64,000 bases of DNA from Bacteroidota bacterium (GTDB lineage Bacteria; Bacteroidota; Bacteroidia; NS11-12g; UBA9320): NCBI GenBank assembly GCA_016124755.1, contig WGNA01000007.1:1-64000 (forward strand), in the 5' to 3' direction. This document shows, piece after piece, positions 1-64,000 of this stretch. The number at the start of each line of letters is the position of its first letter. Within the stretch, counting starts at the first letter, position 1. The position numbers were made by a program, and so were the translations under genes. The notes under the pieces are model-generated. The model was not told where the DNA came from. It saw nothing but the letters and a program-made list of their open reading frames with translations, and searched no databases.

Positions 1-11
1 AACATAGTGAA

Positions 12-89
12 GGCGGGGTAGCTCAGATGGTTAGAGCGCAGGATTCATATCCGCCAGTGGGCGGACGGCAGTTCGATCCTTATGGAGGG
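12..89 (+). pseudogene. degenerate copy of the adjacent CAT tRNA
   Basis: Bases 1-49 are identical to 151-199, which cover the upstream flank and the 5' half of the intact tRNA up to the anticodon CAT. The copies then differ. This one has a 6-bp hairpin (TCCGCC/GGCGGA) where the variable region should be. It regains identity only over the T-arm stretch GGCAGTTCGATCCT, then ends in a sequence that cannot pair with the acceptor strand GGCGGGG. It therefore should not fold as a tRNA. It could be a decayed tandem copy, a scar of an insertion at the tRNA, or an assembly chimera, since the repeat begins exactly at base 1. Confidence 0.55.
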
Positions 90-104
90 AACGGAAATAA
101 AAAT

Positions 105-131
105 ATTAAAGTTGATATAGTCAACTTTAAT
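105..131. repeat. 11-bp perfect inverted repeat between the tRNA copies
   Basis: ATTAAAGTTGA and its exact complement flank a 5-base loop. There is no T-run on either side, so it is not a typical intrinsic terminator. A second, GC-rich hairpin (GGCGGG/CCCGTC, 133-148, with one G-T wobble) follows directly, just before the intact tRNA. Function unknown. Confidence 0.6.
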
Positions 132-161
132 TGGCGGGCTGGCCCGTCGAAACATAGTGAA

Positions 162-235
162 GGCGGGGTAGCTCAGATGGTTAGAGCGCAGGATTCATAA
201 CCCTGAGGTCGGCAGTTCGATCCTGCTCCCCGCTA
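162..235 (+). tRNA. tRNA with CAT anticodon (elongator Met or Ile2)
   Basis: A full cloverleaf can be drawn: acceptor GGCGGGG with CCCCGCT (first pair G-T), D-stem GCTC/GAGC, anticodon stem CAGGA/CCCTG with loop TTCATAA, and T-stem GGCAG/CTGCT with loop TTCGATC. The discriminator is A and no CCA is encoded. The anticodon stem lacks the three G-C pairs of initiator tRNA, so this is an elongator tRNA-Met or a lysidine-modified tRNA-Ile2. The sequence alone does not settle which. The A-C opposition closing the anticodon stem is slightly unusual. Confidence 0.93.
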
Positions 236-240
236 CTCAA

Positions 241-266
241 AAAGCCCGCTTCGCGGGCTTTTTTTT
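241..266 (+). terminator. intrinsic terminator of the tRNA
   Basis: AAAGCCCGC pairs with GCGGGCTTT around a 3-base loop and is followed by an unbroken run of T. It begins 5 bases after the tRNA end. Confidence 0.9.
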
Positions 267-646
267 ATTACCAATATTACCAATTTTACACTCTACTTTA
301 ATCGTCTACTTAATTTCCATCCCACTAAAATGTTGATTTAAATTCCTTCAATAATTATTAATTCAACGACCCTTAATATTTCATCAAAAAACTACCTGAC
401 ACCTTTATTCTAATTATTTAAGAATCTAACTTCTCTTAAAAATTTACAAGTAGATCTGACCGGATTTCAAGGAATTCATTCATCCAACATGACAATCATT
501 TCTGATTTAAGTCTCATTAACAGGTTAATGCATTAAAGCCGTCCAATCTAAGATGGCCATGTTTTCAATTGTCAACAATCGGCAAACATCAAAGTTTAGT
601 TGCCTGAGTTTGTGTGTTGAATTTCAGAAACTTGCATCAACAAATT
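267..646. other. AT-rich intergenic region with one short palindrome
   Basis: No convincing coding frame was seen. The only clear structure is a perfect 7-bp inverted repeat, CATTAAC-AG-GTTAATG, at 515-530. Its size and symmetry would suit a dimeric repressor operator for the downstream small gene. No clear TAnnTTTG promoter element was found between it and that gene. Confidence 0.4.
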
Positions 647-940
647 ATGAGAGCCTTATATAAAGTCAATTCCGGAGAATTTGCCGGTTGGTTAGACGAA
701 CTCAATGGCCGTGTTTATAATGTTGAAGGCCAGAACATCGGATACAACGACCGGACATTAATTTTCGACCTAAGTGGCAATTACCTCAGTGATTTAATTG
801 ACCAGAAATATGTGGGAATTAAAAAGCATCCGTTGGTTCCCAAAGGAGTTTCGATTCAGGCAGTTCCGGGAATCACCCGGATTCCTTTAGTTCACGAAAG
901 CGGAATAGATGCAGAGGGCTTTTCTGATCCTTCGTTTTGA
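647..940 (+). CDS. small hypothetical protein, beta-rich
   Basis: A 97-residue protein if the ATG at 647 is used; a GTG at 614 would add 11 residues. There is no signal peptide or membrane segment, so it is probably cytoplasmic. It contains a run of short strand-turn units (NGRVYN, GQNIGY, SGNYLSDL), faintly reminiscent of small '4-fold beta flower' proteins, but I do not claim that family. The end, rich in Pro and Val, is not recognised. Its stop codon lies in the palindrome TGATCA, which also holds the stop of the opposing cyclase gene, so the two genes meet with no gap. Confidence 0.55.
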   Translation: MRALYKVNSGEFAGWLDELNGRVYNVEGQNIGYNDRTLIFDLSGNYLSDLIDQKYVGIKKHPLVPKGVSIQAVPGITRIPLVHESGIDAEGFSDPSF

Positions 941-2407
941 TCACGACTTCGGACCTTCCACAAAATACATATCGATTTCTCCTTTGTTTTTCGCTTCAAT
1001 TTTTCCGCGATAGGTACAATCGAATTTATCTGAAACCAACTCATACGTTTTTCCACTTATGTTAATTTTCCCCGATTCGCTTTGTTCTTCCATTCTGGCG
1101 GCCGTGTTTACCGTATCTCCCCATATATCGTAAGCGAATTTTTTCACACCGACAATTCCCGCCACAAGAGGGCCGCTGTTAATTCCGATCCGGATATTGT
1201 TGATTTTAGAGTTTCCTTTTTTGTTTCGGTCTTTCATGAATTGTCGGATGTCGATGGCAGCACTCACCGCTTTTTCGGCATGCGTGGGATCCGAGTTAGG
1301 CAGTCCGCAAACCGCGAGATAAGCGTCTCCGATCGTTTTAATTTTTTCTAATCCGTGCTTTTCCATAATGGCATCAAAATTTTTAAAGCACTCATCAATT
1401 TCTGCCACAAGATCTGCCGGAGACATTGATTCACTGATGCCAGTAAAATTCACAAAATCGGTGAACAGTACAGATACATTTTCATAATTCTGAGCTTTGG
1501 AATGACCCGTTTTCTTAAGTTCATCTGCCACCTCAGCCGGAAGAATATTTAGCAGCAAGGCATCTGTTTTCGATTTTTCCGATTCAATCTCGGCCTTGCC
1601 TTCTTCTAACCATTGATAAACATTTGAATTATCAATCGCAATGGCCAGATACGAACCGAGTGTCTTTATAAATTCGAGATGATAGTTGTTGTAAACATTT
1701 TTATTCACGCTCATTATTCCAAGAGCACCGATCTTTCTCTCCTTTAATAAAAGAGGTACACAGATTAGAGCCGAAGGTTCCTTATTAGTAAAAGATTTCA
1801 CGGGTTTGGCGATGTATTGTCCGTAGTCTCTTTTCGCATCGTTCAGGTAAACATCCCGGTGATTCTCCAGACTCCAGAACATAAGACTGTGTTGAATTTC
1901 CACATTCAGATTCTTGTGAAGCTGAAGATGTCCCGAAGAATCCATGCTCAGAAATATCGGATTTTCACCTTTATAATACATGAGTTCCACCTCGTCCACA
2001 TCCATCGATGACCGAACATAGTCATACACGATTTGCATAAAATCCTCAATGTTAAGGCTCGCGGTTATTTTTCGACCTATGTCTGTAATGAGTGTTAACT
2101 GCGACATGCTCGATTCAAAGTCCCGTACCTTCTGATCCAGTGCGGATTTGTCTTCTTTATCGCGCAAAAGAGTACCTCTGTCTTTTCTGGCTTCAATGTA
2201 TTTCTTAACCAACGTGTTGAAATTATCGGCAACCTTTCCCAGATCAGAATTTTCGGAAAAAGACAACAGCATCATATCCTCGCCTTTCACTGCGAATTCA
2301 GTTTTGTCTTTCAATTCGGTGATTTTATTCCGAACCCACATAAACCGGATCAGTAAAAAAACAGAGATGATAAATAATACACCTGCCGCCGTAATGTATG
2401 GTATCAT
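941..2407 (-). CDS. GAF domain-containing class III adenylate cyclase
   Basis: Predicted to make cAMP from ATP. One N-terminal membrane helix (residues about 5-25) is followed by a linker, a GAF sensor domain (about 105-265) and a C-terminal class III cyclase homology domain (about 300-485). The metal-binding Asp lies in LFTDFVNFTG and the second in KTIGDAYLAV. The Lys of KIKTIGD and the Asp of AYDIWGD are the adenine-specifying residues. The transition-state Asn and Arg are present in TVNTAARM. All catalytic positions are thus intact and favour ATP over GTP. The ATG at 2407 was preferred to an upstream TTG at 2431 because it leads straight into the membrane helix. The gene is divergent from the STAND-WD40 gene, 64 bp away. 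Confidence 0.9.
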   Translation of the reverse strand: MIPYITAAGVLFIISVFLLIRFMWVRNKITELKDKTEFAVKGEDMMLLSFSENSDLGKVADNFNTLVKKYIEARKDRGTLLRDKEDKSALDQKVRDFESSMSQLTLITDIGRKITASLNIEDFMQIVYDYVRSSMDVDEVELMYYKGENPIFLSMDSSGHLQLHKNLNVEIQHSLMFWSLENHRDVYLNDAKRDYGQYIAKPVKSFTNKEPSALICVPLLLKERKIGALGIMSVNKNVYNNYHLEFIKTLGSYLAIAIDNSNVYQWLEEGKAEIESEKSKTDALLLNILPAEVADELKKTGHSKAQNYENVSVLFTDFVNFTGISESMSPADLVAEIDECFKNFDAIMEKHGLEKIKTIGDAYLAVCGLPNSDPTHAEKAVSAAIDIRQFMKDRNKKGNSKINNIRIGINSGPLVAGIVGVKKFAYDIWGDTVNTAARMEEQSESGKINISGKTYELVSDKFDCTYRGKIEAKNKGEIDMYFVEGPKS

Positions 2408-2471
2408 ATCATTATCCTTTAATGTTTGCAACTAAGTGCTAATTTAGCAGATTATCGTCTTCGTCAGGTAA

Positions 2472-5400
2472 ATGTCAACACAACTCAAGAATCCTTTCCC
2501 GGGTCTCCGGCCGTTTACCTCCTCAGAATCGCACCTGTTTTTCGGACGGGAGAGGCACATTGAGGAAATTCTCAGAAAGCTCGACAATTTTCGTTTTGTT
2601 TCGATTGTGGGTAACTCCGGAAGTGGTAAGTCTTCCTTAATACGAGCCGGGGTTTTACCAAAACTGATACGCGATCAATCCGCCGATAAGCAATGGGTGG
2701 TCTGTGTTCTGCGTCCGGGTGAAAATCCGGTTTTGCATCTGTTGGAAACCATCGACAATCTCACAATTGAAAACGACTTCGAAAAACAACAACACCTCTC
2801 GAACGAAGAATCCCTGAATATTTTGGAATCGAATAAACTCGGATTGGTGCAGTTGATCAGAAACTTCCTTCCCGATTCTAAAAAATTATTGATCGTTGTT
2901 GACCAGTTCGAGGAAATATTCCGGTTTAGTCAGTTTCACGAACAAAATCATTCCGGCACATCCGATCAATTCGTGTCGCTTTTGCTCGGTGCCGTTCATC
3001 AAAGAGATGTACCGATTTATGTAATGCTCACCGTGCGTTCCGACTTTTTGGGAGATTGCGAACAGTTTATGGGTTTACCGGAAGCCATCAACGACGGACA
3101 ATTTTTGGTGCCCCGCATGAACCGCGAAGAATTGCAGAGAAGTTTAACCGGCCCGATTCAATATGCAGGAGGAAAAATATCACCCCGACTCACACATGAA
3201 TTATTAAATCAAATTGGAAATAATCCAGACCAGCTTCCCATTCTTCAACACGTATTAATGAGAACCTGGGATATATGGATTAAAGACAATGCACCGGAAC
3301 AGCCCATCGATTTGGTTCACTACGAAAAAACCGGCGGGATGAGTAAAGCGCTTTCTGTTCATGCCGAAGAAGCATATTCTGAACTACAGGAAAATCAACA
3401 CAAAACTGCCGAAGTTTTATTTAAAACCATTACGCTAAAAGGACCCGACAACCGTGGAATCAGAAAGCCAACTCAAGTGCAGGAAATTGCCAGTATTGCC
3501 GGAGTTAATGAAAAACAAATTGAAGAAATAGCAGCCATCTTCCGTCGACACAATCAGGGTTTTATAATGCCGCCGGAAGATGTTCATCTGCAACCGGAAA
3601 GCATTCTGGATATCTCTCACGAAAGCTTGATGAGAATTTGGGAACGGCTGTCAGCTTGGGTTGATGAAGAAGCCGAATCAGCAGAGTTATACAACCGGAT
3701 TACGGAAAGTGCACTTTTATACGAGCAGGGAAAAGCCGGATTATGGCGCGACCCGGATTTACAGATCGCCATCGACTGGCGAAACCGGAACGAACCAAAC
3801 GAACACTGGGCAAATCAATACAATCCGTATTTCCATTCTGCTTCCCGTTTTATTGATGCAAGTGTTAACGACAAAAAATTTGCAATTGCAGAACAAAAAA
3901 GAAGACGTCGTATTCTAAATATTTCAACCGTCGGAGTAATGCTCGCTCTTACCGCACTCAGCATTTGGGCGGTAAGTGAACGAAACAATTCCAATAAAAA
4001 TGCAGCGGCAGCATTGCAGGGAAAAAAAGAAGCCGATCGCCAAAAACAATACGCAGAAGAACAAAGACTATTAGCCGAAGTTAATTACCAAAAAACCAAA
4101 GCTGAGGAACAAAAGGTAAAAGAGCAGCAGCACAAAACAGAGGAACAAAGGCAATTGGCCATCGCAAGTGCCAGTGAAGCGGAAGCCGCCCGACAACGCG
4201 CTGAACAGGAATCGGAAAAAGCGATTACCGCAAGGGAAGCTGCCGAACGCGACCGGAGAATTGCCGAAAAGCAAAAATCAATTTCAGACAGTCTGCGCTA
4301 TACATCCGAAAAATCTGAAAAAAAAGCAACCCGGCTGAGTATGCTCTACGTGGCTCAGAACCTCGCGGTAAAATCGAAACTTGCCGATAAGAACACCATC
4401 TCTCCAGACATTAAGGTGCTGCTTGCATTGCAGGCTTACAATTATCACAAACGATATGAAGGAAAGGCAATGGATCCGGAGATTTATTATGCTCTTTTCA
4501 ATTCGATGCGATTGTTTCAGAACGAAAAAGAATATCTGCTCCGGGATCACAAAGATGCAGTGAAGTCTATTTGCTATAACTCTTCAAACGGAGATCTGGC
4601 CAGCACCGGCGACGACGGCAAACTCATCGTGAGCAATTTTGAGAAGAACACCGAATTCACTTTTAGCCATCCCAAATTGTTGCTTTTCGACAATCTGGTC
4701 TATAATGAAAATGGGAGCCGGATTGCGCTTTCGTGTGATAACAACAGCATTCAGATTTTTAATTCAGGAGAAATCAGTACGGTTCAAAAAGAAATAGCCG
4801 GACTTCATCCTGATAAGATTCAATCGCTGAAATGGAATGGCGATGAGATTATTTCTGCGTGTCTCGACAATAATGTCAGAATCATTAACACCACAGATTC
4901 TAAAGTTGTAAAAACAATCCCAATCACTGCCCGGCCCATTTGTATGGATTTTCACAAGGCCTCGAATTCTATTATTGTGGGTTGCGAGAACGGAGACATT
5001 TTAAAAATGAATCTGAAAACAGATAACGCATTCACAAAACTTAAATCCATTGCAAACAACCGGATTCTTTGTCTCGATTGGGATGCAACCGGAAAAAAGA
5101 TCGCCGTGGGAACCAACGTTGGTGGCTGCTACATTATTAATGCGTCTAACGGACAAACTCTGTCCACGCTCTTAGGTCACGATGTTGGAATTAATAATAT
5201 CCGATTTCATAATCAGACCGGATATGTAGCAACGGCCTGCCTCGACGGGAAAGTGCGGTTATATCCAAGTACTGAAAACGGTGGTCAGCCCATTGTTTTT
5301 AGTGAGAATACACAATGGGTGATGGATGTGGTTTTTCATCCGAACGGAAAGTATTTAGCCTCTTGCAGTAAAGACAAAACCGTTCGAACTTTTCCTATTG

Positions 5401-5522
5401 ATATTGATGAAATGGCTGCTTACCTGAGAAAGAAAATGAGCCGAAACATGACAACCGACGAATGGGAACAATTTGTTGGAGCAGATGTGCCTTACGAAAA
5501 AACACTCAGTAATCTCCCTTGA
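2472..5522 (+). CDS. STAND NTPase (nSTAND1-type) with WD40 repeats
   Basis: A 1016-residue multidomain signalling ATPase. The family motif NPFPGLRPF is at residues 7-15, the P-loop GNSGSGKSS at 47-55 and the Walker B motif LLIVVDQFEEIF at about 137-148. A single membrane helix lies near 480-500, followed by a long charged Ala/Glu/Gln-rich coiled coil (about 500-620). WD40 repeats fill about 690-990, with motifs such as HDVGINNIRFH and LASCSKDKTVR. STAND proteins act as nucleotide-driven switches whose repeats sense a ligand; the ligand here is unknown. The membrane helix splits the NTPase from the coiled coil and propeller, so one of them may be periplasmic. Older annotations call such proteins 'high-affinity carbon uptake protein', which the sequence does not support. 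The divergent cyclase hints at a shared regulatory context. Confidence 0.88.
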   Translation: MSTQLKNPFPGLRPFTSSESHLFFGRERHIEEILRKLDNFRFVSIVGNSGSGKSSLIRAGVLPKLIRDQSADKQWVVCVLRPGENPVLHLLETIDNLTIENDFEKQQHLSNEESLNILESNKLGLVQLIRNFLPDSKKLLIVVDQFEEIFRFSQFHEQNHSGTSDQFVSLLLGAVHQRDVPIYVMLTVRSDFLGDCEQFMGLPEAINDGQFLVPRMNREELQRSLTGPIQYAGGKISPRLTHELLNQIGNNPDQLPILQHVLMRTWDIWIKDNAPEQPIDLVHYEKTGGMSKALSVHAEEAYSELQENQHKTAEVLFKTITLKGPDNRGIRKPTQVQEIASIAGVNEKQIEEIAAIFRRHNQGFIMPPEDVHLQPESILDISHESLMRIWERLSAWVDEEAESAELYNRITESALLYEQGKAGLWRDPDLQIAIDWRNRNEPNEHWANQYNPYFHSASRFIDASVNDKKFAIAEQKRRRRILNISTVGVMLALTALSIWAVSERNNSNKNAAAALQGKKEADRQKQYAEEQRLLAEVNYQKTKAEEQKVKEQQHKTEEQRQLAIASASEAEAARQRAEQESEKAITAREAAERDRRIAEKQKSISDSLRYTSEKSEKKATRLSMLYVAQNLAVKSKLADKNTISPDIKVLLALQAYNYHKRYEGKAMDPEIYYALFNSMRLFQNEKEYLLRDHKDAVKSICYNSSNGDLASTGDDGKLIVSNFEKNTEFTFSHPKLLLFDNLVYNENGSRIALSCDNNSIQIFNSGEISTVQKEIAGLHPDKIQSLKWNGDEIISACLDNNVRIINTTDSKVVKTIPITARPICMDFHKASNSIIVGCENGDILKMNLKTDNAFTKLKSIANNRILCLDWDATGKKIAVGTNVGGCYIINASNGQTLSTLLGHDVGINNIRFHNQTGYVATACLDGKVRLYPSTENGGQPIVFSENTQWVMDVVFHPNGKYLASCSKDKTVRTFPIDIDEMAAYLRKKMSRNMTTDEWEQFVGADVPYEKTLSNLP

Positions 5523-5572
5523 AAAAATTGGAGGGTTCGGGTCTAAACGCTATTTGAATTTAAAAACAAAAA

Positions 5573-5663
5573 GTGCCCAATCACCTACAAACAATTAACA
5601 AATTATGAAAGACGTACGTATGTATGTAAGCATACGAAGTGCGCGGCTTCTTTGATTGGGCAC
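5573..5663 (+). ncRNA. candidate structured RNA or element, hairpin 1
   Basis: An 11-bp perfect inverted repeat (GTGCCCAATCA / TGATTGGGCAC) encloses 69 bases. Nested inside is a second 6-bp hairpin, CGTATG (5617-5622) with CATACG (5631-5636). The repeat starts about 50 bases after the STAND-WD40 stop. It lacks a T-run, so it is not a standard terminator. It could be a 3'UTR structure, a small RNA or a DNA-level repeat. Confidence 0.35.
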
Positions 5664-5744
5664 AAAGTTTTAAGGGTATGACTTCACACGCCTTTCACTT
5701 CGAAAATAAACTAAAGTTGGGATTTTGCAAACGGTTCTAAAAAA

Positions 5745-5891
5745 CCAACCGGCGGAAGCACAATTCGAAATCTGCGAAACTATTTCCACGAAGGAACAAG
5801 CCTCACCCCTACTAATTAAATAGCACGTCCAAACCGACAGGCGGTTCCTTTTCTCAAAGGATTTGCCGGGGATTACAGAACCACCGGTTGG
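5745..5891 (+). ncRNA. candidate structured RNA with three-way fold
   Basis: CCAACCGGCGG (5745-5755) can pair with CCACCGGTTGG (5881-5891) with one mismatch, enclosing two helices. The first is CTATTT/AAATAG (5780-5785 with 5818-5823). The second is a 12-position hairpin (5840-5851 with 5856-5867, loop TCTC) with 11 pairs. Two of the pairs are G-T when read on the + strand and would be mismatches on the minus strand, so a + strand transcript is favoured. No known RNA family was recognised. Confidence 0.35.
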
Positions 5892-6116
5892 CAGCGCAAG
5901 TTTAATTTCTATGATTGAACCTGCGATCTCAAATTATCCACTTTTCAACTTGCTGACGCTCCGTCAATAATTCCCTGACGAAATCAATACACAAACCCAT
6001 TGAATTCTTAATCCGATACACAACTTCATCGACAAACTGAAGACAAACAACAACCGGATCACCACCGGATCAATATTATTCGAACCTATATCAATAAATT
6101 GCCGCATCTTCATTGA

Positions 6117-9100
6117 ATGGCTATGCGAAAATTTTACAAGTTCACCTTCCCGTTTGCGATCATCTTTGTTGCTCTTTCAACTCCCGGTCTCGCCCAAAAG
6201 AAAACCACTAAAGAAGCTTATCCCTTAAACAGTGCATTTTTCTCGGGTTTAAAATTTCGATCCATTGGTCCCGCACTCACTTCCGGAAGAATAGCAGATG
6301 TCGCTGTGAACCCGGAGAAATCTCAGGAATATTTTATTGCAGCGGCATCCGGTGGTGTATGGAAAACCACCAATGCAGGAACCACTTTCACCCCGGTATT
6401 TGATGCGCAGGGAAGTTATTCAATTGGCTGTGTCACTTATGATCCCACCAATACTAATGTGATCTGGGTTGGAACCGGTGAAAACAACAACCAGCGAAGT
6501 GTAGCTTATGGAGATGGAGTTTATAAATCGGAAGACGGTGGAAAAAGCTGGAAAAATATGGGACTCAAGAACTCGGAGCATATCGGTGAAATCATCGTTC
6601 ACCCGAAAGATGGAAACATCGTTTGGGTTTCGTGTATGGGTCCGCTGTGGAATGAAGGCGGTGATCGGGGAATTTACAAAACCACGGATGGAGGCAAAAC
6701 CTGGAATCAGGTTCTCAATATTGATGAGCACACCGGCGTGGCAGACATGGCAATGGATCCGAGAAATCCGGACGTAATCTATGCGGCATCTCAGCAAAGA
6801 AGAAGACACGTATTTACATACATTGGAGGAGGCCCGGGGTCTACTGTTTACAAAACAGTTGACGGTGGTTCCAACTGGACTAAAATTAATAAAGGACTTC
6901 CATCAGGTGATTTGGGTAGAATCGGAATCTCCATCGCACCGGCGAATCCGGATATCGTTTATGCAATCGTGGAAGCCGCCGACAACAAAGGAGGTTTTTA
7001 TAAATCGATAAATCGCGGAGTTAGCTGGGAAAAACAAAGCGGATATTTTACCAGCGGCAATTACTATCAGGAAATTATTTGCGATCCGGTTGATCCTCAG
7101 AAAGTGTTCATCATGGATACATGGCTTCACCACACAACCGATGGCGGAAAAACGGTGGTTGCTACCGGTGAGGAAACCAAACACGTGGACAATCACGCCA
7201 TCTGGATCGATCCGAAAAATACATCACACTGGTTAGTGGGATGTGACGGAGGTTTATACGAAACCTGGGATCACGCCTCAACCTGGATCTACAAAGCCAA
7301 CCTCCCAATCACACAGTTTTATAAAGTGTCGGTCGACAATGATCTGCCTTTTTATAATGTATACGGCGGAACGCAGGATAACAATTCTCAGGGCGGGCCG
7401 TCGAGAACCATCAATGAACAGGGAATCACGAACGCAGATTGGTTTATTACCCGGGGCGGCGATGGATTTGAAACCGTAATCGACCCGATTGATCCCGACG
7501 TGATTTATTCCCAGTCGCAATACGGTTGGCTCGTGCGATTCGACAAGAAAAGCGGTGAAACCGTAAACATCAAGCCTCAACACAAAATCGGTGATCCCGC
7601 TTTGCGATGGAACTGGGATGCTCCGCTAATCATCTCACCGCACAATCATACCCGTTTGTATTTCGCGGCCAACAAACTTTTCCGGAGCGACGATCGCGGA
7701 AACAGTTGGCAGGAAGTAAGCGGCGACCTTACCCGACAACTCGACCGCAATACCATGAAGGTAATGGGAAGAGTCTGGGAACCCGAAGCCGTTGAGAAGA
7801 ATAAGTCAACAACGATCTTCGGGAATATTGTTGCACTGGATGAATCGCCTGTTCAGGAAGGATTGATTTACGTTGGAACCGACGATGGCTTGATTCAGAT
7901 AACAGAAAACAATGGTTCAAACTGGTATAAAGTTGAAAGTGTTTCCGGCATTCCTGAGATGACTTACGTTAACTCACTTGTCGCGTCCCAGCATCAGCGG
8001 AACCGCGTGTATGCAGTTTTCAATAATCATAAACGCGGGGATTTTAAACCTTACATTGCCCGCTCGGATGATAAAGGCCGAACGTGGACCATCATTTCCG
8101 ATAATTTGCCGGATCGGGGAAGTGTTTACGACATAGCAGAAGATCATAAAGATCCGAGATTGTTGTTCGCGGGAACCGAATTCGGTGTTTACTTTTCAAA
8201 CGACGGAGGTGAACACTGGACCCGATTAAAAGGCGGTTTGCCAACCATTGCTGTTCGGGATATTGAAATTCAAAAACGCGAAAACGATTTGGTGCTGGCA
8301 ACTTTTGGAAGAGGTTTTTATATCCTGGATGATTATTCACCTCTCCGAAAAATCCAACCCATCGACACAATCCGGTCTGGGGTAATGTATCCTATTAAAA
8401 CCGGCTTAATGTATTTCGAAGCCAGACCTCTCGGCGGACCAGGCAAAGCATCTCAGGGAGATTCGTATTTCGCCACCCCGAATCCACCGGTGGGTGTTGT
8501 GTTCACATATTTGGTGAACATCAAATCTGAAACGTTGAAAGAGCAACGAATCTCTGATTACAAAACCGCAAAAAAAGAAGGTAAAGATGTCGGATATCCG
8601 GATAAAACCAGAATTCGGGATGAAGACATAGATCAGAAACCCTATTTGATTTTTGAAATAAAAGACACCGCAGGCAAAGTGGTTTGCAAACTCAAACAAA
8701 ATGCGGCAAAGGGGATCCAAAGAATGGTTTGGGATTTCCACTACCCAACGAGTAGTCCGGTTCAGGAAATTATCCCGGAACCCGGCCGCTATGGTTCAGC
8801 AGACAAAGGCCCGATGGCACTTCCCGGATTTTACACGGTCACTTTGTATTCGGTTAAAAACGGAAGCGTAAACCAATTAACCCAACCGGAGAAATTTGAA
8901 ATAAAACCTTTAAACAATCTGAGTCTTCCAGCTAAAAACAAAGCGGAAGTTCTGGCTTTTCAGAAAGACGCGTCAGACTTGTATCGCAAGGTGGCAGCAG
9001 CCGGACAAATAAAAAGCAATCTCGATCAACGGCTGAAACTTCTCAAAACTGCCGCAGACCGAATTCCATCGGTTCCGCTTAGCACACTCGACCGAATTCG

Positions 9101-9407
9101 TAAAATTGAAGTAGGACTCTACGAATTGGGAATTATGATGTACGGTGACAACAGCCTTGCAGATCTGGAATTTGAAACGCCCAATTCTCTTTGGCTACGA
9201 ATAAATCTGGCGAATTCAGGTTCTCTTTATAATTCATCGGAAGTAACACAAACCAGCCGTCAAATGTACTCGGAGGCAAAATCGCAATACGACGATCTCA
9301 AATCGCTTTTAGCCAAATGGCAATCGGATATTGAAGCACTTGAAAAAGAATTCGATCTGCTGGGAGTTCCGTATACGCCGGGAAGAAAAATTCCGGAAAG
9401 AGATTAG
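6117..9407 (+). CDS. secreted VPS10/sortilin-like BNR beta-propeller protein
   Basis: A 1096-residue protein with an N-terminal signal peptide ending at about residue 26 (PGLAQ). The body is two large beta-propellers built of BNR/Asp-box motifs such as SEDGGKSWKN, TTDGGKTWNQ, SDDKGRTWTI and SNDGGEHWTR. This is the pattern of the 'glycosyl hydrolase/VPS10' surface proteins common in Bacteroidota. The C-terminal 300 residues hold a beta-sandwich-like part and a helical tail. Catalytic residues of sialidases are not evident, so enzymatic activity should not be assumed; binding or peptide handling is as likely. No T9SS sorting domain is visible at the C terminus. The stop codon overlaps that of the opposing glycosyltransferase. 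Confidence 0.85.
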   Translation: MAMRKFYKFTFPFAIIFVALSTPGLAQKKTTKEAYPLNSAFFSGLKFRSIGPALTSGRIADVAVNPEKSQEYFIAAASGGVWKTTNAGTTFTPVFDAQGSYSIGCVTYDPTNTNVIWVGTGENNNQRSVAYGDGVYKSEDGGKSWKNMGLKNSEHIGEIIVHPKDGNIVWVSCMGPLWNEGGDRGIYKTTDGGKTWNQVLNIDEHTGVADMAMDPRNPDVIYAASQQRRRHVFTYIGGGPGSTVYKTVDGGSNWTKINKGLPSGDLGRIGISIAPANPDIVYAIVEAADNKGGFYKSINRGVSWEKQSGYFTSGNYYQEIICDPVDPQKVFIMDTWLHHTTDGGKTVVATGEETKHVDNHAIWIDPKNTSHWLVGCDGGLYETWDHASTWIYKANLPITQFYKVSVDNDLPFYNVYGGTQDNNSQGGPSRTINEQGITNADWFITRGGDGFETVIDPIDPDVIYSQSQYGWLVRFDKKSGETVNIKPQHKIGDPALRWNWDAPLIISPHNHTRLYFAANKLFRSDDRGNSWQEVSGDLTRQLDRNTMKVMGRVWEPEAVEKNKSTTIFGNIVALDESPVQEGLIYVGTDDGLIQITENNGSNWYKVESVSGIPEMTYVNSLVASQHQRNRVYAVFNNHKRGDFKPYIARSDDKGRTWTIISDNLPDRGSVYDIAEDHKDPRLLFAGTEFGVYFSNDGGEHWTRLKGGLPTIAVRDIEIQKRENDLVLATFGRGFYILDDYSPLRKIQPIDTIRSGVMYPIKTGLMYFEARPLGGPGKASQGDSYFATPNPPVGVVFTYLVNIKSETLKEQRISDYKTAKKEGKDVGYPDKTRIRDEDIDQKPYLIFEIKDTAGKVVCKLKQNAAKGIQRMVWDFHYPTSSPVQEIIPEPGRYGSADKGPMALPGFYTVTLYSVKNGSVNQLTQPEKFEIKPLNNLSLPAKNKAEVLAFQKDASDLYRKVAAAGQIKSNLDQRLKLLKTAADRIPSVPLSTLDRIRKIEVGLYELGIMMYGDNSLADLEFETPNSLWLRINLANSGSLYNSSEVTQTSRQMYSEAKSQYDDLKSLLAKWQSDIEALEKEFDLLGVPYTPGRKIPERD

Positions 9408-10624
9408 ATTTTATTCTGAACTAAATATCGCCAGCCGGTGTAAATCAATATCCCTGTTCCAAGGGTGATGCAGCCAAAAACTTCGGCAATATCGGAAGCA
9501 TAATTTCCGATCAATCCGTCGGTTGAAAATATATTTAACAGAATGCTCAAACCGATCAACCCGGATACGCGGGGAATTTTATTTCCATTCCGAACCTCTT
9601 GTATTATTTTAAAACAAAGCGGGAAAAGAAAAACAAAATAATACTTCCAGGCTAATGGCGACAGAATGGGAATTACGGAAAGAACGAGTGCGAATTCCCA
9701 TTGCAATTGCGAAGCCGAGGTTTTGTAAAATGCTTTCCTGATTTTATACAAAGGCCAAATGGAAATTAGCATTACAAAGAATAAAAAGACGAGTTTTATC
9801 TGCGCTTGAGTTAATGACAGAAAATTGGTTCGTACTCCCTCCAATCTCGGCACATCTGAAAGAAATCCGGCGATTAATGCCAGTAACGATTGGTTTTTAT
9901 GAATCATAATAATATCGCCGCCAAGTCTAGTGTGCAACCATATATTCCAGTTTTCAATTGCTTCATTAAATCCAAAAACAACAACGGTGAATGCATTTAT
10001 TAAAACTAAAAATAAAACTGAAAATCCGACCAATTTCCAAAGTCGCTTCCAGACAAAATACAATAGAATAAAAACTGGATACACTTTTAATGAAACAATA
10101 AAAGCCAAAAGTAAAGCTGCCCAGAGCCATTTATTTTTTAGAACTAACTTAAAAACAACAACACATGCCAGCAACAGAAACGTATTAATCTGAATATTGG
10201 AAATATCATCAATTACAAATCGGAACACCAACAAAAAGGGAAGCAGAATTCCCCAATCATCCAAATTCTTACGTTTAAATTTAGAGGTTGAATCGGCATT
10301 TGAAAAAAGTGTCGGTGTAAGATGTAAAAGAAAAATCCAGCTACAGGCAATCATTAAAATCCAAACTGCTCGAATGGCCACCGGACTAATATTATGACCC
10401 ATTGCCAGCGGAACACTGAAGATCGAAAAAAAAGGAGGCCACGTATTTAGATAGTCATTATAAATGGGTGTTGCATCCATCACAGCCTGACCGGCATGCA
10501 CGTAGCCGATAAAATCTCCGTCTCTTTTGATATCCCGAAAAAATTCGAAAACAAACGCCAGTATAATCAGGCACCAGATAATATTTCGTCCGTTTTTGTT
10601 CAGGAATTCAGTGGCTAACCTCAC
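9404..10624 (-). CDS. GT87-type membrane mannosyltransferase-like protein (DUF2029)
   Basis: A 406-residue integral membrane protein with about ten hydrophobic segments. The N-terminal part (GDFIGYVHAGQAVMD, NTWPPFFSIFSVP) matches the GT87/DUF2029 pattern, in which an Asp-rich first loop precedes a YxxxWPP-like motif. GT-C enzymes of this family transfer a sugar from a polyprenyl-phosphate donor on the outer face of the inner membrane; the precise sugar cannot be told. Translation appears to start at GTG. It is the last gene of a four-gene minus-strand operon headed by the recQ-type helicase, 30 bp after the preceding glycosyltransferase. Confidence 0.78.
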   Translation of the reverse strand: MRLATEFLNKNGRNIIWCLIILAFVFEFFRDIKRDGDFIGYVHAGQAVMDATPIYNDYLNTWPPFFSIFSVPLAMGHNISPVAIRAVWILMIACSWIFLLHLTPTLFSNADSTSKFKRKNLDDWGILLPFLLVFRFVIDDISNIQINTFLLLACVVVFKLVLKNKWLWAALLLAFIVSLKVYPVFILLYFVWKRLWKLVGFSVLFLVLINAFTVVVFGFNEAIENWNIWLHTRLGGDIIMIHKNQSLLALIAGFLSDVPRLEGVRTNFLSLTQAQIKLVFLFFVMLISIWPLYKIRKAFYKTSASQLQWEFALVLSVIPILSPLAWKYYFVFLFPLCFKIIQEVRNGNKIPRVSGLIGLSILLNIFSTDGLIGNYASDIAEVFGCITLGTGILIYTGWRYLVQNKI

Positions 10625-10654
10625 CCTGCAAATTAAAGGATTTAGAGTATCGCC

Positions 10655-11806
10655 CTAACGCGGTACCATCTCCTCGCGATTCATTCCAATTGCCTGCAAA
10701 AGAATTTCGATGTTGTTGCTGTTGTTGAAATGCTGATTGAGAATCTTCTGTCTTTCGCGAATCGCTTCTTCTGTTAATTCAACTTCCCACAAATCCTGAA
10801 TGTATTTTTTGTACTGCGTTGAATTATCAGCCTGAACGCAAAGATCCTCAAGTCCGGTATCTTTAATCATTTTGCGATTGGCAATACAATGTCTTCCCAT
10901 AAAAAGGGAATTGATCAATTTCAATTTTATACCGGTCGATTGATTGGTATGCAAAAGATTTATCTGAGCATCACTTATAAGGTGATTGATTTCTTCTGAA
11001 GTGATCTGACTTTTTAAAGTGATGTGATCAAATTGAGATACGAGTTCCGTAAGTTCATCAGACGGATTGTTGCCCGCTATCACAGCCGGAAAATTCAATG
11101 AAGACAACACTTTTTTTACTAAATAAACGGCAGCTTCGTTGTTCTCCCCAACTGCCAGATTTCCATGATATAAAATAAATTTACCCAAACCGCTTTGGGT
11201 CGAAACTTCATTATTTACATGAAATGGCGGAAGCCAGATGGTATTGCCGTATTTTCGGTCGAAGTGATACGTATCGTTGGTTGAAATCGCCGCAATAAGA
11301 TTTGCATTTTTTAAAACCGACTCATATCGTTTCAGTCTTTCCGCTTCTTTCCTAAAAAAGAATTTCTTAAAAAAATTGCTTTCAACCTTTTCGAGATGGC
11401 GGTAATAATCGTGTTCAACGTTGTGCGTGCGCACAATTTTAAAACGATCTTTCAACCGCTCATCCGCGAGATAATAGGTACAATGCAATCCTTCAAACAG
11501 AATCGGATAATTGTCCTGCGTTAGATTTTCAATTAATGCAGTCGAATTTCTCGACGCAACGATGTAAGGTTTGGTATTATAAATAGGATTTTTAAAAACC
11601 TTTCTCCGATAATACTGAACCGATTCGCACAAACCTTCCAGCATGGCACTTTCGGATCTGCCATATTGGTAACAGTGCAAATGAATTTTAACACCTGCTT
11701 CCGCAAGTGCAGTTATCCTGTAAAAAATGTCGATAACCCCGCCGTAATTAGCAGGGTATGGAACGTCAAAGGAAACAATATGAAGGTGCTTACCCGGTTT
11801 TGTCAT
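10655..11806 (-). CDS. glycosyltransferase, GT4/GT1-like fold
   Basis: A 383-residue cytoplasmic protein. The N-terminal Rossmann half begins HIVSFDVPYPANYGG, a glycine loop typical of GT-B enzymes, and includes RTHNVEHDYY. The C-terminal half has ILYHGNLAVGENN and TGIKLKLINSLFMGRH, where the nucleotide sugar would bind. The classic EX7E motif is not clear, so the donor is uncertain. The ATG at 11806 was chosen over a TTG at 11815. The gene overlaps the end of the preceding glycosyltransferase by 17 bp, which implies translational coupling and a shared job in assembling one glycan. Confidence 0.75.
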   Translation of the reverse strand: MTKPGKHLHIVSFDVPYPANYGGVIDIFYRITALAEAGVKIHLHCYQYGRSESAMLEGLCESVQYYRRKVFKNPIYNTKPYIVASRNSTALIENLTQDNYPILFEGLHCTYYLADERLKDRFKIVRTHNVEHDYYRHLEKVESNFFKKFFFRKEAERLKRYESVLKNANLIAAISTNDTYHFDRKYGNTIWLPPFHVNNEVSTQSGLGKFILYHGNLAVGENNEAAVYLVKKVLSSLNFPAVIAGNNPSDELTELVSQFDHITLKSQITSEEINHLISDAQINLLHTNQSTGIKLKLINSLFMGRHCIANRKMIKDTGLEDLCVQADNSTQYKKYIQDLWEVELTEEAIRERQKILNQHFNNSNNIEILLQAIGMNREEMVPR

Positions 11807-12884
11807 AGATCGCAACTAATTTTTCCTTTTCCGCCGTCCAAACCAGATAGTCAGATGCAATGTTACAATTATCTCTTAATGATTTATAGAGGTCGTGGTC
11901 ATTTAGCAGTAATTTGGTTTCATCCAAAATAGATCGGGGATTCGCCTCGGCAAACCGAAAAATATGATACTCCTTGTCGAGCGCCAGATATTCGGGAAAT
12001 GCAGAATGCACCGAAGGAATTCCGGCTTGAATGTAATCGAAACATTTGTTGCTGAGCGACGACAAATAACTCAGTCCTTTGGGTTCCAGAACATTTAACC
12101 CGATGCAGGCTTGTTGCGTTAGTTTCTTTAATTCCCGGGGTTCTACCCTTCCGAAGAATTTCACCTTATCCGATACATTTTCACGCTTAACCTGCTCCCG
12201 CAATTCTGCACTTAAGTCGCCCTCTCCCACCAGCCATAATTGTGCTTCAAGGTCATGCATCATTTCGATGTACATTTCAATGCACCTTCCTTCGTTGAGC
12301 GCTCCCTGGTAAATAAGTACGGGAGGATTTACTTTTTTCACCTCCTCCGATTCGCGATCGGGAAGCGCGTCAGGCACATTCCGGATTACATACACTTCTT
12401 TACCCGAAATTTCCCGATAATAATCTGCGACAGAATTGCTCACCGTATAAATCGAATCTGTTAGCGGAAGACAATGTTTTTCCAAAGCCGTCCAGAGTTT
12501 TTTAACCCATCGCCGGTTTACAACTTCGGGTACTTCCGGAAACAATTCGTGCGCATCGTGGATCCAGATAAATCCGGCAAAGAAGCGATACATTCTCACC
12601 GCAAAAAGTGTATCTGCATCAACCGAATTAATTATTTCCGGTTTAAGGCGAAAGAGGAGAAAGAATAAGCGAAGGTTGTATTCTAAATAAAAAAACGGTC
12701 CTTTTTTAAACCGGCATTTCAATCGCTTTTGATTAAAAGGTTTTCCAGTAAGTGCGACAGACTCCGGCAGCTCTCTGCCCACCAGTGTTACATCGTAGCC
12801 GGAAGAAGCGAGAGTTCCGCAAATTCTCTGCATCCGCTGATCGTAACTGAGATCATTAATTACCAAAGAAACGACCTTCTTCAA
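11790..12884 (-). CDS. glycosyltransferase family 4-like protein
   Basis: A 364-residue GT-B glycosyltransferase. N-terminal acceptor half: VVSLVINDLSYDQRMQR, DAHELFPEVPEV. C-terminal donor half: LIYQGALNEGRCIEMYI, WLVGEGDLSAELREQ and CFDYIQAGIPSVHS, the place of the usual nucleotide-sugar motif. It probably works in the cytoplasm on a lipid-linked or polysaccharide acceptor. The start is a TTG that overlaps the recQ stop codon (TTGA), a tight coupling. Confidence 0.82.
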   Translation of the reverse strand: MKKVVSLVINDLSYDQRMQRICGTLASSGYDVTLVGRELPESVALTGKPFNQKRLKCRFKKGPFFYLEYNLRLFFLLFRLKPEIINSVDADTLFAVRMYRFFAGFIWIHDAHELFPEVPEVVNRRWVKKLWTALEKHCLPLTDSIYTVSNSVADYYREISGKEVYVIRNVPDALPDRESEEVKKVNPPVLIYQGALNEGRCIEMYIEMMHDLEAQLWLVGEGDLSAELREQVKRENVSDKVKFFGRVEPRELKKLTQQACIGLNVLEPKGLSYLSSLSNKCFDYIQAGIPSVHSAFPEYLALDKEYHIFRFAEANPRSILDETKLLLNDHDLYKSLRDNCNIASDYLVWTAEKEKLVAIYDKTG

Positions 12885-14776
12885 CGGTTGAGAGAAACTT
12901 GATTGTGTATATTAATTTTTATCACGTGCTGCTCGACTAACCAACGCATGAGAATTTCGACATCCTCCTTTTGTTCCGGGGCAAACATTTGGAAGATTTT
13001 ATGGTAATCCAAACTCCCTTTCTGTAATTCTCCCATGAGCTCCGATTGGAGATCGTTTTTGGGGTTTAAAGATATTCTGTTCTTGAATTTTGCCAAACAG
13101 ATATCGCATTTACCACAATCCTCCTTTAGCTTTTCTCCAAAATATTCGGAGATCTGTATGGCCCGGCAATATTCACAGGTCAGATATTTTCGCACTGCCC
13201 GCCAGCGATTAAAAGCCGTTTCCCGCAGAAATGCCAGGCGGTTCTCCTTATCCACAATTGATTTAACCCGTGGCTGAACAAAGGTGATAACCGGATCATC
13301 AGTCGATTTGTAGTATTCTAAAACTCTTCTTTCCTTTAAATCATTTAACAAATGTGCTAATGAATGATTGGAAATTTTCAATCGTTCCGCCAGTTGATTT
13401 TCCCGTACTACCGTTAAATGATCCAGAATTCCACCGTAGCTGCGAAGCAATAATTTGATAACGGGTTCCAGATTTTCATTTCGCAATTGAAAATCATACA
13501 GCACCTGCGACGACATTAAAAAACGGATTCGCGAAGGATTGCGAATAGCTTCCGAATACGTGATGTAGCCGAGTACTTCGAGTTGCTGAAGAGAGTTCCA
13601 GACATCAACAGCTTTGTGATCGAATCGTTGGCAAAACAATTCGAGGTCGAAAAGAAAACTAGCTCCTTCACCCGAATGCAAAGCAATCTGGTAAAATGCG
13701 CACAGCTGTTCGTAAACACGACCGATCGTTTTTAGATCGGGATATTTGTTTTGAAGAGTATCGGTTGAAATCTGCAAATCACCATCGTTGTAATAGAAGA
13801 CACAAACCGAATCTTTGCCATCTCTTCCCGCCCGACCGGCTTCCTGATAATAGGCTTCGAGGCTTAGCGGAGCTCTTGCGTGTAACACAAAACGCACATC
13901 CGGTTTATCTACTCCCATTCCAAACGCGTTGGTACAAACCATTATCCGGATGCGGTTCTCAATCCATTCCTTTTGCCTTAATGTTCTTTCTTTACCTGAC
14001 AATCCTGCGTGGTAATACGAAACGCTGCATCCCTGTGATTTCAACCACTGCGCAAGATTCACCACCAACGAACGACTGTTTGCGTAAATGAGTCCGCTAC
14101 CTTCCGATTGTCGGCAGGTGTTCAGCAATTCAACCCGAATATCTTCTGAGTATTGAACGCGATATGCCAGATTCTTCCGACTGAATCCCGAACTAAAAAA
14201 CGCCGGATTCCGCAGTGTTAATTGTTTCGAAATATCCTTCACAACTTCCGGTGTGGCAGAAGCCGTTAGCGCCAAAAAAGGAATATCCTTTTTATATTCT
14301 CTAAGTGCACTAATCTCGAGATAAGGAGGTCTGAAATCATAACCCCACTGAGAAACACAGTGCGCTTCATCAATTGCAATAAAGCTGACTTTGGTATTGT
14401 TAAAACTCTCCAGAAAAATTTTACTCTGAAGTCTTTCCGGAGACACATACACTAATTTGTATTTGCCATTACGAATGTTTTCTAATTCGGTGTTAACTTC
14501 CCTTCGTTCCATCGCAGAATGGAGATAAACGGCCGGAATATTTTTCGACATAAGACCGGAAACCTGATCCTGCATGAGTGCAATCAAAGGTGACACAACG
14601 AAACAAACCCCATCCAGAAGAATTGCCGGAACCTGATAGCAAACCGATTTCCCTCCGCCAGTCGGTAAAAGAGCCAGAGTGTCACGACCGGAAATCAGGT
14701 TGTCAATTATTTCCTCCTGATTTGGTCGAAAAGAATCATAGCCCCAATAATTTTTTAAAACTTCATTAGGAGTCAC
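12881..14776 (-). CDS. recQ: RecQ-family ATP-dependent DNA helicase
   Basis: A 3'-5' DNA helicase of superfamily 2, acting in recombination and replication repair. All helicase motifs are visible: motif I GGGKSVCYQ, motif II IDEAHCVSQWGYDFRP, motif III LALTASATP, motif V CTNAFGMGVDKPDVR and motif VI YYQEAGRAGRDG. The zinc-binding cysteines (CEYC ... CGKCDIC) lie near residues 545-580, after the winged-helix-like part. The protein ends soon afterwards without an HRDC domain, so this is the short RecQ form seen in Bacteroidota rather than an E. coli-type RecQ. Translation starts at GTG. It leads an operon with three glycosyltransferases, an odd partnership. Confidence 0.92.
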   Translation of the reverse strand: MTPNEVLKNYWGYDSFRPNQEEIIDNLISGRDTLALLPTGGGKSVCYQVPAILLDGVCFVVSPLIALMQDQVSGLMSKNIPAVYLHSAMERREVNTELENIRNGKYKLVYVSPERLQSKIFLESFNNTKVSFIAIDEAHCVSQWGYDFRPPYLEISALREYKKDIPFLALTASATPEVVKDISKQLTLRNPAFFSSGFSRKNLAYRVQYSEDIRVELLNTCRQSEGSGLIYANSRSLVVNLAQWLKSQGCSVSYYHAGLSGKERTLRQKEWIENRIRIMVCTNAFGMGVDKPDVRFVLHARAPLSLEAYYQEAGRAGRDGKDSVCVFYYNDGDLQISTDTLQNKYPDLKTIGRVYEQLCAFYQIALHSGEGASFLFDLELFCQRFDHKAVDVWNSLQQLEVLGYITYSEAIRNPSRIRFLMSSQVLYDFQLRNENLEPVIKLLLRSYGGILDHLTVVRENQLAERLKISNHSLAHLLNDLKERRVLEYYKSTDDPVITFVQPRVKSIVDKENRLAFLRETAFNRWRAVRKYLTCEYCRAIQISEYFGEKLKEDCGKCDICLAKFKNRISLNPKNDLQSELMGELQKGSLDYHKIFQMFAPEQKEDVEILMRWLVEQHVIKINIHNQVSLNR

Positions 14777-14850
14777 GCAAAGCGCGAATTTACTCCGACC
14801 TTAAAATGCAAAGGCAACGGTCGGTGAAATAATGAAAATGAAATCTGCGG

Positions 14851-17800
14851 TTAGTAAACTATATGTACTAAACCGGAAATATTACGGAATTCCCCGTCCT
14901 CCGTGGTGATGAAGCGCATCGAGTATAAATACACACCGGCCGGAACTGCTTTGTCTTCGTATGTTCCGTCCCATCCCTCGTCAGCATTTTCCGTTGAGAA
15001 AAGCAACTCACCCCAACGATCGTAAATGCTGAGTGTGTATTGTTCATAATTAATGAGTGTAGGTTTAAAGGTCTCGTTGAACCCGTCTTTATTCGGTGAA
15101 AAAGAATTCGGAATGTAGAAATGACTCACACATCCACTTCCGATTTCAAACTCATCAGACGAAGAACATCCGTCGGCATTGGTAACCTTTACCGAATAAA
15201 CAACCTGCTCTGTTGCCTGAATGGTCTGAGTTGTCTCGGCAAATGGCATCCATTCGTAGCTCATTCCCGGATTTCCGGCATCGAGAGTTATATTGAAATT
15301 ACCACACAAAATGGTATCCGGCCCCAGATCAACAACCGGGTACTGAGATATTTTCACCGACATGGTATCACTGATTTCTCCACATTGATTCGAAGCCTTA
15401 GCCCAGAATTTTCCTTCGGCTGCAATCGTTGATTTGTTCGTTGTATTGCCATCGTACCACTCGTACACTTCCTCATTACCGGAAGTTCCGATTGTGAGAT
15501 CAAATGGTGTAACGCCTCCACAAAAAACCCGGTCGTTCCCAAGTTCAAATGATGGTTTTTGTAACAACTTAAATGTGACCGAATCCGAAATGGTTCCGCA
15601 CCTGTTGGTAAGTTTCACCTTATAAGAACCTGCAGAGGTTGCATTGAAAGATGCGTTTGACGAACCATCCTGCCACGCATACTGCATGTCCGGATCCTGA
15701 CTTTTAGCATTGAGCACTACGTTCACGGTTCCACAATAAGTAGTGTCGTTCGGCAATTTCACCGTCGGCTTAAAAGAGAGGAAAATTTCAAAGGAAGAAG
15801 AATCACTTCCGCACTTATTCGTGGATACTCCCACATATTTTCCCGGAGTGTTTACGCTTATCTCATTGGTAGTTCCGCCGTTCGACCAACTATATGTTTC
15901 CTCATTATCGGCAGTTCCGATTTTAAAGGTTTCCGAAACATTGTCGCACGCAAGCACTGTATCTTTTAATCCCTCAACCGGTGTGTTAATGAGGGTGAGA
16001 CGTATAGAATCCATATCCGATCCGCAACTGTTAGACACCTTAAGCCGAATATCTTGAGTAGAGGTAGGATTGTAGGAATTCGCTTTTGAATAATTCTTTG
16101 TTCCGTCGAAAGAAGTCCACTCGTACTTTTCACCATTGGTTCCGTCGCCTGCGATTAACTTTATATTAACCTTATTGCAGAATACCGAATCGGCCGGTAA
16201 TACGGCAACCGGAGTGTTCTGCTTATCGATCCTCACCGAATCACTTCTGGTTCCACAGAAATTGGATACCACAACTTTATAATCACCTGTATCTTTAACC
16301 GAAATGCTTTGAACAGAATCGCCCGTTGACCACTTATAAATGCATTCATTATTGGGGTTGCCGGCATCTAACGTGAGCCGCACACTATCGCACTCCGTAG
16401 AACTTGATCCGATATCGACCACCGGCGTTTTTAGTAATTTGAAGGTTATCGTATCTGTTTTGGTTCCGCAATGTGGCGTACTGATATCCACCCAGTATTT
16501 ACCTTCTTTGGTAGCCTTGAAGGTTTGATTGGTGCTTCCATCGTGCCACAAATACGATCGGTAAATCGTATCATTCTTTGCATCCAGCGTTGTCACAGGA
16601 AAATTATCGCAATACGTGGTGTCATTGGCAAAAACAGGAACCGTCGGACTATGTTCCAATTGAATGGTGATCGTGTCACCGACCGTATCACAGCCGTAGG
16701 TTGCGCGAACCCAAAGAGTCCCGGAATCCTGCACAATGTGGTATCGGTCGGTCCAACCGTCTGACCATGTAAAATCGGCTCCCTGATTGGAAGCATCCAG
16801 AATTTCAAAAACCGCATCGCACTCAATTATGGTATCTTCAAAGCCCAGTGTGATGGGTTCGGTATAAAGCGTATCCCGGAACTTGGTAACAAAACCGGAA
16901 TATGTCCAACCTGATGAATACTTTCTTGCCTCATCTTTATATACGCTGTCGGTTGTTGGATAATCATCCGAATAGGTAACACCTCCTGAGATGATGTACG
17001 AAACACATCCCACTCTTTTGGTTTTTATGGCTCCCGGCCACTCGTAAGTTGTACCTCCGAAATAGGTGGCGTACATTAATTTATCGCCGCCATACGACAA
17101 CTTCGAGAGCGTAAGATTTTGTTTGAAACTTACCCACTTTGAAACATTTGTTTTCTGAAGCGCATCACTGGTTACCGGGAAATCACCCGACTGACTTATT
17201 CCGGAAATAATGGCCTCCTCTTTAACATTGGCTGTGATTTTAACATTCTTAAAGTAAGGATAGCTGTAATAATATTCATTTCCGGAACCACCGAGATATG
17301 TGCTGTATCGAACGTTGGTACCCGAACTGATCATTTTTACAATCACATAATCGTAACCGCCGGCATTCGAACGCTGGTAAGCTTTGGAGGTCGTGTAAAA
17401 ATCACTGGAATTACTATATCCTGCAATAAACGGTTCACCGGAAGCATTGGCATAAATTCCTTCAAACGCATCATCCTGACTTCCTCCCATCAACTTTGAA
17501 AATATTAATTGATTTCCGTTGCTTTTGAATTTCATGACAAAAGCGTCAGAAGTACCTTTAATATAAGAGTTAAAAACTGATGCACCCGGAGTTGTCGGAA
17601 AATTTCCGGAGCTGGTTGTTCCTACCACATACACTTCATTGTTTTCATCGACATAAACATCATAAGCCGATTCATTCTTCGAACCGCCGATATAGGTTGA
17701 AAATTTCAGATAGGATCCATCCGAACTTAAGCATGTCATATAGGCATCTCCCCGAGTATAATAATTTGTTCCTCCGGTAGCATCCATTCCGGCATAGGTT

Positions 17801-19143
17801 CCCTGAAAACAACCGGAAGTGGTTGGGAAATCAGAAGATTGGGTATTACCAACCACATAAACATCCCCGTTGGCATTAAGAGCCATTCCCCGGATCCAAT
17901 CGTAATAACCATCTTTTCCGGTTAAGAATGTTGAATAAACAAGAGCGTCGAGATTAGTTGTGAACTTCGTCACAAAGCCCTGATAAGGATAAGCGATGCT
18001 GCTGTTCTTTTTCCCAATAGTATCAAATGCACCGGAAGTAACCGGAAAATCTTTAGCGTAAGTAATTCCTGAGACCACTGGCTGTTTCTTACCATTTACA
18101 ACCATGTTGGTAATGATTGACCACGACGAAACCACATTCTTAGGCCCGAGATAAGAGAAGGCTACAATGCTGTCACCTTTGGGCGACAACCGGCAGATGA
18201 ATGCCTTGTATCCGGTAGTTGAGTTAATGCTCGAATCGTAACCATATTCCCGGTTCGGATAAATGTCGGAAGTAAGACCACCAACATAAACGTTATCATT
18301 ATCATCAATATCAACGGCAAGAATCCATGTCCATTTCTGCGTCGCACTGCCGTAAAAATAGGTACTCCATTCCACGTAAATCGGATCGATAACCACATCA
18401 AGGGAAGGATTATAATTTCCTTTTAATCCAAAGCCAACATGATTACCGTCTACAGCATAATCAAACTGAACTTCTTCTTTTTTTCCATTAACCACTTGGT
18501 ATGAATACGGAGATTTTTCGGAGAGTTTTCCCCATTCGGTTTTTATTTCGAGATCTCCATTCTCTGCGAGTTCCAATCCCTTTACACCATGGTAATACAT
18601 TTTAATTGCATTAACATCGGCACCCGGATGAACTATAAAGTCGTATTTCAAAGATCCGTTTGAGGCTGAGTAAAACTTGAGATCTATACCGTCGTAAACA
18701 TTTTGATATAGAAGTTCTGTGTATTCACATACATCGTCTGCCTTGTTTTTACCGGAATAGAAGTAATGAATGGGGCGATCCACTTTGCCGGAAGGGATTA
18801 TTCGCGCAATGTTTCCCGACTCAAAATACAAACTCCACGACACACTTGACATTTTGATATCATCGGGTCCGGTAGGAAGAGTCACACTTTGATCTCGTTT
18901 TTCAAACCGGAAAAGCGTGAAAGACACCCGGTCTTTAAAAAAAGAAACCGATGCCTGTTTACCGGTTGCCTGATAAAGAACATCAGAATCCCATTGTCCG
19001 TTGTTTGCTCTGAAAAATTGGTTTTCGCCTACCAGAAACGATTCAATGGTTTCGGAATATCCTGCATTATTTTCCTGTGCTTGTGCTGTGAACTCCGGTA
19101 GAAAAAGAACCAACAGCGCGATGGTAAAAGTTCTGACCTTCAT
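14851..19143 (-). CDS. giant T9SS type B cargo: SBBP propeller plus Ig-like repeats
   Basis: A 1430-residue secreted surface protein. The ATG at 19143 was chosen because the signal peptide (ending TAQAQ) starts there; an upstream ATG at 19197 would place 18 extra residues before it. A conserved N-terminal domain (FFRANNGQWDSDVLYQ, about 30-260) leads into an SBBP-type propeller (about 260-750; DVYVVGNTQSSDFPTTSG, EVYVVGTTSSGNFPTTPG). Eight tandem Ig-like repeats follow (about 765-1335), each with a Cys near its start, a Y-x-W core and most with a CG-x-x-x-D ending. The C terminus (FYIPNSFSPNKDGFNE ... VPAGVYLYSMRF) is a T9SS type B sorting domain. It is probably an adhesin or matrix protein anchored outside the outer membrane. 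Confidence 0.9.
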   Translation of the reverse strand: MKVRTFTIALLVLFLPEFTAQAQENNAGYSETIESFLVGENQFFRANNGQWDSDVLYQATGKQASVSFFKDRVSFTLFRFEKRDQSVTLPTGPDDIKMSSVSWSLYFESGNIARIIPSGKVDRPIHYFYSGKNKADDVCEYTELLYQNVYDGIDLKFYSASNGSLKYDFIVHPGADVNAIKMYYHGVKGLELAENGDLEIKTEWGKLSEKSPYSYQVVNGKKEEVQFDYAVDGNHVGFGLKGNYNPSLDVVIDPIYVEWSTYFYGSATQKWTWILAVDIDDNDNVYVGGLTSDIYPNREYGYDSSINSTTGYKAFICRLSPKGDSIVAFSYLGPKNVVSSWSIITNMVVNGKKQPVVSGITYAKDFPVTSGAFDTIGKKNSSIAYPYQGFVTKFTTNLDALVYSTFLTGKDGYYDWIRGMALNANGDVYVVGNTQSSDFPTTSGCFQGTYAGMDATGGTNYYTRGDAYMTCLSSDGSYLKFSTYIGGSKNESAYDVYVDENNEVYVVGTTSSGNFPTTPGASVFNSYIKGTSDAFVMKFKSNGNQLIFSKLMGGSQDDAFEGIYANASGEPFIAGYSNSSDFYTTSKAYQRSNAGGYDYVIVKMISSGTNVRYSTYLGGSGNEYYYSYPYFKNVKITANVKEEAIISGISQSGDFPVTSDALQKTNVSKWVSFKQNLTLSKLSYGGDKLMYATYFGGTTYEWPGAIKTKRVGCVSYIISGGVTYSDDYPTTDSVYKDEARKYSSGWTYSGFVTKFRDTLYTEPITLGFEDTIIECDAVFEILDASNQGADFTWSDGWTDRYHIVQDSGTLWVRATYGCDTVGDTITIQLEHSPTVPVFANDTTYCDNFPVTTLDAKNDTIYRSYLWHDGSTNQTFKATKEGKYWVDISTPHCGTKTDTITFKLLKTPVVDIGSSSTECDSVRLTLDAGNPNNECIYKWSTGDSVQSISVKDTGDYKVVVSNFCGTRSDSVRIDKQNTPVAVLPADSVFCNKVNIKLIAGDGTNGEKYEWTSFDGTKNYSKANSYNPTSTQDIRLKVSNSCGSDMDSIRLTLINTPVEGLKDTVLACDNVSETFKIGTADNEETYSWSNGGTTNEISVNTPGKYVGVSTNKCGSDSSSFEIFLSFKPTVKLPNDTTYCGTVNVVLNAKSQDPDMQYAWQDGSSNASFNATSAGSYKVKLTNRCGTISDSVTFKLLQKPSFELGNDRVFCGGVTPFDLTIGTSGNEEVYEWYDGNTTNKSTIAAEGKFWAKASNQCGEISDTMSVKISQYPVVDLGPDTILCGNFNITLDAGNPGMSYEWMPFAETTQTIQATEQVVYSVKVTNADGCSSSDEFEIGSGCVSHFYIPNSFSPNKDGFNETFKPTLINYEQYTLSIYDRWGELLFSTENADEGWDGTYEDKAVPAGVYLYSMRFITTEDGEFRNISGLVHIVY

Positions 19144-19151
19144 GTGTATCG

Positions 19152-19202
19152 TGTGAGTCATTCGATTGGGGAGCGTGAATATAATCACTTGACTCACAAG
19201 TG
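19152..19202 (-). promoter_or_regulatory. overlapping inverted repeats in the leader of the T9SS cargo gene
   Basis: Two mutually exclusive hairpins lie just upstream of the start at 19143. TGTGAGTCA (19152-19160) pairs with TGACTCACA (19190-19198). The shorter CACTTG (19186-19191) pairs with CAAGTG (19197-19202). The second arm of the first hairpin overlaps the second hairpin entirely. They could form an operator or a leader switch; which one is unknown. Confidence 0.35.
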
Positions 19203-19334
19203 GACATCAATGTGTGTTGAATGTTATCGAATGATTTTAATATAACATTTTAATGACCGGCATCCACCTCTCCTATCCCAATTCGCAAAAATCTTACTGA
19301 TGATCTTTTACCTTTATTTTGCGGGCCCGCTGTT

Positions 19335-20855
19335 GTGAAAAATTTGCAAAAATTTATCCTGCTCTTCGAACTCCTTTTTGCCGTTGCATTAAGTTCTTTA
19401 TTCATTAGTTCAACGCCGGAAAATGCATTACCGGCCGGAGTGCACAGTTGGGCTCAGGGCGATCGGTATGCTCTGGCATGTTGCTATTTCGAAGACCTTC
19501 GTTTCTTTCATCCGGCAACGTATAATTTAATGAGTGATAACGGTGAGGTCGGTGTTGAGTTCCCCGTATTACCCTATCTCTCCGCACTAATAGCAAGACC
19601 TTTCGGATTCCATTCTCTTCCCTGGGTAATGCGAATTCTTAATTTTCTGACCCTGTTTCTGGCGGTTCGTTTTTTCTCCGGATCGTTTCGCAAAGAGATC
19701 GTACCGGCGCTTTTAACCTGGATACTTTTTTTAAGTCCGATGCTGGTGTTTTACAGTTTCAACTTTTTACCCGACACCACCGGATTAGCATTTTTATTAT
19801 TCGCTTTCGGATTCCTTTTTCGAAGCGATTCAGGCAAAAATCATCGTGTACTAATTCTTTCAATTTGCTTTGCTGGTTTTGCCGCTCTAATTAAAACCAG
19901 TTGTGGAATTTTCTTTTTATCAATCGCCGGTTCGGTATTTCTGGAAAAGCTGCTGCAAAAGAATTATTCATTCGCCTTTCGCATTCTGCTGATTTCTCTC
20001 GCGATCGGAACTCTCATTATTACATACGACTATTTCCATTTTTACAACCGGAACCGACAACTCTGGTCGGTGGTCTTCATGTCTGAATCTCAGCCACTCG
20101 ATCAGTGGGTATTCTTCCATCTTTTCCGAAAATCGATTTTGTTCTGGTTCGGACAATGGATCAGTGTTCCTCAGCTTGTTGCTTTACTTTTAGTTGGAGT
20201 TTACACGATTTTTTATCATGAAAATAAACCGTTCAGAATCTATAGTTTGGTTTTAATTTCATCTTTTACCGGCGTCGCAGCATTTTGCTATTTAATGGGA
20301 AGACAATTCATTAACCACGATTATTACTTCGTGTCTGTCTTTATTCCACTCATTTTTTTGATTGCGGGAAGCATTCTTTTTTTCACCCGGTTTAACTCCG
20401 AAAAATTCATCCGGATTCCAGTTTTAACTGTTTTGTTTATTCTGCTGATTTTATCCGGTGCTTTCGCTTTCAATCAATATTCTGAGAGATCTTCCGATTA
20501 TTTCACCTGGCGAGGTCGTGTTATTTTAAATGAATTAAGCTGGCTCAAATCGGCCGGTCAAAAATTAGATAGCGCAGGTATTTCAAAGCAGTCAACAGTT
20601 TTTGTTTTGTATGAGTTTTCTCCGAATACGGCACTCGTTTACCTCAATCGAAAAGGCAAAACGTTTAATCATGAAGAGATGTCGAGGGACTCTTCCAACA
20701 TTTTCTATTGGGATAACCGCATTCAACCGGATCTTGTAATTCTCAATAAACGTTGGGATAAAAACTTGGCAAAAGACCAGCCTCAATATTTTAAAACGCT
20801 TGAAAAGTTCGCAGATATAGATTCGATAGTTCTTTATAAACCCATCCGACCTTAG
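19335..20855 (+). CDS. GT-C membrane glycosyltransferase (ArnT/PMT-like, GT39-type)
   Basis: A 506-residue protein with about eleven membrane helices and a soluble C-terminal tail. After the first helix comes a large loop with HSWAQGDRYALA and FPVLPYLSALI, the position of the acidic catalytic loop of lipid-linked sugar transferases. Such enzymes move a sugar from a polyprenyl-phosphate to an acceptor at the periplasmic face. The acceptor is not predictable. The start codon is GTG. The YjbR-like gene follows 2 bases later. The intergenic region to the divergent T9SS cargo gene is 191 bp. Confidence 0.72.
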   Translation: MKNLQKFILLFELLFAVALSSLFISSTPENALPAGVHSWAQGDRYALACCYFEDLRFFHPATYNLMSDNGEVGVEFPVLPYLSALIARPFGFHSLPWVMRILNFLTLFLAVRFFSGSFRKEIVPALLTWILFLSPMLVFYSFNFLPDTTGLAFLLFAFGFLFRSDSGKNHRVLILSICFAGFAALIKTSCGIFFLSIAGSVFLEKLLQKNYSFAFRILLISLAIGTLIITYDYFHFYNRNRQLWSVVFMSESQPLDQWVFFHLFRKSILFWFGQWISVPQLVALLLVGVYTIFYHENKPFRIYSLVLISSFTGVAAFCYLMGRQFINHDYYFVSVFIPLIFLIAGSILFFTRFNSEKFIRIPVLTVLFILLILSGAFAFNQYSERSSDYFTWRGRVILNELSWLKSAGQKLDSAGISKQSTVFVLYEFSPNTALVYLNRKGKTFNHEEMSRDSSNIFYWDNRIQPDLVILNKRWDKNLAKDQPQYFKTLEKFADIDSIVLYKPIRP

Positions 20856-20857
20856 TT

Positions 20858-21205
20858 ATGGATATTATTGAATTTCGCGACTACTGCATCTGCAAACCAT
20901 TAGTTTCTGAAGAACTTCCTTTTGGTCCCGATACGCTCGTTTTTAAAGTCGGCGGAAAGATGTTCGCTCTTTGCGATCTGGAAAATTTCAGCAGCATAAA
21001 TCTGAAATGCAATCCGGAATACGCTGCAGAACTCCGGACGAATCACCCGGAAATTATTCCCGGGTATCACATGAATAAACAACATTGGAATACGGTTTCT
21101 GTGCAGGGAAATCTCAGTGATAAATTTATTTGCGAACTTATTGACCATAGCTACAAACTGGTTTTTAAATCTCTCCCCAAAAAAATCCGGGATTCCGTTA
21201 AATAA
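20858..21205 (+). CDS. MmcQ/YjbR family protein
   Basis: A 115-residue cytoplasmic protein. The order of motifs fits the YjbR/CyaY-like fold: FRDYCICKPLVSEELPFG at the start, LVFKVGGKMFAL in the first strands, NLKCNPEYAAELR, and a C-terminal HWNTVSVQG followed by a helix with DHSYKLVFKSLPKK. The family is described as DNA-binding by similarity, but its role is not established. It lies 2 bp after the membrane glycosyltransferase, so it is probably cotranscribed, and is closed by a terminator. Confidence 0.88.
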   Translation: MDIIEFRDYCICKPLVSEELPFGPDTLVFKVGGKMFALCDLENFSSINLKCNPEYAAELRTNHPEIIPGYHMNKQHWNTVSVQGNLSDKFICELIDHSYKLVFKSLPKKIRDSVK

Positions 21206-21206
21206 A

Positions 21207-21240
21207 AAAGCTGATCTGCCCGAAGACAAATCAGCTTTCT
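21207..21240. terminator. bidirectional intrinsic terminator
   Basis: AAAGCTGAT (21207-21215) pairs with ATCAGCTTT (21230-21238), with an A-run on the left and a pyrimidine-rich stretch on the right. It sits between the convergent YjbR-like gene and the FAS1 lipoprotein gene and could serve both. Confidence 0.8.
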
Positions 21241-21257
21241 CAATTTCTAATCTTTGA

Positions 21258-22163
21258 TCAGTTTAGCAAATGATTGATCACATGTATGACGCCATCAGTA
21301 CACTGACCGTTGGGTGCTTCGAAAGAAGCTTTGTTGTTCAGCAGAATATTTCCGGCTGATGATTTTACCGTTAAATCGGCTCCCATGGTTTTTTCAGTAG
21401 CGCCCAACTGATCCGGAGTTTTATTCGCATTCGGAATAATGGAATTGTTGAGGATTTTTGTTCGTGCAGACGGATTAATGGAAGTTACCGTAGTGTTGTT
21501 GTCGTTTAAATATTGAATCATTTGTGTTTCACTGGTCGCAAAAACTGTATTCGGACTTTTCCCCAATTGTGTTTTTACAGGAGCTTCCATGTTCACCATC
21601 ACCTTGTAACTTTTAATATTCGGGTTAATTGCCAAAGCTTCTATTACCGTGAGTGGTTTTAACGTTCCGGCCATTGTGTAAACCATTCCATTTGTAGCTT
21701 TCACTGAAGTCGCGATAGTAATTCCATTAAAGCGCACCGCGGGGTTCGCTACTTCAACATACAAGGCCAGATTTTCTCCGTCCGGACCTCCTTTCGATTC
21801 GGTTGCAAGGTATTGTTTGTCTGGGAATTCACTTTCCTGATACGACTTGTTCAGGACGTGATACGTAACCAGGATTTCGGCTTCAGCTTCCGTCATGGAT
21901 GCCAGATCAACTCCGTCGCTCAGAAGTTGAGCATCGCTAACGGCAAGGAGCGTATAACTTCCCGAAGCATTCAGTTTTGTTTTCCAGCCGGTTTTCTCAA
22001 GTGCTGCTAACATTACCGTATAACCTCCGTCTGCTGTAAGGTATTCAACAATATTTTGCTTTGGCCCGGCAGGAGCATCATCTCCTTTATCTCCACACGA
22101 AGTGAAAATAGTGGTGAAAGGGATTAAAAGGAATAAGAGTAAATTTTTGCGCATAGATTTCAT
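21258..22163 (-). CDS. fasciclin (FAS1) domain lipoprotein
   Basis: A 301-residue lipoprotein. The signal sequence ends in a lipobox (IFTSC), so Cys is the lipidated residue. FAS1 domain 1 spans about 35-165 (VEYLTADGGYTVMLAALEKT, YTLLAVSD, YHVLNKSY). A second, degenerate FAS1 unit follows to the end (TVFATSETQMIQYL ... DGVIHVINHLL). FAS1 proteins mediate adhesion or act in the envelope. An ATG at 22154 would also give a good signal peptide; an ATG at 22220 would place 19 residues before it and is less likely. Confidence 0.88.
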   Translation of the reverse strand: MKSMRKNLLLFLLIPFTTIFTSCGDKGDDAPAGPKQNIVEYLTADGGYTVMLAALEKTGWKTKLNASGSYTLLAVSDAQLLSDGVDLASMTEAEAEILVTYHVLNKSYQESEFPDKQYLATESKGGPDGENLALYVEVANPAVRFNGITIATSVKATNGMVYTMAGTLKPLTVIEALAINPNIKSYKVMVNMEAPVKTQLGKSPNTVFATSETQMIQYLNDNNTTVTSINPSARTKILNNSIIPNANKTPDQLGATEKTMGADLTVKSSAGNILLNNKASFEAPNGQCTDGVIHVINHLLN

Positions 22164-22253
22164 CAGGTTGTTTTTTAATACTGTAAAAATATGCGAATTC
22201 AGCACACCGCGAATTTTCATTCATCCAGTTTTTACCCGCGGCAGAAGAACAAA

Positions 22254-23459
22254 TCAGGACTTTTGACCGGAATCCGATTTGCGGAAGAGCGCAAAAAACA
22301 TCGAATCGGAGTTCAGCAAATAGCCTTTAATGTAGCCTGATTCAATCAACTCCAAGGTTTCAATTTCTGCGAATTGCTTTAAGTTTTCCTCGTTTTCAGA
22401 TTCGAAAACCGAACAGGTCATATATAAAATGATAGCGCCGTTTTTGGCAAATGGAAGGGCATTTTTAAGAATGTTTTGCTGTTTTTCTAAAACCGACTTT
22501 GAGGGTTTTCTCAGATTAAACAGATGCTCCGGATTTCTTGACCAGGTACCGGAACCGCTGCACGGAACATCAACCAGAATGAGATCAAACGTTTCTCCGG
22601 AAATTTCAACTCCTTCAAGGTTTTCATCCAAAAACTGCAAACTTCTGTGCGCCTGTTCCATGTCGGCAACCGAAGTCATTACGGTGTTTTTGTGTTTTTT
22701 AAAACGGTGTCGGAGATTGTTTAAAATCGGTAGGCGGATGTCGGAGGCAAAAATTTCCAACGGTTTTTTTCTAACCAGATTCAGCGATTTGCCGCCGGAA
22801 CCTGCACACACGTCCCACACTTTGTAAAACTTGAAATCATTCAACTTTAACAAGGTGAGTTGCGAACTCAAATCCTGAATTTCGTAACTATCAGCCGGTA
22901 GTATTTCGTCGAGCTTTTGTTCAGATTCCAACCCGATAATTCCTTCGTATTCTGAAATCCGGATCTGATTCGACTCCAGAATTTTCTTTACGTTTTGTTT
23001 GTCTTTATCCGAAACTGAAATCCAGATGTAGGGTTGCCGAAGATGGTAAATTGCAAATTGTCTCCGGTCTATTTGTTTGGATAATAGTTCTGCCGGAAAC
23101 ATATTTTCCACTTTCCACTCAAGAGTATTTTCAAGAAATGCAATTCTTTCATTTAGCTCAAGTGATCTCCATACATTGGGAAGTGCCGGATGCGTTTCTC
23201 CGGCTTTATCAATCTCCTCCGGATAAAAAAACAGATACGCCATACGTACCTGATCTTTTTTTTCTACCGGCAGGGAATAACCAAGACGAAACCACGCATA
23301 GCATAAATTTCTGACGGTTCTCCTGTCGCGGGATCCCATCTGTTTGTGATTCCGGAAGTATTCCTTTAAATAAGGAGCAAAGGGTTTTCCGGCCGTATAT
23401 CCCGAAAGGATAGAAAGGGTTCTTTCAATCTGTCTTTCTAAGACGAAAGCGGTATTCAT
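22254..23459 (-). CDS. RsmB/NOP-family RNA cytosine-C5 methyltransferase
   Basis: Predicted to methylate a cytosine in rRNA using S-adenosylmethionine. The AdoMet-binding motif is VCAGSGGKSLNL at about residue 240. The two catalytic Cys motifs are VDVPCSGSGTWSRNP and ILYMTCSVFESENEENL. The N-terminal 130 residues look like the helical NusB-like/RNA-binding part of RsmB relatives (MGSRDRRTVRNLCYAWFRLGY). The target base is unknown. It follows the periplasmic-binding lipoprotein gene, whose stop codon overlaps its ATG by one base. Confidence 0.9.
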   Translation of the reverse strand: MNTAFVLERQIERTLSILSGYTAGKPFAPYLKEYFRNHKQMGSRDRRTVRNLCYAWFRLGYSLPVEKKDQVRMAYLFFYPEEIDKAGETHPALPNVWRSLELNERIAFLENTLEWKVENMFPAELLSKQIDRRQFAIYHLRQPYIWISVSDKDKQNVKKILESNQIRISEYEGIIGLESEQKLDEILPADSYEIQDLSSQLTLLKLNDFKFYKVWDVCAGSGGKSLNLVRKKPLEIFASDIRLPILNNLRHRFKKHKNTVMTSVADMEQAHRSLQFLDENLEGVEISGETFDLILVDVPCSGSGTWSRNPEHLFNLRKPSKSVLEKQQNILKNALPFAKNGAIILYMTCSVFESENEENLKQFAEIETLELIESGYIKGYLLNSDSMFFALFRKSDSGQKS

Positions 23460-24760
23460 TATTCCACAACGTGAAGTTGAAGATCAGCGAATTTCAGAAT
23501 AAACATGTGGGTATTCTGATTTACTCCGGCTCTGTTTTCAAACTTGTACGAAGAACATAGATATCGAAAATCACGACCGTTGATAAACATGGGGAAATGC
23601 TCGCCGAATGCCATTAGAAAATCTCCGATAAACCGCATCTGATCGTACCCTAAAAAGGCATACAATCCCGGGTCGTTGACAAAACTATCACGGAATTCTC
23701 TTCTGAAACCCGAAACCTCCGGAGATGAATAATCGATGTAATCGGTCGCAATCAAATGCACCCGAAGCTTTTCCCAGAAGTTGTAATCATTGTCTTCAAA
23801 ATCTTTCCAGTTGTTCTCACCGAACACAATCACGTTTCGCTTCGTGCTGTAGATCTTACCTAAAGCCGTGTTTACGACACCCGATTGAAATGTGGGAATG
23901 TAAACCAGAGTAGTATCGGTTGCCGAAAGCGAAACCGACAGATTTGATTTGTTGGAGTGCTTTTCCTCCGTGTATTTAATGCCTGCTTTCTTAAGTTCAT
24001 TAATCAGAATCGGTACAAATTGCTTTTCGAATGGCTGATCATCGCGAATGATTAACACTTTTTTTCCAGCGTGACGTGTAGCCCAGAATTGAACAAGACT
24101 TTTCGCCCGGGATTCCAGATTCGGTGAACTTGCGTAATAAAACTGAAAACCCTGATAACCATTTACAGGCTGATTAATCGCAGACAAAGGAGAAAATACC
24201 GGAATATTCTGACGCGCTCCGTATTGTCGAACAATTTCCATTTGTTCTTCCATCAACGGACCAATTATCACATCCGCTTTTGAAATCTCTTTCTTCCACA
24301 GAATGTGCTTCAGTTCTGTAGTATCATTTCGGTTGTCATAAACCTGAAGTTTGAGTTTAATACCATTCTCTTCAAGATGCTTCAGCGCCAGTTTCAATCC
24401 CATATAATAATCCAGCAGAATTCCGGCAGTTCGCTTTTCAAGATCGGTTTCGGCATCGAAATAAAATGGCATTATCAGCACAACAGTGAACTCTTCTTTG
24501 TGTGGAGCCACCTGATAAAGCTGGCCGAAAAATTCAACATATTCTGATTTGGGTGCAGGCTTCGGTTTTTCGGCCGGTTTAGAATCCGGTTTTTCGTTTT
24601 GCGAAGGTTGATCCGTTACGATCGAAGTGTCTGAATCCGAATTATCGCTTACGGGTTTTGAAATTTTTGTATAGGCCTTACAAGAAGATGCTGTGAATAA
24701 AACGAGCATCAACCAGATCGTTAATTCATTCGTGAAAAAGTTATTTCTGAATTTGCTCAT
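23459..24760 (-). CDS. periplasmic-binding-fold lipoprotein (LpoA-like)
   Basis: A 433-residue protein with a signal sequence ending in FTASSC, giving a probable lipoprotein. A Pro/Lys/Ser-rich linker (about 35-70) is followed by a type I periplasmic-binding fold: [59 protein letters not shown]. The family covers amino-acid ABC receptors and peptidoglycan synthase activators of the LpoA type. No transporter genes are nearby, so an envelope role is more likely. The ATG at 24760 overlaps the guaA stop as ATGA; an ATG at 24766 is also possible. Confidence 0.8.
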
Positions 24761-26283
24761 TCCCATTCGATCGTCGCCGGTGGTTTCGAGCTGATGTCGT
24801 AAACCACCCGGTTAATTCCTTTAATGTTGTTGATGATACTGTTGCTCACATCCGCCAGAAAGCTGTGAGGTAAATCTACCCAGTCTGCCGTCATTCCGTC
24901 GACAGAAGTTACTGCGCGTAAACAAATCACATTTTCGTATGTACGCTCATCTCCCATCACTCCCACCGACTGAATCGGAAGGAAAATAGCTCCGGCCTGC
25001 CAAACGTCATCGTAATAACCGCGCTCTTTTAACGAACTAATAAAAATATCATCCGCTTCCTGGGTGATGCGCACTTTTTCTCTTGTGATATCGCCCAATA
25101 TTCGAATGGCCAGACCCGGCCCGGGAAATGGATGCCTTCCGATAATATTCTCCGGAACTCCGGCCTCTCTGCCAATACGGCGAACCTCGTCTTTAAATAA
25201 GGTATTAAGCGGTTCGAGCAGTTTTAGTTTCATCCTTTCGGGCAAACCGCCCACATTGTGATGGCTCTTAATAGTTGCCGACGGACCTTTAACCGAAACC
25301 GATTCGATCACATCCGGATAAATGGTTCCCTGTGCCAGCCATTTAGCATTGCTGAATTTATGCGCTTCCTGATCGAAGACATCAATAAAGAGTTTTCCGA
25401 TTGTCTTCCGTTTTTGCTCCGGATCGGTAACACCTTGTAATGCATCCAGAAATAAATCCGATGCATCAACACCGGTTACGTTTATGCCGATAGAACGATA
25501 CGTTTCCAAAACGTGTTCATATTCGTTTTTACGGAGCAAACCGTTATTCACGAATATCGCTTTCAACTGATCGCCGATTGCTTTATGGATAATAGCCGCC
25601 GCAACAGACGAATCCACTCCGCCGCTCAAACCCAGAATCACTTCATCACTCCCAACCTTCTCGCGGATTTCCGCAACACTGGTTTCTATAAAATGCGCAG
25701 ATGTCCATTCCTGATGGCAACCACAGATATCGACCACAAAATTTTGAAGGAGTTGGCGACCCTGTAGAGAATGGGTTACTTCAGGGTGAAACTGAATTCC
25801 GTAAACCGCTTTTCCATTAACCTGAAATGCGGCAACTTCAACGGACGACGTGCTGGCCAGAATGGTAATGTTATCGGGTTTTCGGGTGATGGTATCGCCA
25901 TGCGACATCCATACCTGACTGCGTTCATCCATGTCTTTCAGCAATCCGGAATGATCCATTACGTGCAATCCGGCCCTGCCGTATTCGCGATGTTTCGAAG
26001 CTTCCACCTCTCCTCCCAGTTCTTTTGCCATCCATTGAGCTCCGTAACAAATGCCGAGAACCGGAATATGAAAATTGAACACGTCCAGATCCGGAAAAGG
26101 TGCATCCGAATCGCGAACGGAACAAGGACTTCCGGAAAGGATCAGACCTTTTATACTACCATCAAATTCCGGAATGGAATTGTACGGATGAATTTCACAA
26201 TAAACGTTGAGCTCTCTTACTCTTCGGGCAATCAACTGTGTGTACTGTGACCCGAAATCAAGAATAATAAGTTTCTCCTCCAT
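24757..26283 (-). CDS. guaA: GMP synthase (glutamine-hydrolysing)
   Basis: Converts XMP, ATP and glutamine to GMP in the last step of guanine nucleotide synthesis. The N-terminal class I glutaminase domain has the nucleophile in LGICYGAQ and the His/Glu pair in GIQFHPEV. The ATP pyrophosphatase domain has the PP-loop LSGGVDSSV, and the C-terminal dimerisation domain ends PPATIEWE. The product is 508 residues from the ATG at 26283, right for the family; an upstream in-frame start at 26313 would cut into the promoter. It is coupled by ATGA overlap to the next gene, which has no obvious purine role. Confidence 0.98.
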
Positions 26284-26298
26284 GCCAGTCGTTGCCGG

Positions 26299-26347
26299 CA
26301 AATTTATACTCAAACCACGATGGTTTTACAAAAAGCATCGTGGTTTG
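26299..26347 (-). promoter_or_regulatory. guaA promoter inside a 12-bp perfect inverted repeat
   Basis: Read on the minus strand, TAAATTTG (26299-26306) is a perfect Bacteroidota -7 element, 15 bases before the guaA ATG. A -33 match TTTG (26329-26332) lies 22 bases upstream. The -33 element sits in the 13-base loop of a perfect inverted repeat, CAAACCACGATG (26311-26322) with CATCGTGGTTTG (26336-26347). One arm therefore occupies the promoter spacer. This suits an operator for a dimeric repressor. No T-run follows, so it is not a clear terminator. Confidence 0.5.
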
Positions 26348-26446
26348 ATGAATGCCGATATGATTTGCAATTATGGATTGAAGAACAAATCATCGCCCGT
26401 TTGGCGCGACCACCTTTCGAGAAAGTTGAAACTGTACCCGCGTTTT

Positions 26447-27136
26447 TTACTCCACAAATTTGTATCCGACTCCCCGAAGAGATTTGAAGTACATCGGGTT
26501 TTTCGGATCCGGTTCAAAATATTTTCTAAACGCCAGAATAAAATTGTCGATGGTTCGGGTCGACGGATAAACCGAATAACCCCAAACGGTTTGCAGAATT
26601 TTTTCGCGGCTTACCACTTCGTTTTTGTTTTCAATCAGAAGTTTTAAAAGCAACGCTTCTTTTTTAGTTAAAGAAAAGGTTCCCTGATTTCCGCGCGCCT
26701 CGTAGCTGACAAAATTCACGTAGTTGTCTCCGAATATGTATTCGGTTGCCGCGATTTTTTTAGCGTTGTCGTCGTTGCGCTCGATGAGTTTGTGTACACG
26801 AAGCATCAACTCTTCCAGATTAAACGGCTTGGTTAAGTAATCGTCACCACCTTTTTTTAATCCAAGCACTCTGTCTTCAGCCGAACTTTTAGCCGACAAA
26901 AACAGAATCGGAACGTTCACATCGTGCAGACGGATGTTCTCACATACCGCAATACCGTCGATGTTCGGAATCATGATGTCGAGAATCACCATGTCGAATC
27001 GCTGCTCTTTAAATTTGGTAATGGCCGAGAGTCCGTCGTGAACTACTATCGGGTGAAAGTCGTCAATTTCCAGGTTCAGTTTGATGGTTTCAGCGAGATG
27101 CTTCTCGTCCTCCACCAGAAGAATTCTTTTTTTCAT
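26447..27136 (-). CDS. OmpR-family response regulator
   Basis: A 229-residue DNA-binding response regulator. Receiver domain 1-120 with acidic pocket VEDE, phospho-acceptor Asp in VILDIMIPN and conserved Lys in DDYLTKPF. The C-terminal winged-helix output domain covers about 135-229 (SLTKKEALLLKLLIENKN, SRTIDNFILAFRKYF, RGVGYKFVE). It follows its cognate kinase gene on the same strand after a 123-bp gap, long enough for an internal promoter. The ATG at 27136 was preferred to a TTG at 27145. It resembles RprY-type regulators of Bacteroidota; targets unknown. Confidence 0.92.
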   Translation of the reverse strand: MKKRILLVEDEKHLAETIKLNLEIDDFHPIVVHDGLSAITKFKEQRFDMVILDIMIPNIDGIAVCENIRLHDVNVPILFLSAKSSAEDRVLGLKKGGDDYLTKPFNLEELMLRVHKLIERNDDNAKKIAATEYIFGDNYVNFVSYEARGNQGTFSLTKKEALLLKLLIENKNEVVSREKILQTVWGYSVYPSTRTIDNFILAFRKYFEPDPKNPMYFKSLRGVGYKFVE

Positions 27137-27259
27137 GTCATTCAAAATTTAAGTAGGAGGGCTATTTTCTGAATGTCTGACGACTGTATTTATGCGACGT
27201 GACAATTCTCAAATAGTCATCTCAAATATGGATGACAATCTGAATTAGAGTGTCACGCA

Positions 27260-28402
27260 TTACTCATTTTTCACAAGGGGTAATTCGATCCGAAAAATCG
27301 AACCCTTCGGTGAATTCGGGCGAACGCTCACATTGCCCTTGTGTTTCTCAACCGATTGTTTGACGATAAACAGACCAAGTCCGGTTCCCTTTGTATCCCT
27401 GATTTCCTCATCCTCCACGCGGTAAAACCGTTTAAAAATTTTCTTTCTTTCCGATTCCGGAACTCCCGGTCCTTCGTCGCAAACTTCAATCACCGCCTTG
27501 TCCTTTTGCGCAAATAAACGGATGTGGATCGGCTGATTTCCGCTGTACTTAATTGCATTTTCAATCAGGTTGTTGAGCGAAATCCTCAGAATAAAACGAT
27601 CGCCAACCATCTCCAGATTCTCTTCTATTTCTGCTGAAATCGGTATCTGATTGCGATAATGTTCTTCCGCGCTGTGCATCATATCCGACACAGAAAAAAG
27701 ATCCCGGGCATACATATACCGGTCGTTCTCAATCTGCATCGCGGTTAACATATTCTCCGTAAGCTCGTTTAAACGATCACTATTTTCAATCGCTTTATCC
27801 ATCAGCTCGTTTCTCTTTTCATCCGGCAGATTGCGGTGACGAATCGTTTGCAGCATCAGTTTCATGGCGGCGATCGGTGTCTTCAATTCGTGCGTAACCG
27901 AAAGCAAAAAGTTGTTCTGCTGTTTGTTCAGATTGTAAATCATCTGAACCGAAGAATACACTCCGTAAATTCCGGCGCCCACCAAAATCGTTAGCAAAAC
28001 CGCTTCGAACATATACAGCCTTACCTTGCTGTCGAGTTCCGATTTAATCTCCTGTGTTTTCTCCGCAGCAACAACCAGATCGATCGTTTTTAAGTCGCCC
28101 TGAACCCCGAATTTAGCCTGATAACTTCCGTAATTATAAGACTTCAGAAACCGGTTCAGTTTGTCGGGATCCACATTCAATTCGATTTGTCTCAGGTGAT
28201 AAACCTCGGCATTGGCGGTAGCAAATTCATCGTTCTTGCCCATTTCAATCACACGCAGAACACAGGCCTGCATACCGGCTTTCAGAATCTGGTCTTTTAG
28301 TGTGTATTCATTATGACTAAAAGTTACCAATGAATACGTTAGCCAGCCAAAAGCAGCGATTACGTAAATGATAATCAGAAAAAAGAAAAACCGGAGACGC
28401 AT
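27260..28402 (-). CDS. membrane sensor histidine kinase
   Basis: A 380-residue kinase. Two membrane helices (about 3-25 and 130-150) flank a roughly 105-residue periplasmic sensor. The phospho-acceptor His lies in SVTHELKTPIAAMKLM (HisKA). The ATPase domain has the N box LNNLIENAIKYSG, G1 CDEGPGVPESE and G2 GTGLGLFIVKQ. All catalytic boxes are intact. There is no HAMP domain. It probably pairs with the downstream OmpR-family regulator. The signal sensed is not evident. Confidence 0.93.
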   Translation of the reverse strand: MRLRFFFFLIIIYVIAAFGWLTYSLVTFSHNEYTLKDQILKAGMQACVLRVIEMGKNDEFATANAEVYHLRQIELNVDPDKLNRFLKSYNYGSYQAKFGVQGDLKTIDLVVAAEKTQEIKSELDSKVRLYMFEAVLLTILVGAGIYGVYSSVQMIYNLNKQQNNFLLSVTHELKTPIAAMKLMLQTIRHRNLPDEKRNELMDKAIENSDRLNELTENMLTAMQIENDRYMYARDLFSVSDMMHSAEEHYRNQIPISAEIEENLEMVGDRFILRISLNNLIENAIKYSGNQPIHIRLFAQKDKAVIEVCDEGPGVPESERKKIFKRFYRVEDEEIRDTKGTGLGLFIVKQSVEKHKGNVSVRPNSPKGSIFRIELPLVKNE

Positions 28403-28412
28403 TAGGGTAAGC

Positions 28413-28420
28413 TATGTTTG
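28413..28420 (+). promoter_or_regulatory. -7 promoter element TATGTTTG
   Basis: A perfect match to the Bacteroidota TAnnTTTG consensus, 46 bases before the start of the cytochrome b5-like gene and in the intergenic space shared with the divergent kinase gene. No clear -33 TTG lies at the right distance. Confidence 0.4.
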
Positions 28421-28466
28421 CGAAAATACTTCATCGCAGATTTAACCCGGAAACTTCTCGCCAACG

Positions 28467-28706
28467 ATGCACACAGTAATCACCAAACGACAGCTTTCGC
28501 TGCGAAACGGATCCGACAAACCTGAAGTCTGGATTGCGTTTAAAGGATTGGTTTACGACGTCACAGAAAGCAGGCTCTGGTTTACCGGAAAGCACTACGA
28601 ACACTGGGCTGGACAGGATCTCACCGACGAATTAAAAGACGCACCTCATACAGAAGAAGTGTTCAAACGCTTCACCTGCATCGGTATGCTGGAAAACAAT
28701 TCCTGA
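28467..28706 (+). CDS. small cytochrome b5-like heme-binding domain protein
   Basis: A 79-residue single-domain protein without a signal peptide. It follows the cytochrome b5/MAPR pattern: VWIAFKGLVYDVTESRLW, then GKHYEHWAGQDLTDEL and a C-terminal helix APHTEEVFKRFTCIGML. The usual first ligand motif HPGG is replaced by GKHYEHWAG. His residues in HYEHW and APHTEE could be the heme ligands, or binding may follow the MAPR mode. It probably carries out electron transfer or heme binding in the cytoplasm. It is a single gene, divergent from the kinase gene. Confidence 0.85.
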   Translation: MHTVITKRQLSLRNGSDKPEVWIAFKGLVYDVTESRLWFTGKHYEHWAGQDLTDELKDAPHTEEVFKRFTCIGMLENNS

Positions 28707-28715
28707 TTTTTTTTT

Positions 28716-28828
28716 GGGCGTACCCTCCGCTGCGCTGCGGTCGGGCTATTCGTTGCAAGTCCTCGTTTCACTGCGGGCTTTCCACTGCTATCCCTTACGC
28801 AGTCTCCCGAAACATTATACGTCGGGCG
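28716..28828. repeat. flavobacterial-type intergenic repeat
   Basis: The stretch beginning GGGCGTACCCTCCGCTGCGC and running through CACTGCGGGCTTTCCACTGC to TTACGCAGTCTCC resembles a GC-rich intergenic sequence that I remember as recurring in many Bacteroidota genomes, usually behind genes. It lies between the convergent cytochrome b5-like and rpiB genes, right after a T-run. It is much richer in G+C than its surroundings. A frame running through it is not a gene. Confidence 0.55.
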
Positions 28829-28836
28829 TAACTATT

Positions 28837-29271
28837 TTAACAGGGAATTTTATTCACCCGATTTTGGTGACGCCCCCCTTCGAAAGCCGTGTGCAGAAAA
28901 TTATTTACAATATCTTTTGCCATCTGCTCATCCAGAAACCGGGCAGGAATGCAACATACATTGGCATCGTTATGCTGACGGGCCAAAGCACTAATCTCGT
29001 CGTTCCAGCACAACGCCGCGCGTATTCCGGCATGTTTATTTGCCGTCATACAAACTCCGTTTCCGCTACCACAAATCAGAATTCCCAATTCACATTCTCC
29101 ATTTTCAACAGCATTAGCCAAAGGATGTACGTGATCCGGATAATCTACCGAAGCTTCGCCATCAGTACCGAAGTTTACAAAATCAACTTCTTCTGCAAAG
29201 TGATTCATCAATGCGAATTTTAACCAGGTTCCGGCATGGTCGTTACCGATAGCGATCTTTCTTTTTTCCAT
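28837..29271 (-). CDS. rpiB: ribose 5-phosphate isomerase B
   Basis: Interconverts ribose 5-phosphate and ribulose 5-phosphate in the pentose phosphate pathway. A 144-residue RpiB/LacAB-family protein: phosphate-binding GNDHAGTWLK at the start, catalytic Cys in LICGSGNGVCMTANK and His in ARQHNDANV. The ATG at 29271 gives the standard family start; an upstream in-frame start would overlap tatC. It lies 1 bp after tatC and ends a fabG-tatC-rpiB operon. Confidence 0.95.
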   Translation of the reverse strand: MEKRKIAIGNDHAGTWLKFALMNHFAEEVDFVNFGTDGEASVDYPDHVHPLANAVENGECELGILICGSGNGVCMTANKHAGIRAALCWNDEISALARQHNDANVCCIPARFLDEQMAKDIVNNFLHTAFEGGRHQNRVNKIPC

Positions 29272-29272
29272 T

Positions 29273-30094
29273 TTATTTCCGTTTGTTTTCGATTCTGAGC
29301 GCGATAAAAATACCGATTTCATACAAGATATAAATGGGTATGCTCAGCAATATCTGGCTCATCACATCCGGTGGTGTAATGAGCGAGGCAATGATTAAGA
29401 TTATGATTATGGCGTGTCGTCTGAACTTTCTCAAAAATGCAGCGGTTACCAATCCGAGTTTAGCCAGAATGTAAATCAGCAAAGGGAGTTCAAACACCAA
29501 TCCCGATGAAAGGGTAAGTGTGGTTACGAATGAGATGTAACTCTGCAAAGTGAATTTATTCTCAATAGCCGAAGTAAGACTGAAATGCGTAAAGAAATTA
29601 ATGCAGAGCGGCGTGAGAATCATGTAACCGAAAAGCACACCTACGATAAAAAGAAAAGAAGTCGCGAACACGAAACCGGTTGTGTACTTCCTTTCCGCAA
29701 CTTTGAGTGCCGGTCTAAAAAATCTCCAGAATTCCCAAAGCACATAGGGTGAGGCAATGATGAGACCTGCGGTAAATCCCACGATCATCAGATAAATAAA
29801 CTGCCCTGAAACGTCGAGGTTCTGCGTGTCTATGGGAATTACATCAAGGCAAATACGATCGTCACCATACAGCAGGTCAGACAATTTACAGAACCACTTA
29901 TAGAGCGGAAAATCCGGTTTTGTAATACCGAAAATGATCTTGTCGAACACCAGATCATATTTCACCATCGCCACTACAGAGGCGATTGCAATCGCGATCA
30001 AAGACCGGATGATGTGCCAGCGAAGTTCTTCAAGATGGTCCAGAAAAGACATATTCTTTTCCTGGGTATCCACATCGTATTGGTCGAGCGGCAT
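29273..30094 (-). CDS. tatC: twin-arginine translocase subunit TatC
   Basis: The core receptor of the Tat pathway, which exports folded proteins. A 273-residue protein with six membrane helices. The N-terminal signature MSFLDHLEELRWHIIRS includes the Glu that contacts the signal peptide, and the periplasmic loops contain SPYVLWEFWRFFRPAL. A longer first periplasmic loop (about 55-90) is usual in this phylum. No tatA gene is in the window. It sits between fabG (6 bp upstream) and rpiB (1 bp downstream). Confidence 0.96.
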   Translation of the reverse strand: MPLDQYDVDTQEKNMSFLDHLEELRWHIIRSLIAIAIASVVAMVKYDLVFDKIIFGITKPDFPLYKWFCKLSDLLYGDDRICLDVIPIDTQNLDVSGQFIYLMIVGFTAGLIIASPYVLWEFWRFFRPALKVAERKYTTGFVFATSFLFIVGVLFGYMILTPLCINFFTHFSLTSAIENKFTLQSYISFVTTLTLSSGLVFELPLLIYILAKLGLVTAAFLRKFRRHAIIIILIIASLITPPDVMSQILLSIPIYILYEIGIFIALRIENKRK

Positions 30095-30100
30095 TTCTTA

Positions 30101-30850
30101 TCAGGTGAGCATTCCTCCGCAGACATTCAGTGTCTGGCCGGTAATATAAGACGACATATCGCTGGCGAGAAACAGACAGGCATTTGCCACATCTTCCGGA
30201 GTTCCGCCTCTTTTGAGCGGAATTCCTTCTACCCAACCTTTTACGGTTTCCGGATCCAGAACGTCGGTCATTTCGGTTTGTATAAAGCCCGGAGCAATTG
30301 CGTTGCACCGGATGTTTCGGCTACCAATTTCCTTGGCAATCGATTTGGTAAAACCAATGATCCCGGCTTTGGATGCAGCGTAGTTCGACTGACCCGCATT
30401 CCCATTCACTCCCACCACCGATGTCATATTTATAATAGATCCGGCTCTGTTTTTCAGGAAAGTTTTCAGGCAGGCTTTCGTAAGGTTAAACACAGATTTC
30501 AGATTCACATTCATCACCTCGTCCCACTGTTCTTCACTCATACGCATGAGCAAATTATCCCGGGTTATCCCGGCATTATTGATCAATACGTCAATGGTAC
30601 CAAATTCGGCTAATACATCGGAAACCAGCTTTTCAGTTTCTTCGTATGAAGCCGCATTGCTCTGGTATCCCCGCACTTTCACACCGTAGGTCTCTTCAAG
30701 ATCCTTTTGAACTGCCTCTGCTTTTGCGGCAGAATTCGCATAGGTGAATGCGATGTTCGCTCCGGCATTAGCACAGGCCTGCGCAATTCCAAGCCCGATA
30801 CCTCTGGTTGCACCGGTTACGAGCACAACCTTATTTTCCAGTAATTTCAT
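30101..30850 (-). CDS. fabG: 3-oxoacyl-[acyl-carrier-protein] reductase FabG
   Basis: NADPH-dependent reduction of 3-oxoacyl-ACP in fatty acid elongation. A 249-residue classical short-chain dehydrogenase: cofactor motif TGATRGIGLGIA, NNAG, catalytic Ser in MTSVVGVNG, Tyr and Lys in NYAASKAG, and C-terminal ITGQTLNVCGGM as in FabG. It starts at the ATG at 30850 and heads the fabG-tatC-rpiB operon. Confidence 0.95.
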   Translation of the reverse strand: MKLLENKVVLVTGATRGIGLGIAQACANAGANIAFTYANSAAKAEAVQKDLEETYGVKVRGYQSNAASYEETEKLVSDVLAEFGTIDVLINNAGITRDNLLMRMSEEQWDEVMNVNLKSVFNLTKACLKTFLKNRAGSIINMTSVVGVNGNAGQSNYAASKAGIIGFTKSIAKEIGSRNIRCNAIAPGFIQTEMTDVLDPETVKGWVEGIPLKRGGTPEDVANACLFLASDMSSYITGQTLNVCGGMLT

Positions 30851-31061
30851 TTAATAGTCCGTTGAATTTCTGATGTATGCTTTTAGGAAAACAATTGATC
30901 AGGTTGGCAAAATTAGTCCATTGCCAATATCATTAACAAACAGGATTTATACAGACAACAGGTTGATTTCATCATTCAATCACCCACCTGAAGTAATATC
31001 ATCAATCTTACACCAAAACCTGAACATCTGTGTTAGAGTTGGCTTGAGTTATAAAAACAAA

Positions 31062-31084
31062 AAAGCCCACACACGGCGGGCTTT
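31062..31084 (-). terminator. intrinsic terminator
   Basis: On the minus strand AAAGCCC pairs with GGGCTTT and is followed by a T-rich tract (TTTTTGTTTTT). It lies 23 bases after the stop of the hypothetical lipoprotein gene and before fabG, so it separates the two transcripts. Confidence 0.8.
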
Positions 31085-31106
31085 ATAATCTCTACAATCG
31101 GGAATT

Positions 31107-31661
31107 TTATTGGTCAGCAGATCTTTCAATTTCAAACCAACCATTTTTAATCGGATAAGAATTGATACCGCTTTTCAACGTTCCGGAGAATGTTCCTTTA
31201 ATGCGACCACCAACTGCCGGATACGCTGTACAGGTTACCACCATATTGCTGGTGTTGTCGTAGCTGTATTCACTTCGCTTAGGTGCAACACCTGTTGCTG
31301 CCTCGATAGTGATGTCGTCTTTATTGCTTTGTGACCAACTTCCTGTGGTATTACCCGGAAACTGAATCTCAGCTTCCCCCTTACCATCCACGATAGCAGT
31401 TCCACTCACTTTTGTAGAATTTCCAACCACAAAAACAATTGTACGGTCGTCACCTGAACGATAATGCGCATCAGATTGATTAGCGTCAAGAACCAATTCG
31501 TATTTGTCGAAACTCACGGTAAAACCTGCGTGTGCGGTATCTTTAATAGTTGCTGTTGTATCTTTCTTAGTCGGAGTTACTTCTTTATCATTACAACCCG
31601 AATTAACAAAAAACAGTGGTGCCAGAACAAAGGCAAGAATCAAATATTTTACGTACTTCAT
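31107..31661 (-). CDS. hypothetical lipoprotein
   Basis: A 184-residue protein with a signal sequence and lipobox (VNSGC, Cys about residue 23), then a Thr/Lys-rich linker and a roughly 140-residue beta-rich domain (GFTVSFDKYELVLDANQS, GKGEAEIQFPG, GRIKGTFSGTL). The pattern suggests a small beta-sandwich at the cell surface or in the periplasm. I do not recognise the family. It lies 128 bp after pepE and is followed by a clear terminator. Confidence 0.75.
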   Translation of the reverse strand: MKYVKYLILAFVLAPLFFVNSGCNDKEVTPTKKDTTATIKDTAHAGFTVSFDKYELVLDANQSDAHYRSGDDRTIVFVVGNSTKVSGTAIVDGKGEAEIQFPGNTTGSWSQSNKDDITIEAATGVAPKRSEYSYDNTSNMVVTCTAYPAVGGRIKGTFSGTLKSGINSYPIKNGWFEIERSADQ

Positions 31662-31789
31662 TACTAGGATTTTTATGCAATAATATTCATTCAGATTTCA
31701 TAACCGAGCAGGTGAGACAAAAAAATGATCTTGTTACAAATAGCTGTCTTAACACTCAATCAACATCAACAGAACAATCACATAACATT

Positions 31790-32485
31790 TCAATTCCAGA
31801 TTCTGTTGATTACCTCACCGGTTTTTTCCATTTCCTTTCCGAACTCCATCAACCAAACATCGCCTCCTCCGGTAGTTTTAACGTCTTGCTCCTGAATTAA
31901 CCAGGTACCTTCCGGCAAGCAAACCACACGGCCTTCTCGATTCAGTTCGAGATATTCCTTTAGCCGGTCGGTGCGGGTTTCTCCACCGTGATTCGGCAAT
32001 CGCGCTTCGGTAAAATGCGGATTAATCTGAAAAGGAACCAAACCCAGCGCATTAAAAGATTCCGGTTGAACAATCGGCATATCGTTCGTTGTACAAATGG
32101 TTTTTCCGGCCACATTCGAACCGGCACTCCACCCGACATACCGAACACCGGATTCTACTCTTTCCCGAATTGCGGTTATCAGTTTATTCTGTTGAAGCAA
32201 TTGAAGCAATCGAAATGTGTTTCCACCACCAACTAAAATGGCATCCGCATTTTCAATTGCTTTTGCCGGATCCTGTAAATGATGTACCGAACGCACTTCA
32301 AGAGATAAAGCACTCAGTACCTGCTGAACTTTCTTTTCGTAATCATCCCATGAAACGGTAACCCCGGCGTAGGGAACAAAAACAATGTTCGAACAGTTTT
32401 TTAAAAAGGAACCCAACACCGGTAGTGCATGATTCATATAGCTTTCCCCGAAGTTGGTGGAGTTGCTCAGTAATAAAAGATTCAT
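31790..32485 (-). CDS. pepE: dipeptidase E (peptidase family S51)
   Basis: Hydrolyses dipeptides with N-terminal Asp in the cytoplasm. A 231-residue protein with the S51 pattern: VGGGNTFRLLQLL followed by the nucleophile Ser in VGWSAGSNVAG, then PFQINPHFTEARLPNHGGETR with the His/Glu candidates and VVCLPEGTWL. Length fits the family. It lies 21 bp downstream of the flotillin gene, so it may be cotranscribed. Confidence 0.92.
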   Translation of the reverse strand: MNLLLLSNSTNFGESYMNHALPVLGSFLKNCSNIVFVPYAGVTVSWDDYEKKVQQVLSALSLEVRSVHHLQDPAKAIENADAILVGGGNTFRLLQLLQQNKLITAIRERVESGVRYVGWSAGSNVAGKTICTTNDMPIVQPESFNALGLVPFQINPHFTEARLPNHGGETRTDRLKEYLELNREGRVVCLPEGTWLIQEQDVKTTGGGDVWLMEFGKEMEKTGEVINRIWN

Positions 32486-32506
32486 CCCGCAAATAAAGAA
32501 AGGGGA

Positions 32507-33934
32507 TTATTCTGATGCCTCATCTGTTTCCTTTTTCTTTCCCTTCTCAGTCTTCTCAGAAGAAGCGGATTTAACCTCTTTCCCTTTTAAATATTCCGGT
32601 AATTGTAGCCCGGCCATTTCAAAAACCTGCTGAAGCGGAGGAACGGCTCCGTAAATCCCGGAGATAAATTCGGAAGTAGAATTTTTTCCGTCTGCACCTT
32701 TGCCCGTATCCCAAACCGTAACCTTATCAATTTTAATATTACTGATGGCTTTTGCCTGAAGTTCCACAAGATCTTTCAGTTTATCTGCGATTAATAACAT
32801 AGCAGCATCGGTAGGATTTTTACCTGCAGCGGAAACGAGTTGTTCAAAACCTTTCGCCTGTTTTGTGAGTACCTCAAATAGCCCTTTCGCTTCGGCTTCC
32901 CGTTTGGCAAATATTCCATCGGCTTCCCCTCTCGCCAGTCTGCGGATTTGCTCTGCATTGGCCTCCGCCTGAATTTCTATTTTTTGTTTGTTGATTTCCG
33001 CTGGAACCACAACATCTGCATACTGAGTCGATTTTTCTCTCTCCGCTCTGGCTTGTTCCGCTTCCTTTTCTGCAGCATACGCTTCCTCTAAAGCCTTGGC
33101 CGATTGAACCTTTTCTGAAGCAATGGCCATTTTTTCCGCTTCTGCTTCTCGCTGTCTTCGGTTTGCTTCAGAATTAGCAACCTTCACTTTCGCAAGGTTT
33201 TCCCCTTCCACCGCTGAGGCATCCGCGTCGGCTACTTTCACTCTTTGTTCCTGTAAAGCGATTGCTTCTCCAATTGCACCATCGCGGTTTTTTTCCGCCA
33301 CACTTTTACGCGCATCATTGATTGCTTTGGCTGCGGCTTCTTTTCCCAATGCCTCTATATAACCCGATTCATCCCGGATATCGGTAAGGTTTACGTTGAT
33401 GAGTTTTAGTCCGACTTTCTTTAATTCCGCTTCAACATTCGAGCTCACGTTTGCCAGAAATTTATCGCGGTTATTGTTAATTTCTTCAATATCCATGGTC
33501 GCAACCACCAGACGCAACTGACCAAAGATGATATCCAGCGCGAGGTTGTGAATGTCTTCCTTCTTTAGTACTAATAATCGCTCGGCGGCATTTTCCATTA
33601 CACCGGGTTCGGTAGAAATCCCAATGGTGAAACGCGATGGAACATCAACCCGAATATTTTGCCGGCTGAGTGCATTGGTGAGATTCACTTCAATCGAAAG
33701 AGGTGTGAGATCGAGAAATGCATAATCCTGAATCACCGGCCATATAAATGCTGCACCTCCATGTATACATTTCGCTGTTTTATTTTCCTTATCAGTACCT
33801 CTTCCTACTTTACCATATACAACCAGCACCCGATCAGACGGGCACCTTTTGTATCTTCTCAAAAAAGAAAAGATCAGAATGAAGATGAATAGAACACTCG
33901 CCGCTATGGCAATAATCAAAAAATTAGGATCCAT
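32507..33934 (-). CDS. flotillin-family SPFH membrane scaffold protein
   Basis: A 475-residue protein that would organise membrane microdomains. An N-terminal membrane helix (about 5-25) is followed by the SPFH/band 7 domain (about 30-210; RVLVVYGKVG, VPSRFTIGIS, LTDIRDESGYIEALG) and a long Ala/Glu-rich coiled coil (about 210-350) with the repeated AEA/AEREK pattern typical of flotillins. A short Lys/Glu tail ends the protein. It sits 14 bp after an NfeD/YuaF-like gene, the classic partner. Confidence 0.93.
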   Translation of the reverse strand: MDPNFLIIAIAASVLFIFILIFSFLRRYKRCPSDRVLVVYGKVGRGTDKENKTAKCIHGGAAFIWPVIQDYAFLDLTPLSIEVNLTNALSRQNIRVDVPSRFTIGISTEPGVMENAAERLLVLKKEDIHNLALDIIFGQLRLVVATMDIEEINNNRDKFLANVSSNVEAELKKVGLKLINVNLTDIRDESGYIEALGKEAAAKAINDARKSVAEKNRDGAIGEAIALQEQRVKVADADASAVEGENLAKVKVANSEANRRQREAEAEKMAIASEKVQSAKALEEAYAAEKEAEQARAEREKSTQYADVVVPAEINKQKIEIQAEANAEQIRRLARGEADGIFAKREAEAKGLFEVLTKQAKGFEQLVSAAGKNPTDAAMLLIADKLKDLVELQAKAISNIKIDKVTVWDTGKGADGKNSTSEFISGIYGAVPPLQQVFEMAGLQLPEYLKGKEVKSASSEKTEKGKKKETDEASE

Positions 33935-33948
33935 AATATTTTATTGAG

Positions 33949-34530
33949 TTAGTTTAATGGGGACACTATTAAAATGTTGTTTTCGGTAACCGAATCAACC
34001 ATCACCAAAACGCCGGTTGCAAGATCGTCAGCTCCATTGGTCATCGCCTCCAATTCCCGAAGCGAACCCTGAACCTTAATATGAACTTTACCATATCCTT
34101 TTTTACCTCCCGGAATTCTCAGATACACTTCTCCCGTTAATCCGGTGGCGTTTTTCATGTTGAGAGAACCGTTGTACGTAAGCTTACCCATGAAATACAA
34201 AATGGTCGACATCACAGCCATCATCATAAGTCCGGCAATGGTTGAGAATAAAATAGTGAGACCTTTCGAAGTTCCGCCGTTGATGCAGGCTATTCCGATC
34301 CAACCAAAAATGGTGAAGAATGCGATCAGATTTTTTAGAGTAAAGAACTGGAATCCGGTTCCGTGATCAGCATCCATTTCTGCATCCAGATCCAGATCTG
34401 CGTCTGCATCGGTATCGGTTCCGGTGAACACCATCACCAACTGAATCAGAAATGCCACGGAAAAGGGTATGGCAATCAGCCAGTAAACCCGGGCAAATCC
34501 GTCGAGTGAATTCCACCAATCTGCGTTCAT
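33949..34530 (-). CDS. NfeD/YuaF-like membrane protein, flotillin partner
   Basis: A 193-residue membrane protein. An N-terminal helix is followed by a very acidic loop (DTDADADLDLDAEMDADHG), two more helices (about 65-125) and a C-terminal OB-fold-like domain (ATGLTGEVYLRIPGGKKGYG ... VLVMVDSVTENNILIV). This is the NfeD/YuaF arrangement, whose members are coexpressed with flotillins and assist their membrane function. The acidic loop may bind cations. It is the first gene of the run with flotillin and pepE. Confidence 0.85.
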   Translation of the reverse strand: MNADWWNSLDGFARVYWLIAIPFSVAFLIQLVMVFTGTDTDADADLDLDAEMDADHGTGFQFFTLKNLIAFFTIFGWIGIACINGGTSKGLTILFSTIAGLMMMAVMSTILYFMGKLTYNGSLNMKNATGLTGEVYLRIPGGKKGYGKVHIKVQGSLRELEAMTNGADDLATGVLVMVDSVTENNILIVSPLN

Positions 34531-34622
34531 ATTAATTTGATTTTAGTGAAGTGAGAAATATAACAAAACCCTCTGATAGTAGCTTGCGATATTTTTTTTC
34601 GGGTTATATCAGGGCATAAAAA

Positions 34623-34650
34623 AGCCCTGTTCCTTCCCAGAAACAGGGCT
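34623..34650 (-). terminator. intrinsic terminator of the sigma-factor operon
   Basis: AGCCCTGTT pairs with AACAGGGCT around a 10-base loop; on the minus strand it is followed by TTTTTT. It lies 36 bases after the stop of the beta-barrel/coiled-coil gene and ahead of the NfeD-like gene. Confidence 0.9.
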
Positions 34651-34686
34651 ACTAATTTGTAAAAACGTATGAAAGAATTAGAATCT

Positions 34687-35793
34687 TCAGAAAGGATGCA
34701 TAACCAATCCAACACATGCGGTGTTGGCTTTTGGACCTTTCCCTTCTTTAAATACTTCTGTAGGATAATATTTGGCGTAGATGTTTAATCCGCCGTATCC
34801 AAACTGCACCACGTAGCCGATGCGGTAGTCCATAAAGTTGTAATCTCCTTTCTCTTTGCTTTTTTGTTTGCGTCCGTCGTCTTGCCATTTTTGTTTGGTG
34901 TGTGACGAAAGGAGATATCCCAGTTGAATTCCGGCAGCGAGTTTAAACGCTTCATCGTCGTCGGTCGCGTTTGATTTAAAATTCAGCATCAACGGCATGG
35001 TTCCGTATATACTTGTAAGTTTATTCTTGTCGTATTTTCTTTCGGTATTCAGGGTAAAGGCAAGCGGATCTGAATCTTTCTGGAGATCCACATTTTTCTT
35101 AAACCGGTAATTGTTGAATTCGAATCCAAGACCATAGACGAATCTCAATTTGCCTTTGTACAGATTAACACCTTGTTGAATCACACCCAAATGGCAGTTC
35201 ACGGATTTTGATCTGTCGAGGTTCATGTCTTTGTATTCGTCGGTGAGGTCGAAAGTATTGTCGGTTAACCAAACATTGAAACCCCAATCCACGATGAGCC
35301 ATTTTTGTTCGACAGTTTTAATGTTGTTGTGTTTAACAATTTCTTCGTCTTCCGAATCCTGCTCGATCACGCGTATTTGTTTTTGCTGAACATCTTCATA
35401 TTCCTCAATCTGATCTTCCAGCATTTCAATCTGATCTTCGATTTTTTCTTCCTGAGCTTCCAGTTCTTCTCTTTGCATTTCCAGATTTCTGCGTTGCGCA
35501 TTCATCTGATCTGCGGATGATTTTAATTCCGGAGCATCATTGGGAATAATGGTCTCCTCGATATTCTCCACCTCATTGCCATCTTTATCATTCGATCGGG
35601 TGATGGTGGTTTTGCGCACAATCGTATCGCCTCCCTCGCCGTTGGTACGATCGTAAATTTCAATCGTAACTCTTTTGTTTTTAATAACCTTTTTGGTTAC
35701 GGAACTTGAGTCCTGAGCCAACAGGGTTGAACTGTATCCGGCAGTTATTAAACCGGCAACCATTAGTTTGAGATAATTCATTTTAAAGCTCAT
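34687..35793 (-). CDS. outer-membrane beta-barrel protein with coiled coil
   Basis: A 368-residue exported protein. A signal peptide (ending LLAQ) leads to a short beta-rich stretch, then a strongly heptad-like Glu/Gln coiled coil (about 95-145; LEAQEEKIEDQIEMLEDQIE). The C-terminal 220 residues have amphipathic strands (KWLIVDWGFNVWL, LRFVYGLGFEFNNYRF, YNFMDYRIGYVVQFGYGG) and end in an aromatic residue, as in outer-membrane barrels. The coiled coil probably lies in the periplasm. It is the last gene of the ECF sigma operon and may be its effector. The start may instead be the ATG at 35781. Confidence 0.75.
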   Translation of the reverse strand: MSFKMNYLKLMVAGLITAGYSSTLLAQDSSSVTKKVIKNKRVTIEIYDRTNGEGGDTIVRKTTITRSNDKDGNEVENIEETIIPNDAPELKSSADQMNAQRRNLEMQREELEAQEEKIEDQIEMLEDQIEEYEDVQQKQIRVIEQDSEDEEIVKHNNIKTVEQKWLIVDWGFNVWLTDNTFDLTDEYKDMNLDRSKSVNCHLGVIQQGVNLYKGKLRFVYGLGFEFNNYRFKKNVDLQKDSDPLAFTLNTERKYDKNKLTSIYGTMPLMLNFKSNATDDDEAFKLAAGIQLGYLLSSHTKQKWQDDGRKQKSKEKGDYNFMDYRIGYVVQFGYGGLNIYAKYYPTEVFKEGKGPKANTACVGLVMHPF

Positions 35794-35823
35794 ATCTTAA
35801 CTTTATTAGTCTGTTTTTCTAAA

Positions 35824-36735
35824 TTAATTTCTGTCGTTCTTCGGCAGCAGGTGCACCGATGCTACCATATAATATTGTTCGGTGCTCACTTCGATTCTGA
35901 GCCCCGGATCTTTTTTATCTTTAGATTTATGAATCTTCACATTGAGATTTTTAAACGGATCAGTAAGCGTGGCTAAGCCTTCTCCCATAAAACCTACCAG
36001 ACCTTTTTCTTTAATGTTTACTGCATAAAACTCAAGGCTGTTCTTTTGAGTTCTGGGCACAAACTCTCCTAATTCATTATTCACAAGACCCAGCTCCATG
36101 CTGTTTTCTTTCGGAGTAAGCGGAATAAAAGAAGCGAATCCTCTTTCCGGCATATCAATTAAATCTTCTGCTGGTACCAAACGATTTACTGAATCTTTTG
36201 GGTTGGAATCGGGAATAACCGGAAGATTGAATCTGCCCTTTCCAGATTGTTTTTTAGCCAAGGTATGAACCGAATTCTGATCGGGTTGAATCCATTCCTT
36301 TTCGGTTGGATTTTGATTTTCCGGGGTTTTTAATTCTGATGCAGAATCGTTGACACCTCCGGGATTTGAATGTTCAACATTTGAAGTAATAGTTCCCGGG
36401 TTGTTGGTTTTAAACAAATTGTACAAGGGCACCGAGATCAACAGTGCAACCACAATAGCGGCGGCAACGGAAAGAGGTTTGCTAAACCACGAGAACAAAA
36501 TAATTCCGGCCTTTTCCTCCTTAATCAGACTCGATTTGTTGTGGTAAACAATGGCTTCGGGTTTGAGAACAGTATGTTGAAACTGCTCCCACTCACGCCC
36601 CAGTTCATCATCATCTTCTATTGCAGCAAGAAGTGCTTCCGCTTCCTTATCAGAAAGTTCTCCTTCCAAAAGGTTGAACAAATCCCACTCGGGACCCTGC
36701 GGATTTTGGTTCTTAAATCTTTCTTCTCCCGTCAT
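35824..36735 (-). CDS. anti-sigma factor-like membrane protein
   Basis: A 303-residue protein with an acidic cytoplasmic N terminus (WDLFNLLEGELSDKEAEALLAAIEDDDELGREWEQFQ), resembling the helical sigma-binding part of anti-sigma factors. One membrane helix (about 88-110) is followed by a Pro/Asn-rich periplasmic linker and a C-terminal domain without known motifs. It overlaps the sigma gene by ATGA, the usual sign of a sigma/anti-sigma pair. It probably holds the sigma factor at the membrane until an envelope signal arrives. Confidence 0.75.
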   Translation of the reverse strand: MTGEERFKNQNPQGPEWDLFNLLEGELSDKEAEALLAAIEDDDELGREWEQFQHTVLKPEAIVYHNKSSLIKEEKAGIILFSWFSKPLSVAAAIVVALLISVPLYNLFKTNNPGTITSNVEHSNPGGVNDSASELKTPENQNPTEKEWIQPDQNSVHTLAKKQSGKGRFNLPVIPDSNPKDSVNRLVPAEDLIDMPERGFASFIPLTPKENSMELGLVNNELGEFVPRTQKNSLEFYAVNIKEKGLVGFMGEGLATLTDPFKNLNVKIHKSKDKKDPGLRIEVSTEQYYMVASVHLLPKNDRN

Positions 36736-37217
36736 ATCACTGCGTATAAATCCTTTAAATATTTCTTGAGAAACTGACGTGCCCTGAAAATATTAATCTT
36801 CACCTGGGCTTCGGTTGTTCCTGTAATTTCCCCGATTGTGCGGTAATCGTACCCCTCGTAATCCCGAAGCATAACTGCGGTTTTCTGCGCTTCCGGTAAA
36901 TTATCGACGGCCTTTTTCACGATTTCCATCGCATCTGAGTATTGCCTTGAATGGCTGTAGTGAACCTCACTCACTTCTTCTAAAGAACCACTTCTGTTCG
37001 ACTTTCTCAGAATGTCGATACAGTTGTTGTAAGTGATCTTAAAAAGAAAAGCTTTTGCGGTGGCCATTTCAACATTTTCCTTTCTAACCCACAACTTCTC
37101 AAAGGTGTTCTGAACTACATTTTCAGCTTCGTATTCGTCTCGCAGGTGTTTTAGAGCAAACCGGAATATTCCGTCCGACAGATCAGCCACACATTGATTA
37201 TACTCTTTGGTTGTCAT
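36732..37217 (-). CDS. ECF-type RNA polymerase sigma factor
   Basis: A 161-residue sigma-70 family protein. Region 2 (FRFALKHLRDEYEAENVVQNTFEKLWVR, about 20-48) binds the core enzyme and the -10 region. Region 4 (LPEAQKTAVMLRDYEGYDYRTIGEITGTTEAQVKINIFRAR) forms the -35 helix-turn-helix. The ATG at 37217 was preferred to a TTG at 37244. Upstream on its strand, TTAATTTGC near 37246 resembles a -7 element. The gene is coupled to an anti-sigma gene and then to an outer-membrane protein gene, and its upstream region adjoins the repeat array. Confidence 0.92.
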   Translation of the reverse strand: MTTKEYNQCVADLSDGIFRFALKHLRDEYEAENVVQNTFEKLWVRKENVEMATAKAFLFKITYNNCIDILRKSNRSGSLEEVSEVHYSHSRQYSDAMEIVKKAVDNLPEAQKTAVMLRDYEGYDYRTIGEITGTTEAQVKINIFRARQFLKKYLKDLYAVI

Positions 37218-37330
37218 GAATCGCTTGTTGTACGACCTCTGCAAATTAAAGTTACAGTAAATCTAAAATTTTCTTTCACGAATATCCGAACTGTCTGTGA
37301 ATAAGACGGTTGAAAGGAGAATAAAGAACA

Positions 37331-37909
37331 GAGAACGCAAGAGCCAAGAGCGAAAGAGCGGGTTTGAAGAGTCTTATGAATGCCTCAGGAGTAACGGTAA
37401 CGGTAACAGTAACGGTAACGGTTAGTTAGTGGAGAGATGAAAGGTTCAACTGGCCAAAATTCCGATGTGTTCGGATGTGTTCAATTCTGGATTTCAAAGG
37501 CAGCTCCTCTCAAGAGCCAAGAGCGAGAGAGCGGGTTTTGATTTTAAGTGACGTGAAGAGTCTTATGAATGCCCAAGGGGTATCGGTAACTGTAACGTTA
37601 ACAGTTAGTTAGTGGAGAGATGAAAGGTTCAACTGGTCAAAATTCCGATGGGTTCGTATGGGTTCGGAGGCGTTCAATTCTGGATTTCAACTGCAGTTCC
37701 GCTCAAGAGCCAAGAGCGAGAGAGCGGGTTTTGATTTTAAGTGAAGTGCAGAGTCTCATGAATGCCCAAGGGGTATCGGTAACTGTAACGTTAACAGTTA
37801 GTTAGTGGAGAGATGAAAGGTTCAACTGGCTAAAATTCTGATGTGGATGTGTTCGTATGGGTTCAATTCTGGATTTCAACTGCAGCTCCGCTCTTTTGCT
37901 CTGCGTTCT
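37331..37909. repeat. three imperfect direct repeats of 173-193 bp, inverted ends
   Basis: The landmark GAGCCAAGAG occurs at 37341, 37514 and 37707. Each unit then contains GCGGGTTT, a TCATGAATGCC or TTATGAATGCC stretch, a short GTAAC-type array, GTTAGTTAGTGGAGAGATGA, AAAGGTTCAACTGG and GTTCAATTCTGGATTTCAA. Units 2 and 3 are the most alike. The left edge (37331-37362) reappears inverted at 37888-37909 (CCGCTCTTTTGCTCTGCGTT), so the block has imperfect inverted ends. Frames through it are interrupted or low in complexity, and it is not coding. Confidence 0.85.
37391..37420. repeat. five GTAACR hexamers in direct repeat unit 1
   Basis: Five consecutive hexamers GTAACG/GTAACA. This is the reverse complement of the large GTTACN tract at 37937-38074, so the two can pair. 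In units 2 and 3 the same place is shortened to GTAACTGTAACGTTAACAGTT, a near-palindrome. Confidence 0.85.
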
Positions 37910-37936
37910 TTCGCCCTTTCGCTCTTTACTTCTTCC

Positions 37937-38074
37937 GTTACTGCTACTGTTACCGTTACCGTTACCGTTACTGTTACCGTTACCGTTACTGTTACCGTTA
38001 CAGTTACAGTTACAGTTACAGTTACAGTTACAGTTACAGTTACAGTTACAGTTACAGTTACAGTTACAGTTACC
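37937..38074. repeat. hexanucleotide tract, 23 x GTTACN
   Basis: Twenty-three consecutive hexamers. The first ten are GTTACT, GCTACT or GTTACC, then come twelve exact GTTACA units (37997-38068) and a final GTTACC. Three degenerate units (GCTTCC, GCTTCC, GTTTCC) lead to 38092. The run of identical units suggests recent slippage. The tract ends 20 bases before the -7 element of the downstream methyltransferase gene. Confidence 0.95.
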
Positions 38075-38094
38075 GCTTCCGCTTCCGTTTCCCT

Positions 38095-38102
38095 TAATTT
38101 TG
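38095..38102 (+). promoter_or_regulatory. -7 promoter element TAATTTTG abutting a start codon
   Basis: A perfect TAnnTTTG match ending 4 bases before the ATG at 38107. Transcription would start at or next to the ATG, giving a nearly leaderless mRNA. The place for a -33 element (about 38069-38077) falls on the last hexamer and the first degenerate unit; no TTG is present there. Confidence 0.5.
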
Positions 38103-38106
38103 CATC

Positions 38107-38847
38107 ATGCAAAAGTCAGATGCCTGGTTTGAGGAGTGGTTCGACTCCCCGTTTTACCACATATTATATGGTCATCGCGACGATATGGAAGCCCGGAGAT
38201 TTATCGGCAATCTGATTGACAATCTTGCACCGGAAAAGCAAAGTCGTTTTCTCGATCTGGCTTGTGGAAAAGGAAGACATTCCCGGGTAATCCGCGATCT
38301 CGGTTTTGAAGTAGACGGAATAGATCTGAGCCAAAACAGTATTGAGGAGGCAAAAGTATATGAACACGAAGGGTTGCATTTTGCAGTTCACGACATGCGC
38401 GAAGTGTATCGTGAAAATCATTACCACTACGTTTTTAATCTCTTCACAAGCTTTGGGTACTTCTGTGAATTTTCGGATCACGAGAAAACACTCAACGCCA
38501 TCTATAAACAATTGGTCGACGGTGGTGTATTGGTGATCGACTATTTAAATTTTTCGTGGATCCAGAAAAAACTGGCGAATGGTTTTAATGATGTAATTCA
38601 TCGCCAGGGTATCGATTTTCACATTCAAAAAACACTTGATAAAGAATGTATCTCGAAATCCATCGACTTTAGAATTAACAATAAAAACTTCCATTTCGAA
38701 GAGCATGTATGGCGACTTCATCTGGCTGATTTTTATCAATTACTCACAGGATCCGGTTTTGAAATACAAACAATTTTTGGAGATTACGAGTTAAAGCCTT
38801 TCAAAGAAGACGAATCGGAGCGGTTAATCATTATCGCCACCAAATAA
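38107..38847 (+). CDS. class I SAM-dependent methyltransferase
   Basis: A 246-residue cytoplasmic methyltransferase. Motif I FLDLACGKGRHSRVI is followed by the acidic VDGIDLSQNSIEEA and the post-motif FAVHDMREVY. The N-terminal WFEEWFDSPFYHILYGHRD resembles small-molecule methyltransferases of this phylum, so DNA is an unlikely target. The substrate is not predictable. It is the first gene of a four-gene + strand run with a PAP2 phosphatase, a ZIP transporter and an M48 protease, and is preceded immediately by the hexamer tract. Confidence 0.85.
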   Translation: MQKSDAWFEEWFDSPFYHILYGHRDDMEARRFIGNLIDNLAPEKQSRFLDLACGKGRHSRVIRDLGFEVDGIDLSQNSIEEAKVYEHEGLHFAVHDMREVYRENHYHYVFNLFTSFGYFCEFSDHEKTLNAIYKQLVDGGVLVIDYLNFSWIQKKLANGFNDVIHRQGIDFHIQKTLDKECISKSIDFRINNKNFHFEEHVWRLHLADFYQLLTGSGFEIQTIFGDYELKPFKEDESERLIIIATK

Positions 38848-38859
38848 GCAATTCGAATT

Positions 38860-39444
38860 TTGATCGAAAGGATTCAATATATCGACCATCAGGTTTTTCA
38901 TCAGATTAACCATTGTATGAGCAATGGCGTTTTCGACTTTCTAATGCCGTTGTTCCGGGACAAATATTTTTGGATTCCCCTCTATATTTTGCTGTTGTTT
39001 TTAATCATCCGAAAACACAAGTGGCAGTCGGTGTACGTAATCGGTTTTGCTGTGCTTACCATTCTGCTCGCAGATCAGATTTCGGCACACATGATAAAAC
39101 CTGCGGTTCAGCGCCTTCGTCCGTGTAACGATCCGATGCTGAAAGATCTGGTTCATCTGCGGGCTGCATGCGGCAGCGGATATTCGTTTGTGAGCAGCCA
39201 CGCCGCGAATCATTTTGCGCTTGCCTTTTTCTTCATATCCGTTTTTGCGCGGCCGAGTAATCGTTTTTATGTGACATTACTTTTTATAATATGGGCCGGA
39301 CTGATTTCTTTTGCGCAGGTTTATGTAGGTGTACACTTTCCCATTGATGTGCTTTCCGGAGCCATGCTCGGGGCAGCGATCGGATATGGAATCGGCTGGT
39401 TAAATCTGATCACGTTGTGTCACCGGTGCGGCAAAGTAATCTGA
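38860..39444 (+). CDS. PAP2-family membrane phosphatase
   Basis: A 194-residue membrane protein with about five helices, probably a lipid or undecaprenyl phosphate phosphatase. Motif 1 KPAVQRLRP is intact, and motif 2 reads FVSSHAANH with the catalytic His. Motif 3 AQVYVGVHFPID keeps the His and Asp but has Gln where most members have Arg. Some Bacteroidota relatives appear to share this, so activity is not ruled out. The start codon is TTG, 12 bp after the methyltransferase gene. Confidence 0.85.
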   Translation: MIERIQYIDHQVFHQINHCMSNGVFDFLMPLFRDKYFWIPLYILLLFLIIRKHKWQSVYVIGFAVLTILLADQISAHMIKPAVQRLRPCNDPMLKDLVHLRAACGSGYSFVSSHAANHFALAFFFISVFARPSNRFYVTLLFIIWAGLISFAQVYVGVHFPIDVLSGAMLGAAIGYGIGWLNLITLCHRCGKVI

Positions 39445-39455
39445 GTAAGCATTAA

Positions 39456-40178
39456 GTGAATTTCTGGTTTTATTTCATCCTGTTCTTTTTTCCGCTAACT
39501 GGCGGAACACTTGGTCTCATCATCAGAACCGAGAAAACGCAATACCTGAAACTCTTTCTGGCTTTCAGCGGTGCCTTCCTTTTTTCAATCACGGCAGTTT
39601 CCATTATTCCGGAAGTATATTCGGCAAATACCGCATGGCCGGTTGGCTATTTTATACTCGCCGGTTTTTTCCTTCAGATCATTATAGACCAGTTTTCTAA
39701 AGGAGTTGAACACGGTCATCTTCATCATCATCAGCACGATAAATCGCCGTACGGAATTTTTATAGCGCTAAGTCTTCATGCTTTTCTTGAAGGGATGGCT
39801 GCAGGTGGAGAAACTTTTTCGGAGAGTGTACAATCCAGTTTTGTTTTTGGAATTGCCCTTCATGAAATCCCTGCGGCATTTGCACTTATAACCATTTTAA
39901 GAGCATCCGGAGTTCGCAAACAATTTCTCTATACCTGGCTTGTGGTTTATTCATTAATGACCATCGCCGGCTCATTACTCAGCCAACTGGCCATCACAAT
40001 TTCGGCTGATGTGTCGAATTATATGGTGTACATGGTTGCCGTTGTAATTGGTGTTTTCCTGCATATTTCCACTACCATACTTTTCGAAAACACCGACAAC
40101 CATCGCTTTAGCCGGCTTAAACTTGTGGCGGTAATCATTGGTGTGTTGATCGCATTGCTCAGCACGTGGGTGCATTGA
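39456..40178 (+). CDS. ZIP-family divalent metal transporter
   Basis: A 240-residue membrane protein with about eight helices that imports zinc or another divalent metal. Helix IV has SLHAFLEGMA and helix V ALHEIPAAFAL, the His/Glu metal site of ZIP proteins. A His-rich cytoplasmic loop (EHGHLHHHQHDK) precedes them and may sense metal. Translation starts at GTG. It is a single-gene transporter in an operon-like run; no metal regulator lies adjacent. Confidence 0.9.
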   Translation: MNFWFYFILFFFPLTGGTLGLIIRTEKTQYLKLFLAFSGAFLFSITAVSIIPEVYSANTAWPVGYFILAGFFLQIIIDQFSKGVEHGHLHHHQHDKSPYGIFIALSLHAFLEGMAAGGETFSESVQSSFVFGIALHEIPAAFALITILRASGVRKQFLYTWLVVYSLMTIAGSLLSQLAITISADVSNYMVYMVAVVIGVFLHISTTILFENTDNHRFSRLKLVAVIIGVLIALLSTWVH

Positions 40179-40251
40179 GCATTAAATTTTGTTTTGGCGT
40201 TCTGAACCAACTTATTAACTTGCCAAAGTGCAGATAAGGCGGCAGTTAACC

Positions 40252-42558
40252 ATGATTTCAAAATCCTTAGCCAACGGGCATTTACAGAGATTTTTATTCT
40301 GTATTATTCTAATTATTCCCTTTATAACCAAAGCGCAGGAATTAACTTTTAAACCACTTAAAAGCGAAGGAAAACTTCCCCGGGAATTTCACTACTACGT
40401 TCAACAGACGCTTCACAATATTAAATCTGACAGCCAGACAGATAAAAAATTTGAGACAGAAGCCTGGTTGGGAATACACGGATTGATCACCAGCGGATCG
40501 ATACTTTTTGGCGATACCGTGAGCCGTTATATAAATGAACTGGCGCATGAAATTACAACCGCAAACAACATCACCGACGATCTGAAATTTTACGTATTGC
40601 GGTCAACCGAAACCAACGCTTTTGCAACCGATCAGGGATATATTTTCGTTACGGTCGGCGCACTGGCAGATTCCAGAAACAGGGAAGAACTCGCCTTTAT
40701 TCTTTGCCACGAAATTTCTCATTATTTATTAAAACACAACTATCAGAAATACAAGAGAAGTGAAACGCTTAATGAGTCTTCCGGTAAATCAAAACTCTCA
40801 ACCGAAGAAAGAGTAAAGGAATTTTTCGCATACAGCCGGCACGACGAACTGGAAGCAGACAGTATGGGCTCCCAGCTTTATCTGAAATGCGGATTTACCC
40901 CCGAATCCATTTTACAGTCGCTTAATAATCTGGATGAAATTAATTCTTCATTCATCCGCTACAACTGGAATTTCCACTATTTGGAAGATCCTGCCTTTAA
41001 ATTTCCAACGCCGTATTATCAGTTGGATTCGATGGACGATCCCCGGTATTACGGATTCTTTAATTCAATCATCTGGCAGGAAGACCGCACCAAAAAGAAA
41101 TCGAAAGACGATGATGACGATGCCTACAGCACCCACCCCGACATAAGTGTGCGTATTTCTACCATGCGCGACATTCTTAAGAAAAGCGCCGGGCTCGACA
41201 GTTTTGAAATTACAACCGACATACCGATTGAAGCGTCGTTTCAGTTTGTTCACCGGCTCAGTCAGGTCGACAATCTTCTCAGCCATTTTTCATCCACCAA
41301 TTATGTGATGGCGCATTATTACACAATGATTTTACAGCAGGAATGGGGAGCTTCACAGGAACTTGAATTTTTTAAAACCCTTTCGCTCAACAACATTTAT
41401 TACAAATTATTTCATCGCGCCGGTCGCATGATTACCCTTACTCCGCTGCTCACACTCGACAATTCAGACAACTGGAATGTTACACACATGTCTCGTTTTT
41501 TTCATTTGCTGAGCAACGAAGAATGGCTAATGATTCTCTGTCGCGAAAACATGAAATGGAAGGAAATTTATCCAGAGAATAAAGTGACCGACCGCTACTT
41601 AAAACAATCCACCTACTTCGCTCACGAGTTTGTGAGTTTTAGTTTTAAAAGATACGCGGAAGATACGGTTAAGAATTCGGCATTAACACACGGTAAGGTA
41701 TGGCTTCAGAAAAATACCGCCGACGCCGCATTCGATCCTTACGAAGTCTGGAACATACGAACCGAATATTTAAAACACTCCTTCACCATGGTAAAATATG
41801 AAGGTGGTGAACGCTACGAGCGATGGCAGGAATGGTATGCAGATCACGACACTTTTTTCCCGCCGAATGTTGATCGCTACTCAAAAACACTGCGTTATTT
41901 CCCGAGTCACAAACCCAAACTCTCTTATAAAGAATCACGGGAACATCGCGATTCGGTTTTATTTCTGAGTCCGCGAATCAGAACGTATCGGTACAAAGAC
42001 GATCAATACGAAAACGATGTTGAGCAGAACGAACAAAATCTCGCTGATCTAACGAATCAGATCAGAAGTTTCGGCAGCGATCTCAATATCGGGTTTGCCG
42101 AAGTAGATTTAACCAACCGCGATTCGCTTAATACCGAAGTGTACAACGAACATTATTTTCTGGAAGCCTGGGTTATGGAAAAAATCAGGGCTGCCTCGAA
42201 TCTCATTGTACCGGTAACTTCCTTTTATGAAGAATCTCCCAGAAATACCTACGGGCAAAATGTTGTATTCTTTACCTATGTTTCGGTTTTAGATAATGGA
42301 CTAAAAGATCGTCCATTGCTGGAATGGCTCACTCCGGTTACCTTCCCGGTTAAGTGGATTCGGGCCTTTAAAAAACCGCGTTCCCGTGTTGAATACATGT
42401 CGGCATTGATTGATCTCGATCAGGATGCCATGCTCTTTTTTGAATATGAAATTTTAAGAAAATCATTGACCACCGATATGTTAAGGGCCCATGTTTATGA
42501 CTTGATGTACGAAAGCAAAAGAGTGCTGAACGAAAGCCGGGAAGAAAACGAGGATTGA
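40252..42558 (+). CDS. M48-family metallopeptidase, secreted
   Basis: A 768-residue exported protease. A signal peptide (ending FITKAQE) is followed by the M48 catalytic domain with the zinc site HEISHYLLKH and the third ligand Glu in HDELEADSMG (about residues 155-215). The remaining 550 residues form a large C-terminal part rich in aromatic and charged residues that I do not recognise. It resembles BepA/LoiP-like envelope proteases in its first third only. The ATG at 40252 was preferred to a GTG at 40228 because it leads directly into the signal peptide. Confidence 0.85.
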   Translation: MISKSLANGHLQRFLFCIILIIPFITKAQELTFKPLKSEGKLPREFHYYVQQTLHNIKSDSQTDKKFETEAWLGIHGLITSGSILFGDTVSRYINELAHEITTANNITDDLKFYVLRSTETNAFATDQGYIFVTVGALADSRNREELAFILCHEISHYLLKHNYQKYKRSETLNESSGKSKLSTEERVKEFFAYSRHDELEADSMGSQLYLKCGFTPESILQSLNNLDEINSSFIRYNWNFHYLEDPAFKFPTPYYQLDSMDDPRYYGFFNSIIWQEDRTKKKSKDDDDDAYSTHPDISVRISTMRDILKKSAGLDSFEITTDIPIEASFQFVHRLSQVDNLLSHFSSTNYVMAHYYTMILQQEWGASQELEFFKTLSLNNIYYKLFHRAGRMITLTPLLTLDNSDNWNVTHMSRFFHLLSNEEWLMILCRENMKWKEIYPENKVTDRYLKQSTYFAHEFVSFSFKRYAEDTVKNSALTHGKVWLQKNTADAAFDPYEVWNIRTEYLKHSFTMVKYEGGERYERWQEWYADHDTFFPPNVDRYSKTLRYFPSHKPKLSYKESREHRDSVLFLSPRIRTYRYKDDQYENDVEQNEQNLADLTNQIRSFGSDLNIGFAEVDLTNRDSLNTEVYNEHYFLEAWVMEKIRAASNLIVPVTSFYEESPRNTYGQNVVFFTYVSVLDNGLKDRPLLEWLTPVTFPVKWIRAFKKPRSRVEYMSALIDLDQDAMLFFEYEILRKSLTTDMLRAHVYDLMYESKRVLNESREENED

Positions 42559-42600
42559 TTGATGAAAAAAATTAAACGAATTAAGAATTAATAAATGGAG

Positions 42601-42628
42601 AATTGGGGAATTGGGGAATTGGGGAATT
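42601..42628. repeat. octamer tract, AATTGGGG x 3.5
   Basis: Three exact AATTGGGG units and a final AATT. A lone AATTGGGG recurs at 42691-42698 between the two hairpins. Confidence 0.9.
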
Positions 42629-42629
42629 A

Positions 42630-42759
42630 CTGACGAATGCCACGAACGTTACACTTATTGAATATGATTGAAGTCAGCATTGTCAGCATAAATTGGGGAA
42701 TGTATCAACTAGAGACATCCTGGAGACGAATGCCGAAGCATTTCGATTCGGCATTGTCT
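42630..42759. repeat. two related hairpins with a conserved bulged G
   Basis: Hairpin 1: CTGAC-G-AATGC (42630-42640) pairs with GCATTGTCAG (42677-42686). Hairpin 2: AGAC-G-AATGCCGAA (42724-42737) pairs with TTCGGCATTGTCT (42747-42759). In both, the G after GAC is unpaired, and the sequence after each is similar (CATAAATT, CATGAATT). They look like two diverged copies of one small palindromic repeat. Confidence 0.6.
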
Positions 42760-42885
42760 GCATGAATTAAACTTGTTTCAGGATCTGTTGAATACATAGG
42801 GAAATTTTAGATTAAATAAATCGATACCGAGGAAGCCACCGATAGATTAGAATTTGAGAATGGAAATAAATGTGAAACACTTCAG

Positions 42886-43644
42886 ATGCAGAGAATGATA
42901 AAAACTAAGCCCGCACTGCTTATCGTTTTGTTATGCTTTGGTGCAGGTTCTGTTTTAGCCCAAAACCCGGGTTACGCCAAAAAGAAAATGGCTTTCGGTA
43001 TCGGGAGTGAAGTGGGAATTCCGGATGCAGGGTTTACGCGATTCAATCCTGTTTTGCATTTGGAACGAAGCCTAAGTACGCGAACTGCAATACATGTTTA
43101 TCTCAGCCAGAAATACTTTCATGGAACTGGATTAAGTCAGACATTCAGAATAACCGATCCATATGTTTTAGTTGACGACCCGAAATACACTCCTGATAAT
43201 CTGGAAATGCACACAAACCCTTCTATTGATTTTGATGGTATGATGCGCACCGCCCAATTGTCGATCAGAAGATACAGGATTCACCGCGGTGCAATTGCTC
43301 CCATGGGCAATTTTTTAGATCTGGGTTTTGAAATTCAACAGATCGATTTTAATGAAGCTGATGTAACCGGATTTGGAAGATATCAGGACAAGGATGTTTT
43401 TTTTCTTCATACCTACGATCTTGGAAAAAAGACGAATTGGGTTCCTCTGGCAAGTCTGGGTTTTGGCCGGAAACGCTTCCTCGGCAAATGGCTGTTTCTC
43501 GAATACCGGGTATCCACATCTTTCCGGTTGATGCGAAAAACGACTCTGGAAGATCCGGTTGATCTGATAATGGCCAAACTGCTTTATCAGAATTTCACGC
43601 ATCAACGTTTGATGTTCCATTTCACTTTTGGGTTTGCCGCTTAG
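42886..43644 (+). CDS. hypothetical exported protein, outer-membrane-barrel-like
   Basis: A 252-residue protein with a signal peptide (ending SVLAQ). The mature part alternates hydrophobic and polar residues (MAFGIGSEVGIP, RTAIHVYLSQKYF, FLDLGFEIQQIDF, WLFLEYRVSTSFRLM) and ends LMFHFTFGFAA, as in small outer-membrane barrels. No family was recognised. The start could instead be the fourth codon, also ATG. It is flanked by a repeat-bearing region and the enoyl-CoA hydratase promoter and appears monocistronic. Confidence 0.65.
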   Translation: MQRMIKTKPALLIVLLCFGAGSVLAQNPGYAKKKMAFGIGSEVGIPDAGFTRFNPVLHLERSLSTRTAIHVYLSQKYFHGTGLSQTFRITDPYVLVDDPKYTPDNLEMHTNPSIDFDGMMRTAQLSIRRYRIHRGAIAPMGNFLDLGFEIQQIDFNEADVTGFGRYQDKDVFFLHTYDLGKKTNWVPLASLGFGRKRFLGKWLFLEYRVSTSFRLMRKTTLEDPVDLIMAKLLYQNFTHQRLMFHFTFGFAA

Positions 43645-43679
43645 AAAGTTTCAGACTTTTAATGCGTGCTAAACCAACT

Positions 43680-43687
43680 TAATTTTG
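43680..43687 (+). promoter_or_regulatory. -7 promoter element TAATTTTG
   Basis: A perfect TAnnTTTG match, 19 bases before the enoyl-CoA hydratase ATG. Its context CTTAATTTTGC is the same as at the methyltransferase promoter near 38.1 kb. Confidence 0.5.
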
Positions 43688-43706
43688 CCATCGAAAATAC
43701 TTCTAT

Positions 43707-44486
43707 ATGAATCCTGAACTCATCATCGTAACTCCGGAACATCGTCCGCACATAGCACTTATTCAAATCAACCGTCCGAAAGAACTCAACGCTTTAAATC
43801 TTCAGGTGATGGGTGAAATAAGAGATGCGTTGAAAGAATTAGATGCCAATGAAAATGTAAGGGTGATCGTACTAACCGGTAACGAAAGAGCTTTTGCCGC
43901 AGGAGCCGACATTAAACAAATGGCTGGAAAAGATGCCGTTGATATGTTGCTGATTGATCAGTTTTCAACCTGGGATCAGATTCGTAAAACCAAAAAACCA
44001 ATCATTGCTGCTGTGAGCGGATTTGCTCTCGGAGGCGGTTGCGAATTGTGTATGACCTGCGACATGATTGTTGCCTCGGAGACCGCGCAGTTCGGACAGC
44101 CGGAAATAAAAATTGGTGTAATGCCCGGAGCCGGAGGAACACAAAGATTGCCCAGAGCAATTGGTAAGGCCAAAGCGATGGAGTTGGTTTTAACCGGAAA
44201 ATTTATGTCGGCAACGGATGCCTATAATGCGGGATTGGTGAATCGTGTGGTTCCACCGGATTCGTATTTAGAAGAAGCCTTGAGACTTGCTGCTGAAATC
44301 GCACAGCAAAGCCCGATTGCGGTACAACTTGCAAAAGAAAGTGTGCTTAAAGCATTTGAAATGCCACTGCAGGAAGCCCTTTCGTTTGAACGCAAAAACT
44401 TCTATATGCTCTTCGCGACTCAGGATCAGAAAGAAGGCATGGCGGCTTTTGTTGAGAAACGCAAACCTGAATTCAAGGGACGATAA
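43707..44486 (+). CDS. enoyl-CoA hydratase
   Basis: Hydrates 2-enoyl-CoA in beta-oxidation or related catabolism. A 259-residue crotonase-fold protein: oxyanion-hole motifs AFAAGADIKQM and GFALGGGCELCM, and both catalytic Glu residues in ASETAQFGQPEIKIG, followed by PGAGGTQRLPR. The intact Glu pair points to a true hydratase rather than another crotonase. It is followed 5 bp later by a class III aminotransferase gene, suggesting a shared amino-acid or acyl-CoA degradation pathway. Confidence 0.93.
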   Translation: MNPELIIVTPEHRPHIALIQINRPKELNALNLQVMGEIRDALKELDANENVRVIVLTGNERAFAAGADIKQMAGKDAVDMLLIDQFSTWDQIRKTKKPIIAAVSGFALGGGCELCMTCDMIVASETAQFGQPEIKIGVMPGAGGTQRLPRAIGKAKAMELVLTGKFMSATDAYNAGLVNRVVPPDSYLEEALRLAAEIAQQSPIAVQLAKESVLKAFEMPLQEALSFERKNFYMLFATQDQKEGMAAFVEKRKPEFKGR

Positions 44487-44491
44487 ATCCC

Positions 44492-45682
44492 ATGATCTCC
44501 TTTAAAAATCAATTTCTTCAGTTTGTTGCGCAGACTTCCCCCACTCCGCCTTCACTTGAAATCGTAAAAGCCCGGGGAATTTATCTGAGAACAGCCGATG
44601 GCAAACGCTACATCGATCTGATCTCCGGCATTGGCGTGAGCAATCTTGGTCACCGGCCCGAATCGGTTTCAAATGCCATTCGCAAACAATTGGGAAAATA
44701 TCTTCATACCATGGTGTATGGGGAATACATTCTTCAACCTCAGGTTCAGCTTGCTAAAAAACTGGCTGAACTTCTTCCCGAAAATCTGAACTCCACCTAT
44801 TTGGTAAACTCCGGAAGTGAAGCCATTGAAGGAGCAATGAAACTGGCCAAAAGAATTACCGGCCGCCACAAATTCGTCGCATGTAAAAATGCCTATCACG
44901 GAAGTACACAGGGAGCCCTCAGCCTGATGAGCGATCCGTATTACTCCGATTTTTATCGTCCGCTTCTTCCGGAAGTCTATTTCATGAATTATAATGATGT
45001 GCAATCGACGGATGCGATAGATGATGAAGCGGCTGCCGTGATAATCGAGATAGTTCAGGGAGAAGGTGGTTACATTGCCGGCACTGATGAATTTCTGATC
45101 GCAGTTGCCGACAAATGCAAAAAAAATGGAGCATTATTGATCGTGGATGAGATTCAAACCGGAATCGGAAGAACCGGAAAATTATTCGCTTTCCAACACA
45201 CTGCTTTGGTTCCGGATATTATATGTACGGCGAAAGCTTTCGGTGGCGGAATGCCTTTGGGTGCTTTTATCACCTCAAAAGAGAAGATGCAATTTCTGGC
45301 AGACAAGCCGGTATTAGGTCACATTACCACTTTTGGCGGGCATCCGTTGAGTGCAGCAGCCGGGTTGGCTAACCTGAAATTGCTATTGAAGTCAGGTTTG
45401 ATGAATGAGGTTTACGATAAAGAACTATTGTTTCGAAAGAGATTAGTACACCCGGAAATTTTAGAAATATCAGGTCGCGGACTTATGCTTGCGATTCGAC
45501 TTCAATCGGAAGAGAAAGTTAAAAAGGCAATTGCTCATTTACTCGAAAATGGCGTAATCACCGACTGGTTTTTACACGAACCGAATAAGATCAGACTTGC
45601 GCCTCCGCTCATTATTTCCAAACCGGAAATTATTCGGGTTTGCAAAAAAATCTGCCATGCGCTGGACACGCTAAAAGATTGA
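44492..45682 (+). CDS. class III PLP-dependent aminotransferase
   Basis: A 396-residue fold-type I aminotransferase of the acetylornithine/ornithine/GABA group. Cofactor-binding NSGSEAIEGAMKLAK, Asp in LLIVDEIQTGIGRTGK, PLP-binding Lys in ICTAKAFGGGMPLGAF and GGHPLSAAAGLANL are all present. The exact substrate is not evident; the neighbouring enoyl-CoA hydratase suggests amino-acid catabolism rather than arginine synthesis, as no other arg gene is near. Its stop codon abuts that of the convergent outer-membrane protein gene. Confidence 0.88.
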   Translation: MISFKNQFLQFVAQTSPTPPSLEIVKARGIYLRTADGKRYIDLISGIGVSNLGHRPESVSNAIRKQLGKYLHTMVYGEYILQPQVQLAKKLAELLPENLNSTYLVNSGSEAIEGAMKLAKRITGRHKFVACKNAYHGSTQGALSLMSDPYYSDFYRPLLPEVYFMNYNDVQSTDAIDDEAAAVIIEIVQGEGGYIAGTDEFLIAVADKCKKNGALLIVDEIQTGIGRTGKLFAFQHTALVPDIICTAKAFGGGMPLGAFITSKEKMQFLADKPVLGHITTFGGHPLSAAAGLANLKLLLKSGLMNEVYDKELLFRKRLVHPEILEISGRGLMLAIRLQSEEKVKKAIAHLLENGVITDWFLHEPNKIRLAPPLIISKPEIIRVCKKICHALDTLKD

Positions 45683-46393
45683 TCAGGCTCCGAGATCAAC
45701 CCGCAAACCAATCATCATCGGCGGCAAGGTGAAGTTCGATTCTTTGGAGACCAAGTCGGTTAGCCGGTAATCAAAAGTGAGTACATATTTATTAAAACCG
45801 AAACGGGCGTGAGCAGAGTAATTCACTTTTTCTAAATAATTCAAACCGACCAGCACCAGCTTTCGGCTTTTGTACGAAAGGTCGGGATCATCAGGATTAA
45901 CTCGTGTTTTGCTTTTGCTGTTAAACAGGTAATCGGCCGAGAAACCGAGTTCCACATATCTGCCGATATAATCTCCGCGACGTCCGTAATTAAATCTTTG
46001 TACCAGCTCTCCCATCACTTCATTGGTGATTATTCGGTTGTACTTCTGTCCTTCCAGCGGCTTCATATCGTACCTTGAAAAGCGATACGAAACCGAACCC
46101 ACAATGCTGTACAGATTCGAAAAGCGCAATTTGTAATAGGTACCGAAACCCAGTGAACCCGATTTTCCTGCATTATACGTATGTGCCGAATCACCGGTTG
46201 TTGAGCCGAACATCGAACCCGTACTCAGGAACGAACCAACGAATTGTCTTCGGTTCTTCCCGAATTTTGGGGTTGTGGTATCGGCGATTACATCCTGCTC
46301 CAGCATTATCGACTGTGCCTTAGTTTCTGAAATTAAAATCATCAGAAAAGCAAACACCATCAATACATATTTCATATTCATCATTTTTTTCAT
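45683..46393 (-). CDS. hypothetical exported outer-membrane-like protein
   Basis: A 236-residue protein with a signal peptide (ending ETKAQ; the start could also be at the Met at codon 4, 5 or 7). The mature part has barrel-like strands (SLGFGTYYKLRFSNLYSIVGSVSYRF, GRYVELGFSADYLF, HARFGFNKYVLTFDYRLTDL) and ends in MMIGLRVDLGA. No family was recognised. It overlaps the subtilase gene by ATGA and is the last gene of a four-gene operon. Confidence 0.72.
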   Translation of the reverse strand: MKKMMNMKYVLMVFAFLMILISETKAQSIMLEQDVIADTTTPKFGKNRRQFVGSFLSTGSMFGSTTGDSAHTYNAGKSGSLGFGTYYKLRFSNLYSIVGSVSYRFSRYDMKPLEGQKYNRIITNEVMGELVQRFNYGRRGDYIGRYVELGFSADYLFNSKSKTRVNPDDPDLSYKSRKLVLVGLNYLEKVNYSAHARFGFNKYVLTFDYRLTDLVSKESNFTLPPMMIGLRVDLGA

Positions 46394-48102
46394 TTCACTA
46401 AAATTTCTTCAACATATCCTTTATAAAAAACCTGCAGAACAAAAGGCGGGTGATAATCACTCTTCTTCACCACGAGCGGACCTTCACCCGCAAACGGGGA
46501 TGAATCATCGATCAGATACTTCAGGTTCTCATTAAAACTCCCGTACGGATCCACTACGAAATATTTGTGGATGTATCCGTTGAGATCGGCGATGTGATAA
46601 AAAACGTATTCCGGCCATTGGGTATACCGGTCGCCAATCTTATCACCTGAGGAAGTATCCTGCAGAAAATTCTCTCGCTTATCGGTAACCTTAAATGGTT
46701 TGATGTAAACTCTGTCTGCCGTGGATTTAAATTCGAAAGTCGCAGCTTCTTTTACAGGCATCTTGAAAAAGAAAGAAGCTTGCGGAACTCCATAACCATG
46801 TGCGTAGTCGTAATACGGAAAGAGGTCTCCCGATTTTTCAATTTCCCGAAACAGTTGCATGGTTTTGAAACCGGAACGTGTTTGACGCGCACACGCCACG
46901 AATCCCGCGACCAATGGTCCGCTGAAACTGGTTCCCTGCGTTTCTGAAAGTCCCTTTGGCCCGGAACCGATTACGTGACCATAGGCGGTTACATTAGGTT
47001 TAAGTCGTTTATCTCTGGTTGGCCCAAACGAACTAAAACTTGTGTGTATTCCCGAGGTAGGTTTTATTCCGCCAACCGATAATACACTATCAGCATCTGC
47101 CGGAGTTCCTATAAATTTCCAGTTATTGCTGCCTTCATTCCCGGCACTGTTCACCACGAGAATTCCTTTTCCGGCCGCCATATTCGCGGCTTTGGCAACC
47201 AGACTGTGGTGGCCGTCCATATCTTCCCGAAAATATCTGTGATACGTATATCCCAAAGAACTGTTGATTACGTGTGCACCGTTTTTATCTGCCCACTCCG
47301 CGGCTGCAAGCCAGTTTTCTTCCTCCGAAAAGTATTCGGTCCAGGTTTCAGTTCTGGCTAAAAGAAATTCGGCGCCGGTCGCCAACCCGATGTTTTGTCC
47401 TTCTATTTTACCACCGACACAACTCATTACAAAAGTTCCGTGCGTTCCGCCATCATCTACATTTTCCTTATTCTTCACAAAATCCCAGGTCTTAATTATA
47501 TGTGATGCGGCACGTATATGTTCAAATGCCGGATTGGTTTTGTAGGATTTAAATCCAACATCAAAAATGGCTACACGGATTCCCTTTGCATCGATCTTGT
47601 TTTTAATAAAAACCTGACCCTCCATTCTTTCTATCTGAGCTTTCAGAAATTCAATCTGATCTTCATCCGGAACAAAATCACCCTTTTTATCTTCGACCAT
47701 AACGGATGTCATGAATTGCTGATTCAGGGGCCGCTCCACAACTTTCACATCTTTCACAAAAGGCAGGCTCTTTAATTGTGAAATCTCACTCCCGGTCGCC
47801 AGACAGCATACGGCATTAAACCACCTGCTTACTGCTCTGATATTTCCTGTGATCCCATTCACCGAAATCAGATATTGTTCCTGCACCGGAACATCCGAAA
47901 TATCAAAAACCGGAACGTCGTTTTCGATTCTCCGCTGAATTGCCAATGGATCTAAAAAGGTATACGGATTATAACCGGCGGTGTCTTTATCCGTTAGAAA
48001 AACCCACACTTTTTCCTGTTCCGACGCCGGTCTTGCATCCTCATCGGGTTTCATCCCAAGTGAAGACACAATCAGAAATGCGATTAGTACAACTCGTATC
48101 AT
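46390..48102 (-). CDS. S8-family subtilisin-like serine protease, exported
   Basis: A 570-residue protease with a signal peptide (first about 20 residues). The catalytic triad is visible: Asp in VAIFDVGFKS (about 184), His in GGTHGTFVMS (about 226) and Ser in GTSFSGPLVAG (about 396), with the oxyanion Asn in VNSAGNEG. The N-terminal part resembles a propeptide. The C-terminal 130 residues form a beta-rich extension without a T9SS sorting signal. It starts 1 bp after the AIM24 gene and overlaps the next gene, so it is tightly cotranscribed. Confidence 0.92.
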   Translation of the reverse strand: MIRVVLIAFLIVSSLGMKPDEDARPASEQEKVWVFLTDKDTAGYNPYTFLDPLAIQRRIENDVPVFDISDVPVQEQYLISVNGITGNIRAVSRWFNAVCCLATGSEISQLKSLPFVKDVKVVERPLNQQFMTSVMVEDKKGDFVPDEDQIEFLKAQIERMEGQVFIKNKIDAKGIRVAIFDVGFKSYKTNPAFEHIRAASHIIKTWDFVKNKENVDDGGTHGTFVMSCVGGKIEGQNIGLATGAEFLLARTETWTEYFSEEENWLAAAEWADKNGAHVINSSLGYTYHRYFREDMDGHHSLVAKAANMAAGKGILVVNSAGNEGSNNWKFIGTPADADSVLSVGGIKPTSGIHTSFSSFGPTRDKRLKPNVTAYGHVIGSGPKGLSETQGTSFSGPLVAGFVACARQTRSGFKTMQLFREIEKSGDLFPYYDYAHGYGVPQASFFFKMPVKEAATFEFKSTADRVYIKPFKVTDKRENFLQDTSSGDKIGDRYTQWPEYVFYHIADLNGYIHKYFVVDPYGSFNENLKYLIDDSSPFAGEGPLVVKKSDYHPPFVLQVFYKGYVEEILVK

Positions 48103-48103
48103 A

Positions 48104-48904
48104 TCAGAATCCGTTATCTCCGTCTATCAAATTTCCCAGTCCGCCGAGAATGCTTCCTTCACCTTTGGAAGAACCCCGCAACCCCGGAGCAGCGGCGATT
48201 ACTCTTCCGGCGAGGCGGCTGAACGGAAGACTTTGAATCCACACCGTTCCAGGGCCGGTTAACGTTGCGAAAAACAAACCTTCCCCACCGAATATGCTGT
48301 TTTTTATACCGCCGATAAATTCAATATCGTACTGTACATCTTTTGTGAAAGCGACAATACACCCCGTATCAATCTTCAGTTTCTGGCCGGTTTTTAAATC
48401 CTTACGCGTTATGGTTCCGCCCGCGTGAACAAAGCTCAAACCATCACCTTCTAGCTTTTGCATAATAAAACCCTCTCCTCCGAAAAGGCCGGTGCCCAAT
48501 TTTTTCTGAAATTCAATGCCAATGGAAACTCCTTTGGCGGCGCATAAAAATGCATCCTTCTGGCAGATCATTTTACCGCCGTGTTCACTCAGATCGAGTG
48601 GAATAATTCTGCCGGGGTACGGACTGGCAAAGGATACTTTCGACTTGCCGGAACCCATTGCTGAAAACACCGTAAGAAATAATCGCTCTCCCGTGAGAAC
48701 ACGTTTGCCGGCATTCAGAATTTTATCGAACAGCGAATTGTTCTGGGAGCTTCCATCTCCGAAAATGGTCTCCATCTTAATATCGCTATCCATAAACATG
48801 AAGCTTCCGGGTTCCGCAATAACCGCTTCTCCCGGGTCCAGTTCTATTTCAACAAACTGCATTTCTTCTCCGATTATCTCGAAATCGATTTCGTGTGCAT
48901 TCAT
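48104..48904 (-). CDS. AIM24/TIGR00266 family protein
   Basis: A 266-residue soluble protein made of beta-strands and Gly-rich turns. AIM24 hallmarks are a start with IDFEIIGEEMQFVEIELDPGE and AIAEPGSFMFM-like text, then GEGFIMQKLEGDGLSFVHAGG and SIFGGEGLFFATLTGPG. The family forms trimeric double-stranded beta-helix barrels; its biochemical role is unclear. The ATG at 48904 was chosen because upstream codons to 48949 overlap the preceding gene. A Gly/Ser tail ends the protein. Confidence 0.9.
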   Translation of the reverse strand: MNAHEIDFEIIGEEMQFVEIELDPGEAVIAEPGSFMFMDSDIKMETIFGDGSSQNNSLFDKILNAGKRVLTGERLFLTVFSAMGSGKSKVSFASPYPGRIIPLDLSEHGGKMICQKDAFLCAAKGVSIGIEFQKKLGTGLFGGEGFIMQKLEGDGLSFVHAGGTITRKDLKTGQKLKIDTGCIVAFTKDVQYDIEFIGGIKNSIFGGEGLFFATLTGPGTVWIQSLPFSRLAGRVIAAAPGLRGSSKGEGSILGGLGNLIDGDNGF

Positions 48905-48908
48905 AAAT

Positions 48909-49124
48909 TCATTTTTTATGGCGGTAACGTTTCGTGGTCTTTTTGTCAAATACTCCCTGCTTCACCTTGCGCTTTTTCTTGTTATGATCAATCGATCCAC
49001 CGGTGCGTTCTCCCTCGTGATAGGCCGGGCAATCTTTGGCCTTACAAGATATTAAAGCCGTTGTTGAACACAAAAGCAAAATTGCTAGGAGGAAATAAAA
49101 TCGAACAGCAGGCCTGTGCATCAT
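48909..49124 (-). CDS. small Lys-rich lipoprotein
   Basis: A 71-residue protein. The signal sequence ends in a lipobox (TALISC, Cys about residue 27), followed by KAKDCPAYHEG and a very basic tail (NKKKRKVKQG, KKTTKRYRHKK). The mature chain is only about 45 residues. The form, a lipidated Cys followed by CPAY and a cationic tail, recalls small lipoproteins common in this phylum. The basic tail may contact lipopolysaccharide or nucleic acids. It is the first gene of the AIM24-subtilase operon, 4 bp before AIM24. Confidence 0.75.
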   Translation of the reverse strand: MMHRPAVRFYFLLAILLLCSTTALISCKAKDCPAYHEGERTGGSIDHNKKKRKVKQGVFDKKTTKRYRHKK

Positions 49125-49193
49125 AGCGGGTCAAAAATAATCCTCTTCTGTTTTAAGTTTCAGTCCTGTTAATTTGCCAATCGGGTTTTCGAC

Positions 49194-51602
49194 ATGTGGA
49201 GGTGTAAAATACACGGAATCGTTTGTATTCTGTTTTTGATGCTTGGGAAGATGCCGTCATCCGGACAAACCAGACCTTCCCTAATGTTTATTAATGCTGA
49301 TGACGATCAAGTCGTTGCAGGGTTGAGTGTGCGCATTTATACCGGCTCTTCTTCTTTTGTTTTAACCTCCGATACCAAAGGCAGAATTTCCGGAATTTCC
49401 GATTCAGCAATCGATTCAATTGAAATTGTTAACAACGGTTATTATCCTTCAAAATTTGATTCTGCTGGTTTAAAGATTAACGCCAATACGGTTTATCTGC
49501 ACCGATTGCGCAATTCTGAAAGTGTGATTTTAAGACAAAACATTTTAGGTTTTATTCCAACCGATAAAAGTGTTCATCCCGCTGATGCCCGATTGCAAAA
49601 TCCCCAAACCACATCCGATCTTGTCGGATTAAATGGGAACTGTTTTATCCAAAAATCCCAAATGGGAGGTGGTAGTCCAATGATGAAAGGTTTTGGAGGT
49701 AATGCTATTTTAATAATGGTCGACGGGGTTCGCATGAACCATTCGGCATTTGCGGGCGACTACAATCAAAACCTGATTACCATTGATCCGCTAATGATTA
49801 CAGATGCCGACATTATCGATGGAGCGGCATCAACTCAGTTCGGACCGGGAGCACTCGGAGGAGTGATTTCCATCCGAACCAAAAATCCGGAGATTACAGA
49901 TTCGGCACATTACCGCGGGAATGCCATGTTGCGTTCTTCCACCGCAAATAAGGAAAACAGCTGGCACGCGGATTTAGAATACGGTCGTAATAAAGTAGCC
50001 GGTATCAGCAGCATCAGCATCTTTAATTTTTCGGATCTCAAGATGGGAACTTCCGGACCTGATTTTTATACCAAACCCATTTACAGCGAATTCAACGGCC
50101 AGCACGATTCCATCATTCAGAACGACGATCCCAATGTGCAGTATTTTACGGGTTATTCTCAGATCAATTTCAACCAGAAGTTCCGGTATAAGCCCAATAA
50201 ACAAAATGATTTAATTGCCCATATTGGCTTTACCACATCATCACAGATTCCGGTTTACAGTGAATTAGTAAAACAACGGAGCGGTCAGTTTATTTACGGA
50301 GATTACAATTACGGCCCACAGAAATGGTTGCAGTCGGATGTGCATTTTACCCGTGTTCTTACATCCGGGTTTGCAGATACGCTTCAGATAATTGCAGCCT
50401 ATCAGACATTTGAACAAAGCACTCTCCGGAGGGCATTATTCACTTCTGATTTATACTCTTACACAGACAATATCAGAGCTATTAACCTGAATATTGATGC
50501 CGTAAAACATTTCCCCAAAAACCTCTTCAAAGGCATACTTCACTATGGTATAGAGGCTTTATCAAATTCGGTTCGTTCGGAAGGTAAATTAACCCACATC
50601 AATACGGATTCTTCTTTTAAAATAATGTCGGAACTGCCAGTAGAAAATCATTGGTATTCTGTTTCGGGTTATACTTCATTTACAGCAGAAGTGACGACAA
50701 AAATGGTTTTCCAGTTGAGCGCGCGGGTTGGAACGAGTGGTTTAACTTCCGACTATTTTAACCCGTATTACCAACACACTTTTAATTCGTATAAGAACCA
50801 AACCGGATACCTTTCATTGAATTATATTTTTAATTACAAACTAAACCGAAACAACTTTCTGTACTTCAAAGCCACAGATGCTTACCGTCCACCGGATGTT
50901 AGTGACCTTGGCAAATTATATCAACCACTTAACTCCGGCATTGCCGTTCGAAATCAAAACTTAAAACCGGAAGCCAACGAGACAGTTGAATACGGATATT
51001 ACAGAACACATAAAAAAATCTCCTTCAGAATTTCAACATGGCTTTCTAATTATTCTGATCGGATACAAGTTGGTGACTACAAAATAGGCGATGAAGACAG
51101 CGTAATTTTTAATGGAACAAAGTATAAAACCATTTCATTAGTTAATCAGGACAGATTTAAAATTTACGGAGTGGATTTTAGTTTTAACGCATTAATTAAT
51201 AAACGATGGGATGCATCGGGAGCCTTTCATTATGTTAATTCCGTGAAATCAAATCAGGAACCTCTTCAACACATGGCACCGGGTTTTGGAAATATTGCAC
51301 TCACCTATCGTTACCTAAGATTTAAAGCCCAGTTTTATTCTAATTTTCAATTGCAGCAATCGCATGATCGCATGTCGGATGAAGAAATTGTTCGGAGCTA
51401 TTTATATCTGAAAGATGCGAAAGGTCTTTCGTATTCGCCATCGTGGTCAACACTGAATTTAAAAGTCGTGTTCTTTGTTTCTAATTCCTTAAACATAAAT
51501 TTAGGATTAGAAAATATTACCAATCAGCGGTATCGTCCGTACGCATGGGGAATGAGCGCTCCCGGAAGAAATCTGATCCTGTCGATCTACGGCAGATTCT
51601 GA
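49194..51602 (+). CDS. TonB-dependent outer-membrane receptor
   Basis: An 802-residue receptor for energised uptake across the outer membrane. A signal peptide (to about residue 25) is followed by a carboxypeptidase-like N-terminal domain (about 30-105), then the plug (PMMKGFGGNAILIMVDGVRMN, ASTQFGPGALGGVISIRT) and a 22-strand-type barrel. The C-terminal region (NINLGLENITNQRYRPYAWG ... LILSIYGRF) ends in Phe, as expected. No SusD partner follows, so the ligand is probably a siderophore, vitamin or metal complex rather than a glycan. TTAATTTGCC near 49169 may be its -7 element. Confidence 0.93.
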   Translation: MWRCKIHGIVCILFLMLGKMPSSGQTRPSLMFINADDDQVVAGLSVRIYTGSSSFVLTSDTKGRISGISDSAIDSIEIVNNGYYPSKFDSAGLKINANTVYLHRLRNSESVILRQNILGFIPTDKSVHPADARLQNPQTTSDLVGLNGNCFIQKSQMGGGSPMMKGFGGNAILIMVDGVRMNHSAFAGDYNQNLITIDPLMITDADIIDGAASTQFGPGALGGVISIRTKNPEITDSAHYRGNAMLRSSTANKENSWHADLEYGRNKVAGISSISIFNFSDLKMGTSGPDFYTKPIYSEFNGQHDSIIQNDDPNVQYFTGYSQINFNQKFRYKPNKQNDLIAHIGFTTSSQIPVYSELVKQRSGQFIYGDYNYGPQKWLQSDVHFTRVLTSGFADTLQIIAAYQTFEQSTLRRALFTSDLYSYTDNIRAINLNIDAVKHFPKNLFKGILHYGIEALSNSVRSEGKLTHINTDSSFKIMSELPVENHWYSVSGYTSFTAEVTTKMVFQLSARVGTSGLTSDYFNPYYQHTFNSYKNQTGYLSLNYIFNYKLNRNNFLYFKATDAYRPPDVSDLGKLYQPLNSGIAVRNQNLKPEANETVEYGYYRTHKKISFRISTWLSNYSDRIQVGDYKIGDEDSVIFNGTKYKTISLVNQDRFKIYGVDFSFNALINKRWDASGAFHYVNSVKSNQEPLQHMAPGFGNIALTYRYLRFKAQFYSNFQLQQSHDRMSDEEIVRSYLYLKDAKGLSYSPSWSTLNLKVVFFVSNSLNINLGLENITNQRYRPYAWGMSAPGRNLILSIYGRF

Positions 51603-51685
51603 TCTGCATTTTTCTATTTTGAATTAATGGCAATTCCGGTAATTTGCATTGCGTTACTCCACTGTTCCAATACCACTTCGCCGCA

Positions 51686-52318
51686 ATGAAAAAGCTACTG
51701 ATTCTGCCTCTGTTGATTTTTACAGCCTTTAATTCTAATGCTCAATTTAAAGCACTGGGTGTTAAACTCGGAGTTAATTACGGAGCTGCCGACATCAAAG
51801 AACATTTTAATTCCGGCGGAACCGACTACACGTATGCTACTGAGGAAGCCGACGTTGGACTCGCCTTCGGTTTATTTGCCAGAGCTAAGGTTCATCACTT
51901 CTTTTTTCAACCCGAATTACTCGCAAGCAATCACGAAACCCGGATGAAACTATCCTCCATAAAATTTGATTCGCTTATGCAATTGAAGCAAACCCGGGTT
52001 GATATACCACTCTTATTCGGGTACAGCCGGAAGGACCGGATCCGTGCTTTCACCGGACCGGTTTTCACCAAGCTCACTCAGAATCCGGTTTTCTCTGAAA
52101 AATTTTTCCGGGACGAACTGGGCTCTGTTTTTAATGGCGGAACCTGGGCCTGGCAACTGGGATTCAGTTTCGATATGGGCCCACTAATGGTTGACGCCAG
52201 ATTCGAAACCAACCTCGGTTCTTTGAGTGATCACGTTCAGATCAAAGGTCAGAATTTTAATTTCGATCACCGGATGAATACCATTCAGGTTTCCATTGGC
52301 TGGGATTTCGTTCATTAA
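51686..52318 (+). CDS. outer-membrane beta-barrel protein (porin-like family)
   Basis: A 210-residue protein from the ATG at 51686; a signal peptide (ending SNAQ) starts there, so the longer frame from 51644 is unlikely. The mature part has amphipathic strands (ALGVKLGVNYGAAD, VGLAFGLFARAKVHHFFFQPELL, RVDIPLLFGYSR, AWQLGFSFDMGPLMVDARF) and ends IQVSIGWDFVH, typical of the small barrel proteins of this phylum. It has 83 bp between it and the TonB receptor and may be cotranscribed. Confidence 0.82.
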   Translation: MKKLLILPLLIFTAFNSNAQFKALGVKLGVNYGAADIKEHFNSGGTDYTYATEEADVGLAFGLFARAKVHHFFFQPELLASNHETRMKLSSIKFDSLMQLKQTRVDIPLLFGYSRKDRIRAFTGPVFTKLTQNPVFSEKFFRDELGSVFNGGTWAWQLGFSFDMGPLMVDARFETNLGSLSDHVQIKGQNFNFDHRMNTIQVSIGWDFVH

Positions 52319-52319
52319 A

Positions 52320-54188
52320 TCAGGGATTCATTATTTCTAAACTTCCCAATTTTTTCTTTTCACTGAGATCGATCACGACCAGATGATAAACGCCTGCCCG
52401 GAACTGCGACATGTTTACGGAGTATTCGTAGGTAGTCGGCTGTAGATTTAAATCATCTGAACGGTAAACCACCGCACCTTTCGAATCAACAAGTGCAAAA
52501 TACACCTTGCGGTCTTTCTCAGGCGTGTAACTGATGGTTGACCACATCGCTGCCGGATTCGGATAGAAATTAATCGCACTTTCCGAAACCAGATTGAGTT
52601 CGGTGTTAGCAATAAGTTCACCAATCCACACGCTGTTTCGGTTGGGTGATTTTCCATACGAACCACTCATCCACACGTGATTCGGGTCGCTGTATTTCTG
52701 CTGAATTCCGGTATAATCTCCCCATCGCTCATTCGAGTCGTTTGCAAGCCGGTTGATCGAAACCTCGCCGGCACGAATCATCACCACTTTGGAATAAATG
52801 CTTTCATGACCTTTAATTTTATTGTGAAAAACACCTGAGGTTCCGGGGAAATCAAGTTCCGAAACATGGGAAAACGTTATCACACTTGCATAAACATCCT
52901 CTTCACTTCCGGCATGGCTGATCGACGGATAGGCATACTCGAATGTGTCTGAAGTGATATAATTATTCTCTACTGTAAATGTGTTGAGATCGATTATTCC
53001 GTGAAAAATTCCGGAAACACCTGTACCGGGAATAATCGTGGTTTGCACATACTGAATGTGATCCTTCCCGGCAAAACCCGACAGCACCCTCGTGTCGTTG
53101 GTTTGCAAAACGTTGGTCGGATCGGGTTGAAGCGCACTCGGCGGAACACCGTATTTCTGTGAAGTTTTCAGAACCTTTAATGAATATTTTGCCGTTCCGC
53201 TCTGTTGGTCATTGTCGATGTGATGCAAAAACAATGTATCGTTACTCGCATCACCGGGCCGCACCGACAGAAAATACATGCCTTTTCGTCCCCTTGAAAT
53301 AAAGTCGTCGGGTACTACGCATATACTCCAGATCGGTTTGTTGTTGTAGGTGAGATCGTGAAATAAATCCTGATAAATGGTATCGAGGCCGTTGTAACCG
53401 GATGCCTTATTTACCTGCCAGATTACCGATTGGGTAAATCCCTCCTGCCAGCTTTCATTATCGCGCAAAATATTAACTGTTACATACAAATCTTCTTTGC
53501 TGATACCGATGATCGGGTAATCAGACCACTTGGTTCCACCGAACGGATTGCCGTTTACCGCATAGAAATTCCAGACATCCAACGGGTCGGCTGTGGCGGT
53601 AAAGCCGATAATAATGCGGGTATCGGCGCTGGTACTTCCCTGAAGAAAAACCAGGATAAAGCGATCCTGCAAAGGGTCGTACACCACCTTCGGATCGTAA
53701 GTTCTGTTGAGATTTGGCAGTTGTCCGCTTACGATATTGGCTAATGTTCTGTAAGCTGCCCGATTTCCATCTGAACTAAAAATACTCACAGACGAATTGA
53801 TCACACTAATGATGGTTCCGTTGTTGGAAATGGCCATGTTGTTATCGTTCGGAATTTCGGAACTTCCGGATGGCAGACCATCGAAATCTTTTCCGTTTGC
53901 AGGCAATACATCTTCCGGCTCTTGCTGATATTTATTTAAGGTTTGAGTAAATCTTCGTTTTCGGTTACGGTCGAGTTCTTCTTTAATCTTTTCCGCATCC
54001 GACCAGGGTTCCGGTGCTTCGTTCTCAACTTCCACCAGCGTTGCCATGGTCTCGGGAATATCTGTAAACCGGATAGTGCGGAATTTGGCAACCGCAATAT
54101 TTCGCTGAATTTTATAGGAGAAATTCTGTGCAGACACAGAACAGAAACCCATTAGCAAAACAGAGAGAAAAAGTCGTGCTTTCAACAT
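52320..54188 (-). CDS. T9SS type A cargo protein
   Basis: A 622-residue secreted protein. A signal peptide (ending SVSAQ) leads to a linker, then a beta-rich central domain (DPKVVYDPLQDRFILVFLQG, KWSDYPIIGISKEDLYVTV, NERWGDYTGIQQKYSDP) that resembles propeller-like domains but matches no enzyme I recognise. The C-terminal 80 residues (AINFYPNPAAMWSTISY ... FRAGVYHLVVID) are a type A sorting domain, which targets the protein to the T9SS for release or anchoring. It is convergent with the barrel protein gene, with a 1-bp gap. Confidence 0.88.
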   Translation of the reverse strand: MLKARLFLSVLLMGFCSVSAQNFSYKIQRNIAVAKFRTIRFTDIPETMATLVEVENEAPEPWSDAEKIKEELDRNRKRRFTQTLNKYQQEPEDVLPANGKDFDGLPSGSSEIPNDNNMAISNNGTIISVINSSVSIFSSDGNRAAYRTLANIVSGQLPNLNRTYDPKVVYDPLQDRFILVFLQGSTSADTRIIIGFTATADPLDVWNFYAVNGNPFGGTKWSDYPIIGISKEDLYVTVNILRDNESWQEGFTQSVIWQVNKASGYNGLDTIYQDLFHDLTYNNKPIWSICVVPDDFISRGRKGMYFLSVRPGDASNDTLFLHHIDNDQQSGTAKYSLKVLKTSQKYGVPPSALQPDPTNVLQTNDTRVLSGFAGKDHIQYVQTTIIPGTGVSGIFHGIIDLNTFTVENNYITSDTFEYAYPSISHAGSEEDVYASVITFSHVSELDFPGTSGVFHNKIKGHESIYSKVVMIRAGEVSINRLANDSNERWGDYTGIQQKYSDPNHVWMSGSYGKSPNRNSVWIGELIANTELNLVSESAINFYPNPAAMWSTISYTPEKDRKVYFALVDSKGAVVYRSDDLNLQPTTYEYSVNMSQFRAGVYHLVVIDLSEKKKLGSLEIMNP

Positions 54189-54298
54189 GATTCAAAATTA
54201 ACCGCAGACTTTAGAAATATACTATCCGTAGCATGTTAGGAATAGATTTCCATTTAATTACATTTTGATTTCCTGAGAATTCGTTTGACTCATCCTCT

Positions 54299-54306
54299 TA
54301 CTTTTG
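54299..54306 (+). promoter_or_regulatory. -7 promoter element TACTTTTG near a start codon
   Basis: A perfect TAnnTTTG match ending 5 bases before the ATG at 54312, in the same CTTAnTTTTGC context as at 38.1 and 43.7 kb. The mRNA would be nearly leaderless. No TTG lies at a standard -33 distance. Confidence 0.45.
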
Positions 54307-54311
54307 CCGAA

Positions 54312-55907
54312 ATGAACGGGGCATACTCCAAAGCACTTAAATGGTTTCTGATTGCGGGTTTTGCTCTTTCCATGTTCTATCGGCTGGGTTACATGCCGCT
54401 GAGTGCCGACGAGCCTATCCGGGCACTGATCGCATTAGACATGGAAGTGAACGGACACTACCTTGCACCCGAAGACAATGGCGACCCGTATCTCAACAAA
54501 CCACCGCTTTACAACTGGCTTCTGGTTTTATTATTTAAGATCACCGGTTCACACTCCGAATGGATGATCCGTCTTCCATCAATTCTTTCACTCTTCATTT
54601 TCATGTATGTTGTTTACCGGGTGGTAAAACGGGTTTTCGAAAATGAGGATTTAGCATTTATCTCTGCGATGGCATTAGGTACTTCCGGAAACATCCTGAT
54701 TTATTCTTCCTATCTCGGGCACATCGACATTACCTATTCGCTGATCACATTTGTGCAGATGATCGCTATTCTCAAATTTTCAAAACACGACGAAGACTGG
54801 AAAGGTTGGGTGATTTCGTACTTTCTGGCTCTCGCCGGTTTTATGATGAAAGGTTTGCCGAGCATCGTTTTTCAGGGAATCACACTTTTTACGGTTTATC
54901 TCTACCGAAAGAAATTCCGAAAACTGTTTCACTGGCAACACTGGCTTTCTATGTTAATGTTCATCGTACCGGTGGGAATATATCTTTACCTGTTTAAAGA
55001 TCAGGGAGATGCGGTGGATTTGATCCGGAAACTCGTTTTGGAATCTACGAGCAGAACCGTCACCGATAAATCTTTTCTCGAAAGCATCTCACATTTATTT
55101 GCCTTTCCCTTTCTATTTTTAATCGACGTAATGCCGTGGGGGTTGCTCGTTGTTCTGTTGTTTATACCAAGCGTTCGAAAGAAACTTTTTGCCTCTGATA
55201 AAGCCCGGCAATGGATGCTCATTTTTGCCGCAAACATTGTTGTTTACTGGCTTTCTCCGGATTATCGCGCCCGGTATGTTTTTATGCTGATTCCATTTTT
55301 CATAGTTCCGTTGCTATGGGCCGGTTGGGAAATTATTTCAACTCCAAAAATTCGCCCGTCACTCTGGGTTGCTGCCATCGGTCTTACATCCTTAACGGTT
55401 CTTATCTCCATCAGCAAACATTACGAAGACAGCGGAGGCTGGATTCCCGGTTTTTTAATCGTTCTGTTTTTTACAGCTTTGGTGAGTGCTCTTTTTTACT
55501 ACCACAAATTACCTCCGATGCCGGCGATGCTGGTTTTGGTTTTAATTCTGATTCGCATCACCTATTCTCAATACTCCCTTCCTATGCGGGTTCACACCGG
55601 AGTTTACGAGAAGGAAAAGAATGAAGCCCTGCGTTTTGCCGCGATCTGTAAAGACGAACCGACATTTATGTACCACAGCAATGTTTCGCAAACCATGAAC
55701 TGGTATTTTAGTTCAGCGAGAATGAAAATGCTGACCACTAAAAGATCCGGTTTTGTAATGGATGCGTACTACTTTGTTCCATCTGATGTATTGACCGACC
55801 GTGAGAATGTGGTGGTCTTTGATACTTTTGTGCGTCGTTATGGCAGCAAACCTTTTGAACTGGTAAAGTTTAAAAATTACTTCCCACCAATGCCGAAAGA
55901 GAAATGA
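54312..55907 (+). CDS. GT-C lipid-linked sugar transferase (ArnT/PMT-like, GT39-type)
   Basis: A 531-residue membrane protein with about twelve helices. The first periplasmic loop has MPLSADEPIRALIALDME, with the acidic pair expected at the active site, and NKPPLYNWLLVLLFK. Such enzymes move a sugar from undecaprenyl phosphate to lipid A or another acceptor at the periplasmic face. The ATG at 54312 was preferred to an upstream TTG at 54285. It overlaps a DPM-type GT2 gene by ATGA, which would supply the lipid-linked sugar. Confidence 0.85.
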   Translation: MNGAYSKALKWFLIAGFALSMFYRLGYMPLSADEPIRALIALDMEVNGHYLAPEDNGDPYLNKPPLYNWLLVLLFKITGSHSEWMIRLPSILSLFIFMYVVYRVVKRVFENEDLAFISAMALGTSGNILIYSSYLGHIDITYSLITFVQMIAILKFSKHDEDWKGWVISYFLALAGFMMKGLPSIVFQGITLFTVYLYRKKFRKLFHWQHWLSMLMFIVPVGIYLYLFKDQGDAVDLIRKLVLESTSRTVTDKSFLESISHLFAFPFLFLIDVMPWGLLVVLLFIPSVRKKLFASDKARQWMLIFAANIVVYWLSPDYRARYVFMLIPFFIVPLLWAGWEIISTPKIRPSLWVAAIGLTSLTVLISISKHYEDSGGWIPGFLIVLFFTALVSALFYYHKLPPMPAMLVLVLILIRITYSQYSLPMRVHTGVYEKEKNEALRFAAICKDEPTFMYHSNVSQTMNWYFSSARMKMLTTKRSGFVMDAYYFVPSDVLTDRENVVVFDTFVRRYGSKPFELVKFKNYFPPMPKEK

Positions 55908-56845
55908 TTAAAGTTTCTGTTGTAATCGCTATCCTGAATGAAGAGGATAACATCGAGCCATTACTGAGTTCGATTCGAAGTGCGCTTGCAAAGATCTCTT
56001 ATGAAATTATTTTGGTTGACGACGGTTCCACAGATACCACGCTTGAGGTTATTGATAAGTTCGGAGGACCGGATGTAAAAGTGATCGAGTTCATGAAGAA
56101 TTTTGGTCAGTCAACCGCCATGCAGGCCGGTATTGACGCGGCGCAGGGTGAATACGTCGTAACCATGGATGGCGATCTTCAAAATGATCCGACGGATATT
56201 CCGATGTTGTTGGATCTCATAGAAAATGGGAAATGGGACCTGGTTGCAGGAGAACGAAGAAACCGGAAAGACGGACTTTTCATTCGCAAGATCCCGAGTA
56301 AAATTGCGAACTATCTCATCCGTAACATGACAGGTGTACGCATTAAGGATTACGGTTGTACACTTAAAATTTTTAAAAACGAGATCGCCAAAAACCTGAA
56401 TCTTTACGGAGAACTCCATCGGTTTATTCCGGTACTGGCAGCTTTACAGGGTGCGCGAATTCATCAGGTTGAGGTAAAGCATCACCCGAGAATACACGGG
56501 ACTTCCAAATACAATCTCAACCGCACTTTTAAAGTAATCAGCGATTTAATGCTGATGGCCTTTTTTAGAAAATACCTGCAAAAGCCAATGCACCTTTTTG
56601 GTACAATGGGATCCATAATTTTTCTGATTGGCGGTGTGATCAATCTGTATTTTTTGATTTTAAAAATAATGGGTAACGACATCTGGGGAAAGCCAATGCT
56701 TCTTCTCGGCATATTAATGTTGCTCGCGGGAATTCAACTCATCACGATTGGAATTGTGCTGGAATTACAGATGAGGACTTATTACGAATCACAGAACAAA
56801 AAGACCTATACCATCCGTAAAATCCACAGCTTTGAAACGAAGTAG
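55904..56845 (+). CDS. GT2 polyprenyl-phosphate glycosyltransferase (ArnC/DPM-like)
   Basis: A 313-residue enzyme that transfers a sugar from a nucleotide donor to a polyprenyl phosphate. The GT-A domain covers about 1-225: SVVIAILNEEDNIEPLL at the start, DDGSTDTT, the DXD-like MDGDLQNDP and VAGERRNRKDG. Two C-terminal membrane helices (about 240-260 and 270-290) match ArnC/GtrB proteins. It lies between the ArnT-like gene (4-bp overlap) and an LPG-synthase-like gene (14-bp overlap), a probable lipid-modification operon. Confidence 0.92.
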   Translation: MIKVSVVIAILNEEDNIEPLLSSIRSALAKISYEIILVDDGSTDTTLEVIDKFGGPDVKVIEFMKNFGQSTAMQAGIDAAQGEYVVTMDGDLQNDPTDIPMLLDLIENGKWDLVAGERRNRKDGLFIRKIPSKIANYLIRNMTGVRIKDYGCTLKIFKNEIAKNLNLYGELHRFIPVLAALQGARIHQVEVKHHPRIHGTSKYNLNRTFKVISDLMLMAFFRKYLQKPMHLFGTMGSIIFLIGGVINLYFLILKIMGNDIWGKPMLLLGILMLLAGIQLITIGIVLELQMRTYYESQNKKTYTIRKIHSFETK

Positions 56846-57734
56846 AAAAAGAAGGAAAGAAAAGCTCATTGAGTTTTCCATTCCTGCCGATAAAAACAAA
56901 TGGCTCATTGTTTTAAAAATTGTCCTGAGTGCGATTGCACTGTTCTTTGCTATAAAGCTGGTTGGTAAATTCAGCATTCTCAATGTTCTGAAAGAAACCG
57001 ACATCGTGTTGCTGCTACTTTCTGTGGTGCTGTATATGTTGTCGCAGTTTCTTTCTTCCGAACGACTCCGGCTTTTTATGCGACGCTTCCGGGCAGGTCA
57101 TCATGTTACAAGCTTGTGGAATTTTAAGCTCTATGTGATCGGCATGTCGTACAATCTTTTTATACCAGGAGGTATTGGCGGCGATGCTTATAAAGTGGTT
57201 TTGTACGATTCAAAATTAAAAACCGGTAAACGAAAAATTATTGCCGGACTCATTTTAGACCGGGTGGTTGGATTAATCGGAATTCTGATCGGAATTGCGG
57301 CACTCGGGTTTTTCGCACCGGAATTTCATCGATATGGCGGAACCTTTTGGTTTCTCCCGGTTTTGCTCATAATCTTTCTCGCAAACCGATTAATCAGACG
57401 GGAATATCCGCGCTTTGCACCCGTATTTTTTTCTGCTCTAATGATGTCGCTGCTGGTTCAGCTTCTTCAGGTGCTGGCCTTTCTTGCCTTATTGTGGACG
57501 ACCGGACTCACCGATCACAACATGATGATGTCTGCCGTATTTCTGGTTTCTTCTGTTGCGATTATTGTCCCGGTTTTTCTGGGTGGAGTCGGTGCACGAG
57601 AAGTTCTGTTCGCCGGCCTAGCACCGCTGTTGCATTACGAAGGGCCGGATGCCGTTACCGCAGCGATTCTGTTCAGCGTAGTCGTAGTGCTCACATCACT
57701 CCCCGGATTGGTTGTTCAATGGATCGAAAAATAA
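56832..57734 (+). CDS. LPG-synthase-type (UPF0104) flippase-like membrane protein
   Basis: A 300-residue protein with about eight helices of the lysylphosphatidylglycerol synthase transmembrane family. Signatures are NLFIPGGIGGDAYKVVLY near residue 105 and VFLGGVGAREVLFAG near 255. Members are thought to act as lipid or polyprenol-phosphate transporters. The aminoacyl-transferase domain of MprF is absent. Translation starts at TTG within the end of the GT2 gene. The last 112 bases are duplicated downstream (copy 2 ends at 57896). Confidence 0.85.
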   Translation: MKRSRKRRKEKLIEFSIPADKNKWLIVLKIVLSAIALFFAIKLVGKFSILNVLKETDIVLLLLSVVLYMLSQFLSSERLRLFMRRFRAGHHVTSLWNFKLYVIGMSYNLFIPGGIGGDAYKVVLYDSKLKTGKRKIIAGLILDRVVGLIGILIGIAALGFFAPEFHRYGGTFWFLPVLLIIFLANRLIRREYPRFAPVFFSALMMSLLVQLLQVLAFLALLWTTGLTDHNMMMSAVFLVSSVAIIVPVFLGGVGAREVLFAGLAPLLHYEGPDAVTAAILFSVVVVLTSLPGLVVQWIEK

Positions 57735-57944
57735 TTATCTGAGAATTGTCTGAACCCGATCGGGTCCCTCAAAGATTACTTTGCACCGCTGTTGCAGTAC
57801 GAAGGGCCGGATGCCGTTACCGCGGCGATTCTGTTCAGCGCTGTTGTTGTGCTGACATCACTCCCCGGACTGATAGTTCAGTGGATCGAAAAATAATTAT
57901 CTGAGAATTGTCTGAACCCGATCGGGTCCTACGGAGATTACTTT
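57621..57944. repeat. 162-bp tandem duplication across a convergent gene junction
   Basis: Copy 1 (57621-57782) and copy 2 (57783-57944) are 162 bp each with about 15 differences. Each holds the 3' end of the LPG-synthase-like gene with its stop, then the 3' end of purA with its stop. Copy 1 belongs to the intact membrane-protein gene and copy 2 to the intact purA. The extra ends are remnants. Most differences in the membrane-protein part are silent or conservative (V/A, V/I). Confidence 0.92.
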
Positions 57945-59177
57945 GATCGGTGTTTTGAGTTGGTCTTCCAGCCAAAGAATATAATTCGTAAAATTCTCCG
58001 GAAGTAGATCTGCCTCCCGCACCGGACACAAATCTTCAGACCATCCTGCGCGATCTTCGTAAATAGGATCGAGATCAGTTCCCACGTAATTATATGGTAC
58101 CTGATCCGAAATTTTTCCATCGATTTTATAGGCAGTGGCTACGCGGACTTTATCGATTCCACTGAGTACATCAGACTTCATCATAATTAATTCATCCACG
58201 CCACTGAGCATCACAGCGTATTTGAGTGCAACGAGATCGAGCCAGCCACATCTGCGTGGTCGCCCGGTAGTTGCACCGAATTCGTGACCGGTAATACGTA
58301 ACTTCTCTCCCATTTCGTCGTGCAGTTCGGTTGGAAACGGTCCACCGCCAACACGTGTGCAATACGCTTTAAAAATCCCCATCACTTTGCGGATGTGTTT
58401 GGGTGCGAGTCCAAGTCCTACCGTAACACCACCGCTGATAGTATTAGAAGATGTAACATAAGGATACGATCCGAAATCAACATCGAGCATAGATCCCTGT
58501 GCTCCTTCTGCTAATATTTTTTTACCGGAATCAAGAAGTTCATGTATGAAATATTCGCTCTCTACGAACCGATACGTTTTTAGTCTTTCCACCGCTTCAT
58601 AAAATTCCTGTTCCAATGCGGCAAGACTGCTGAAATCAAAACCAAACTGGTTGAGTTGTTCGCAGTGGCGTTCGGTTACCGCGGCAACCATTTCTTTAAA
58701 ATCTGCCCGAAACATATCACCCGTTCTTATTCCCGATCTGCCGTATTTATCGCGATAAGTCGGACCAATACCGCGAAGAGTTGAGCCAATTTTTTCATCG
58801 CCCTTCATTTGTTCGGAAGCAGCGTCGAGGAGCTTATGAGTTGGCAGTATAAGATTCGCTTTTCGGGAAATATAAAGTGCGCCTTTCACATCTGCACCTG
58901 CAGCGGCGGTGCGGTCGATTTCCTCCATCAAACGAACGGGATCGATCACCACTCCGTTTCCGATCAGATTAATGCAGTCTTTGTGAAAGATGCCGCTCGG
59001 TATAGTATTGAGAACGTGTTTTACTCCGTTCATTTCTAAGCTGTGTCCGGCGTTCGGTCCGCCTTGAAACCGCGCAACAACATCGTAAGATGGCGTAAGA
59101 AAATCGGCAATTTTACCTTTCCCTTCATCGCCCCATTGCAATCCCAGGACAACATCAACATATCCTCTTTCTGACAT
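57897..59177 (-). CDS. purA: adenylosuccinate synthetase
   Basis: Makes adenylosuccinate from IMP, aspartate and GTP on the way to AMP. A 426-residue protein: VVLGLQWGDEGKGKIADFL at the N terminus with the catalytic Asp and P-loop-like GDEGKGK, GGPNAGHSL with the catalytic His, GTPTRK-like segment STLRGIGPTYRDK and the C-terminal VISVGPDRVQTILR. Length and motifs are standard. A degenerate copy of its 3' end lies just beyond its stop codon, in the tandem duplication. Confidence 0.97.
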   Translation of the reverse strand: MSERGYVDVVLGLQWGDEGKGKIADFLTPSYDVVARFQGGPNAGHSLEMNGVKHVLNTIPSGIFHKDCINLIGNGVVIDPVRLMEEIDRTAAAGADVKGALYISRKANLILPTHKLLDAASEQMKGDEKIGSTLRGIGPTYRDKYGRSGIRTGDMFRADFKEMVAAVTERHCEQLNQFGFDFSSLAALEQEFYEAVERLKTYRFVESEYFIHELLDSGKKILAEGAQGSMLDVDFGSYPYVTSSNTISGGVTVGLGLAPKHIRKVMGIFKAYCTRVGGGPFPTELHDEMGEKLRITGHEFGATTGRPRRCGWLDLVALKYAVMLSGVDELIMMKSDVLSGIDKVRVATAYKIDGKISDQVPYNYVGTDLDPIYEDRAGWSEDLCPVREADLLPENFTNYILWLEDQLKTPIKVISVGPDRVQTILR

Positions 59178-59203
59178 GATTTCGATTTACTGTTAAAGAT
59201 TAA

Positions 59204-59695
59204 TCACTCAAACGATACCTGATTATCGCAATTCAGGCACAACCCGTTGGCATCCAGTTTTGGTTTGCCAAATAAATTCAGCGAGTGTTGGGTAACTTCA
59301 AAATTTAGCAACTCTCCCATCATCGATGAAGTGAGTTGAATTCGCGGATCACAAAACTCCAGCACCTTTCCGCATACATTACAAATCATATGATCGTGCT
59401 GACGATAACCATACGCCTGTTCAAATTGCGCCATGTTCTGCCCGAACTGATGTTTCACCACCAATCCGCATTCGAGTAATAAATCAAGTGTGTTGTAAAC
59501 AGTTGCACGGCTAACCTGATAGTTCCGGTTTTTCATCTGAATGTAGAGAGTGTCTACATCAAAATGGTGCTTCTTACTGTAGATTTCATCGAGTATGGCG
59601 TAGCGCTCAGGTGTTTTCCTTTGACCTTTTTTTTCGAGATATTCCGTAAAAATTCCTTTTACCGATTCCCGTATGTCTTGTGGATTCTCGCTCAT
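59204..59695 (-). CDS. Fur-family transcriptional regulator
   Basis: A 163-residue metal- or peroxide-responsive repressor. The N-terminal winged helix (about 20-85; KTPERYAILDEIYSKKHHFDVDTLY, SRATVYNTLDLLLECGLV) is followed by a dimerisation domain with His-rich YRQHDHMICN and two CxxC pairs (CNVC and CLNC) that bind structural zinc. These suit a Fur/PerR-type protein; which metal it senses is not clear. The ATG at 59695 was preferred to a TTG at 59710. The gene lies between relA/spoT and purA on the same strand. Confidence 0.92.
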   Translation of the reverse strand: MSENPQDIRESVKGIFTEYLEKKGQRKTPERYAILDEIYSKKHHFDVDTLYIQMKNRNYQVSRATVYNTLDLLLECGLVVKHQFGQNMAQFEQAYGYRQHDHMICNVCGKVLEFCDPRIQLTSSMMGELLNFEVTQHSLNLFGKPKLDANGLCLNCDNQVSFE

Positions 59696-59775
59696 CTCAT
59701 TAAAATTCAAAATTAGGAATTAACCATCCAACACAGCATTTGCCGAACACAATTTCATCCACCCGAAAACCACAA

Positions 59776-61971
59776 TCAACTAATATCGGTTCGGATCACC
59801 TGAATATACGGATCGATGCTTTTAATGTGCGTGATGAGTTTTTCGAGATGTTCGCGACCTTCCACGTCGAGAACGAGATTGCCAACAAAGGTTCCTTCAT
59901 TCGAATTAAATGAAATAGCCTTCATATTAATTTTCAGTTCTTTCGAAATAATATCCGTAATGCGACTCACCAAACCCACACTGTCGATACCGGTAATTTC
60001 GAGCCCGGCCGAGAAGCTATAATCCGCAATTTGTTGCCCGGCCCACCGCGCTTTAATTATCCGGTAGCCATAGTTCGACATCAGACGAATTGCATTCTTA
60101 CAATTGGTACGGTGAATTTTCACTCCTTCACCAACCGTTACAAAACCAACCACATCATCACCCGGAATCGGAGAACAGCACTTGGCAAAAGAATACACCA
60201 GATTTGCGTCTTCGTTATCACCGATTATCAGTTCGGACTTCTTTTTCTCTTCAACCGGCTGAACAGGTCGTTCGCCTTTTCGGATGGTTTTCTCCTTGTG
60301 ATTTTGAACAATAAACTTAAAAGAAACATCCGTTTTCGGAAGCTTACCATCCGCCGCCATTACAAACAGATCTGCTTCACTCTGAATTCCGAAATGCAAA
60401 CAGATTATTCTCAGATTTTCGGTGTTCATCGGAATTTTCTGATTCCGGAATTTACGGGCGAGAATTTCCTTTCCTTCTTTCGACTTTAATCGTTTTTCTT
60501 CTTTTAAAACCTGATTGATTTTGGTTTTGGCTTTTCCGGTAACCACATACTCAAGCCAACCTTTATTGGGCTTCTGTTTGGCGGATGTGATCACTTCAAC
60601 CTGATCTCCGTTTTTTAGTTGATGACTCAACGGAACCAACCTGCCATTGACCTTGGCGCCGAGACATCTCGAACCTACTTCCGTATGAATTTCAAAAGCA
60701 AAGTCGAGTGCGGTTGCGTTGGACGGAAGTTTTTTAACATCGCCTTTCGGTGTAAAGACGAAAATCTCTTCACTAAACAGGTTCAGTTTAAAATCGTCGA
60801 GAAAGTCGATGGCATTTTCCTGTGGATTTTCCAGAATTTCCCGAACACGGCTCAACCAGTTATCGAGTCCGTTCTCAGATTGATTTCCCTCTTTGTAACG
60901 CCAGTGTGCCGCATATCCCATTTCGGCAATTTCGTCCATCCGTTTGCTTCGTATCTGAACCTCCACCCATTTCCCTCTGGGCCCCATAACCGTTGTATGG
61001 AGTGATTCGTAACCATTGCCTTTGGGGTTTGATATCCAGTCGCGAAGTCGGTCTGGATTCGGACGATAATAACTCGTGACCACCGAATACACGTTCCAGC
61101 AATCAATTTTTTCGCGGGCAGCCGGTGAGTCCGTGATTATACGGATCGCAAATAAATCATACACCTGTTCAAACTCAACTCCCTGCTTCCGCATCTTCTG
61201 TAAAATCGAAAAGATAGATTTCACCCGCCCCTTTATTTCGAACTGAAATTCGAACTTCATGAGCTCCTCCCGAATAGGCTTTATAAATGTGCGGATGTAT
61301 CGATCGCGCATTTCTTTGCTTTCGCGGAGTTTTCTCTTAATGAACTTATACATGTCGGGCTCGGTGTATTTGAGTGACAAATCTTCCAGTTCCGTTTTTA
61401 TGGAATAAAGTCCGAGCCGGTGCGCTAATGGTGCATACAGATAAAGGGTTTCACTCGCTATTTTCAGCTGTCCTTTCGGAGACATAAACTCCAGTGTGCG
61501 CATGTTGTGTAAGCGGTCACAGAGTTTAATCAGAATTACGCGAACATCATCAGAAAGAGTGAGAAGCATGTGCCGGAAATTCTCCGCCTGAGGGGAATTC
61601 GACTGACTGTGCATTCCCGAAATTTTGGTAAGACCATCAATAATGTTCGCCACCTTCGGACCGAATTCCTTTTGAATTGTTTCAAGAGAAATTTCGGTGT
61701 CTTCCACTACATCGTGTAACAAGGCGCAAACAATGGAAGTGGTTCCCAAACCAATTTCTTCCGCTGCGATCCGGGCCACGGCAATCGGGTGATAGATGTA
61801 TGGTTCTCCTGATTTTCTTCGCATATCCCGATGCGCTTCCAACGACATCTCAAATGCTTTCCGGATGATTTTCACATCTCCTTCTTCCCGTGTTTTCAGG
61901 GAAACTCTGAGTAATTGCCGATAGCGATTCAGTATTTCTTTCTTCTCCGATTCCAGCGCTAATTCATCCAT
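59776..61971 (-). CDS. bifunctional (p)ppGpp synthetase/hydrolase
   Basis: A 731-residue RelA/SpoT homologue controlling the stringent response. HD hydrolase domain (about 45-200) with intact ALLHDVVEDTEISLE and RLHNMRTL; synthetase domain (about 230-360) with KGRVKSIFSILQKM, YDLFAIRII and NGYESLHTTVMG; TGS domain (about 395-460; FVFTPKGDVKKLP) and C-terminal ACT domain (about 655-731). Both active sites look complete, so it is probably Rel-type and bifunctional. The start is an ATG with a -7 element 4 bases upstream. Confidence 0.96.
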   Translation of the reverse strand: MDELALESEKKEILNRYRQLLRVSLKTREEGDVKIIRKAFEMSLEAHRDMRRKSGEPYIYHPIAVARIAAEEIGLGTTSIVCALLHDVVEDTEISLETIQKEFGPKVANIIDGLTKISGMHSQSNSPQAENFRHMLLTLSDDVRVILIKLCDRLHNMRTLEFMSPKGQLKIASETLYLYAPLAHRLGLYSIKTELEDLSLKYTEPDMYKFIKRKLRESKEMRDRYIRTFIKPIREELMKFEFQFEIKGRVKSIFSILQKMRKQGVEFEQVYDLFAIRIITDSPAAREKIDCWNVYSVVTSYYRPNPDRLRDWISNPKGNGYESLHTTVMGPRGKWVEVQIRSKRMDEIAEMGYAAHWRYKEGNQSENGLDNWLSRVREILENPQENAIDFLDDFKLNLFSEEIFVFTPKGDVKKLPSNATALDFAFEIHTEVGSRCLGAKVNGRLVPLSHQLKNGDQVEVITSAKQKPNKGWLEYVVTGKAKTKINQVLKEEKRLKSKEGKEILARKFRNQKIPMNTENLRIICLHFGIQSEADLFVMAADGKLPKTDVSFKFIVQNHKEKTIRKGERPVQPVEEKKKSELIIGDNEDANLVYSFAKCCSPIPGDDVVGFVTVGEGVKIHRTNCKNAIRLMSNYGYRIIKARWAGQQIADYSFSAGLEITGIDSVGLVSRITDIISKELKINMKAISFNSNEGTFVGNLVLDVEGREHLEKLITHIKSIDPYIQVIRTDIS

Positions 61972-61975
61972 ACTT

Positions 61976-61983
61976 CAAAAATA
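61976..61983 (-). promoter_or_regulatory. -7 promoter element TATTTTTG just before relA/spoT
   Basis: On the minus strand, a perfect TAnnTTTG match ends 4 bases before the ATG at 61971, which implies a leaderless or nearly leaderless mRNA. A 6-bp hairpin TTCTCA/TGAGAA at 61995-62012 lies near the -33 position. No TTG was found at standard spacing. Confidence 0.45.
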
Positions 61984-62199
61984 CAAAGCGAGCATTCTCA
62001 TTTTATTGAGAAGGTTACCGATATGTTCGATTTTTAAAAGAACCCAATGAAACGTATTACCTTGAACAAATCTCAACCCGATTCTCTTTAAAATTTTAAA
62101 CCGAAATCGCTTACCAGATTACTTCGACAAAAAGCAACGACAACTTATATTTGTCAGTTGCTGAAAACTATTCACAAGATTGAGCCTTCTCTGCTGCCA

Positions 62200-64000
62200 A
62201 TGATTCGTTCAGTTTATACGCCGTTCAAATTTTTTCTGGTCTCAGCTGTTTTCTTTTTACCCTTCATTTCAATCGCCCAGAATAAAGTAAGTATTACCAC
62301 TACCAACCCTTCGGCAATTCATCTTTGTGCAGAGAGTGAGTGGCTCGAAATCGACATCCGCAACATCACAACTTCCACGGTTTCATCCATCAAAGCTGAG
62401 GTTGTTTTGCCAACCGGGATGCAATATGTATCCGGAACCATTTCCGGAACCGGTGTAAGCGAATCAAATATTTCAAATCTTCAAAAACCTGTTTTCAGTT
62501 TACCCGATTTATCGCTGGCAAAATCATCCACTTTCCGATTAAAAATAATGGCAACCTGTTCCATGATTTCATGGTTGTCGTCGGGAGGACTACCTCAGAT
62601 AAAAACGACTGCAACCTACTCCGGAGGTTCAACATCTGCCACTGGAACTCCTTTAACCATCTACCAACCTTCGGTAAAGATTACCGCCATCACGAATCAA
62701 TTCGCAACCATTGACAGGGGAAAAGCAACCATCCGAAAAATCACGATTACCAATGGAGGTAAAGGAAATGTTGCGTCGCTGGTATTCCGGCAGATACACG
62801 AAAAGGATTTGTCGCTTACCGGGGTTTCCGGAGGTTCCATCAGCAAGTCGGGTGATACTGCATGGTCTTCTTTTAACAAAGCTTTGTTTACTACAGTCGG
62901 AAACAAAGACAGCTTCTTATCACAGGGAGAATCGGTTGAAATAATTGATACCGTTTATGCCATCGGGTGCTCTAAACTCAAAACCTATTTCAATGTCACC
63001 TGGGGTTGTAATGGTTCGGTTTGCTCACAGGATAATGCGTCTGCCAATATTTCGATAACGACCAAAGCCCCCAAACTTACGTACACCGCAAAATCTGCAA
63101 CTACTAATTGTCAGTCTGATGTGAACCATCATCTTCAGGAACTCACATTGGTAAATTCAGGAACAGACACTGCCCGAAAACTCGTCGTGAATATTTTTCA
63201 GGGTGTAAGTACAGGTTACTACCAGTACGAAATGTCGAGAATCGATGAATCCAATATTACCTATCAGATTGGTTCGTCTTCATTCTCCAAAATTTATTCA
63301 GGAAATACGCTCGGCACCTATACCGGTGGGGCGTATGCATGTCTGGGCAACAGCGCAGTCGGGAGCGTAGAATTATCGTTTGCAGATTTACCGCCTGGAG
63401 AATCCATTCACATAAAGTTTTATACCATTGGCTGTTGTCCCTCCGATTGCGGGGCATCCTTTTATGCTCACCGATGGAAATACAATGCGAGCTACAAAAA
63501 TCAATGCGGAACCACAATTACGGATGCTGAAAACTTCGGTTCACTCGGTATTTATCAGGGATTCGGAATGCTGTCGTACACACCTACTGACATCATCGAT
63601 AACCAGACGCTGGAATTAAATTATTCCATAACCGCCGCCAGCTTACTCACCCCCACATCCTCCGGAACATTTACCGCAATATTGAAACTTCCCGCCGGGT
63701 TAAGCCACTCCAAAAACAAGTCGGACTTCCTGATTGAAAATGAAAAAAACCAATCCTGGCAACCGACATCCATTTATCAAAAGAGTGATACCGTATTTGC
63801 CATTTTTAAAGGAACTCCAACCATTTCATTGGTAAGAAGTGAATTAAAAATAAAAGTTACGGGAGATTGTTCATCGACTTCGGCGAATAAGGAACAAAGC
63901 TATAGTCTCGACATTTTATATAACCCCGATCCTTCCTGTAGTTCGGCATGTGCGTATCATCTGTATTGTTTTAGTTCTAAAATCAGAATTCACTGTAACA
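62200..64000 (+). CDS. large secreted protein, 5' part only (runs off the window)
   Basis: An open frame of 600 codons from the ATG at 62200 to the window end without a stop. The signal peptide (about 1-28, ending SIAQ) is followed by beta-rich domains with repeated Cys, as in LYCFSSK near the end of the window. Early parts read like repeated adhesin-type domains, for example EWLEIDIRNITTSTV, VVLPTGMQYVSGT and GESVEIIDTVY. Such layouts are typical of large T9SS cargo, whose sorting domain would be at the C terminus and therefore outside the window. No enzymatic motif was seen. Confidence 0.8.
   Translation, partial: MIRSVYTPFKFFLVSAVFFLPFISIAQNKVSITTTNPSAIHLCAESEWLEIDIRNITTSTVSSIKAEVVLPTGMQYVSGTISGTGVSESNISNLQKPVFSLPDLSLAKSSTFRLKIMATCSMISWLSSGGLPQIKTTATYSGGSTSATGTPLTIYQPSVKITAITNQFATIDRGKATIRKITITNGGKGNVASLVFRQIHEKDLSLTGVSGGSISKSGDTAWSSFNKALFTTVGNKDSFLSQGESVEIIDTVYAIGCSKLKTYFNVTWGCNGSVCSQDNASANISITTKAPKLTYTAKSATTNCQSDVNHHLQELTLVNSGTDTARKLVVNIFQGVSTGYYQYEMSRIDESNITYQIGSSSFSKIYSGNTLGTYTGGAYACLGNSAVGSVELSFADLPPGESIHIKFYTIGCCPSDCGASFYAHRWKYNASYKNQCGTTITDAENFGSLGIYQGFGMLSYTPTDIIDNQTLELNYSITAASLLTPTSSGTFTAILKLPAGLSHSKNKSDFLIENEKNQSWQPTSIYQKSDTVFAIFKGTPTISLVRSELKIKVTGDCSSTSANKEQSYSLDILYNPDPSCSSACAYHLYCFSSKIRIHCN

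Follow-up and report, generated by a model that had tools for sequence, protein, structure and literature searches.

A hexamer tract upstream of a methyltransferase gene and the genome-wide family of degenerate spacer arrays to which it is related in a Bacteroidota genome

Introduction

Is a long hexamer tract that ends just short of a promoter a dedicated switch for the genes behind it, or one local instance of something that occurs throughout the genome? This question is raised by the spacer between a class I SAM methyltransferase gene and a divergent ECF sigma factor gene in a 64,000-nt stretch of DNA from a Bacteroidota bacterium (hereafter the window). A first-pass annotation of this DNA proposed a length-variable promoter switch, in which tract length would alter expression of the run of methyltransferase, PAP2, ZIP and M48 genes and possibly that of the ECF sigma operon. 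Here we examine the spacer in the light of its own genome (4.05 Mb in 39 contigs), of related genomes and of known repeat systems; outside the window, gene positions are codon-based calls made in this analysis.

Architecture of the spacer

The spacer separates the ECF sigma gene (36732-37217, minus strand, start at 37217) from the methyltransferase gene (38107-38847, plus strand), behind which the PAP2, ZIP and M48 genes follow on the same strand (38860-42558). All of these gene labels had been assigned correctly from the sequence. The methyltransferase gene is conserved in the family, with matches in 35 of 38 relatives, where PAP2 is usually the next gene and ZIP often follows too, and the divergent ECF sigma neighbour is likewise found in the relatives L206, L207, L210 and L215.

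Within the spacer, three direct repeats form a minisatellite (37338-37893) with units starting at 37338, 37511 and 37704, a spacing of 173 and 193 bp; TRF, run on the window, describes it as 2.8 copies of a 193-bp unit at 37365-37893 (score 771). It is bounded on the plus strand by AGAGCG-type purine-rich text (37336-37361) and CGCTCT-type pyrimidine-rich text (37888-37913), imperfect inverted ends that are 81% complementary. Unit 1 carries a GTAACR array (37390-37422), the minus strand of which reads GTTHCH towards the ECF sigma gene, while past the repeats a plus-strand GTTACN tract of 23 hexamers (37937-38074) reads towards the methyltransferase gene. Twelve of these hexamers are identical (GTTACA, 37997-38068), giving the tract a slippage-prone core, and one of the 23 is GCTACT. 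This description agrees with the first-pass annotation, including its view that the tract is prone to slippage. The long hairpin that it envisaged between the two opposed arrays is also borne out as a property of the sequence: the 33 nt at 37390-37422 are 100% complementary to those at 37958-37990, 535 nt apart, and the region folded as single-stranded DNA is more stable than all 20 shuffles (z = -3.7).

Between the tract and the promoter lie the degenerate plus-strand words GCTTCC GCTTCC GTTTCC CT (38075-38094), followed by the -7 box TAATTTTG (38095-38102, plus strand), the leader CATC and the ATG at 38107. The box is thus 20 bp past the tract and 26 bp past the end of the GTTACA run, and the region expected to hold the -33 element is indeed the tract end. 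That the -7 element is genuine is supported by the relatives, 16 of 19 of which have a -7-like box 3-8 nt from the methyltransferase start, at exactly 4 nt in 10. The -7 box is placed at -12 to -5 relative to the start site in PMC9723704. With the box so placed, the predicted transcription start of the methyltransferase gene coincides with the A of the ATG or adjoins it, and the tract would therefore lie outside the transcript from the predicted promoter. The tract is crossed by three overlapping open reading frames, which arise since none of the forward frames of GTTHCH contains a stop; a coding origin of the hexamer was rejected, as word position 3 is constant and positions 4 and 6 are variable, unlike a codon pattern.

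The spacer has grown between two retained edges

The spacer between the ECF sigma and methyltransferase genes measures 118-132 bp in L206, L207, L210 and L215, versus 889 bp here. When the flanks were aligned with those of five relatives, the ECF side and the -7 side were both found to be kept. Together, the short spacers of the relatives and the retained flanks show that about 757 bp were gained here, with the ECF side and the -7 box left intact on either side. The evidence for an empty site comes from this one locus: the protein from L077, used as a second probe, had no matches in the relatives, and the matches of the protein from L058 were paralogue families.

The ancestral sequence retained on the ECF side (37218-37330, seen in alignment with L206-L210) includes AAAGTTACAGTAAA at 37248-37261, which is also kept in relatives and probably belongs to the ECF promoter. 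The word GTTACA occurs within it and might have been the seed of the array. As about 113 bp of ancestral sequence remain next to the ECF sigma gene, the additional effect once suggested for that operon is unlikely.

Hexamer arrays are dispersed through the genome

The pattern (GTTACN)4 with at most 2 mismatches has 578 matches in the genome and its reversed-pattern control has 0; array abundance is therefore far beyond chance. Exact (GTTACN)5 occurs 79 times in this genome and 0 times in 57 relatives drawn from its family and order, none of them of the same genus, with 1 match in 394 other genomes of the phylum. The family is thus dispersed in its own genome and absent from the 57 relatives searched. 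A seven-unit pattern matched 66 scattered stretches in a collection of 84,980 species; almost all of these GTTACN tracts repeat a single free base, the outcome expected of plain slippage, whereas the arrays of this genome are mixed. A literature search for the GTTACN hexamer returned nothing relevant.

To describe the family, we sampled stretches around arrays and a small random set. The 844 hexamers of 133 arrays give the consensus GTTHCH (DGDAAC on the other strand), in which positions 4 and 6 are variable and the others nearly fixed. G stands at position 1 in 835 hexamers, T at position 3 in 834 and C at position 5 in 839, whereas position 4 may be A, T or C, and position 6 may be C, A or T and is rarely G. 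The window tract is the longest of the 133. Only 13 of 154 arrays lie inside called genes, the rest being in spacers. Array numbers vary widely, and ten random 20-kb stretches contained no array of at least three units. Since several contigs end in or near arrays, the assembly may show fewer copies than the genome contains.

In many of the 38 fetched places, the arrays lie inside local tandem units of about 130-195 bp, which also hold CGCTCT-type text and the motif TTCGCTTCGCTCANNATGAC (53 copies in this genome, for example at L079:2800-4178, and 0 in the 57 relatives). The 193-bp unit body of the window is unique in the genome, nearly all of its other matches being the hexamer array and two being the inverted ends. 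Since the window unit is private and the hexamer word widespread, the words are common to many sites and the units are made locally. On recurrence of the array the answer is accordingly divided: the hexamer word recurs across the genome, but the 193-bp unit body does not, nor does exact (GTTACN)5 in the 57 relatives.

Several other repeats were encountered. Palindromes of the GGTAGCGGGGACGCTACC type occur within array units at L054, L063 and L073, and a GTAAC array inside a called gene (L060:2466-2495) would read as Gly/Ser-Asn repeats. Degenerate arrays with units of about 7 bp lie in spacers at L191:6851-6963, L191:19139-19228 and L193:560-703 (GCGAARA, GCTTTTC and NTTCGNT types). In the window itself, a fourfold TGGGGAAT array (42596-42628) stands within purine-rich text shortly past the M48 stop codon (42558), its purine-rich strand reading away from the M48 gene as DGDAAC does, and a 162-bp sequence is present in two copies with 90% matches at 57621-57945.

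Arrays keep a fixed polarity at gene edges

All 25 arrays of at least three units that lie within 25 bp of a called gene have GTTHCH reading towards that gene (25/25, p = 6e-8), 20 of them at its 3' end and five at its 5' end. Where a spacer holds both orientations, GTAAC is on the left and GTTAC on the right (10/10), and L049, L054 and L070 are arranged likewise. Arrays at stop codons begin within a few bases of the stop, and some supply the TAA themselves; long pure runs also occur directly after stop codons (L057, L075). Arrays on the promoter side stop short and spare the -7 box, both in the window and at L056, L066, L069, L070 and L073. Among 31 TAnnTTTG promoters drawn from array-rich loci, six stand directly behind hexamer text. 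Most genes that follow a promoter-side array have housekeeping roles, examples being those for proline dehydrogenase, a class-III aminotransferase, aldehyde dehydrogenase and response regulators, and no association of these arrays with surface or contingency genes was seen. General purine loading after stop codons was considered as well, and is absent from random spacers (purine 0.50).

Comparison with known repeat systems

The STRR sequences of heterocystous cyanobacteria are short tandem heptamer arrays across spacers. The GTTHCH family is like them in its spacer-wide short tandem arrays, and unlike them in unit length and phylum.

The closest known kind comprises the intergenic heptamers of Xanthomonas (GGGANTN) and Nostoc (GGGGA(C/T)T), which are degenerate, are found genome-wide with a bias to spacers, have some positions fixed and others free, are associated mostly with non-contingency genes and have no known function (PMC4692102). 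The authors of that work discussed quadruplexes, saw no regulatory role for the repeats in gene expression and regarded phase variation as improbable (PMC4692102). The hexamer family is a variant of this kind. It shares with the heptamers a large number of arrays located mostly in spacers, a unit that mixes conserved with free positions, and a strand that is constant with respect to the neighbouring ORF edge. It differs in that its unit is a hexamer whose DGDAAC strand has no regular G-tracts, and so forms no quadruplex; in that its arrays frequently lie inside local minisatellites of 130-195 bp and, in some spacers, form a cap at either end; and in its host, a member of the Bacteroidota. Unlike the heptamers, GTTHCH arrays are not clearly under-represented between divergent genes, although the sample is small (5/29 spacers with arrays, 11/50 without). 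Because GTTHCH lacks G-tracts, the polarity shared with Xanthomonas and Nostoc needs a non-quadruplex explanation, at least here.

TAACTGA heptamers are known from Beggiatoaceae, Cyanobacteria and a few Bacteroidetes, and in the best-studied genome they are mostly at start codons (PMC4679880). In both cases short direct repeats stand beside genes across the genome and favour one orientation, their occurrence is patchy, relatives have shorter spacers free of them, and contigs end in them (PMC4679880), whereas the word and its length differ, two positions of GTTHCH are degenerate and the arrays here are mostly at stop codons. REP palindromes with their RAYT transposases are also spacer repeats, often 3' of genes and in inverted pairs, but the 20-40-bp tagged palindrome and the repeat-flanked transposase of that system (PMC3733652) are both lacking here. 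Finally, the window tract is similar to phase-variable promoter tracts, such as that of uspA1 of Moraxella as described in PMC4679880, in being a simple tract near a promoter, with a -7 box 20 bp downstream that is kept in relatives; unlike them, it belongs to a genome-wide family that occurs beside mostly housekeeping genes and stop codons.

Interpretation of the locus

Taking these observations together, we favour, with a probability of about 0.72, the reading that this spacer is one member site of a lineage-specific family of degenerate hexamer arrays, spread over the whole genome, that has grown in spacers by slippage and local tandem duplication and has been stopped by selection at the edges, with no dedicated switch. 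GTTHCH arrays would extend within spacers through these two processes, and their growth would be tolerated as far as a functional edge, either a stop codon or a -7 box, where purifying selection would halt it. We infer that the twelve GTTACA copies are a recent slippage expansion. If the methyltransferase operon is affected at all, this would probably be a by-product of hexamer text occupying the -33 region and the upstream contacts. Such passive growth is favoured because the genes behind promoter-side arrays are mostly ordinary and because, among the arrays in contact with genes, those at stop codons are the most numerous.

Two properties of the family sit less easily with growth alone. Slippage by itself would make all six positions variable, but positions 1, 3 and 5 are about 99% fixed, a hint of selection or of some unusual mode of copying. 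In addition, the strict polarity is left unexplained by selection at gene edges. A more speculative reading, which we consider less likely than not, is that array polarity is fixed at gene edges in general, across unrelated words in unrelated phyla, non-quadruplex words included, and that the arrays are built or kept by some process such as directional slippage at gene edges, a strand-reading protein or an effect of transcription.

The same properties, namely near-absolute conservation of G1, T3 and C5 beside free positions 4 and 6, strict polarity and the presence of arrays at both gene ends, are what would be expected of a selected regulatory or insulating element, in which GTTHCH serves as a protein-binding word, or terminates transcripts that run from spacers into genes, and is held in one orientation at gene edges for that reason. 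We regard this as unlikely, since the search for a binding protein or terminator signature found none (0 intrinsic-terminator-like sites around the locus), array numbers vary widely, and the ten random 20-kb stretches contained no array of at least three units.

The proposed switch, in which slippage in the GTTACA run would change tract length and with it expression of the methyltransferase operon, is likewise improbable. In its favour, the 12 identical hexamers should slip; they end 26 bp before the conserved -7 box and belong to the longest tract sampled, and the tract end falls in the -33 region. However, slippage upstream of the promoter would leave the 20-bp gap between tract and -7 box constant, the same arrays occur at stop codons, where they are in fact commoner, pure runs occur after stop codons too, and promoter-side arrays precede mostly housekeeping genes. 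These points speak against the claim of a switch dedicated to the methyltransferase run.

An inserted mobile miniature element of MITE or REP type is very improbable, for although the feature has imperfect inverted ends and the gain of about 757 bp is clean, and the genome has three Y1 transposase-type genes, the unit body is absent elsewhere in the genome, there are no GTTAC arrays at the transposase loci, and array lengths are ragged with no shared full-length element seen. A MITE or insertion sequence is disfavoured by the single occurrence of the unit body in the genome, multiple homologous full-length copies not being found, and a REP/RAYT origin was rejected because the DNA fetched around each of the three Y1_Tnp genes holds no arrays. 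One of the Y1 transposase-type proteins (L152) ends in GFEPPAEAGGN, a RAYT-like tail, with no GTTAC arrays nearby. Spread by phages or mobile DNA was also rejected: matches on viral contigs are mostly uniform tracts or repeats of other words, and the companion motif TTCGCTTCGCTCA is absent from them.

Under the favoured reading of passive growth in spacers, a supposed single switch becomes a genome-wide natural experiment. In one lineage, the same hexamer text has taken the place of the sequence that preceded several -7 boxes, the expected -33 region included, and the genes and their -7 boxes persist. This makes it testable whether Bacteroidota promoters need anything upstream of the -7 box, and what that would be, and why arrays of short words hold one strand orientation at gene edges without G-tracts.

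Follow-up and report, generated by a model that had tools for sequence, protein, structure and literature searches.

The repeat block described here is one locus of a genome-wide phenomenon: its host, a Bacteroidota bacterium (GenBank assembly GCA_016124755.1), carries about fifty long arrays of a six-letter word, GTTACN, that is abundant in this genome only. On balance we consider it probable that the block belongs to a set of lineage-private, composite short-tandem-repeat arrays of the STRR/TAACTGA type which have grown by slippage and are tolerated at gene borders. The genome is a clear case in which a short repeat private to one bacterium has occupied the borders of genes; relatives have an empty site, the arrays follow a rule of polarity, and a few genes have been entered in frame. 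Two questions thereby become testable, namely by what route arrays of degenerate short words spread in Bacteroidota, and whether their position at stop codons and promoters reflects targeting or is the residue of selection.

In the window, i.e. the whole stretch of 64,000 nucleotides that was analysed, at the start of a 255,664-bp contig (WGNA01000007.1), the block lies between a divergently transcribed gene for an ECF-type sigma factor (Sigma70_r2/r4) on its left (ATG at 37217, minus strand) and a methyltransferase gene on its right (ATG at 38107, plus strand). The spacer between them (37218–38106, 889 bp) consists almost entirely of short degenerate words, namely GTAACN/GTTACN hexamers and AGAGCG-type 7/8-mers, and its repeat-filled part extends to about position 38094. 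Three tandem units on the plus strand, 173 nt (37338–37510), 193 nt (37511–37703) and 190 nt (37704–37893) in length, have a mean column identity of 89%, and TRF reports a tandem repeat at 37365–37893 with a period of 193, 2.8 copies and a score of 771. A preliminary description had proposed just such a three-unit direct repeat block without a coding frame, with a conserved order of segments per unit and with a GTAAC array collapsed to GTAACTGTAACGTTAACAG in units 2 and 3. All of this was recovered: the aligned units keep their segment order (in unit 1 AGAGC words, ATGAATGCC, the GTAACN tract, and TTAGTTAGTGG and TTCAATTCTGGATTTC segments), units 2 and 3 do contain GTAACTGTAACGTTAACAG, and the ORFs across the array are low-complexity VTVT/YSYS frames, none of them gene-like.

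The hexamer tract of unit 1 (37390–37419, minus strand) comprises five GTTACN words, read as GTAACN on the plus strand, and is directed at the sigma-factor gene, while shorter tracts of four hexamers on the same strand, with one core mismatch allowed in each hexamer, lie in unit 2 (37579–37602) and unit 3 (37772–37795). They are followed on the plus strand by GCTCT-type 7/8-mer words (37886–37926) and by a long tract of 23 GTTACN hexamers (37937–38074) that is directed at the methyltransferase gene. The block had been taken to end at 37909, with its left edge recurring in inverted form at 37888–37909. In fact it continues into the 23-hexamer tract, the earlier limits having covered its left two thirds, and the supposed inverted edge is a 26-nt, 81% match of the GCTCT words (pair 17 of 38 inverted pairs) rather than a terminal inverted repeat. 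What is genuinely inverted is the hexamer, which reads GTAACN in the left part of the block and GTTACN in the right part; the strongest of the 38 pairs joins 37390–37422 with 37958–37990 over 33 nt at 100% identity. Outside the words, a TTAAAGTTACAGTAAAT stretch near the sigma-factor gene (37246–37262, minus strand) is probably the promoter of that gene, and TAATTTTG (38095–38102, plus strand), 20 nt past the last hexamer and shortly before the methyltransferase start codon, fits TAnnTTTG, the consensus of the Bacteroidota -7 box. The only member of a known RNA family detected in the window is a single tRNA.

When the block was used as a query against the whole genome, the 193-bp unit was found once and the hexamer 60-odd times, the other loci sharing words only. 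A pattern of three GTTACN hexamers has 245 matches in 4.05 Mb, compared with 0 for the reversed-pattern control, and 240 of these matches fall inside the stretches analysed. There, 48 of 60 regions contain tracts, with 3 to 23 hexamers per tract and 953 hexamers in all, so that head-to-tail words in the range of 5–11 nt that characterises short tandem arrays are present as 152 tracts at 48 loci; some arrays are very long, with 9, 9 and 11 tracts (L010, L012 and L026). The sixth base of the hexamer is degenerate and the fourth partly so. A second word, GCTCT plus two or three free bases, recurs at a spacing of 8 (128 cases) or 7 (58 cases), and a palindrome, GATTCTTCGCNNNGCTCAGAAT, occurs 109 times when up to two mismatches are allowed, within many arrays but not in the window block. 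In the loci inspected in sequence the higher-order units are locus-specific and roughly 130–290 bp long. Arrays occur at the 5' and 3' ends of genes as well as within them, but only 5 of the 48 loci have an array within a called gene, and placement is therefore mainly non-coding.

These findings divide the earlier proposal of an undescribed repeat element that is neither a CRISPR array nor an IS, for which a genome search for the unit had been suggested and a single occurrence named as counter-evidence. A repeat it is, and the two exclusions hold: each unit adjoins the next head to tail and is conserved over its whole length, as opposed to the near-identical repeats and unique spacers of a CRISPR array, and no common unit with fixed inverted ends, as expected of a MITE or an IS, was found at several loci. 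The 193-bp unit with its "inverted ends", however, is local to this one spacer, and was abandoned as a discrete element, whereas its building block, the hexamer, is dispersed over the 48 loci.

The word is also private to the lineage. Among 57 relatives from the same family or order, which were represented by one genome per species and included no other member of the host genus, the three-hexamer pattern has at most one match per genome, and among 394 further Bacteroidota at most three. The palindrome, in turn, is shared with relatives, with 21 occurrences in G017, 5 in G002, 3 in G011 and 2 in G021, and in G017 it is embedded in tandem units of 100–190 bp together with other degenerate words, e.g., CTTCAA, GACNCAW, AGCNAAN and AATCTNN. 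The architecture is thus wider than the word, G017 having the same architecture with other words.

At the window locus an empty site is available. In three Bacteroidia/Bacteroidetes MAG contigs (L029, L030 and L031) the gene order sigma factor, methyltransferase, PAP2 and ZIP is kept, with 134 bp between the start codons of the sigma-factor and methyltransferase genes, and the array is therefore a private insertion or expansion. Sequence is kept on both sides of it, namely AAAGTTACAGTAAA at the sigma-factor gene, where the three relatives also retain the putative promoter stretch mentioned above, and an AATTTTG/AATTTG box at the methyltransferase gene. Some 755 bp have been gained in the host between the two promoters; the relatives have diverged beyond the point at which the ends of the array, and with them any target-site duplication, could be placed to the base. 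Two further candidates for empty sites were discarded: at L054 the left gene is a multi-copy cyclase with no clear ortholog, and at L016 the downstream gene and its promoter box are conserved but the upstream neighbour differs in the relatives L196 and L200.

With respect to gene borders the arrays obey a polarity rule. Wherever a locus has both orientations (15 loci), GTAAC precedes GTTAC (15 of 15, p = 6e-5), and GTTAC therefore points outward. The other 33 of the 48 loci have a single orientation; 11 of these have a called gene on either side, and in 10 of them it is the GTTAC end that lies closer to its gene, while the remaining one, L018, is due to a miscalled gene. In part this simply reflects the order of words within units, where CGCTCT precedes GTTAC. 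At 3' ends, 17 of 23 tracts with GTTAC pointing into the gene are found between positions -5 and +12 relative to the stop codon (the other six are 29 to 693 nt away, among them one at 349 nt in L018, where the gene was miscalled and its frame in fact ends at a TAA in the first hexamer), compared with 0 of 8 in the other orientation (Fisher p = 4e-4), and in several genes (at L011, at L055 on the right, at L066 and L089, and also at L018) the array itself supplies the stop codon as a TAA. Of the 22 gaps at 5' ends with GTTAC pointing into the gene, most (17) measure 7–110 nt, and the seven gaps of opposite orientation 96–492 nt. Of 35 outward ends, some of which have no called gene, 7 are followed by a strict TAnnTTTG at a distance of up to 60 nt, compared with a mean of 0.9 and a maximum of 5 in 2000 shufflings; at L016 the box following the array, TATCTTTG, is matched in position by TACCTTTG, TACTTTTG and TAACTTTG in three relatives. 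Genes were called by codon-usage scoring trained on 28 ORFs of the window, and some starts are wrong; by longest-ORF calls L009, L052 and L022 lie closer to genes. The p-values treat loci or pairs as independent, although they are dependent.

Some arrays have entered genes in frame. At L023 about 178 array-coded residues split a DcuC-type transporter (profile 61–224 and 241–458), and at L014 a DUF5682 protein contains ETVTETVTVTVTVT. A candidate entry into rho was not counted as an invasion, since NGNGNSNSNSNGNG in L017 may be native low complexity. For annotation, the arrays call for caution, as they supply stop codons, create false VTVT/YSYS ORFs and break assemblies.

According to the explanation favoured here, the pieces of an array are degenerate words in runs, i.e. 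GTTACN hexamers and CGCTCTNN 7/8-mers, joined at many other loci by a CGTC-REP-like palindrome. Short seeds of these words would have been scattered over the genome, replication slippage would have lengthened them into runs, and unequal recombination would have duplicated stretches of roughly 130–290 bp into higher-order units. Arrays might then persist where the harm is small, either between a stop codon and the next promoter or as a stop-free frame in tolerant segments of proteins, and polarity might result from selection at the edges, given that GTAACN running outward from a gene end offers TAA stops and that GTTACN running into a gene start can merge with TAnnTTTG. Several observations sit uneasily with this account. 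If slippage alone were at work, neighbouring hexamers would be expected to be copies of each other; however, in runs detected without the motif, neighbours differ at positions 1 to 6 in 8.5, 13.6, 7.2, 35.9, 6.6 and 57.8% of cases, that is, in 58% at position 6, in 36% at position 4 and in 7–14% elsewhere, and within tracts no autocorrelation of the sixth base is seen (lag-1 identity 0.396 vs 0.380 in shuffled tracts). Slippage by several hexamers at once was rejected as well, as the sixth-base identity at lags 1–4 lies inside the range of 500 within-tract shuffles. The account moreover requires seeds to have reached 48 places, and the polarity together with the abutment to stop codons might be a sign of targeted insertion instead of simple tolerance. 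The six 3' ends at which tracts do not abut the stop codon, the weak hexamer hairpin of unit 2 in the window and the uncertain copy numbers of the assembly (see below) also count against it.

An alternative hypothesis, which we regard as unlikely, assumes that the hexamers serve as binding sites for a protein of the host, which would recognise GTT.C at intervals of 6 nt in DNA or RNA, the arrays being kept as regulatory or insulating platforms. The near-fixed positions 1, 2, 3 and 5 next to the variable positions 4 and 6 would be in line with such a role, as would the outward polarity at gene borders, and the same has been proposed by MacGregor for TAACTGA repeats (PMC4679880). At first sight a comparison of homologous tract pairs points in the same direction, as the core differs in 20/1812 positions and the flanks in 337/4530, with many differences at positions 4 and 6. 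However, this contrast depends on both partners being required as tracts. When pairs are anchored by their flanks only, at 90% flank identity, core differences (293/2664) exceed flank differences (364/6660), the excess being due to a minority of pairs that are out of phase (20 of 221, with at least 6 of 12 core differences). In the 201 in-phase pairs the core positions differ at rates of 0.083, 0.025, 0.032 and 0.048, compared with 0.053 for the flanks, and positions 4 and 6 in 28% and 39%. As core and flank rates are thus about equal, selection on the core is not demonstrated, and sequence constraint on GTT.C was withdrawn as functional evidence; long-standing diversity at the fourth and sixth positions, redistributed as hexamers are gained and lost, is sufficient. 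That the arrays make no distinction between 5' ends, 3' ends and gene interiors, and that G017 builds the same architecture from several quite different words, likewise speaks against binding sites.

A more active role of the host is rather doubtful as a general explanation, but deserves mention. Here a host process would add or keep polar GTTAC hexamers at gene borders, each lineage using its own words (GTTACN, or the others in G017), by means of either a factor recognising GTT.C at 6-nt intervals or an enzyme by which arrays grow outward while the sixth base is left free (in the manner of degenerate templated repeat addition). Without such a process the lack of autocorrelation at the sixth base, the polarity in 15 of 15 loci and the abutment to stop codons are not fully explained.

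It is similarly doubtful that the arrays are MITE-like or REP-like mobile elements with the GTAAC and GTTAC runs as terminal inverted repeats, moved by a transposase such as Y1. The invariant GTAAC-first, GTTAC-last order of the two-orientation loci, the REP-like palindromes in many arrays and three Y1_Tnp genes in the genome would suit this idea, and a precedent from the same phylum exists in BrickBuilt of Porphyromonas gingivalis, a minisatellite within a MITE (Klein 2015, PMC4596501). However, BrickBuilt is described there as having one 23-nt unit with a common leader, tail and inverted ends, and although the host repeat resembles it in being species-specific, tandem, intergenic and present in multiple copies in a Bacteroidota genome, its loci share words only and have neither a common unit nor common ends; most of them, moreover, have a single orientation. 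A link to a RAYT/Y1 transposase was rejected, since at all three Y1_Tnp loci (L047–L049) the transposase gene is unflanked by the repeat, with neither the hexamer nor the REP motif within about 1.5 kb.

It is improbable that the arrays are over-grown transcription terminators, in which inverted hexamer arms past stop codons form 3' stem-loops. In favour of this are the 17 of 23 gene ends at which a tract starts no more than 12 nt after the stop codon, and the RNA hairpins predicted at adjacent GTAAC/GTTAC runs, four of which fold far better than shuffles (L022, -60.4 kcal/mol, z = -9.8; L050, z = -6.4; L066, z = -4.6; L071, z = -4.0); the hexamer hairpin of unit 2 in the window is weak (z = -1.0). 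Yet arrays also fill divergent promoter regions such as the window spacer, where no terminator is needed, they also lie inside coding frames, and the 33 single-orientation loci can form no hexamer hairpin. Under the slippage-and-tolerance explanation, the strong hairpins of inverted GTAAC/GTTAC arms are likely a side effect, which may serve as 3'-end stem-loops at some loci.

Finally, an assembly artefact is highly improbable: although several of the contigs inspected have an array at their start or end, the three units of the window are not identical to one another, tracts are found at 48 loci with distinct units wherever inspected, one array holds the reading frame through the transporter gene, and the window block is interior to its contig. 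The contig ends concerned are those of C2, C4, C11, C12, C15, C18, C21, C32 and C38, with arrays at the end or a few hundred bases from it. Copy numbers from the present assembly are therefore uncertain, and the arrays have probably caused breaks in the assembly that conceal further copies.

Tandem repeats of short degenerate words are already known from intergenic DNA, and the host arrays are of this kind. The heptamers of cyanobacterial STRRs and long simple sequence repeats are degenerate tandem words at many non-coding loci, with species-specific sets of words; Mrazek is said to have treated the long simple sequence repeats in 2007. The host words resemble both in being degenerate, tandem, non-coding, species-specific and present at many loci, but differ in lineage, period and word, in the addition of the second word and, at other loci, in the palindromes. 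The heptamer period of TAACTGA/STRR repeats proper is absent, the hexamer having a period of 6 and the second word one of 8 or 7. TAACTGA heptamers (MacGregor 2015, PMC4679880) are tandem, mostly intergenic and patchily distributed across phyla including five Bacteroidetes, some sets overlapping stop codons or lying in ORFs; long assemblages of mixed heptamers are present in some Bacteroidetes, the spacers of relatives being free of repeats. To that extent the host arrays are alike, being tandem short words that are mainly intergenic, with some at stop codons or in ORFs. Unlike the fixed word of period 7 reported there, however, they have a period of 6 with two degenerate positions, are polar, pointing outward at the 5' as well as the 3' ends of genes, form higher-order units, and run to as many as 23 hexamers mixed with a second word.

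The CGTC-tagged REPs (Di Nocera 2013, PMC3733652) are reported to have Bacteroidetes hosts, to lack a dedicated transposase, to lie inside genes in some cases and to form clusters only rarely. At other array loci of the host, palindromes resembling CGTCATGCTGAGCGAAGCGAAG and ATTCTGAGC..GCGAAGAATC begin with CGTC or have it nearby, as in these REPs; unlike them, they are parts of tandem higher-order units. In the window block there are no such palindromes, and a CGTC (TGTC/CCTC) tag on a palindrome end is likewise absent from it, while CGTCATGCTGAGCGAAGCG is found at other loci, e.g., L026. Among open-licence papers, neither the sequences of the hexamer and the palindrome nor the subject of hexanucleotide, heptamer or REP repeats in Bacteroidetes or prokaryotes led to a description of GTTAC arrays, which is weak evidence for the novelty of the word.

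Further palindromes were seen in arrays, namely GGGCAAGGCGTGCCTTGCCC in L016 and CCGCCTTCGCTAAAGCTACGGCGG in L018. The REP-like ATTCTGAGCGAAGCGAAGAAT, which occurs in the host genome and in relatives, has GCGAAGC at its centre and possible tandem G-A mismatches in its flanks; GCGAAGC is the sequence of a DNA mini-hairpin of unusual stability. The hexamer/REP array of L012 encloses a small gene for a GIY-YIG nuclease at about 1374–1688 (C18:122374–122688), and a REP-like tandem array of G017 (L156) directly adjoins the end of another GIY-YIG gene. An association with GIY-YIG genes was nevertheless dropped, as no motif was present in five stretches around other GIY-YIG hits of the host (L120–L124, one of them with two hits) or at 30 loci (L090–L119). 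Elsewhere in the window, the spacer 42559–42885 contains a tandem run of ATTGGGGA (42596–42628, about four copies, TRF score 59) 38 nt past a stop codon, which is a further word family of the host genome, and its ACTGACGAATGCC ... GTCAGCATAAATTGGGG segments recur in array L020. At 57621–57945 there is a tandem duplication with a period of 162, 2.0 copies and 90% identity.
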